Assembly: GCA_945878895.1 (NCBI GenBank)
Contig: CAMDVZ010000003.1
Span: 1-38,445, forward strand
Source: Caenispirillum bisanense
Lineage (GTDB): Bacteria; Pseudomonadota; Alphaproteobacteria; Reyranellales; Reyranellaceae
Reading direction: 5' to 3'
DNA length: 38,445 nucleotides
Made by a program: the position numbers and the translations under genes. The notes under the pieces were generated by a model. It saw only the letters and a program-made list of their open reading frames with translations. It was not told the origin of the DNA and did not search any database. Of the stretch, positions 1 to 38,445 are shown in pieces (positions within the stretch are counted from its first letter, which is position 1; every line of letters starts with the position of its first letter).

Positions 1-178
1 GGGCGGAAGGGGGTGGTTCGCGGTCAAGAACGCGATCGCGGAAAATCGCCCACGCCGTCGAGAAGTGCATGCGCGGCAGGAGCGACTTCCGCATTCCATC
101 GGCATCGTCCGCGTATCGACAACCACCCCCTTCCGCCCCTTCGGGCACCTTCCCCCGCCAGCGGGGGCAGGGAAGAAA
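1..178. repeat. REP-like inverted-repeat pair (element A, left arm cut by window edge)
   Basis: Positions 1-18 (gggcggaagggggtggtt) are the exact reverse complement of 121-138 (aaccacccccttccgccc); right arm 121-178 shares the CTTCGGGCACCTTCCCCCGC core with element B. Confidence 0.75.
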
Positions 179-285
179 TCGTTGCGCCACAATGCTTTTC
201 AGGCACCCACGGGATGTGTAGATGCCGAGGCCAAAGACGGGGGAGCGGGACATCAAAGGCGGGCGGCGACGCGCCCGCCCCGTGG

Positions 286-1308
286 TCAGAACCTGATGAT
301 GCCCTGGCGGTTCAGCAGGTAGCCCAGATTGTAGTAGCGGCCGACATTGAGGATCAGGCTGTTCCGGTCGGTGGTCGGCAGCGCCGCGAGCTGGCGCCAG
401 TCGTTGGGCGACAGCGGCAGGACCGGGCACAGCGTGCCGATCAGGGTCGCACCCACGCCCTGGAAAAAGAAGTCCGCCCCGTCCAGCGCCGAGCGCGGGC
501 CGTCGAGTCCGAGCATCCGGCGCAACGGCTCGTTGCGGGCGGTATGGACGCCGAAGCGGCGGAAGCGTTCGTCGTCGACCACCGAATCGGTGACGCCCTG
601 CCAGAACACGCGCTGGGCGTACCAGTCCGGCGTCATCCGGTCGGCGTGGACGAGATGATCGGCAATCGCGCCGGGCACGTACCAGGCAATGCCGCCGGCG
701 CGGCGGATCACCTCGATCACGAAGCCCTCGCCGTACACGAAGGCGGTGCCGCGCGGCCCGAAGCGTTCGTCGAAGCCACCCGCCCGGCGCAGCGCCTCGA
801 CGTCGAAGCAGATATTGCCCTCGAGCAGCCATTCGCCGTCGGCCAGCGGCCTCGCCACTTTCGACCAGCCGAGATCGACCGAGTAGAATTTCAGGAAGCT
901 GTCGTCGAGCCAGTCCGGCCGCGGCGTCTCCCAGACCGGCAGCACCTCGCCGCCGGCGATCGCGAGATCCGGGACTGCGTCGAACGGCGCCACCAGATTC
1001 GCCAGCCAGTCCGGTCGCGCGATCTGGTCGTCGTCCATGTAGGCGAGCAACGGCGTCTTGGTCTGCCGCATCGCCTCGTTGCGGGCGGGCCCGGCGCCTT
1101 GCTTGGGCGCGAACACGTAGAGGACGTTGGCGTGCCGGGCAGCCAGTTCGGCGGCGACCTCGCTGGTGTCGTCGGTCGAGGCGTTGTCGACGATCAGGAT
1201 GTCGAAACCGTCGACCGCGAAGGTCTGGGCCGCCAGCGCGTCGACGCACGCCCGCAGGTGGCGCGAACGGTTGAACGTACAGACGGCGACCGTGACGCGC
1301 TTGACCAT
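286..1308 (-). CDS. Glycosyltransferase family 2 protein
   Basis: Translation from ATG at 1308: MVKRVTVAVCTFNRSRHLRACVDALAAQTF...ILIVDNASTDDT...LAYMDDDQIARPDWLANLV; GT-A fold with DDD motif. The longer ORF start at 1521 is low-complexity and probably not used. Confidence 0.88.
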   Translation of the reverse strand: MVKRVTVAVCTFNRSRHLRACVDALAAQTFAVDGFDILIVDNASTDDTSEVAAELAARHANVLYVFAPKQGAGPARNEAMRQTKTPLLAYMDDDQIARPDWLANLVAPFDAVPDLAIAGGEVLPVWETPRPDWLDDSFLKFYSVDLGWSKVARPLADGEWLLEGNICFDVEALRRAGGFDERFGPRGTAFVYGEGFVIEVIRRAGGIAWYVPGAIADHLVHADRMTPDWYAQRVFWQGVTDSVVDDERFRRFGVHTARNEPLRRMLGLDGPRSALDGADFFFQGVGATLIGTLCPVLPLSPNDWRQLAALPTTDRNSLILNVGRYYNLGYLLNRQGIIRF

Positions 1309-1715
1309 GCCGAACCGAAGACCCCCGCCGCGAAACCGGCCCCACAGAGCATGAACAAAAGGGTAACAGCAAGGCATACGGCGTGCCTGTGGCGAATCGC
1401 ACACCGGATGTCGGGAAACGCCGGGGCTGGATGCGCCGGGGCAGGGAAGCCCGGTCGCGACACCAGAATTGGGGGCTCCGGCGGACCCGCGTGGTGGCCG
1501 GAGCCCCGCTCCCTTGCCCACGACCGTATCTGGCGCCGCGACAACATATTGGAATCGCTGGATAATTCATTTTACCCGGATGATATTGTGGATCGACCAG
1601 CCCGGCCGGCCGCGGTGCCCCCGGCGCGACGGCAGCGCAGCGTCGCGCGGGTGTGGTAGTGAGGACGACGGCCCGTCGAGGCCACCACGAGACCCGAACC
1701 TCCGGATTTGATGCG

Positions 1716-3578
1716 ATGACGACGACCGCCGCCCCTGCCGCCGCCTTCGCGCCACGCGCCGCCACCTGGGACAAACGCCCCGACGGTGGCCTCGTGCTGC
1801 GTGGACCCGCGTTGCGGCAGGATCACCCGGTGTCGCTGGGCGCGGTGCTGGAACGACGTGGCCGCGAGCACCCCGAACGGGTGTTTCTGGCCCAGCGCGA
1901 CGATTCGGGCGGTTGGCGGCGGCTGACCTACGGCGAGGCGCTGAAGCAGGTCCGGGCGCTCGGCCAGGCGCTGCTCGACCATGGCTGCGGCCCCGAACGG
2001 CCGCTGGCGATCCTGTCGGGCAATTCGATCAACCACGCCGTGCTGACCCTGGCGGCCATGCACGTCGGGGTGCCGGCGGCACCGGTGTCGGTCGCCTACT
2101 CCACCATGTCGAACGACCACACCAAGCTCGCGCATGTCGTCGGCAGCCTGACTCCCGGCATGGTCTTCGTCGAGGACGGCGCCATTTTTACCAATGCAAT
2201 CAAGGCACTAGAGACACATAAATTACTCGGAAGGGTACCCCTCTGCGTCGCCACGAACACCCCTTCCAGCATGCCCTTTCTCGCCCTCTCCGACCTCCTC
2301 GCCACCCCGCCGACCGCCGCCGTTGATCGCGCCCTCGCCGCCATCGGCCCCGACACCATCGCCAAGGTTCTGTTCACCTCGGGATCGACCGGCATGCCCA
2401 AGGGCGTGATCAATACCCAGCGCATGCTCTGCACCAACCAGCAGGCCGCCGCCCAGACCTTCCCGTTCCTCGCCCGCACGCCGCCGGTGCTGCTCGACTG
2501 GCTGCCGTGGAACCACACCTTCGGCGGCAATTTCGTCCTGCACCTGGCGCTGTGGCACGGCGGCACCCTGCACATCGACGATGGCCGCCCGATGCCGGGC
2601 CTCGTCGAGAAAACCGTCGCCAATTTGCGCGAGGTGTCGCCCACCCTCTATCTCAACGTGCCGCGCGGCTACGACATGCTGCTGCCCTATCTGGAGGCCG
2701 ACGACGGCCTCGCCCGCGCCCTGATGGGCCAATCCGAATTCCTGTTCTACGGCGGCGCCTCGCTGCCCGAGCCGACCTGGGACCGCTTGCAGGCCGTGGC
2801 GCGGCGCGTGCTCGGCAGAGCGATCCCGATGACGGCGGCGTGGGGCTCGACCGAGACCGCGCCGCTCGCGACCGCGCTGCACTGGCCGGTCGACAGGCCC
2901 GGCAACATCGGCCTGCCGGTGCCGGGCGTCGAGGTGCTGCTGACGCCCAACGGCGGCAAGCTGGAACTGCGGGTGCGCGGCGCCAACGTGACGCCGGGCT
3001 ACTGGCGCGACGCGGCGAAGACGCGTGACGCCTTCGATTCCGAGGGCTTCTACAGGATCGGCGACGCCGGCACGCTGGCCAACCCGGACGATCCCTCCGA
3101 GGGCATCCTGTTCGACGGTCGCGTCGTGGAGGATTTCAAGCTCACCTCGGGGACCTTCGTGCATGTCGGCGGCTTGCGCCTTGCCGCCGTCGCGGCCGGC
3201 GCGCCCGTCGTCCAGGATTGCGTCGTGACCGGCCACGACCGCGACACCATCGGCCTGCTGGTTTTCGCGAGCCCGGCGGGGTGCGCGAGCCTGCTGCCCG
3301 GCGCCACCCCGACAACGCCGCTCGCCGACCTCGCGCGCGCTTCCGAAGTGCGCGACGCCCTTGCGCGCGGCCTCGCCGCCCACAACAAGGCCAATCCCGG
3401 CTCCTCGACGCGAATCGCGCGCGCCATCGTGCTGCCGACTCCGCCCGCCATCGACGCCAACGAGATCACCGACAAGGGCTACGTCAACCAGCGCGCCGTG
3501 CTGGAAGCCCGCGCGGCGGAGGTCGCGAAGCTCTACGCCGAGCCGCCGCCGCCCGACGTGATCGTCGTGCCGCGATGA
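1716..3578 (+). CDS. AMP-dependent acyl-CoA synthetase, feruloyl-CoA synthase-like
   Basis: Motif VLFTSGSTGMPKGVINTQRM (AMP-binding P-loop), LPWNHTFGGN, AWGSTETAP, YRIGDAG; overall layout resembles the feruloyl-CoA synthase family. Substrate not determinable. Confidence 0.85.
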   Translation: MTTTAAPAAAFAPRAATWDKRPDGGLVLRGPALRQDHPVSLGAVLERRGREHPERVFLAQRDDSGGWRRLTYGEALKQVRALGQALLDHGCGPERPLAILSGNSINHAVLTLAAMHVGVPAAPVSVAYSTMSNDHTKLAHVVGSLTPGMVFVEDGAIFTNAIKALETHKLLGRVPLCVATNTPSSMPFLALSDLLATPPTAAVDRALAAIGPDTIAKVLFTSGSTGMPKGVINTQRMLCTNQQAAAQTFPFLARTPPVLLDWLPWNHTFGGNFVLHLALWHGGTLHIDDGRPMPGLVEKTVANLREVSPTLYLNVPRGYDMLLPYLEADDGLARALMGQSEFLFYGGASLPEPTWDRLQAVARRVLGRAIPMTAAWGSTETAPLATALHWPVDRPGNIGLPVPGVEVLLTPNGGKLELRVRGANVTPGYWRDAAKTRDAFDSEGFYRIGDAGTLANPDDPSEGILFDGRVVEDFKLTSGTFVHVGGLRLAAVAAGAPVVQDCVVTGHDRDTIGLLVFASPAGCASLLPGATPTTPLADLARASEVRDALARGLAAHNKANPGSSTRIARAIVLPTPPAIDANEITDKGYVNQRAVLEARAAEVAKLYAEPPPPDVIVVPR

Positions 3579-5095
3579 GCGACGCCGCCACCCGCTCCAT
3601 CCTGCGGCGCTACCATCTCGCGATGGCGGCGCCGTTCTTCCTGCACGTCCTCACGACCGGCGTCTTCTGCGCCGTCCATGGCGTGCCGGAACTGCTGCCC
3701 CAGTCGATCGCGATGTCGCTGGTCGTCTGCCTGGGCGGTGGCCAGCTGGCCGGCTGGTACACGATCGGGCCGATCCGCGAATTCCTCGCCGACGGCAGGC
3801 CTTTCGCTACGATCGAACGCGCCTTGACGCAGCTACCCCTGCGTTCGGCGAGGTGGATGTTTCTCGTCGTCCTGCCGCTGCTGTTTCTTCAGCTTATCGC
3901 GCCGAAAATCGGACTGATGCCGATACCCGCTGGCGTTCCCGACGCGACGTGGGCCGACGTCGTGGCCACGTTCGTCGTCCAGCTCGTCTTCTACTTCGTG
4001 CTGACCTACTTCCTCGTCAGCGCCTATCTCGAACGCCTCTGCCGGTTCCTGTTCGAGCGCCGCGGCGTCAACCTCGGCCTGTTCTTCGGCGATTTCCAGC
4101 TCAAGATGGGCGTCGCGCTCGGCTTCGCGTCGACCGCGTCGCTGCTGCTGCTGGCGGTCGAGATATTCAGCTACGATGGCGAGCGGCTGATGCGCGAGGC
4201 AGCCGTCGACGTGATCGCCAGCGTCATCGCACTGTCGATCTCGCTGTACTGGATCTCGCGCTCGCTGACCCGCCCGCAGGCACGTCTCGACGAGGGCATC
4301 ACGCGGCTGGCCGACGGCGATCTCACCGTCCGCCTGCCGGTGACGTCGAACGACCAGGTCGGGCACGTCACGTCGGAATTCAACCGCATGGTCCAGGGCC
4401 TGCGCGAGCGCCAGACGCTGCGCACCGCGTTCGGGCGCTACGTCGACGAAAGCGTCGCCTCGACCATTCTCGACGCGCAGGGCAGCAGCGACGGGCGCCT
4501 GGCGGCCGAGACGCGCGACGTCACCGTGCTCTTCACCGACATCGAGGGCTTCACCGCGCTCTCGGAATGGCTGCCGCCGGACCAGATCGTGCGCGCCATC
4601 GACAAGTATCTCGCCGTGGTCATGGAGCCGATCCGCCGCCACGGCGGCGTCGTGAACAATTTCATCGGCGATGGATTGCTGGTCAGCTTCAACCTGCCGC
4701 TCGCCTGCCCCGACCACGCCACCGCCGCGGTCGCCGCCGCCATCGACATCCAGCGCGCCCTCGACGACTGGCGTTTCGACGGCGCCTTCGTGTTCAACAC
4801 CCGGATCGGCATCAATACCGGTCCGGTGATCGGCGGTTCGGTGGGCGCCGGCGACCGGCTGAGCTACATGCTGCTCGGCGATACCGTGAACACGGCCGCC
4901 CGTCTGGAACAGCTGAACAAGGACTACGGCACGCGCATCCTCGTGGCGAACGCCACGCGGGCGGCCTGCTCCGGCGATTTCGTCTTCGCGCCGGTCGCGA
5001 CGGTGGCCGTGCGCGGGCGCAGCGAACCCACGACGATCCACAGCGTCGATACCCGGCGCGGGTCGACGGGTCCAACCGGTGAAGGTGCGGCATGA
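3575..5095 (+). CDS. Membrane-bound class III adenylate/guanylate cyclase with HAMP domain
   Basis: ATG overlaps the upstream TGA (ATGA). Several hydrophobic segments, HAMP-like ITRLADGDLTVRLPVTSNDQVGHVTSEFNRMVQGLRERQ, cyclase catalytic VTVLFTDIEGFTALSEW...NFIGDGLLVSF...LLGDTVNTAARLE. Confidence 0.9.
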   Translation: MSDAATRSILRRYHLAMAAPFFLHVLTTGVFCAVHGVPELLPQSIAMSLVVCLGGGQLAGWYTIGPIREFLADGRPFATIERALTQLPLRSARWMFLVVLPLLFLQLIAPKIGLMPIPAGVPDATWADVVATFVVQLVFYFVLTYFLVSAYLERLCRFLFERRGVNLGLFFGDFQLKMGVALGFASTASLLLLAVEIFSYDGERLMREAAVDVIASVIALSISLYWISRSLTRPQARLDEGITRLADGDLTVRLPVTSNDQVGHVTSEFNRMVQGLRERQTLRTAFGRYVDESVASTILDAQGSSDGRLAAETRDVTVLFTDIEGFTALSEWLPPDQIVRAIDKYLAVVMEPIRRHGGVVNNFIGDGLLVSFNLPLACPDHATAAVAAAIDIQRALDDWRFDGAFVFNTRIGINTGPVIGGSVGAGDRLSYMLLGDTVNTAARLEQLNKDYGTRILVANATRAACSGDFVFAPVATVAVRGRSEPTTIHSVDTRRGSTGPTGEGAA

Positions 5096-6309
5096 ACGGT
5101 TTCGGCGGCATGGACGATCTGACGAAGGACCAGCTGGCGCTCCGCGCCCGCGCCCGCGAACTCGCCGCCGGCCCGGTCGCCGCGCGCGCCGCCGAGGTCG
5201 ACCGCACCGAGCAGTATCCGTGGGACAACGTGGCCCTGCTCAAGGACGCCGGCCTGCTCGGCATGACGATCCCGACCCGGCACGGCGGCCAGGGCCGGAG
5301 CTGGCTCGACGCGGTTCTCGTCATCGAAGCGTTGTCGGCGGCCTGCTCCGTCACCGGCCGGATCGCCGTCGAAACCAACATGGGCGCCATCAGCGCCGTC
5401 ATGGCCTATGGCTCCGAAGAGCAGAAGAAGCTGGCCGCCGACATGGTGCTGGCGGGCGACAAGCCGGCCATCTGCATCACCGAACCCGAAGCCGGCTCCG
5501 ACGCCAGCGGCATGACCACGCGCGCCGACAGGCGCGGCAACCGCTTCGTGCTCAACGGCCGCAAGCACTGGATCACCGGCGGCGGCGTGTCGCGCCTCCA
5601 CCTGATCTTCGCGAAGGTATTCGACGAGCAAGGCAACGAGGAAGGCGTCGGCGGCTTTCTCGCCATCCGCGACGAGACGCCGGGCCTGAAAATCACGAAG
5701 CGCGAACCGACCATGGGCCTGCGCGGCATTCCCGAGGCGGTGATCGACTTCGAGGAGATGGAACTGGCGCCCTCGGCGCTGGTGATCCCGCCGCGCGGCC
5801 TGCGCAAGGGCTTCGCCGACCTGATGAATGCCTACAACAGCCAGCGCGTCGGTGCCGCCACGGTGGCGCTGGGCATCGCCGAGGGCGCCTACCGGCTGGC
5901 GCTGGACTGGTCGGAGGAGCGCCACCAGTTCGGCCGCCCCATCAACGAGTTCCAGGGCCTGCAGTGGAAGCTGGCGGACATGTCGATCCGCCTCGCCGCC
6001 GCCCAGTCGCTCGTCTACAAGGCCGCCCGCAGCGGCGAAGGCGGCTTCCCCGACATGCTGATGGCCGCGCAAGCCAAGATCTTCACGTCGGAGAACGCCA
6101 TCCAGGTCGTCAATGACGCCCTTCAGTGTTTCGGCGCGCGCGGCTATTCGCGCGAGCTGCCGCTGGAGCGCATGGCGCGCGACGTGCGCATGTTCACCAT
6201 CGGCGGCGGCACCGCCGAAGTGCTGCGCAACGTCGTCGCCGGCGCCATTCTCGGCAAGAAATTGCCGCAGACCCGCGACGGCTGGGGCACCAGATCGAAG
6301 CCGGCATAG
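5092..6309 (+). CDS. Acyl-CoA dehydrogenase family protein
   Basis: ICITEPEAGSDASGMTTRADR..., GLRGIPEAVIDFEEM, ERHQFGRPINEFQGLQWKLADM, FTIGGGTAEVLRNVVAGAILGKKL; ATGA overlap with the cyclase gene. Confidence 0.92.
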   Translation: MNGFGGMDDLTKDQLALRARARELAAGPVAARAAEVDRTEQYPWDNVALLKDAGLLGMTIPTRHGGQGRSWLDAVLVIEALSAACSVTGRIAVETNMGAISAVMAYGSEEQKKLAADMVLAGDKPAICITEPEAGSDASGMTTRADRRGNRFVLNGRKHWITGGGVSRLHLIFAKVFDEQGNEEGVGGFLAIRDETPGLKITKREPTMGLRGIPEAVIDFEEMELAPSALVIPPRGLRKGFADLMNAYNSQRVGAATVALGIAEGAYRLALDWSEERHQFGRPINEFQGLQWKLADMSIRLAAAQSLVYKAARSGEGGFPDMLMAAQAKIFTSENAIQVVNDALQCFGARGYSRELPLERMARDVRMFTIGGGTAEVLRNVVAGAILGKKLPQTRDGWGTRSKPA

Positions 6310-6406
6310 AGCACCCGCTGCGTCCGGCGCCATGGACGGCGCGGCGTCGCGCGCGCTACCGTCCCTCGCCCGACGGTTTTCCCGATCTCTCTCGTTCAGG
6401 TCCACC

Positions 6407-7060
6407 ATGCCCACGCCGATTTCCTGGTCGATCCTGTGGCCCTACGCGCTCGCCGCGCTCGCGTTCGGCTATGCCCTGGGGTCGATTCCATTCGGCCTGC
6501 TGCTGACGCGCATGGCGGGGCTTGGCGACATCCGCTCGATCGGCTCGGGCAACATCGGCGCGACCAACGTCCTGCGCACCGGCAACAAGAAGGTGGCGGT
6601 GGCGACCCTGCTGCTCGACGGCGGCAAGGGCGCGGCGGCGGCGTTGATCGCGCTGTATTTCGCCGGCACCTTTCCCATGCTCGCCGCCGGCATCGGCGCG
6701 GTGATCGGCCACTGCTTCCCGGTGTGGCTCGGCTTCAAAGGTGGCAAGGGCGTGGCGACGACGCTGGGCACCTTCATCGCCTGGTCGTGGCCGCTCGGCA
6801 TCGGTGCCTGCCTGCTGTGGATGATCTACGCCGCGGCCTTCCGGATATCGTCGCTCTCGGCCTTACTCGGCCTCGCCACGACCGCGGCCCTGGCGTGGCT
6901 GCTGTCGACCACGACGGTGCTGGGGCGGATTGTTTCCAACTCCAATCTCGCGTTCGCCGCGACCGTGATCGTGGCGCTGGTCTTCGCCATGCACCACGAG
7001 AACATCCGCCGGTTGCTTGCCGGCACGGAGCCCCGGATCGGCGGCTCGAAGAAAGGCTGA
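6407..7060 (+). CDS. plsY: Glycerol-3-phosphate acyltransferase PlsY
   Basis: ALGSIPFGLLLTRMAGLGDIRSIGSGNIGATNVLRTGNKKVAVATLLLDGGKGAAA...GHCFPVWLGFKGGKGVATTLG; diagnostic PlsY motifs. Confidence 0.96.
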   Translation: MPTPISWSILWPYALAALAFGYALGSIPFGLLLTRMAGLGDIRSIGSGNIGATNVLRTGNKKVAVATLLLDGGKGAAAALIALYFAGTFPMLAAGIGAVIGHCFPVWLGFKGGKGVATTLGTFIAWSWPLGIGACLLWMIYAAAFRISSLSALLGLATTAALAWLLSTTTVLGRIVSNSNLAFAATVIVALVFAMHHENIRRLLAGTEPRIGGSKKG

Positions 7061-7066
7061 CCGACG

Positions 7067-8686
7067 ATGGGCACGCTCGACTCCCTCGCCATCGCCCACC
7101 GCATCGACGCAATCTTCGCGCCGTGGAACAGGCCCGACACGCCCGGCGCCGCCGTCGGCGTGCTGCGCGGCGACGAGGTGATCTTCGCCAGGGGATACGG
7201 CCTGGCGAGCGTCGAACTGGGCGCGCCGATCGGATCCGACACCGCCTTCCGCATCGCCTCGGTGAGCAAGCAGTTCACCGTCGCCGCGGCGCTCCGTCTG
7301 GTTCGCGATGGACGACTCTCGTTGGACGATCCGCCGCAAAAATACCTGCCCGACCTGCCGCCGCTGCCCGAGGCGATCACCATCGAGCAGATGATGCGCA
7401 ACACATCGGGCTGGCCGGACTTCCTGGAGCTGTTGCAGCTGGGCGGTTCCAATCTCGATCGCCCGACCCGCGTCGAGGATTTGCGTGCGACGGTGGCCCG
7501 CAACCGACACCTCAACTTCGCGCCCGGATCGCGCTTTCTGTACAGCAACACCAATTTCGTGGCGTTGGCCTGGATCGTCGAAGCGATCGAAGGCCGGCCG
7601 CTGAGCGACATTCTCGCGGACTGGATTTTCAAGCCGCTCGGCATGACGCGCACGGCCCTGGTGGTCGACAACGACACCGTCGTGCCCCATCTCGCCACCG
7701 CCTATCTGCAAACACTCGACGGCTCGCTGCGGCGCGCCCGCCATGCCTATCCGCACGGCGGCGAGGGCGGACTCGTCTCCACGGTCGAGGATTTGCTGAT
7801 CTGGGCGCGGCATTGCGCCCGGCCATGGCTGAAGCCAACGGCGCTGTGGGCCGACCTCGCCGAGCCGAAGCCGCTGACGAACGGCGCGCCAAGCCCCTAT
7901 TTGCGCGGACTGTGGAGCGCCGCGCTGCGCGGCCTCGACACCGTCGGCCACGGCGGCCTGTGGCCGGGCTACCGCACCGAGTTCCTGCGGGTGCCTGCCC
8001 GCGATCTTGCCGTCGTGGTGATCGCCAATCTCGCGACCATCGATCCGTGGAACCTGGCGCGCGAGACGGCGCTGGCGGTCCTCGCGGGCGATTCCGCCGT
8101 CGGGCCCGCGGCGTCGCTCGACCTGTCTGCCGTCGGACGCGCTTGCGGAACCTGGATCAACGAAGCCGAGCCGTCCCTGTTCGCGCTGGAGCTGCGCGCG
8201 GGCGTGCCGACCGCGACGCAGAACGGCGTGCCCTTTTCGCTGGTGGCCCGCGCGGATGGCTGGCTCCAGGCCGATCGCGGCGCCTTCGAGTTCGCCTTGA
8301 AGCCGCCGACGCCCGACGCAACGACGATGGACGTCGACCTCGGGGCCGGCCGCGTGTTGCCCTTCCGACGCCTCGCCGACCGCGCCGCCGTTCCGCCCGA
8401 CATCGCCGGCATCTACCGATCGACCGACACCGGCGCGACGTGGCGCATCCATGAAGAGGGAGCCGACTGGCTCGTCGACGTGGGCGGTCCCTTGATCGCG
8501 TCCGGCGCCCCGTGGACGATACGCGGCCTCGCCGACGACCTGGTCGAGATCGAGATGGCGTCCGGTGGCTGGATGACCGTGTCGCAGCTGGCACGGATCG
8601 AGCGCGACGCGACGGGCAGGGTCGTCCGCCTGCGCGTTCACACCGGGCGCATCAAGGCCATCCCGTTCGACCGCGTCGCCGCGTGA
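7067..8686 (+). CDS. Serine hydrolase, beta-lactamase / D-aminopeptidase-like family
   Basis: SxxK motif (IASVSKQFTVAAAL), YxN (LYSNTNFVAL), GHGG segment (TVGHGGLWPGYRTEF); starts 6 nt after the plsY stop. Confidence 0.88.
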   Translation: MGTLDSLAIAHRIDAIFAPWNRPDTPGAAVGVLRGDEVIFARGYGLASVELGAPIGSDTAFRIASVSKQFTVAAALRLVRDGRLSLDDPPQKYLPDLPPLPEAITIEQMMRNTSGWPDFLELLQLGGSNLDRPTRVEDLRATVARNRHLNFAPGSRFLYSNTNFVALAWIVEAIEGRPLSDILADWIFKPLGMTRTALVVDNDTVVPHLATAYLQTLDGSLRRARHAYPHGGEGGLVSTVEDLLIWARHCARPWLKPTALWADLAEPKPLTNGAPSPYLRGLWSAALRGLDTVGHGGLWPGYRTEFLRVPARDLAVVVIANLATIDPWNLARETALAVLAGDSAVGPAASLDLSAVGRACGTWINEAEPSLFALELRAGVPTATQNGVPFSLVARADGWLQADRGAFEFALKPPTPDATTMDVDLGAGRVLPFRRLADRAAVPPDIAGIYRSTDTGATWRIHEEGADWLVDVGGPLIASGAPWTIRGLADDLVEIEMASGGWMTVSQLARIERDATGRVVRLRVHTGRIKAIPFDRVAA

Positions 8687-8770
8687 AGCATGTCGGCCCG
8701 GCCAGCCGTTGACTCGCGCGCGCCCGGCGGCGACTAATCCGGTCTGTCACCGAGCCAGGGAGGCTTACCG

Positions 8771-10345
8771 ATGATCATCATCCGCATCGCGACCGCGGCG
8801 GTTCTGGCGCTGGCGCTGGCACAGCCCGCGCAAGCCAAGACGCTGCGCTGGGCCAGCCAGGGCGACGCGCTGACGCTCGATCCGCATTCGCAGAACGAGG
8901 GCCCGACCACGTCGATGGGCCAGCACATCTACGATTCGCTGATCCAGCGCGACCCGACGCTGAAGAAGGTTCCGAACCTCGCCGTCTCGTGGAAGGCAAT
9001 CGCGCCCGACACGTGGGAGTTCAAGCTGCGGGCCGGCGTGAAATTCTCCGACGGCACGCCCTTCACCGCCGACGACGTCGTGTTCAGCTTCCAGCGCGCG
9101 CTGGCGCCGAGCTCGGACTTCAAGACCTACATCGCCAGCATCAAGGAAGTGAAGGCGATCGATCCGCTGACCGTGCACATCGTCACCAACGGCCCCAACC
9201 CGATCCTGCCCGACCAGGTCACCTCGATCATGATCATGTCGAAGGCGTGGGCCGAGAAGCACAACGTGACGAAGCCGCAGAGCTACAAGGACAAGGAGGA
9301 GACCTTCGCCGTCCGCAACGCGATGGGCACCGGCCCCTTCGTGCTCAAACAGCGCGACCCCGACGTGAAGACGGTGCTGGCCAGGAACCCCGGCTACTGG
9401 GGCAAGGACCAGTTCAAGGATTATCCCGACGAGATCGTCTACACGCCGATCAAGGAGCCCGCGACGCGCGTGGCGGCCCTGCTGTCGGGCCAGCTCGATT
9501 TCGTGCTCGACGCGCCGCTCCAGGACGTCGGCCGCATCAAGGCCGCCGCCGGCCTCAAGACGCTGGAGACCGCGCAGGTCCGCTCGATCTTCTTCGGCCT
9601 CGACGTCGGCTCGCCCGAACTCAAGTACGGCAGCGTCAAGGGCAAGAACCCGTTCGCCGACCGGCGCGTGCGCGAGGCGATGAACCTCGCCATCGATGCC
9701 AACGCCATCCGCCAGAAGGTCATGCGTGGCTTCTCGGCGCCGGCCGGCCTGATCAATTCGCCCGGCGTGCACGGCTTCACGAAGGAACTCGACGCGCGGG
9801 CGCCGACCGATCTCGCGAAGGCGAAGAAACTGATGGCCGACGCCGGCTACGCCACCGGCTTCGAGGTCGCGCTCGATTGCCCCAACGACCGCTACAACAA
9901 CGACGAGGCGATCTGCCAGGCCGTGGTCGGCATGCTGGCGCAGGTCGGCATCAAGGTGAAACTGGAGTCGCGCTCCAAGACGCTGCACTTCCCCAAGCTG
10001 CAGAAGAAGGACAGCAGCTTCTATTTGCTGGGCTGGGGCGTGCCGACGCTCGACTCGCACTACGTGCTGTCGTTCCTGCTCCAGACCAGCGGTCCCAAGA
10101 CCGGCACGTGGAACTTCACGGGATACAGCGACGCGAAGCTCGACGCGTTGACCGAGGCGATGCTGAAGGAAGTCGATGCCGCCAAGCGCGACGCGATGAT
10201 CGCCGAGGCGTGGAAGATCGCCAAAGCCGACTCGCCCTATCTGCCGCTGCATCACCAGTTGATCGTCTGGTCGATGAGCGACAAGGTCGAGATTCCGATC
10301 TTCCCCAACGACTCGCCGAACTTCAAATACGCCAAGATGAAGTGA
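8771..10345 (+). CDS. ABC transporter substrate-binding protein, family 5 (peptide/oligopeptide)
   Basis: N-terminal signal peptide (MIIIRIATAAVLALALAQPAQA), then LRWASQGDALTLDPHSQNEG...DTWEFKLRAGVKFSDGTPFTADDVVFSFQRAL; family 5 SBP. Confidence 0.93.
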   Translation: MIIIRIATAAVLALALAQPAQAKTLRWASQGDALTLDPHSQNEGPTTSMGQHIYDSLIQRDPTLKKVPNLAVSWKAIAPDTWEFKLRAGVKFSDGTPFTADDVVFSFQRALAPSSDFKTYIASIKEVKAIDPLTVHIVTNGPNPILPDQVTSIMIMSKAWAEKHNVTKPQSYKDKEETFAVRNAMGTGPFVLKQRDPDVKTVLARNPGYWGKDQFKDYPDEIVYTPIKEPATRVAALLSGQLDFVLDAPLQDVGRIKAAAGLKTLETAQVRSIFFGLDVGSPELKYGSVKGKNPFADRRVREAMNLAIDANAIRQKVMRGFSAPAGLINSPGVHGFTKELDARAPTDLAKAKKLMADAGYATGFEVALDCPNDRYNNDEAICQAVVGMLAQVGIKVKLESRSKTLHFPKLQKKDSSFYLLGWGVPTLDSHYVLSFLLQTSGPKTGTWNFTGYSDAKLDALTEAMLKEVDAAKRDAMIAEAWKIAKADSPYLPLHHQLIVWSMSDKVEIPIFPNDSPNFKYAKMK

Positions 10346-10375
10346 GGCGGCCGGTCCGTCTCGCCAACTGATCCG

Positions 10376-10418
10376 CCGGGGCGTCGCCACGCGACGCCCC
10401 GGTCCGTTTCGGGACCGG
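10376..10418 (+). other. Two overlapping stem-loops in the SBP-permease intergenic region
   Basis: CCGGGGCGTCGC-CAC-GCGACGCCCCGG (10376-10402, 12-bp stem) overlapping CCGGTCC-gtttcg-GGACCGG (10399-10418, 7-bp stem) followed by AATTT. Confidence 0.7.
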
Positions 10419-10425
10419 AATTTCC

Positions 10426-11451
10426 ATGCTGAGTTTCGTCGTCTCGCGCCTGTTGCAATCGGCCGCCGTCATGCTGTCGGTGGCCTTCGTGTGTTTCGCG
10501 CTGTTCAATTTCGCGGGCGATCCGGTCGTCAACATGGTGGGCCAGGAGGCGACGCCCGCCGAACGCGCGGAGTTGCGCGAGCAGCTCGGGCTCGACGATT
10601 CGGTGCCGGTGCAGTTCGTCCGCTTCGTCGGCAACGCCGTGCGCGGCGAGTTCGGCCGCAGCTATCGGCTCGCGCGGCCCGTCTCGGCGCTGATCTTCGA
10701 GCGGATGCCGGCAACACTTGAACTGGTGCTGTGCGCGGCCCTGTTGGCGCTGTCGGTCGGCATACCGCTGGGCGTCCTGACGGCGTTGCGCCGGGGTGCC
10801 GCCTCGACCGGCGCCGTGATGACCCTCTCGCTGGTGGGCGTGGCGATGCCGACCTTCGTCGTCGGCATCCTGCTGATCTATTTCTTCTCGGTCGAATGCC
10901 GCAACTGGCTGCCGGCGATCGGACTTGGCGCCGATCTCTGTTTCCCCTCGTTCGGGCGCGGCGACACGCTTTCGGTCGGGGCGTGGAAATCGGGCCTGCT
11001 GACGGCCTCCGGCCTCAAGGCGCTGGTGCTGCCCGCGATCACCCTGTCGCTGTTCCAGATGACGCTGGTGCTGCGGCTGGTGCGTTCGCAAATGCTGGAA
11101 GTGCTGCGCACCGACTACGTCAAGTTCGCCCGCGCCCGTGGCCTGACCGACCGCGCCGTCCATTTCCGCCATGCGCTGCGCAACACCATGCTGCCTGTCA
11201 TCACCGTGATCGGCATCCAGATCGGCGGCCTGATCGCGTTTTCGATCATCACCGAGACGGTGTTCCAGTGGCCGGGCATGGGCCAGCTGTTCGTGCAGTC
11301 CGTGCAGTTCGCCGACGTGCCGGTGATGGCGGCTTATCTGGTGATGGTCTCGGCGATCTTCGTCGTCGTCAATTTCGCCGTCGACCTGCTCTACGCAGCA
11401 ATCGATCCCCGCCTGCGGGTCGACACCGCGCGAGCCGGCGGCGGGCATTGA
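10426..11451 (+). CDS. ABC transporter permease, DppB-like
   Basis: LSFVVSRLLQSAAVMLSVAFVCFALFNFAGDP...EVLRTDYVKFARARGLTDRAVHFRHALRNTMLPVITVIGIQIGGLI (EAA loop). Confidence 0.93.
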   Translation: MLSFVVSRLLQSAAVMLSVAFVCFALFNFAGDPVVNMVGQEATPAERAELREQLGLDDSVPVQFVRFVGNAVRGEFGRSYRLARPVSALIFERMPATLELVLCAALLALSVGIPLGVLTALRRGAASTGAVMTLSLVGVAMPTFVVGILLIYFFSVECRNWLPAIGLGADLCFPSFGRGDTLSVGAWKSGLLTASGLKALVLPAITLSLFQMTLVLRLVRSQMLEVLRTDYVKFARARGLTDRAVHFRHALRNTMLPVITVIGIQIGGLIAFSIITETVFQWPGMGQLFVQSVQFADVPVMAAYLVMVSAIFVVVNFAVDLLYAAIDPRLRVDTARAGGGH

Positions 11452-11452
11452 G

Positions 11453-12856
11453 GTGACCGCGGCCTGCCCGGCACTGCTCGTCAGACGGGCGGGAACCCTG
11501 TGCGCGGCGATGGCGGCGGCGGCCGTCCTGCTGCTGTGGGCGCGCCACGATTCCGGATCGCTGTGGCTGGACGAGCTGTTGTCGGCGATGCACGCGGGAT
11601 CGCCCGATCTGCCGGCGCTGACGCGCGCCATTCTCGGCGACGTCCATCCGCCGCTTCACCCGCTGCTGCTGTTCGGATTTGGCCGGCTGTTCGGACTCGA
11701 CGGCGAAACCGGCCGCCTGGGCAATGTCCTCGCGGTCGCGGTCCACCTCGCCATCGCGACGCTGCTGGTGGCCCGGCAGTGGCGCGCGCTCGCCTTCGCC
11801 GGCGCGTTCCTGATGCCGCAGCTCTGGTGGTACCTGTTCGAGCTCCGGCCCTACCTGTTCGCGATGCTCGGCACGTACTGGCTCGCGGCCTGGTGGGTGG
11901 CGGGCGAGGGATGGCTGGTCGCCGACCCGCGCCGGCGGGCCGCCGCGGCGGTGCTGATCTCGCTGCTGGCGTCGACGCACTATTTCGGAATCGCTTCCGG
12001 CTGGACCGTGCTGGCGCTGTTGTGCCTGCGCGACCGCACCCGGTTCCACGCGATCTGGTTCGCTCTGTTCGCGCTCGCCACCGCGGCATGGACGCTGTGG
12101 CATCTGCGCACGATCGGCGCGCTGCTCGGTGGCGCCTTCTCGACCTCGCCGTTCGGCTGGTCGCACGTCGCGTACTGGCTGCATCTCGCGTCGGGCGGGG
12201 TCCATCGCCCGGCTTTTTTGATCGCGGCGCTGGTCGCCGCCTGGGTCGTGGCCGGCCGCGTCCGTCCGGTGGCGGCGATCGCGGTGGAACTGGCGCCCGG
12301 TCTCGTATCCCTTGCCGGGCTCTGCCTGATCTCCCTGCACACGCCGATGGCGGGCGGCCGCAACCTGCTGGTGCTGACGCCGTTCTTCGTCGTCCCGGCG
12401 CTGGCGCGCCTGGCGCTCTCGCCCCGGGCGCTCGCCCTGGCGCCCGCTATCGCGCTGCTCGTGCTCGGCCTGCTGAACATCAAGGACTATGCCTACACCG
12501 AAGGTCGTGCCGCGCGCCGGCTGGAGGACCAGGACTGGCGTGCCGCCGCGGCACTCGCGGGTCAACTGGCGACGCGGCTCGAACTCGGGCGCGTCGTGGT
12601 GTGTCCCTACGTGCCGGCGATCTACGCGCACTATTTCCGCGCCGCGGCGAGACTGGTGCTCTGCGAGGGCGGCAACCGCCTGACGGAAGCCGGTCTGCGC
12701 GACGCGACGCTGCTGTGGACCAGCGACGACCGCGTCGTGTCGATCGACGCGGACGCGCGCGTCGTCCTCGCCCGCGACTGGCTGGCGCTGGACCTGGTCG
12801 GCCACCGCATCCATGTCCGCCGCTCGGCCCTTCCGCCGCCAACGGGCCGGATGTAG
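11453..12856 (+). CDS. Polytopic membrane protein, GT39/ArnT-like glycosyltransferase family
   Basis: GTG start just after the dppB-like stop. Early acidic motif DSGSLWLDELLSAMHAGSPDLPALTRAILGDVHPPLHPLLL (D/E-rich loop and HPP typical of GT-C enzymes), many TM segments. Confidence 0.72.
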   Translation: MTAACPALLVRRAGTLCAAMAAAAVLLLWARHDSGSLWLDELLSAMHAGSPDLPALTRAILGDVHPPLHPLLLFGFGRLFGLDGETGRLGNVLAVAVHLAIATLLVARQWRALAFAGAFLMPQLWWYLFELRPYLFAMLGTYWLAAWWVAGEGWLVADPRRRAAAAVLISLLASTHYFGIASGWTVLALLCLRDRTRFHAIWFALFALATAAWTLWHLRTIGALLGGAFSTSPFGWSHVAYWLHLASGGVHRPAFLIAALVAAWVVAGRVRPVAAIAVELAPGLVSLAGLCLISLHTPMAGGRNLLVLTPFFVVPALARLALSPRALALAPAIALLVLGLLNIKDYAYTEGRAARRLEDQDWRAAAALAGQLATRLELGRVVVCPYVPAIYAHYFRAAARLVLCEGGNRLTEAGLRDATLLWTSDDRVVSIDADARVVLARDWLALDLVGHRIHVRRSALPPPTGRM

Positions 12857-12904
12857 GCTTTCGCCGACGCGTGGCCGAGGGGCGACGCCTCGGGAGGATT
12901 CGAC

Positions 12905-13963
12905 ATGGCGGTATACGTCTATGCCGGCGCGGCGCCGGTGGTGGTCAAGGGCGGCGGCGGCGCGAGCGGTGGCCTGTTCCGCATGGACGTCAACGGCGGC
13001 GAATGGCGCGAGCTGAGCGCCGGCCTGCCCAACAACGTCGAGGCGCGCGCGATCTCGATCGCACCATCGGACCCGAACACCGTCTATGTCGGCACCCAGG
13101 CCGGCCCCTATCGTAGCGCCGATGCCGGAGACAGCTGGGAAGCCATGCCGCTGCCGGGCAACGAAAAGCTGGTGTGGTCGATCCTGATCCATCCGACCGA
13201 CCCGAAAACGCTCTATGTCGGCACCCAGGGCACAACCATGTACCGCAGCCGCGATGGCGGCGCCTCGTGGAAGGAAATCACGCCGCCCGAACCGGCCGGC
13301 ATGGTCAAGATGGGCTTCCCCTGCCGCGTCATCCGGCTTTCGCTCGATCCCACCAATCCCGATCATCTGTGGTCGGCGCTGGAAGTCGGCGGCCTGCTGC
13401 GCAGCCGCGACGGCGGCGACAGCTGGGAAAGCTGCAACGCGGGTCTGCTGAAGTTCACCGACGATCCGCGGCTGCGCAGCAAGATCGTCAGCGACACCGA
13501 GACCGAAGGCATGATGGACAGCCACGCGATGGCCGTCAGCGCCGTGGAACCCGACACCGTGTTCCTCGCCAACCGCATGGGCCTGTTCCGCAGCGGCGAC
13601 GGCGGCATGGCGTGGGACGAGATGGGCATCGCCAAATTCTCGCCGCTGACCTACGCGCGCGACGTGCGCGTGTCGGCGCACGACCCGAAGCGCATGTACG
13701 CGGCGCTCAGCGTGGCGGCGATCTGCGACGAGGGCTCGCTCTACCGCAGCGAGGATCTCGGCGCGACGTGGAAGCGCTTCGACCACGGCGTCAGCATCGA
13801 CAGCACCCTGATGACGGTGGCCGAGAGTGCCGCCACGCCCGACCGCGTCTGGTGCGCCGCCCGCCGCGGCCAGGTGTTCGGCACGCAGGACGGCGGCAAG
13901 ACCTGGAACCAGTACATGCTGCCGCCCAAGGGTGCCGGCGTCTACGCGCTGGCGGTCGGCTGA
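12905..13963 (+). CDS. Asp-box / BNR (VPS10-sortilin or YCF48-like) beta-propeller protein
   Basis: Six Asp-box repeats: YRSADAGDSW, YRSRDGGASW, LRSRDGGDSW, FRSGDGGMAW, YRSEDLGATW, FGTQDGGKTW; no obvious signal peptide. Confidence 0.85.
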   Translation: MAVYVYAGAAPVVVKGGGGASGGLFRMDVNGGEWRELSAGLPNNVEARAISIAPSDPNTVYVGTQAGPYRSADAGDSWEAMPLPGNEKLVWSILIHPTDPKTLYVGTQGTTMYRSRDGGASWKEITPPEPAGMVKMGFPCRVIRLSLDPTNPDHLWSALEVGGLLRSRDGGDSWESCNAGLLKFTDDPRLRSKIVSDTETEGMMDSHAMAVSAVEPDTVFLANRMGLFRSGDGGMAWDEMGIAKFSPLTYARDVRVSAHDPKRMYAALSVAAICDEGSLYRSEDLGATWKRFDHGVSIDSTLMTVAESAATPDRVWCAARRGQVFGTQDGGKTWNQYMLPPKGAGVYALAVG

Positions 13964-13983
13964 GGCAGGCGGTCCATCCACGA

Positions 13984-14007
13984 CGGCGGGCGCAGCCACG
14001 CCCGCCG
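13984..14007 (+). terminator. Possible terminator hairpin after the Asp-box gene
   Basis: CGGCGGGCG-CAGCCA-CGCCCGCCG, 9-bp perfect stem, 6-nt loop, about 20 nt after the stop; no following U-tract. Confidence 0.4.
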
Positions 14008-14069
14008 CCCGACGCTGCGTTGTGCGGTAACGCCTCGTGATCGGCGCCAGCGCGCGGTAGAAGCGCGCC

Positions 14070-15269
14070 ATGTCATCCCCTACCCCGCCCGGCGCCGCGC
14101 GTCCCGCGTCGATCATGCCGTGGGCGCTGATCCTCGCGGCCATCGTCGGTTCCTTCGCCGCCACCTCGTCGGGCACGACGCGGGCGCCCTTCATCATCGT
14201 CATGGCGCAGGACCTGTCGACCAGCGTCGTGATGGTCGCCAACATCGTCTCGATGACCGCCACCGCGTGGGGCATCACCTCGCTGATCACGGGCTGGCTG
14301 TCGGACCGGGTCGGCCGGCGGCCCTTCATCGTCGGCGGCCCCGCGGTGCTGGCGCTGTGCATGATCGGGGTGGCGCGGGCCGACGGCTTTCTCGAAGTGG
14401 CATTGTGGTCGACCGCGTCGGGCGCCTGCAGCGGCACCTTCATGGGCACGGTGTTCGCCGAGATCTCGATCCGCGCGCCCGCCAGCCATCGCGGCCGGGC
14501 GCTGTCCTGGGTGATGTCGGGCCAGTCGCTGACGCTGGTCGTCGGCGTGCCGCTGGCGGCGTTCCTCGGCGCCTACATTGGCTGGCGCGGCTGGCATCTC
14601 TGCGTAGCGGCGATGGCGGTGCTGGGCGCGCTCAGCCTGTGGTGGACGACGCGGACGCCGGCCGGCCAGAAGGTGCTGCCGCGCGGCGCCCCGCCCAAGG
14701 GCCGCAAGCTGACCGGCGCGGTGATCGCCCTGCTGACCATGAGCGTCGCCGAGCGCATCTGCTATGGCCTCGTGGTCGTCTACTACGCGACGTTCCTGCA
14801 ACAGGAATACCGCCAGCCGCTGGCCGCCGTCGCCATCCCGCTGCTGCTGATGGCGCTGGGCAACATCGTGGGCACGCTCGTCGGCGGCCCGATCGCCGAC
14901 CGCACGCGCGACCGGCTGGGCGTGTTCGGCGCCTCGCTGCTGGCGACCGGCGCGGTCGGCATCCTGCTGTTCGCCTGGATGCCGAGCGTCGCCGTCTCGG
15001 TCGGCGTCGGCTTCGCCTACGCCTTCATCAACGCGATCGGCCGGCCCGCCCTCATGGCCGCCCTGTCGGACGTACCCGAGGACGTGCGCGGCACCGTCAT
15101 GGGCCTCAACGGCGCAGCGGCAAGCGTCGGTTGGGTCGGTGCCGCGGCGCTCGGCGGCTGGATGCTGGGCACGGTCGGGTTCGCCGGTTTCGGACCGCTG
15201 TCGGCGGCGCTGGCCGCGATCGGAGCCGGACTTGCCTTCTGGCAGCGGGCGGTCGGCAAACGGGCATAG
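14070..15269 (+). CDS. MFS transporter
   Basis: Multiple TM segments with MFS motif A-like GWLSDRVGRRPFIVGG. Confidence 0.9.
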   Translation: MSSPTPPGAARPASIMPWALILAAIVGSFAATSSGTTRAPFIIVMAQDLSTSVVMVANIVSMTATAWGITSLITGWLSDRVGRRPFIVGGPAVLALCMIGVARADGFLEVALWSTASGACSGTFMGTVFAEISIRAPASHRGRALSWVMSGQSLTLVVGVPLAAFLGAYIGWRGWHLCVAAMAVLGALSLWWTTRTPAGQKVLPRGAPPKGRKLTGAVIALLTMSVAERICYGLVVVYYATFLQQEYRQPLAAVAIPLLLMALGNIVGTLVGGPIADRTRDRLGVFGASLLATGAVGILLFAWMPSVAVSVGVGFAYAFINAIGRPALMAALSDVPEDVRGTVMGLNGAAASVGWVGAAALGGWMLGTVGFAGFGPLSAALAAIGAGLAFWQRAVGKRA

Positions 15270-15354
15270 GCCGGACCGCCCCCGCTTTCCGCGTGACATC
15301 CGGCCCGGCTCGCCCAAGAATTCCGTCCACCAGTGAATCGCCGGGAGCGAAACC

Positions 15355-16371
15355 ATGGACGGACTCGTCAGGATCGCCAGCGCGGCCGAGCGCGCGGACA
15401 CCGCCAGGGCCCATGCCGCCGCCGCGCCGCACGTCAAGTTGCGCCGCATCGGCGGCAACATCGGCGCCGAGATCGAGGGCGTGCATCTCGGTCGGCTCAC
15501 CGACGCGGAGTTCGCGGTCGTCCACGACGCGCTGATCGAGCACCAGGTGATCGTGTTGCGCGGCCAGGACATCACCACCGACCACCAGATGGATTTCGGC
15601 CGCCGCTTCGGCGAGCTGTCGATCCATCCCTTCTCGCCCAATCTCGACGACAAGCGCGAGGTGATCATCCTCGACAACGGCGAGAACAATCCGCCGCACC
15701 TGACCGACCAGTGGCACGCCGACGAGACGTTCCGCGCCCGCCCGCCGCTCGGCACCATCCTGCGCTCGCACGTCAGTCCGGACATCGGCGGCGACACGCT
15801 GTTTTCCAGCATGATGGCCGCCTACACCGGCCTGTCGCCGCGCATGAAGGCACACATCCACGGCATGGAGGCGCTGCACGACTGGAAGCCGTGGCGCGGG
15901 CTGTTCACCAGTGCCGAGGAGCACCAGCGCAAGCTGCGTCAGCTGGAAGCCGCCTGGCCGATGGTCTGGCATCCCGTGGTGCGCGTGCATCCGGTGTCGG
16001 GCCGCCGCATCCTCAACGTCAGCGCCCAGTTCGTGCTGCGGCTCAAGGACGTGCCGGCCGACGAGAGCGAGCTGCTGTTGCAGTATCTCTACCGCCGCGC
16101 CGCGATCCCCGAATACCAGTGCCGGGTGCGCTGGGAACCGAACACGGTCGTGATGTGGGACAACCGGTCCGTCCAGCACTACGCCGCCCACGATTACTAC
16201 CCGCAGCGCCGCACGATGGAGCGCGTCACGGTGGCGGGCGATCCGGTGCTGGGCGTCGCGGGCAACTATCTGCCCGAGGATGGCGCCGGCAAGCTCCCCG
16301 ACGGCAAGGGCGCCACCATCGCCCCGCCCGGCAAACGGCCGATCCGCGAATTCGAACGCGACCTGAAGTGA
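15355..16371 (+). CDS. TauD/TfdA-family Fe(II)/2-oxoglutarate-dependent dioxygenase
   Basis: LIEHQVIVLRGQDITTDHQMDFGRRFGEL...TDQWHADETFRARPPLGTIL (HxD), WDNRSVQHYAAHDYYPQRRTMERVTVAGD (distal His/Arg). Confidence 0.92.
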   Translation: MDGLVRIASAAERADTARAHAAAAPHVKLRRIGGNIGAEIEGVHLGRLTDAEFAVVHDALIEHQVIVLRGQDITTDHQMDFGRRFGELSIHPFSPNLDDKREVIILDNGENNPPHLTDQWHADETFRARPPLGTILRSHVSPDIGGDTLFSSMMAAYTGLSPRMKAHIHGMEALHDWKPWRGLFTSAEEHQRKLRQLEAAWPMVWHPVVRVHPVSGRRILNVSAQFVLRLKDVPADESELLLQYLYRRAAIPEYQCRVRWEPNTVVMWDNRSVQHYAAHDYYPQRRTMERVTVAGDPVLGVAGNYLPEDGAGKLPDGKGATIAPPGKRPIREFERDLK

Positions 16372-16375
16372 GACT

Positions 16376-16583
16376 CATACCTTCCCTCGCCAGCGGCGGG
16401 GGAAGGTGCCCGAAGGGCGGATGGGGGTGGGTCGTGCCACGCGCAAGTTGCCAGGAAATCACACGCAAGCTCGACACGACCGCGCGCCGCGCAAACACTC
16501 CGTCTTCATCCGCCGTGACCTCGACGAACACACCCCCATCCGCCCTTCGGGCACCTTCCCCCGCTGAAGCGAGGGAAGGTATG
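16376..16583. repeat. REP-like inverted-repeat pair (element B)
   Basis: Left arm 16376-16430 and right arm 16531-16583 are reverse complements over a 34-nt perfect core (CACCCCCATCCGCCCTTCGGGCACCTTCCCCCGC) plus a GCGAGGGAAGGTATG end; about 100 nt of unrelated spacer. Confidence 0.85.
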
Positions 16584-16632
16584 AAAATGGGTTGAGAAAC
16601 CTGGTCTTCACGATCCGAAAGGGAAACCCGCC

Positions 16633-17616
16633 ATGACCCCATCGATCATCGGACGCCGCGCCGCCGTCGCCGGCCTCGCCGTCGGCGGGTTGACGGCTGG
16701 ATCCGCCGCGCGCGGGCAAGGCGCGTGGCCGGACAAGCCGATCCGCATGATCGTGCCGTTTCCGCCCGGTGCGCTGGTCGACGCCATCGGCCGGCTGGTG
16801 GCCGACCATCTGCGCGCCGCGTTCGGCCAGCCCGTCGTGGTCGACAACAAGCCCGGTGCCGGCACCCTGCTGGGCGCCAGTCTGGTCGCCGCCGCGCCCG
16901 CCGACGGCCACACGCTGATGGTCGCGACCACCACCACGCTCGGCATCGCGCCCGCGCTCTACGCCAATCCCCCGGTCCGCACCGACCAGCTCACGGGCGT
17001 CGCCATGATTGGCGCCGTCACGCTGTTCCTGGTCGCGCGGCCGGGTTTCCCCGCGAAGACGGTCAAGGAGCTGGTCGAGCTGGTGCGCTCGAAGCCCGAC
17101 GGTTTCACCTACGCCTCGCCGACCGCCGGCACCGTGCACCATCTCGTCATGGAACTGCTGAAGGCCGACCAGGGCCTGAAATGCACCCACGTGCCCTACA
17201 AGGGCAGCACGCAGGCGCTGACCGACCTGACGGAGGGGCGGGTCGATTTCATGTTCCTCGACGCCACGGTGGCGCTGCCCCAGATCAAGGCCGGCAAGAT
17301 CGGCGCGCTGGCCGTAACGGGCGCGAAGCGCTCGCCGCTGATGCCCGAGGTGCCGGCGATGACGGAGTCCTTCCCGCGCATCGACCTCTACGCCTGGCAG
17401 GCGATCGCGGCCGCCGCCGGCACGCCCGCCGCCATCGTCGCGAAGATCCACGCCAGCCTCGACGCGGCGCTGGCGACGCCGTCGTTCCGCGACCGCCTCA
17501 CCACGATGGGCGTCGAAGCCACACCGATGACGGTGGCCGCCTTCAACGCGCTGATCCGCGACGACGCGGGGCGCTGGGCAAGGCTGGTGAAGGAGTCCGG
17601 CGCCAAAGCGGAATGA
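16633..17616 (+). CDS. Bug/TctC-family tripartite tricarboxylate transporter substrate-binding protein
   Basis: N-terminal export signal, WPDKPIRMIVPFPPGALVDAIGRLVADHL...VVVDNKPGAGTLLGASLVA...FTYASPTAGTVHHLVMELLK. Confidence 0.93.
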   Translation: MTPSIIGRRAAVAGLAVGGLTAGSAARGQGAWPDKPIRMIVPFPPGALVDAIGRLVADHLRAAFGQPVVVDNKPGAGTLLGASLVAAAPADGHTLMVATTTTLGIAPALYANPPVRTDQLTGVAMIGAVTLFLVARPGFPAKTVKELVELVRSKPDGFTYASPTAGTVHHLVMELLKADQGLKCTHVPYKGSTQALTDLTEGRVDFMFLDATVALPQIKAGKIGALAVTGAKRSPLMPEVPAMTESFPRIDLYAWQAIAAAAGTPAAIVAKIHASLDAALATPSFRDRLTTMGVEATPMTVAAFNALIRDDAGRWARLVKESGAKAE

Positions 17617-17631
17617 GGCTTCGACCGCCCC

Positions 17632-20142
17632 TCACGCGGCGCGGCCGCGCAGGCTGTCGGCCAGTGTCGAGAGCAGATCGGCCACCAGCTTCGCGGTTTT
17701 CGGCGGCGGCAGCGGCATCCTGAGGCTGCGCGCGCCAGTGGCGGCGTCGCGCTCGATCCAGGGATGCGCGGGCGCTTTGGGATCGCCGGAGGTCGCGAGC
17801 GCGGCGACGAATTGCGCGCCGACCTGCATCAGCGCCTGCCATGGATCGGCGACCACGTCCGGCGGCGGCGTCGCGGTTCCGCGCGACCGCGGCGTTGGCG
17901 GCGCCTCGTCGCGGGACGTTGCCTCCGGCGCGGCGTCCTCACCGAATCCGGGGGCCGGGGTGGCGTTCGCGGCGGCTTCGGCAACGACGTTGGCGACTTC
18001 CTCGGCCGGCGTCACGGGTTCGCCCTCGCCCATCTTGCCCGTGACGTTCTCGACGTCCTTCATGAAGCGGCTCAGGCGCGAGCCGCCGAGCGAGACCTCG
18101 CCGCCGGCGCCATCGAGAATGCCCGCCGACAGCGAGCGCTTGAACGCCAGCACCGAGAGCATGCCCTCCTCGATGGTGCCCTTGGAGACGAAATTGATCA
18201 CCTGCACCGGCCGCTTCTGGCCCATGCGGTGGATGCGCGCGATGCGCTGCTCGAGGATCGCCGGATTCCACGGTAGGTCCATGTTGACCAGGGTCGAGGC
18301 GTGCTGGAGGTTGAGCCCGGTGCTGCCGGCATCGGTCGACAGGAAAACCCGGCAGGCCGGATCGTCGCGGAACCGCTCGACCAAGCCGGGGCGTTTCTCC
18401 GACGGTACCCCGCCATGGAAGCTGACATAGCCGATGCCGCGCGCCTCCAGCCGGCGGATCACGATCTCGTGGGTCCGCGTCCATTGCGAGAACACGACGG
18501 CCTTGGCCTCGGGATCGGCGAACACGCCGTCCAGCAGGGCCGCGAGCTCGTCGGCCTTCACGCCATGGTCGGTGGTCTGGTCGAGCAACCAGGTGCTGTT
18601 GCAGGACATCCGCATGTTCTGCAAGGCACAGGTCATCCGCCGCTGGTCCATGTCCGAGAGATAGCCGTTCCGCCGCCACCGCTGCACGATCTTGGCCACC
18701 ACGTCGGCGTTCTCCAGGTGATAGGCCATCTGCGGCTCGGTCATCGGCACCAGCAGGTTCTGGTCGGTGCGGCCGGGCAGCTGCTTCAGCACCTCGGACT
18801 TGCGGCGACGGATCATGACCGGCGCCAGCGTCTGGCCGATTTTCTCCAGTCCCGTGTAGCCGGTGACGCGGCCCGCCTCGTCCTTGACCTGGTGTTCGTG
18901 CAGCAATTTCCACGTCGGACCCAGCCGGTGCTGGTCGACGAACTGGACGATGGAGATCAGCTCCTCCAGCTTGTTCTCCAGCGGCGTGCCGGTCAGCACG
19001 ATGGCATGCGGACTATCGATGCGTTTGAGCGCGCGCGCCGCGATGGTGTTCCAGTTCTTGACCCGCTGCGCTTCGTCGACGATCACCAGCTCGGGCGCCC
19101 AGGCCGCGATCAGGTCGAGATCTGGCTTCAACTTCTCGTAGTTCGTGATCTTGCAGAAATCCTCCAGCGCGTAGTCCTTCTGCCGCTGCGCCCGGCCACC
19201 GCCGATCACGCGCGCGGCCTCGTCGTCCTTGCGCCCGGCGAAGCGCGCGATCTCGCTTTGCCACTGGTACTTCAGCGAGGTCGGGCAGACCACCAGCACC
19301 TTCGACACGCCGAAATGTCTGGCCAGGATTTCCATCGCGGCGATGGCCTGGATCGTCTTGCCGAGCCCCATGTCGTCGCCGATCAGCGCCCGCCCTGCCC
19401 GCACCGCGAACAGCGCGCCCTCGGCCTGGTAGGGATAGAGCGGCACCTTGACGAACTTCGCCAGCGCGGGATCGGCGGCGCCGCGCGGAAACAGGGTGTC
19501 GAGCGCCTGCCCGCGCCGTTCGGCGTCGCGCCGCCCGGCGACGAAATCGAGCGCGTCGTCGTAGGCACGCAACTCGTGGCTGTCTTTCGTCGCCGCGAGG
19601 ATGAAATCGTCGAGATCGCCGATCCGTTCGTCCGGCAGGACGAAGCCGCGGTCGGCGTCGAACAGCGCCGTGGCGGCGTCCATCACGGCGGGCGGACAAT
19701 CCGTGCCGGCGCGGAAATGGACGCTGCGCCGCCCCTCGGTGCGCAGATAGAGTTCGGAGAACGCCGGCCGGTAGCCGCGCCTGAACGCCGCCTTCGCGCC
19801 GCGCTTTTTCTCCAGCCGGCCGAGCGCGAACTCGATGTGCTTGCAGGTGCCCAGCTCGGCGGTCGAATAGTCGGGACAGGAACAGAAATTGCCGCCCGGC
19901 CCCGGCCCCCGGATCGACACCCGGTAGCTCGACTTCGACGCCGGGTTGCTGACCCGGAAATCGGAAAAGAACGGCTCCGTGCCCAGATTCTCCAGCCCGA
20001 ACGGCTGGTCGCGCCCGAACTGCCGCCGCAAGCCGCGCTGCCATTCCACCGGCGACAAACCGGCCGGCGCCAGCGTGCGCGAGAGCTTCGGTTCCTTGAT
20101 GGCCTTGCCGGTGGATTTCGACTTCGGGCGCTTGGCTTTCAT
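17632..20142 (-). CDS. SNF2-family DEAD/DEAH-box helicase with N-terminal SWIM zinc finger
   Basis: SWIM motif FCSCPDYSTAELGTCKHIEFAL (CxC...CxH); Walker A GDDMGLGKTIQAIAAM; DEAQ box IVDEAQRVKNW; TGTPLENKLEEL; C-lobe DAGSTGLNLQHAS...PAILEQRIARIHRMGQKRPV. Confidence 0.95.
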   Translation of the reverse strand: MKAKRPKSKSTGKAIKEPKLSRTLAPAGLSPVEWQRGLRRQFGRDQPFGLENLGTEPFFSDFRVSNPASKSSYRVSIRGPGPGGNFCSCPDYSTAELGTCKHIEFALGRLEKKRGAKAAFRRGYRPAFSELYLRTEGRRSVHFRAGTDCPPAVMDAATALFDADRGFVLPDERIGDLDDFILAATKDSHELRAYDDALDFVAGRRDAERRGQALDTLFPRGAADPALAKFVKVPLYPYQAEGALFAVRAGRALIGDDMGLGKTIQAIAAMEILARHFGVSKVLVVCPTSLKYQWQSEIARFAGRKDDEAARVIGGGRAQRQKDYALEDFCKITNYEKLKPDLDLIAAWAPELVIVDEAQRVKNWNTIAARALKRIDSPHAIVLTGTPLENKLEELISIVQFVDQHRLGPTWKLLHEHQVKDEAGRVTGYTGLEKIGQTLAPVMIRRRKSEVLKQLPGRTDQNLLVPMTEPQMAYHLENADVVAKIVQRWRRNGYLSDMDQRRMTCALQNMRMSCNSTWLLDQTTDHGVKADELAALLDGVFADPEAKAVVFSQWTRTHEIVIRRLEARGIGYVSFHGGVPSEKRPGLVERFRDDPACRVFLSTDAGSTGLNLQHASTLVNMDLPWNPAILEQRIARIHRMGQKRPVQVINFVSKGTIEEGMLSVLAFKRSLSAGILDGAGGEVSLGGSRLSRFMKDVENVTGKMGEGEPVTPAEEVANVVAEAAANATPAPGFGEDAAPEATSRDEAPPTPRSRGTATPPPDVVADPWQALMQVGAQFVAALATSGDPKAPAHPWIERDAATGARSLRMPLPPPKTAKLVADLLSTLADSLRGRAA

Positions 20143-20279
20143 GGAGGCACGTTCCGTTCGGCGAGAGTTTCGGGCGGAACGTCGGGCGGGCGACGCACGC
20201 CGCGGACGTCGGGCGCGTCATTCATATTCGCGGTGAACCAGGGAAGCCAGTGTCCGAAACGAAGGCTGTGGAAGGCCTG

Positions 20280-20918
20280 CTATCGCGGCTCCGCATCGGG
20301 CTCCGCCCGAACCACCAAGCGATCCCCGCCCGCCGGCCTCTGCAACCCCAGCGCCTCCTTCGCCGGCGCCCGCAGCCAGACGTCGATTTCCTCGGCCGTC
20401 GTCAGCACCAGTGGCATCGCCTTGGCCGTGACCGGCCGCACGACGTCGTTGGGCGTCGTGGTCAGGAACGCGTAGAGCAGATGATCGCCGTCCACCGGCG
20501 CCGCGCGCGTGCCGCGGATGCCGTGCCACGGTCGCCACAGGCCCGCGAAGCAGAACGGCGCCGCCTCGCCCGCGCGCCCGAACCAGACCCGGCGTTTGGG
20601 CGCCGCGTCGGTCCACAGGCAGAAGGCGGTCGCCGGCACCACGCAACGCTGCGGCGGCGCCAGCCACGCCTTCCAGTAGGCCGAGCCGGTATGGCGCACC
20701 GTCGTCACCGGCCGCGCCCCCGTCGTGGGTGGCGGCGGAAACCCCCAGCGCATCGGCAACGCCTCGCGCGTGCCATCGGACGCGGCGCGCACCACCAGCC
20801 CGGTCGAATCGGCCGCCAGCTGCGTGTCGACCGGCTGGTCGAAGCCGGGAAACCGCCCGACGCCCAGCAGGGCGCGCAGGTCGGCCCGGCTCGTCGTCGC
20901 CTCGTACTCGTCGCTCAT
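20280..20918 (-). CDS. SRAP (SOS response-associated peptidase, YedK/HMCES) family protein with substituted catalytic residues
   Basis: ATG at 20918: MSDEYEATTSRADLRALLG...REALPMRWGFPPPPTTGARPVTTVRHTGSAYWKAWLAPPQRCVVPATAFCLWTD...FCFAGLWRPWHGIRG...LYAFLTTTPNDVVRPVTAKAMPLVLTTAEEIDVWL; SRAP scaffold recognisable throughout. Confidence 0.88.
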   Translation of the reverse strand: MSDEYEATTSRADLRALLGVGRFPGFDQPVDTQLAADSTGLVVRAASDGTREALPMRWGFPPPPTTGARPVTTVRHTGSAYWKAWLAPPQRCVVPATAFCLWTDAAPKRRVWFGRAGEAAPFCFAGLWRPWHGIRGTRAAPVDGDHLLYAFLTTTPNDVVRPVTAKAMPLVLTTAEEIDVWLRAPAKEALGLQRPAGGDRLVVRAEPDAEPR

Positions 20919-21345
20919 CGCCTCGCCGGACTCCCGCGGCCCGCCGGTCGACGGGCCGGGGCGATGATCGCCCGGACGGCGCGACGGTGCCAGTGGTTCC
21001 GCGCGGGCAACCGGCGCGAAGCGACTCGGCTCCAACGGTCACCCACGGGCGAAGAAGGGCACGCGAAACGGAGAACCCATCGGTGACCGCCTTCGTTCGG
21101 GGGCGTGCCGAAAACGTCGCGTAGGGCACCTGGCGGCCCGGCAACCTGGATTTTTCGCAGCGTATGGCCGCCATTCCCGGATTTATCGCCGGATAAGCAC
21201 GCGCTCTGCCGCGCCATGCGCGCGACGGCACATTGGCCGAGGCCCTCCTGCCAAATGGCACGAACCACGCCTGTCCCGTTGAGCCGGCGGCCACTCTCCG
21301 ATAAGAGCCACCGCCGCCAAACGGAACATCCGACGGACCGCCGCC

Positions 21346-21816
21346 ATGGAACTCTCCATCACCGACCTGCGCGACCAGCCAGAATTCTTCGAGACCGTCA
21401 CCGACCGCGTCTGGCGCGCCTGGTGGGAGCCGGCCGGTCACACGCTGGCCGATTTCACGACAGGCATGCGGGCCTGTCTGATGGCCAGCCGCCTGCCCTT
21501 CGCGCTGGTGGCGCACGCGGACGGCCGCTATCTCGGCTCGACCCTCTGCGTCGCGGCCGATCTGGCCGAACGACCACAATACACGCCCTGGGTGGCCGCC
21601 GTCTGGGTCGAACCGCACGCGCGTTTGCGCGAGGTCGGACGCACCCTCGTTGGCCACACCCGGCAAGCCCTGTTCAGGCTCGGCCACCGGCGCATCTATC
21701 TCTGCTCCCTGCCGGAACGGCGGGATTTCTACACCCGCCAGGGCTGGCTTCCGATCGAGCAGGATGTCGGCGCCGACAAACAGATCGTCTACGCCAGCGA
21801 CGCCGGCGACGGCTGA
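21346..21816 (+). CDS. GNAT-family N-acetyltransferase
   Basis: 156 aa; AVWVEPHARLREVGRTLVGHTRQALFRLGHRRIYLCSLPERRDFYTRQGWLPIEQ, typical GNAT motif A/B layout. Confidence 0.82.
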   Translation: MELSITDLRDQPEFFETVTDRVWRAWWEPAGHTLADFTTGMRACLMASRLPFALVAHADGRYLGSTLCVAADLAERPQYTPWVAAVWVEPHARLREVGRTLVGHTRQALFRLGHRRIYLCSLPERRDFYTRQGWLPIEQDVGADKQIVYASDAGDG

Positions 21817-21841
21817 GCCGGCCAGCCTCTCGCGCGACACG

Positions 21842-21869
21842 CCGGCGGCGTTGGCGCCAACGCCGCCGG
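21842..21869. other. 28-bp perfect GC-rich palindrome
   Basis: CCGGCGGCGTTGGCGCCAACGCCGCCGG, fully self-complementary, 25 nt after the GNAT stop. Confidence 0.85.
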
Positions 21870-22515
21870 GCGGTCGATCATCGGATACATCGTCCACTCC
21901 AGCCCTCGCCCCGACTTGTCGCCGCGTTGTCCCCCGTTCGGGAGGCGCGGCGGGCCGGGGCGCGGGCTGGCGTGGGCGTGTTTCTTCTTGCCGGCATGTC
22001 CCTGCCGGTCGGGCGGCCACCCCGCGTCGCCCCGTCGCGAGGACGGAGGCCAGCGGGCGGCCAAATGCGTGCCAGACTTGTCAAACAGCGGTGCTTCGAC
22101 GATTCCGGAAGGCGCCTTCGCGGCCTGGTCGACGCGGTTGGAGGGAACTCTACGCGGTGTATCGGCGGGACCGCTCGCGCGGAGCCACGCAGGGCCACAG
22201 CCCGCCGACGGGCCCATATATGCATAAAGGTAATTGGAATGTCAATCCTGATGTGAATTTCACCGACATGAATATATTAACGCCAGTTCAGCGGTTGCCC
22301 CATGCCAGGCCTCGGCGAGGGCCATGGCGGTGTCCGGATCAACGCCGGCAGGGGTGACGATTTTCTGGACGCGGAGGCATCCGGCGCGCGCTGTTTCGTG
22401 GCGGATCAATGCCCTGTCGCCACCTCGCCGTCCGGTGCCTGGATGCACGGCCCGATCTGCGGCGCGCTCGTCGCGGGGCGTGCAAGCCGGCCGCCTCGCG
22501 GCTAGGATCGGCCCG

Positions 22516-23436
22516 ATGTCCCTCGCCTCGACCCTCGCCCGTGCCCGCGACAGCGACCTGTGGTGGAGCTTCACGCGCTCGCCGCTGACGGTCGCGGCCG
22601 CCATCGTGACGGCGATTTTCATCCTCGGGGCACTGTTCGCGCCGTGGATCGCGCCGCACGACCCGTTCAATCCCGCCACGCTGAACATGATGGATGCCTT
22701 CACGCCGCCGGCATGGACCGCCGAGGGCAAGGCGGGCTTCCTGCTCGGCACCGACAACCAGGGCCGCGACGTGCTGTCGGCGATCCTGCATGGCTGCCGC
22801 ATATCGCTGGTGATCGGGGCCGCCGCGATCTGCCTGTCGGTCACCACGGGCGTCGGCCTGGGGCTGCTGGCGGGCTATCGCGGCGGTCTCGTCGATGCCG
22901 CCATCATGCGGCTGGCGGACATCCAGCTGACGGTGCCCGCGATCCTGATCGCGCTGACGCTCGATGGCGTCACCCGGCTGGTGCTGCCCAGGGGCGTGCA
23001 CGACCAGGTCGCGATCTGGGTGCTGGTGGTCAGCATCGGCTTTGCCTACTGGCCGCAATTCGCCCGCGTCACGCGCGCCACCACGATGGCCGAGAAGGGC
23101 AAGGACTACGTCGCCGCCGCCCGCCTGATGGGCGTGCCCGGCGCCCGCATCGCGCTCACCCACGTGTTGCCCAACGCGATGGGGCCGGTGCTGGTGATCG
23201 CCACTATCGAGCTGGCGCTGGCGATCATCGCGGAGGCCTCGCTGTCCTATCTGGGGGTCGGCATGCCGCCGACCCAGCCCTCGCTCGGCACCCTGATCCG
23301 GATCGGCAACGCCTTCCTGTTCTCGGGCGAATGGTGGATCGTGATTTTTCCGGCGCTCGCGCTGGTGTTGCTGTCGCTGGCGGTCAATCTGCTTGGCGAC
23401 TGGCTGCGCGACGCGCTGAATCCGCGGCTGCGGTAG
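22516..23436 (+). CDS. ABC transporter permease, DppC-like
   Basis: APWIAPHDPFNPATLNMMDAFTPP...FLLGTDNQGRDVLSAILHGCRISL...GKDYVAAARLMGVPGARIALTHVLPNAMGPVLVIATIELALAIIAEASLSYLGVGMPPTQPSLG. Confidence 0.93.
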   Translation: MSLASTLARARDSDLWWSFTRSPLTVAAAIVTAIFILGALFAPWIAPHDPFNPATLNMMDAFTPPAWTAEGKAGFLLGTDNQGRDVLSAILHGCRISLVIGAAAICLSVTTGVGLGLLAGYRGGLVDAAIMRLADIQLTVPAILIALTLDGVTRLVLPRGVHDQVAIWVLVVSIGFAYWPQFARVTRATTMAEKGKDYVAAARLMGVPGARIALTHVLPNAMGPVLVIATIELALAIIAEASLSYLGVGMPPTQPSLGTLIRIGNAFLFSGEWWIVIFPALALVLLSLAVNLLGDWLRDALNPRLR

Positions 23437-23511
23437 AATCCCGGGCCGCCGTGGCGGAATACAACCGACAATAGATTGTGGGGGATTTCGGCCGGGTTTA
23501 TGGAACGTTCC

Positions 23512-24822
23512 ATGAACGCACTGACGCCGCTCTCGCTCTTCAGCCGGTTCGTCTCGAAACCGGCTGCCCCCGCCCCCGACACCGGGTTGACCGGCGAGCG
23601 TCTCGCCCGCGCGCGCCTCGCGCGAACGCCACGCATCGGGCCGGTCAGTTTCCACGAAATGCTCGGCCATTTTGGCTCGGCCGAAGCAGCCCTGGAGGAA
23701 CTGCCCGCGCTGGCGCGTCGCGCCGGCCTCGACCGCGCCGCCAGCGCGCCGTCGGCCGCGGCGATCCTGCGCGAGGCCGAGGCACTGGCCAAACTCGGCG
23801 GCCGCTTCGTCCTGATCGACGATCCCGACTACCCCGCCCTGCTGGCCCAGATCGCCGACGCGCCGCCGCTGCTCTCGGTGCTGGGCGATTCTGCCCTGCT
23901 CTCGCGCGCCGCCATCGCCATCGTCGGCGCCCGCAACGCCTCGGTCAACGGCCGGCGCCTGGCCACGACCTTCGCCGCCGATCTCGGCCGTGCCGGCTAT
24001 GTCGTGGTCTCCGGCCTGGCGCGCGGAATCGACACCGAGGCACATCGTTCCAGCATGCCCTTTGGCACCGTCACGGTGCTGGCCGGCGGCGTCGACGTCG
24101 TCTATCCGCCCGAGAACGAGCCGCTCTACCGCGAGATCGCGGCGCGCGGCGCCATCGTGTCGGAAGCACCGCTCGGCGCCGTCCCCCAGGCTCGCCACTT
24201 CCCGCGCCGCAACCGCATCGTCTCGGGCCTGGCGGCCGGCGTTCTGGTGGTCGAGGCCGCCCTCCAGTCGGGCTCCCTGATCACCGCCCGCCAGGCCGCC
24301 GACCAGGGCCGAGACGTGTTCGCCATCCCCGGCTCGCCGCTCGATCCGCGCGCTCGCGGCACCAACCGCCTGATCCGCGACGGCGCCCATCTGGTCGAGG
24401 AACCAGCCGACGTGCTGGCCCATCTGCCGGCACCCGACGTGCCGATCATGGCGACGCCCCGCGACCACGCCACGCGGCCGGAAACCGGCCCGGCGCGACC
24501 GCTCGATTCCCTGCGCAATCGCCGGAAATCGCCGCTCAGGGCCGGCACGGACCGCGAACACAACCCGGCAGACCTGCCGTGCGACCATTCGGACAACGTC
24601 CTCGCCAACGTGCCCTATCGCCTTGAAAACGCCGACTCTTCCGTGCCCTCGACCGATCTCGCGAAGGTACTGGCGTGCCTGGGCCCCAGCCCCACCCCGG
24701 TTGACGAGGTGATACGCCGGTGCCATGTCTCCCCCGCCGCCGTGACTGCCCTGCTGCTCGATCTCGAGCTGGACGGGCGGCTGGAGCGGCAGCGGGGCAA
24801 TCTCGTCGCCCTGGTCGGCTAG
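23512..24822 (+). CDS. dprA: DNA-processing protein DprA
   Basis: AIAIVGARNASVNGRRLATTFAADLGRAGYVVVSGLARGIDTEAHR...GGVDVVYPPENEPLY...PRRNRIVSGLAAGVLVVEAALQSGSLITARQAADQGRDVFAIPGSPLDPRARGTNRLIRDGA; C-terminal winged-helix-like domain. Start could be 23476-23512. Confidence 0.95.
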   Translation: MNALTPLSLFSRFVSKPAAPAPDTGLTGERLARARLARTPRIGPVSFHEMLGHFGSAEAALEELPALARRAGLDRAASAPSAAAILREAEALAKLGGRFVLIDDPDYPALLAQIADAPPLLSVLGDSALLSRAAIAIVGARNASVNGRRLATTFAADLGRAGYVVVSGLARGIDTEAHRSSMPFGTVTVLAGGVDVVYPPENEPLYREIAARGAIVSEAPLGAVPQARHFPRRNRIVSGLAAGVLVVEAALQSGSLITARQAADQGRDVFAIPGSPLDPRARGTNRLIRDGAHLVEEPADVLAHLPAPDVPIMATPRDHATRPETGPARPLDSLRNRRKSPLRAGTDREHNPADLPCDHSDNVLANVPYRLENADSSVPSTDLAKVLACLGPSPTPVDEVIRRCHVSPAAVTALLLDLELDGRLERQRGNLVALVG

Positions 24823-24891
24823 TCCGGCCGGGAAGCGTCGACGCCCCGGTTTCCAGATCAACGGAGCCGCGTCCGTCCCCCCGGTCGCGGA

Positions 24892-27591
24892 GTGTCGATG
24901 GGCAGCAACGTCGTCGTCGTCGAGTCGCCAGCCAAGGCCAAGACTATCGGCAAGTATCTCGGCCCCGGATACACGGTGCTGGCGAGCTTCGGGCACGTGC
25001 GCGATCTGCCGTCCAAGGACGGCTCCGTGCGTCCCGACGAAGATTTCGCCATGGACTGGGAAATCGACGCCAAGTCGAAGAAGCGGGTCGACGACATCGC
25101 CTTCGCCCTGCGCGGCGCCAAGACCCTCTATCTCGCGACCGATCCCGATCGCGAGGGCGAGGCGATCTCCTGGCACGTGCGCGACATTCTGGCCGGCAAG
25201 AAGGCGCTCAACGGCATCGTGGTCCGGCGCGTCGCCTTCAACGCCATCACCAAGAAGGCCGTGCAGGACGCCGTCGCCAATCCGCGCGACATCGACCAGC
25301 CACTGGTCGATGCCTACCTCGCCCGTCGCGCCCTCGACTACCTGGTCGGCTTCACCCTGTCGCCGGTGCTGTGGCGCAAACTGCCGGGCAGCCGCTCGGC
25401 TGGCCGCGTGCAGTCGGTCGCCTTGCGCCTGATCTGCGAGCGCGAGGCCGAGATCGAGGCGTTCCGGACGCGCGAATACTGGACCATCGACACGCTGTTC
25501 CGCACCCCGCGCGGCCAGACCTTCGCTGCCCGCCTGACCCATCTGAACGGCCAGAAGCTCGACAAGTTCGACATTCCCGACGAGGCCACGGCCCTTTCGG
25601 CCAAGACGCAGATCGAGAACCGCGCCTTCAGCGTCGCCACCGTCGACCGCCGCCAGGCCCGCCGCAATCCGTCGCCGCCCTTCATCACCTCCTCGCTGCA
25701 GATGGAGGCCTCGCGCAAGCTCGGCTTCGGCGCCGCCCACACCATGCGGCTGGCGCAGCGTCTCTACGAAGGCATCGACCTCGAGGGCGAGACGGTCGGC
25801 CTGATCACCTACATGCGCACCGACGGCGTCGACATGGCGCCCGAAGCCCGCGAGCAGACCCGCCGCCTGATCGAAACCCGGTTCGGCAAGGACTACGTCC
25901 CGGAAAAGCCCCGCTTCTATACCTCCAAGGCCAAGAACGCCCAGGAAGCGCACGAGGCCATCCGACCGACCGACCTGTTCCGCACGCCCGACGATCTGGC
26001 GCGTCACCTCGACAAGGACCAGTTGCGACTCTACGAGCTGATCTGGAAGCGCACGGTGGCCTGCCAGATGGAGAGCGCGGTGCTCGACCAGGTGACGGTC
26101 GACATCGAGTCGGGCGACCGCAACGTGCGCTTGCGGGCGACGGGATCGGTCGTTAAGTTCGACGGCTTCCTGAAGGTCTACGAGGAAGGTCGCGACGACG
26201 AGGAGAGCGAGGAGGGTCCCAAGCTCCCCGACGTCAACGCCGGCGAACCGATGCATCGCGGCGACACGAAGCCCGACCAGCATTTCACCGAACCGCCGCC
26301 GCGCTATTCCGAGGCCACCCTGGTCAAGCGACTGGAAGAGCTCGGCATCGGTCGTCCATCCACCTACGCCAGCATCATCGAGGTCCTCCAGGCCCGCAAC
26401 TACGTCAAGATCGACCGCAAGCGCTTCGTCCCCGAGGATCGCGGCCGCATCGTCACGGCGTTCCTGTCGAGCTACTTCACGCGCTATGTCGGCTACGACT
26501 TCACCGCCGGCCTCGAGGAGCAGCTCGACGACGTCTCGGGCGGCCGGGTCGACTGGCGTCACGTGCTGCGCGAGTTCTGGCGCGATTTCAAGGGTGCGGT
26601 CGACGAGACCACCGAACTGCGCGTCAAGGACGTGCTCGACCGGCTCGACGGCGAACTCGGGCCACACTTCTTTCCCGAAGCCGTCGACGGCAAGAATCCG
26701 CGCGGCTGCCCGTCCTGCGCCGAGGGACGCCTCGGTCTGAAGCTCGGCAAGTTCGGTGCCTTCATCGGCTGTTCGAACTACCCGACCTGCCGCTACACCA
26801 AGCGGCTGGCGGTGCCCGCCAACGACGATAGCGCCGGGGCCATCGAGGGGCCGCGCGACCTCGGCGTCGACCCCGGCACCGGCAAGGCGATCAGCGCCCG
26901 CCAGGGTCCCTATGGCGCCTATGTCCAGCTCGGCGAACCCGAGGGCAAGGACAAGCCGAAACGCTCCTCGCTGCCCAAGGGGATCACCGCCGCCGACATC
27001 ACGCTCGAACAGGCCCTCGCGATCCTGGCGCTGCCGCGCGAACTCGGCGCCCATCCCGACACCGGCCAGCCGATCTATGCCGGCATCGGCCGCTTCGGCC
27101 CCTACGTCCGCCACGGCTCGACCTACAAATCGATCCCGCCCGACGAGGACGTGCTGATCGTCGGCATGAACCGCGCCGTTGCCCTGCTCGCCGAGGCCAA
27201 GGGCCCGCGCGCCGCGGCGGCGCCGCTGCGGTCGCTCGGCCCGCACCCCGACGATGCCCAGCCTGTCGAGGTGTTCAGCGGTCGCTACGGCCCCTACGTC
27301 AAGCATGGCAAGGTCAACGCGACCTTGCCCAAGGATCTCGCGCCCGAGACCGTGACGCTGGAACAGGCACTGCCAATCCTGGCCGAGCGCGCTGCCAAGG
27401 CCGGAACCGCCCCGCGCAAGGGCCGCGCGGCGCCAAAGGTCAAACCCAAGGCACCGGCGAAGGCCAAGACGGCCGTCAAGGCGAAGGCGCCCGCGAAGGC
27501 CGCGAACGAGGACAAGCCGAAGGCCGCGAAGAAGAAGGCAGCCAGGAAGGCGGCCCCGCGCAAGCCCGCGACGAAGAAGGCCGCCGCCTAG
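24892..27591 (+). CDS. topA: DNA topoisomerase I
   Basis: NVVVVESPAKAKTIGKYLGPGYTVLASFGHVRDLPSKDG (Toprim), RQARRNPSPPFITSSLQMEASRKLGF, TYMRTDGVDMAPEAR, zinc finger GCPSCAEGRLGLKLGKFGAFIGCSNYPTC, TopA C-terminal repeats and Lys/Ala-rich tail. Start GTG 24892 or ATG 24898. Confidence 0.97.
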   Translation: MSMGSNVVVVESPAKAKTIGKYLGPGYTVLASFGHVRDLPSKDGSVRPDEDFAMDWEIDAKSKKRVDDIAFALRGAKTLYLATDPDREGEAISWHVRDILAGKKALNGIVVRRVAFNAITKKAVQDAVANPRDIDQPLVDAYLARRALDYLVGFTLSPVLWRKLPGSRSAGRVQSVALRLICEREAEIEAFRTREYWTIDTLFRTPRGQTFAARLTHLNGQKLDKFDIPDEATALSAKTQIENRAFSVATVDRRQARRNPSPPFITSSLQMEASRKLGFGAAHTMRLAQRLYEGIDLEGETVGLITYMRTDGVDMAPEAREQTRRLIETRFGKDYVPEKPRFYTSKAKNAQEAHEAIRPTDLFRTPDDLARHLDKDQLRLYELIWKRTVACQMESAVLDQVTVDIESGDRNVRLRATGSVVKFDGFLKVYEEGRDDEESEEGPKLPDVNAGEPMHRGDTKPDQHFTEPPPRYSEATLVKRLEELGIGRPSTYASIIEVLQARNYVKIDRKRFVPEDRGRIVTAFLSSYFTRYVGYDFTAGLEEQLDDVSGGRVDWRHVLREFWRDFKGAVDETTELRVKDVLDRLDGELGPHFFPEAVDGKNPRGCPSCAEGRLGLKLGKFGAFIGCSNYPTCRYTKRLAVPANDDSAGAIEGPRDLGVDPGTGKAISARQGPYGAYVQLGEPEGKDKPKRSSLPKGITAADITLEQALAILALPRELGAHPDTGQPIYAGIGRFGPYVRHGSTYKSIPPDEDVLIVGMNRAVALLAEAKGPRAAAAPLRSLGPHPDDAQPVEVFSGRYGPYVKHGKVNATLPKDLAPETVTLEQALPILAERAAKAGTAPRKGRAAPKVKPKAPAKAKTAVKAKAPAKAANEDKPKAAKKKAARKAAPRKPATKKAAA

Positions 27592-27833
27592 GTCGGCCAA
27601 CGACCGGCGCCCGCCGCCGGCACCGGGGACCTGACGCCGGGGACCTGCCGTCGCCGGATCGCGGCGGCCACGAGACGCCGGAACGAGAGCCTCGCGCGTG
27701 GCGGCGAACGGTCGCCGCGCGCCGAGGCGCCTCCCGCACGGCCTCTCCCTCGCGACGGCGGAGAGTGATTCAAGGGCGAACGCGCGGCCATCGTCGCTCA
27801 GCGTCGCCGAACGACCGACCAAGGACATCGAGA

Positions 27834-30113
27834 GTGCCAGGCCCCACCGACAAGAAGCCCGCCGTCCTGCCGACCCGCGAGGACATCCTGCGTTTCGTGC
27901 GCGAGAGTCCGGTGCCGGTCGGCAAGCGCGAGATCGCCCAGGCGTTCGGCGTCAAAGGCACCGACCGGGTGCAGCTCAAGCAGGTGCTGCGCGAGTTGCG
28001 GTCCGACGGCGCGCTGGCGCGCGGCACCCGCAACGAGCTGATGGATCCCGCCGCGCTGCCGGAATACCTCGTGATCGAGGTGATCGGCACGAATCGGGAC
28101 GGCGACACCATCGCCCGTCCCGCCCGCTGGAATCCCGACGGCGGCGAGGCGCCGCCGACGATCTACGTCCCGGCAGTGCCCGGACAGCCCGCGCCGGGAC
28201 CGGCCGACCGGCTGCTGGTAACGCTCCGTCGTCGCGGCAAGGACGAGTACGACGCGACGATCGTTCGCCGGGTCGGCAGCGGCCCGCGCCGGCTGCTGGG
28301 CGTGTTCGAGGCCGAGCACGCCGACCGCGGTCCGGGCGTGGTGCGCCCGACCGATCGCAAGCTGCGCTTCGAGATCGCGATCGACCACGGGGCCCGCGGC
28401 GGCGCCCTCCCCAACGACGTCGTCTGGGTCGAACAACTGGGCGGTCCGCTGGCCCGCCGCGGCCGGATCGTCGAACGGATGGGCTCGCTCGACGAGCCCC
28501 GCACCGTCAGCCTGATCGCCATCGCCGCCAACGACATCCCGGTCGACTTCGCCCCCGAGGCGCTGGCGCTGGCCGAAGACGCGAAGGCGGCACCGCTCGG
28601 CAAACGCCTCGATCTGCGCGACGTACCCTTCGTGACCATCGACGGCGAGGACGCACGCGATTTCGACGACGCCGTCCAGGCCCAGGCCGACGACGCGGCC
28701 GACAATCCCGGCGGCTGGCGCCTGATGGTGGCGATCGCCGACGTCGCTTGGTACGTTCGCGCCGGCGACGCGCTCGACCGGGGCGCGCGCGAACGTGGCA
28801 ATTCCGTCTACTTCCCCGACCGCGTCGTGCCGATGCTGCCCGAGGCGCTGTCCAACGGCTGGTGCTCGCTGCGGCCACGCGAGGACCGCCCGGTGCTGGT
28901 CGCGGAAATGCGCATCGACGCGGCCGGGCAGTTGCTGGGACACAAGTTCCACCGTGCCCTGATCCGGTCCGCCGCCCGCCTGACCTACGACCGGGTCCAG
29001 ACCGCCCGCGACGGCCGACCGGACGAGGAACTGGCGCCGCTGATGGACGCGGTGATCGCCCCGCTCTATGGCGCCTATGTCAGCCTGCTGGCGGCGAGAA
29101 AAGCACGCGGCACGCTCGATCTCGACCTGCCCGAGCGCAAGGTGGGCCTCGACGAGGCGGGCCGCATCGCCGAGATCGGCGTGCGCCAGCGCTTCGACAG
29201 CCACCGGCTGATCGAGGAATTCATGATCCTCGCCAACGTGGCGGCCGCCGAGACGCTCGAGGAGCGCCGCATGCCCTGCATGTACCGCGTCCACGACAAG
29301 CCCGACGGCATGAAGATGGAATCGCTGCGCCAGTTCCTGGCGACGCTCGACATCGGCCTGCAACCCGGTGGCAACGTGCGACCGAAAGACCTCCAGCGGG
29401 TGCTTGAGAAGGCAGCCGGCAAGCCCTTCGAGCGGCTGGTCAACGAGACCGTCCTGCGCAGCCAGAGCCAGGCCGTCTACAGCCCCGACAATCTCGGCCA
29501 TTTCGGACTCGCCTTGCGCCGCTACGCCCACTTCACCTCGCCGATCCGCCGCTATGCCGATTTGCTCGTCCACCGCGCCCTGGTCGCGGGCCTCGGTCTC
29601 GGCGAGGGCGGCCTCGACCACGCCGAGGGCGCCGATTTCCCCGCCATCGGCGAGCAGATATCGCAGGCCGAGCGGCGCGCCATCGCGGCCGAACGCGCCG
29701 CCATGGACCGCTACATGGCGGCCTACATGAGCGAACGCGTCGGCGCGGAATTCGATGGCCGCGTCACCGGTGTGACCCGCTTCGGCCTGTTCGTGGAACT
29801 CAACGACACCGGCGCCAACGGCCTGGTGCCGATCAAGAGCCTGGGCGACGAGTATTTCGACCACGACGAACCCGGACAGGCGCTGGTCGGGCGCCGCTCG
29901 CGCACGGTCTGGCGGATGGGCGACACCGTGCGGGTGCGCCTGCACGAGGCCCAGATCGCCACCGGCAGCCTGGTGTTCGTCATCATGGAGCGGATCGGCC
30001 CGGCCTCGAAGCCGCCCGGTCGCCCGGGCCCGCGCCGCGACGGCAAGACCTTCCGCGACCGCCAGAACCCGCGTGGCCGGCCACCCTTGCCGAAGAGCCA
30101 CCACCGGCGCTGA
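27834..30113 (+). CDS. rnr: Ribonuclease R
   Basis: GTG start at 27834 preceded by AAGGA; RNB domain DGEDARDFDDAVQA...RERGNSVYFPDRVVPMLPEALSNGWCSLRP...YAHFTSPIRRYADLLVHRAL; S1 domain FDGRVTGVTRFGLFVELNDTGANGLVP. Confidence 0.96.
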   Translation: MPGPTDKKPAVLPTREDILRFVRESPVPVGKREIAQAFGVKGTDRVQLKQVLRELRSDGALARGTRNELMDPAALPEYLVIEVIGTNRDGDTIARPARWNPDGGEAPPTIYVPAVPGQPAPGPADRLLVTLRRRGKDEYDATIVRRVGSGPRRLLGVFEAEHADRGPGVVRPTDRKLRFEIAIDHGARGGALPNDVVWVEQLGGPLARRGRIVERMGSLDEPRTVSLIAIAANDIPVDFAPEALALAEDAKAAPLGKRLDLRDVPFVTIDGEDARDFDDAVQAQADDAADNPGGWRLMVAIADVAWYVRAGDALDRGARERGNSVYFPDRVVPMLPEALSNGWCSLRPREDRPVLVAEMRIDAAGQLLGHKFHRALIRSAARLTYDRVQTARDGRPDEELAPLMDAVIAPLYGAYVSLLAARKARGTLDLDLPERKVGLDEAGRIAEIGVRQRFDSHRLIEEFMILANVAAAETLEERRMPCMYRVHDKPDGMKMESLRQFLATLDIGLQPGGNVRPKDLQRVLEKAAGKPFERLVNETVLRSQSQAVYSPDNLGHFGLALRRYAHFTSPIRRYADLLVHRALVAGLGLGEGGLDHAEGADFPAIGEQISQAERRAIAAERAAMDRYMAAYMSERVGAEFDGRVTGVTRFGLFVELNDTGANGLVPIKSLGDEYFDHDEPGQALVGRRSRTVWRMGDTVRVRLHEAQIATGSLVFVIMERIGPASKPPGRPGPRRDGKTFRDRQNPRGRPPLPKSHHRR

Positions 30114-30219
30114 GCGGCGACGACCCACGGACACGCGATACCTGCGACGAAACGGACGGGACAATGCGTCGCTGACGCCGGCCCTGCCGCGTGCCCGAGA
30201 CCGTGCCTATATTGGCGCC

Positions 30220-30603
30220 ATGGTCACCACGCCCGGACAGCCCGACGAGTCGCGACGCGACGCATGGACCGCCATCCGTTCGGGCTGGCGCGGCCGGTGC
30301 CCGGTTTGCGGTTCCCGCTCGCTGTTCGAGGCTTACCTGAAAATGGCCGATTCCTGCGCCTCCTGCGGCCTCGACCTGGAGAACTTCCGGGCCGACGACG
30401 CGCCGGCCTACGTCACGATTTTCGCGGTCGGCCACGTCGTGATCCCGCTGATGCTGATGGTGGAGCGCGCCTACCGACCCGATGTCTGGCTGCACGCCGC
30501 GCTGTGGGGGCCACTGGCGCTCGGCCTCAGCCTCTGGCTGCTGCCGAGGATCAAGGGCGCGACCATCGCCTTGCTGTGGTCACTTCGCTTCAAACCGGAA
30601 TAG
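30220..30603 (+). CDS. DUF983 family protein
   Basis: GWRGRCPVCGSRSLFEAYLKMADSCASCGLDLENFRADDAPAYVTIFAVGHVVIPLMLMVE; two CxxC motifs plus two TM segments. Confidence 0.9.
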   Translation: MVTTPGQPDESRRDAWTAIRSGWRGRCPVCGSRSLFEAYLKMADSCASCGLDLENFRADDAPAYVTIFAVGHVVIPLMLMVERAYRPDVWLHAALWGPLALGLSLWLLPRIKGATIALLWSLRFKPE

Positions 30604-30701
30604 ACGGCACGGCGTCGTTGCCGAAGAATGTCGGGCGACGAAACGTGAACGGCGGCGATTGCGCGTGGAGCGACGCCGGACGCCTGTGCTACCCTGCCTC
30701 G

Positions 30702-32294
30702 ATGCCGTGGAAATCCGACGAGACTGGGCGAACCGGGATGCTGGCGCGCGCGACGCGCGCGGCGATGGCATTGCTGTGCGCCGGCGGCGTGGCCTCGTGC
30801 CTGACGTCGGCCGGCGGGCCGGTGCCCGGTCTCAATCGCGACGTGTCGGCCGGCCGCGTGCTGCTGGCGAGCTATCGCGCCATTGCCGACCGCTACATCG
30901 ACGAGCGGGATTTCCAGACCCTGACGGTCAGCGGACTAAACGGCCTCGCCTCCGTCGACGACCAGATCCGGGTCGAAACCGCCGACCGGGTGATCCGGCT
31001 GATGGCGGGCGACCGCCCGCTCGCCCAGCGTCCGACGCCCGCCTCGTCGGCCGATTCGCGCGCCTGGGCCGATGTCGCGGCTGAATTGCTGGAGGCGAGC
31101 GCGGACGCGACGCCCAAGCTCAGCCGTCTGACGCGCGATCGTCTGCTGAAAGAAACGCTCGACGGCGTGCTGCGCCAGCTCGACAAGAATTCGCGCTACG
31201 CCGATCCGCTGGAAGCGCGCGACAACCGCTTTTCCCGCGAAGGTGCCGGCGGCATTGGCGTCACCGTCCAGGCCGAGGCCGACTACACGGTCGTGACGTC
31301 GGTGCAGGACGGCGCGCCGGCCGCGCAAGCGGGTCTGCGCGCCGGCGATCGCATCGTCGCCGTCGAGGCAACCCGCGTGATCGGCCAGCCGATGCGCGAC
31401 GTCGTGCGCTCCCTGCGCGGCCGGGTCGGCGACCAGGTGTCGCTGACCGTGTTCCGCCCGACCGAGGGGCGCGAGATCGCCTTCACGCTCAAACGCCAGC
31501 TGATCATCCCCACCACCGCCACGCTCGAACTGCGTGGCGACATCGCGCACGTCAAGCTGACAGGTTTCAACAGCGGCACCACCGACACGGTGAAGACGCT
31601 CGTGCAGCGGGCGAAGGCGGAAGCGCCCGGCGGCCTGGCGGGTCTCATCCTCGACATGCGCGGCAACCCCGGCGGCCTGCTCGACCAGGCCATCTCGGTC
31701 GCCGACCTGTTTCTCGAATCGGGCCTCGTGCTGACGACGGATGGCCGCCACCCCGACAGTCGGCAGACGTTCCGCTCCTCGGGCGGCGCGTTGCTGGTGG
31801 GCGTACCGGTCGTCGCGGTCATGAATGGTCGCTCCGCGTCGGCCGCCGAAATCCTCGGCGCCGCGTTGCAGGACCGAGGACGCGCCATCCTCGTGGGCAG
31901 CGCCTCCTACGGAAAGGGCACCGTGCAGACGGTCGTGCGCCTGCCCAACGAGGGCGAGATGACCCTGACCTGGTCGCGCATGCACGCGCCGTCGGGCTAC
32001 GCCTGGCACGAGCTGGGCGTGTTGCCGACGGTGTGCACCAGCCAGTTCGCCACGCCCGACACGCTGTCGGCCGAACTCGACGGCCGCGCCCAGTCGGTGC
32101 GCCGCGTCATCGCGGAATGGCACACGGTCCGCACCTCCGCGCCCGCCCGTCTGCAGGAACTGCGCGCGATCTGCCCCCCGGTCGACGACGCGCCCGCCAA
32201 GGACATCGATCTCGCCGAACGCCTGCTGCGCGACCGCGCGCTCTACGCGCGGGCGCTCGGCTATACCTCCGGCGCCATCGCCGAGCGCAAGTAG
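30702..32294 (+). CDS. S41 family C-terminal processing peptidase, predicted lipoprotein
   Basis: Lipobox-like LLCAGGVASC; PDZ GIGVTVQAEADYTVVTSVQDGAPAAQAGLRAGDRIVAVEA; Ser/Lys dyad NGRSASAAEILGAALQDRGRAILVGSASYGKGTVQT. Confidence 0.93.
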   Translation: MPWKSDETGRTGMLARATRAAMALLCAGGVASCLTSAGGPVPGLNRDVSAGRVLLASYRAIADRYIDERDFQTLTVSGLNGLASVDDQIRVETADRVIRLMAGDRPLAQRPTPASSADSRAWADVAAELLEASADATPKLSRLTRDRLLKETLDGVLRQLDKNSRYADPLEARDNRFSREGAGGIGVTVQAEADYTVVTSVQDGAPAAQAGLRAGDRIVAVEATRVIGQPMRDVVRSLRGRVGDQVSLTVFRPTEGREIAFTLKRQLIIPTTATLELRGDIAHVKLTGFNSGTTDTVKTLVQRAKAEAPGGLAGLILDMRGNPGGLLDQAISVADLFLESGLVLTTDGRHPDSRQTFRSSGGALLVGVPVVAVMNGRSASAAEILGAALQDRGRAILVGSASYGKGTVQTVVRLPNEGEMTLTWSRMHAPSGYAWHELGVLPTVCTSQFATPDTLSAELDGRAQSVRRVIAEWHTVRTSAPARLQELRAICPPVDDAPAKDIDLAERLLRDRALYARALGYTSGAIAERK

Positions 32295-32300
32295 CGGCGC

Positions 32301-33494
32301 CTACTCGGCGGCCTGGCGCAACGCCGCGTCCTTCGTCAGCTGCTGCTCCGCGAGGGTGACCCAGTAGGACGCGCCCAGCGGCAGGATCTGGTCGTTGAAG
32401 TCGTAGCCGGGGTTGTGGACCATGCAGCTGCCCTCGCCGTCGCCGTTGCCGATCCAGATATAGGCGCCGGGCCGCGCCTTCAGCATCCAGGCGAAATCCT
32501 CCGACCCCATCGCCGGCGTCGGATTGAGGTTCACGCTCCCCTCGCCCACCAGCGCCGCCGCGGCGCGCGCGGCGTTGGCGGTCTCGGCCTCGGTGTTGAC
32601 GGTGGCGGGATAGCGCCGTTCGTAGCGATACTTGATGGTGGCGCCGAAACCCGCCGAGACGTTGCGCGCGATGCGCTCGATCTGGCGTTCGATGTAGTCC
32701 TGCACGGAGGCCTCGAAGGTCCGCACGGTGCCCCGCAACGTCGCGGTCTGCGGGATCACGTTCCAGGTGTCGCCGGAATGGATCTGGGTGGTGGACACCA
32801 CCGCCGTCTTCATCGGATCGATGTTGCGCGCCACGATCGATTGCAGCGCGGTCACGACGTGCGAGGCGACCAGCACCGGATCGATGCCGTGATGGGGCAT
32901 GGCGCCGTGCGCGCCCTTGCCGTCGATGATCACCTCGAAAATATCGTAGGCCGCCATCATCGGACCCGAGCGGACCGCGAATTGGCCGACCGGAATGCCG
33001 GGAATGTTGTGCATGCCGTAGACGTCGTCGCAGGGAAATTTGTCGAACAATCCCTCCTCGACCATCACCCGGCCGCCGCCCTCGTTCTCCTCGGCGGGCT
33101 GGAAGATGAAGTGGATGGTGCCGTCGAAATTGCGGGTTTCCGCCAGATAACGGGCGGCGCCCAGCAGCATGCAGGTGTGACCGTCGTGGCCGCAGGCGTG
33201 CATCTTGCCGGCGATCGTCGAGGCATGGCCAAAGCCGTTGGCCTCGTGGACGTCGAGCGCGTCCATGTCGGCGCGCAGGCCGATGCTGCGCCGCGAGGTG
33301 CCGGCTCGCAGGGTGCCGATCACGCCGGTCTTCGCCAGTCCGCGATGCACCTCGATCCCCCACGACTCCAGCTTCCTGGCCACCACCTCGGCGGTCCGTA
33401 CTTCCTCGAAAGCGGTCTCGGGGTGGCGATGGATGTCGTGCCGCCACGCGGTCATGTCCTCGTGGAAGTCGGCGATACGATTGATGACGGGCAT
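32301..33494 (-). CDS. M20-family amidohydrolase (hippurate hydrolase-like)
   Basis: WRHDIHRHPETAFEEVRTAEVVARKLESWGIEVHRGLAKTGVIG...HACGHDGHTCMLLGAARYLAE...HFIFQPAEENEGGGRVMVEEGLF; TPAMGSEDFAWML. Confidence 0.93.
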   Translation of the reverse strand: MPVINRIADFHEDMTAWRHDIHRHPETAFEEVRTAEVVARKLESWGIEVHRGLAKTGVIGTLRAGTSRRSIGLRADMDALDVHEANGFGHASTIAGKMHACGHDGHTCMLLGAARYLAETRNFDGTIHFIFQPAEENEGGGRVMVEEGLFDKFPCDDVYGMHNIPGIPVGQFAVRSGPMMAAYDIFEVIIDGKGAHGAMPHHGIDPVLVASHVVTALQSIVARNIDPMKTAVVSTTQIHSGDTWNVIPQTATLRGTVRTFEASVQDYIERQIERIARNVSAGFGATIKYRYERRYPATVNTEAETANAARAAAALVGEGSVNLNPTPAMGSEDFAWMLKARPGAYIWIGNGDGEGSCMVHNPGYDFNDQILPLGASYWVTLAEQQLTKDAALRQAAE

Positions 33495-33607
33495 CGGAAG
33501 CTCCGGTTCGCAGGGCGATGCCGTGATCGTAGAGGCAGGCGGCGCGCGGTCAAGGGACACTGGCTCGCCAAGCCGCGACTGAGGCAAAATCGGACCGGAG
33601 GCGCCCC

Positions 33608-35173
33608 ATGACGAACGACGACACCAGCCATCTCGATCCCCGCACGCCGATCTTGGTCGGCAGCGGCCAGGTCACCGATACGATTTCGGCGCCATCGAGC
33701 AAGCGGCCACCGACCGAGTTCGTGGCCGAGGCCGCCCGCCTGGCGCTGGCCGACGCGCGCCCGGCCCAGGGCGTCGACGCGCTGGCCCGGAAACTCGACG
33801 CGATCGCGGTGCTGCGCTTCTTCTCCGACTCCAGTCCGCGCTTCGTGTCGCCGTTCGGCCGCTCGACCAACCCGCCGAAAAGCGTCGCCAACCGGATCGG
33901 CGCCATCAACGTGCGCGACGTCGTCTACACCCAGGTCGGCGGCAACGTGCCCCAGTCGCTGCTGAACGACTATGCCGAGAAGATCGCCGCCGGAGAGATA
34001 TCGGCCGCGATGGTAAGCGGCGGCGAGCTGCTCCGGACGGGCCAGACGGCCCAGCGCCAGAAGCTCGACATCGACTGGAACGAGACGCTCGACGGCGAGC
34101 CGCGCGACTACGGCGACACCCGCCTGGGCTGGAGTTCGGAAGAGGACCGGCACGGTCTGCGCGCGGCGATCTATTTTTACCCGCTGATCGAGAACGCCAT
34201 CCGTGGCGATCTCGGCCGTTCGCCCGGAGACCATCTGAAGGCGATGGGCAAGCTGTTCGCTCGCTTCGCCGCCGTCGCGCGCGACAATCCCTTGGCCAAC
34301 CGGCGCGAAGGCCATTCGGCCGAACGGCTGGCGACCATCGACGCGGAGAACCGCTACATCAGCTGGCCCTATCCACGGCTGATGAACGCCAACGCCTACA
34401 TCGACCAGTCGGCGGCCGTCGTCATGACGTCGGTGGGTCTCGCGTGCGAACTCGGCATTCCGCGCGATCGCTGGGTGTTCCTGCATGGTTGCGCCGAAGG
34501 CGCCGATACGTGGATCACCAGCGAGCGCGCCGAACTGCACCGCTCCGCCGCCATCCGCGCCTGCGCGCGGACCGCCTTCGACATGGCCGGCAAAACGCTC
34601 GCCGACATGAAGCACATCGATCTCTACAGCTGCTTCACCTCGGCGGTGCAGATCGGCTGCCGCGAGATCGGCATCGACCAGGACGACCCGCGCGGCCTGA
34701 CGGTGACCGGCGGCCTGCCGTTCTTCGGTGGCCCCGGCAACAACTACGTCACCCACTCCATCGCCGAGATGATGAATCGGCTGCGCGCCCATCCCGGCGA
34801 TTTCGGCCTCGTTACCGCCAACGGCAGCTACGTCACCAAGCACGCAGCAGGCGTGTACTCGACGACGCCGGTCAAGGGCCCGTGGCGGCGCGATCCGCCG
34901 AAGAAACTGCAGGGCGAACTCGACAAGCTGCCGAAGGTGCGGGTCGAGACCGCGCCGAACGGCGCGACATCGGTCGAGACCTATACCGTCGCGTTTGGCC
35001 GCGAGAAGCCGGAACGCGGCTTCGTGTTCGGCCGGCTCGAGAACGGCGACCGCTTCATCGCCCACCTGCCCGACGATCCCGCGATTCTCGCGGACTTCGT
35101 GGCGCGCGACCAGCTCGGCCGCCCCGGCACGGTCCGCGCCGAGGCCGGCCACAACGTCTTCACGCCGGGCTGA
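33608..35173 (+). CDS. Acetyl-CoA acetyltransferase / thiolase-like protein with extra C-terminal domain
   Basis: DPRTPILVGSGQVTDTI...; KHIDLYSCFTSAVQIGCREIGI; TVTGGLPFFGGPGNNYVTHSIAEMMNRLR; C-terminal GFVFGRLENGDRFIAHLPDD (additional domain). Confidence 0.85.
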   Translation: MTNDDTSHLDPRTPILVGSGQVTDTISAPSSKRPPTEFVAEAARLALADARPAQGVDALARKLDAIAVLRFFSDSSPRFVSPFGRSTNPPKSVANRIGAINVRDVVYTQVGGNVPQSLLNDYAEKIAAGEISAAMVSGGELLRTGQTAQRQKLDIDWNETLDGEPRDYGDTRLGWSSEEDRHGLRAAIYFYPLIENAIRGDLGRSPGDHLKAMGKLFARFAAVARDNPLANRREGHSAERLATIDAENRYISWPYPRLMNANAYIDQSAAVVMTSVGLACELGIPRDRWVFLHGCAEGADTWITSERAELHRSAAIRACARTAFDMAGKTLADMKHIDLYSCFTSAVQIGCREIGIDQDDPRGLTVTGGLPFFGGPGNNYVTHSIAEMMNRLRAHPGDFGLVTANGSYVTKHAAGVYSTTPVKGPWRRDPPKKLQGELDKLPKVRVETAPNGATSVETYTVAFGREKPERGFVFGRLENGDRFIAHLPDDPAILADFVARDQLGRPGTVRAEAGHNVFTPG

Positions 35174-35180
35174 AGCCGGC

Positions 35181-37223
<2,043 letters not shown>

Positions 37224-37385
37224 GTTACCCACCGTTCGAATATTGGAGGGGCGACCCTAACCAAGCCTCCCTGCATTTCTTTCGCAGCGCCGCGTCATCG
37301 CTCTAGATTTTGTCCGCGCACGCCGTCATGAGTCATCTCCGCCCCAGAAGGCTGGCCGAACTATTTTCGTGCCCACAACGCTCGC

Positions 37386-37643
37386 TCAGCCGGGCTCGAC
37401 GAGATCGTGCATCTCGACGAGGCCGTTGCGAGCGTCGCCCAACGACCGCAGAAGCCTCTCGGCATTCGCGGGTGACTCGAGAAGGTAGAAGGTCTCCGCC
37501 ATCGAGCGGTACTCGGCGAGGGACAGCATCACGACGTTCCTTCCGCCTTGGTCGCGAATCATCAACGGCGAACCATCGCGCGCGACCTCCTCGACAAGCG
37601 TTGCGAGATTTCGGTGCAGCTCCGTGCGGGTGACGATTTTCAT
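37386..37643 (-). CDS. YefM/Phd-family type II antitoxin (apparently orphan)
   Basis: MKIVTRTELHRNLATLVEEVARDGSPLMIRDQGGRNVVMLSLAEYRSMAETFYLLESPANAERLLRSL; typical YefM layout with SLAEYRSMAETFYLL. Confidence 0.88.
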   Translation of the reverse strand: MKIVTRTELHRNLATLVEEVARDGSPLMIRDQGGRNVVMLSLAEYRSMAETFYLLESPANAERLLRSLGDARNGLVEMHDLVEPG

Positions 37644-37661
37644 TCGCTCGCTCCAGTCACT

Positions 37662-38445
37662 TTACCCCAACCACCCCGGCTTGCGCTTTTCCAGGAACGC
37701 CGACATGCCTTCGCGCGCGTCGGGCGTCAGGCATTGTTCGGCGACGTTGGTGGCGATCAGCTCGACCATGGCGGCGTCGTTGGGCGCGGCGTCGATCTGC
37801 GTGACGAGGCGTTTGACGAGCGCCTGCACCGTCGGGGCGCCGCGCTTGAGCTCGCCGGCCAGGGTCGCCACCTCGGCGTCGAGCGCGTCGACGTCGACGA
37901 CCCGGTCGACCATGCCGATCCGCAGCGCCTCGGCGGCGTCGAAGATGCCGCCATGGATCAGCAGCTGGCGCGCCTTGCGGGCACCGAGCGTCTGGATCAG
38001 CACCGGAATGGCGATGCCCGCCAGCAGGCCGTTGCGGGCCGAGGTGAGACCGAAGCGCGCCTTGTCCGACGCGATGGCGTAGTCACAGGCCAGCATGACA
38101 CCGATGCCACCGCCGACCGCGGCACCCTGGACGCGTGCAATGGTCGGCTTGGGCAGGTCGTAGACGCACTGGACGACGCGCATCATCATGAGCGCGCCGC
38201 GCTTGTTTTCGGCCGGCGTCTGGCCGGGCCAGGTCAGCACCCAGTTGAAATCGCCACCGGCCGAGAAGGATGGGCCGTTGGCGGCGATCGTCACGACGCG
38301 GACAGCGGGATCGGCGCCGGCCCGCTCGACGGTGGCGATGAACGCCTCGCCGGTGGCGGCATCGAACGAATTCTGCGCGGCCGGCCGGTTGATCGTGACC
38401 GTCGCCACGCCGTCGATCACGCGAGAGAGAACCAGCGCTTCGGTC
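37662..38445 (-). CDS. Enoyl-CoA hydratase/isomerase family protein (5' end probably beyond window)
   Basis: Frame stays open to the window edge (TEALVLSRVIDGVATVTINRPAAQNSFD...GPSFSAGGDFNWV...VQGAAVGGGIGVMLACDYAIASDKARFGLT). Confidence 0.9.
   Translation of the reverse strand, partial: TEALVLSRVIDGVATVTINRPAAQNSFDAATGEAFIATVERAGADPAVRVVTIAANGPSFSAGGDFNWVLTWPGQTPAENKRGALMMMRVVQCVYDLPKPTIARVQGAAVGGGIGVMLACDYAIASDKARFGLTSARNGLLAGIAIPVLIQTLGARKARQLLIHGGIFDAAEALRIGMVDRVVDVDALDAEVATLAGELKRGAPTVQALVKRLVTQIDAAPNDAAMVELIATNVAEQCLTPDAREGMSAFLEKRKPGWLG

Follow-up and report, generated by a model that had tools for sequence, protein, structure and literature searches.

Whether a SRAP protein can lose its entire reaction centre and still be maintained is the question raised by a gene in the window, the 38,445-nucleotide stretch of DNA that was analysed. 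A paper describing the SRAP family reports Cys2 as absolutely conserved, together with an Asn, a Glu and a His (PMC3765255), and the protein encoded here carries other residues at all four positions. Its reading frame lies on the minus strand, which the initial annotation had left unstated. The locus comprises the following features:

20280..20918, minus strand: gene of the candidate SRAP-fold pseudoenzyme, 212 codons plus stop (ATG 20918-20916, stop 20282-20280)
20913..20915, minus strand: Ser2 codon AGC, at the position of the crosslinking Cys2 of SRAPs
20700..20702, minus strand: Thr73 codon ACG, at the position of the Asn of the NxR motif in SRAPs
20694..20696, minus strand: Arg75, the conserved Arg of NxR, kept
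20616..20618, minus strand: Leu101 codon CTG, at the position of the catalytic Glu of SRAPs
20427..20429, minus strand: Thr164 codon ACG, at the position of the catalytic His of SRAPs
20421..20423, minus strand: Lys166, a conserved basic residue adjoining the His position, kept
17632..20142, minus strand: SNF2-family helicase gene, downstream of the SRAP gene on the same strand, after a gap of 137 bp
21346..21816, plus strand: GNAT acetyltransferase gene, divergent from the SRAP gene, given for context only

The 212-residue product begins with MSDEYEATTSR and matches the Pfam SRAP profile (PF02586) with 64.1 bits and an E value of 1.8e-17, the curated cut-off being 27.1. Alignment with its nearest relative of solved structure, AGR_pAT_140 (Atu5096, PDB 2aeg), places Thr73 on the Asn of TNVR, Leu101 on the Glu, and Thr164 on the His of PIHEKAMP, and an alignment of 24 sequences places Ser2 on Cys2. 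Against 2aeg and the MCNLY-type relatives these assignments are unambiguous, bearing out the initial annotation in its central claim of an SRAP protein with all four catalytic residues replaced. A conserved alternative start giving Met-Cys, raised at that time, was rejected because the whole open frame lacks Met-Cys back to the upstream stop, and starting at the TTG at 21035 would lengthen the protein by 39 residues without a single Cys. A frameshift was rejected as well, since the N-terminus is in frame with MCNLY in the 24-sequence alignment. Judged from profile and predicted fold, the protein is a true SRAP homologue and, with Ser2, Thr73, Leu101 and Thr164 in place of the crosslinking residues, is predicted not to belong to the abasic-site crosslinkers by activity.

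The AlphaFold model, computed with relatives as input, reached a pLDDT of 89 and a pTM of 0.88. A fold search with this predicted model returned 2aeg, 1zn6, HMCES and YedK as best matches, and the first 20 PDB matches were all SRAP proteins (2aeg, E 6e-17 and TM 0.79; YedK, E 5e-10; HMCES, E 5e-11), in agreement with the earlier claim that the scaffold is kept. Of the 11 columns that hold Lys or Arg in at least 70% of relatives, 10 stay basic in the window protein, R75 and K166 included, as would be expected of an SRAP DNA binder. Replacement of N3 and L4 by the acidic D3 and E4, adjoining the DNA-facing N-terminus, counts against DNA binding.

How unusual is this combination? Among 156 distinct homologues with a length of 150 amino acids or more, gathered by similarity and not a random sample, 146 carry the Cys, Asn, Glu and His set, and besides the window protein all four residues are missing in one only (L119, from a genome of the window's family). 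Two catalytic residues are lacking in L049, one in L057, and the His in L079, in which Cys2 could not be placed; the rest are incomplete. The complete set is found in 2aeg and all of the approximately 35 nearest relatives of the window protein, and the readable ones, from the same organism family, other GTDB genomes, plasmids and phages, have it without exception. No relative above about 53% identity was found, and GTDB genomes, viral contigs, plasmids, phages and samples of the order and class revealed no clade with Ser, Thr, Leu and Thr at these positions; the window form is a single sequence from one draft genome. Independent losses of part of the centre occur in the SRAP of Dongia deserti (L049:4001-4639), where Ser2 is joined by Tyr at the His position, and in a protein related to it (L057:4001-4639), with Asn for His; the source genomes of both hold further SRAP matches.

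A canonical SRAP is also encoded separately in the host genome, by one gene or more; this is the paralogue for which the initial annotation had suggested a search. Contig C169 encodes a YedK-like SRAP that has the Asn, Glu and His and whose N-terminus is cut by the contig end (G000:C169:8936-9502), and contig C420 carries an MCGR-type N-terminal piece that differs slightly from the C169 copy (G000:C420:4-117). The two pieces at contig ends hint at a strain mixture or at two genes. Because canonical SRAP genes lie elsewhere in the genome, canonical SRAP function has not been lost in the host.

Search with the first SRAP of L119 revealed a second group of SRAPs without a complete reaction centre. 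L119 has two SRAP genes that overlap by 8 nt; the product of the first starts with MSNLY and has Ser, Leu, Gln and Asn at the four positions, and the second is canonical. Four genomes of the window's family contain tandem pairs of this kind, the first copy in G082 being truncated at the contig end; further pairs lie on plasmids of Rhizobium, Agrobacterium, Ensifer, Shinella, Sphingobium and Sphingopyxis. The clade takes in the plasmid loci L224-L232 and L242-L250 together with L119/L239, L233 and L234. Across the 17 plasmid loci that were read, Ser2, Leu in place of the Asn and Asn in place of the His are present in each upstream copy, and 16 of these copies also have Asn for Glu, which L224 keeps. 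An intact canonical SRAP follows downstream on the same strand at 13 of the 17; L230 and L242 have a broken or incomplete copy there, no downstream canonical SRAP was detected in L231, and in L232 a canonical SRAP lies about 3 kb away. In L233 and L234, from genomes of the window's family, Cys2 is kept alongside Leu, Gln and Asn, which is an intermediate state.

The phylogenetic tree united the inactive copies in one clade with a bootstrap of 100. The active partners form its sister clade, and the window protein was placed outside. Membership of the window gene in the tandem clade is thus rejected by the tree; the gene is also standalone, with no active SRAP after it. Like the window protein, the tandem copies of Rhizobiaceae and Sphingomonadaceae plasmids combine a Met-Ser start and an intact frame with replacement of all four residues; they differ from it in having Leu, Asn and Asn where it has Thr, Leu and Thr, in adjoining an active SRAP, and in their separate origin. 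Because the window protein is placed apart from the inactive clade, total catalytic loss occurred at least two times.

The inactive clade is as constrained as its active partner. Omega was 0.059 for the inactive copies of Rhizobiaceae, 0.072 for all 17 inactive copies and 0.0545 for the active partners, and fixing omega at 1 worsened the fit by approximately 597, 748 and 512 lnL units, respectively. This conserved clade shows that a catalysis-free SRAP state can be stable. On many plasmids the genes run imuA-imuB-dnaE2-inactive-active; dnaE2 and the inactive gene are 10 bp apart, and about 30 bp separate the two SRAPs. On other plasmids imuA is divergent. Four loci (L225, L229, L242 and L243) have a LexA-type box (GTTC-N7-GTTC) at -57 relative to the inactive gene, and L248 has one at -65. 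The plasmid inactive copies are annotated as SOS response-associated peptidase, several of them with 'protein-DNA covalent cross-linking' by automatic annotation. Neither the operon nor the box was found at the window gene: imuAB-dnaE2 does not adjoin it, and its upstream region has no exact GTTC-N7-GTTC box or promoter-like site. A one-mismatch LexA-type site about 400 bp upstream was not counted, and LexA control of the window gene was rejected. We regard as evenly balanced the broader proposal that SRAP pseudoenzymes arose at least twice and were retained in abasic-site tolerance, in a standalone chromosomal form and in a widespread, SOS-controlled imuA-imuB-dnaE2-inactive-active operon whose inactive copy would regulate or pair with the crosslinker.

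The window gene itself could be a relic: an SRAP brought to the chromosome by a mobile element, redundant with the housekeeping SRAP, whose chemistry was lost and whose frame stays open by chance at high G+C. The conserved columns speak against such decay. In 34 canonical relatives, 44 columns are conserved at 90% or more; 35 of them are intact in the window protein, and all four catalytic columns belong to the nine lost (0/4 kept versus 35/40 of the other conserved columns; Fisher p 9e-4). Reaching the codons AGC, ACG, CTG and ACG from any codon for Cys, Asn, Glu and His, respectively, takes at least 1, 2, 2 and 3 changes, a total of at least 8 nucleotide changes in four codons. The branch is long (1.06), as decay would have it, yet omega of 1 along it was rejected by 14.35 lnL units (2 dlnL 28.7), and a free omega gave 0.084 against a background of 0.088, values that are rough given a custom-written codon model with one omega for all sites and saturated dS on the branch. 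The window protein has been under purifying selection through most of its branch. When the branch was split, the upper limit for a terminal neutral phase, in substitutions per codon, was about 0.2 (dlnL -1.72 at this value, -2.81 at 0.3), and a phase of that length would replace all four catalytic residues with a probability of about 4e-4. GC3 is 0.92, similar to that of neighbouring genes, and the predicted fold is confident. Decay draws some support from the patchy distribution of the subfamily, which is common on plasmids and phages, and from broken or partial copies among family members, for example in G015, G019 and G072. It also gains from the long antisense frames of the window: because such frames are long too at 69% G+C, the intact frame, which the initial annotation had used to argue for divergence, is weak evidence, although the frame is indeed free of frameshifts. 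Since the branch as a whole did not fit neutrality, targeted loss of the chemistry is supported as the better fit, and we consider decay unlikely. The earlier preference for divergence gains further from the independent inactive clade.

Divergence could also have gone further. A neofunctionalised protein, whose vacated pocket has taken a new ligand or partner and whose binding to DNA lesions is gone, would account for the new residues in the old pocket (S2, D3, E4, T73, L101, W102 and T164) on a kept scaffold, but not for retention of the basic columns, and a new invariant motif is not recognisable from one sequence; we hold this to be more doubtful than decay. Least probable by far, and in our view very improbable, is an assembly or binning artefact. 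The host assembly is a draft of 527 contigs, 90% complete, and its two slightly different canonical SRAP N-terminal regions do hint at a strain mixture, but sequencing error would not place 8 or more substitutions in the four catalytic codons alone. Moreover, the contig contains a chromosomal run of dprA, topA and an RNB-domain gene, with a dprA product closest to members of the same family, and for these reasons the window gene is chromosomal.

The reading that we favour, and consider somewhat probable, is that the window protein is a non-covalent pseudoenzyme of SRAP fold that would still bind DNA. Its ancestor would have been a canonical SRAP of the MCNLY or AGR_pAT_140-like (2aeg) subfamily, which is common on alphaproteobacterial plasmids and phages. 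In YedK, Cys2 is the source of both amine and thiol, and E105 and H160 open the sugar ring; the C2A mutant retains Schiff-base formation and lyase activity, the latter being 25-fold lower in C2A E105Q (PMC9436759). By analogy with this biochemistry, Ser2 should prevent closure of the thiazolidine, and without Glu and His the ring of the AP site would not be efficiently opened nor a Schiff base efficiently formed; no stable DNA-protein crosslink would be expected. Cys2-blocked E105Q and H160Q forms of YedK have not lost DNA binding (PMC9436759), and SRAP chemistry and binding are therefore separable. The basic surface that remains (R75, K166 and others) may allow non-covalent occupancy of ssDNA or AP sites; the protein would then bind reversibly, or would compete with or modulate the active SRAP in the same genome.

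Among known systems, 2aeg and the MCNLY-type alphaproteobacterial SRAPs, many of them about 40-50% identical to the window protein, share its subfamily, fold and scaffold motifs; they keep the Cys2, Asn, Glu and His of which it has none. E. coli YedK and the SRAP domain of human HMCES match its model in fold and form the Cys2 thiazolidine crosslink with AP sites, for which it lacks the residues. In the open-access papers searched, no earlier report of an inactive SRAP was found, which does not prove absence. The covalent crosslink is taken to be the function of SRAPs, and proteins that keep the fold without the reaction centre separate AP-site recognition from crosslinking. The conserved inactive and active pair adjoining the ImuB-DnaE2 mutasome offers a direct genetic handle on whether non-covalent partners regulate SRAPs.

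Finally, the SNF2-family helicase gene downstream was considered as part of a conserved pair with the SRAP gene. This was rejected: no SRAP lies near the SNF2 orthologues of 76-78% identity, and the helicases adjoining related plasmid SRAPs belong to other families. Because the pairing is not conserved, SNF2 is probably no functional partner. The orthologues are patchy, occurring in G004 and in G041, which belongs to another family and whose wider match contains an in-frame TAG; this distribution suggests horizontal transfer. Among the plasmids, a helicase-related protein adjoins a canonical MCNLY-type SRAP in Methylobacterium currus (L134:3761-5902), and a UvrD-like ATP-dependent helicase adjoins another in Acidiphilium cryptum (L133:747-2900).
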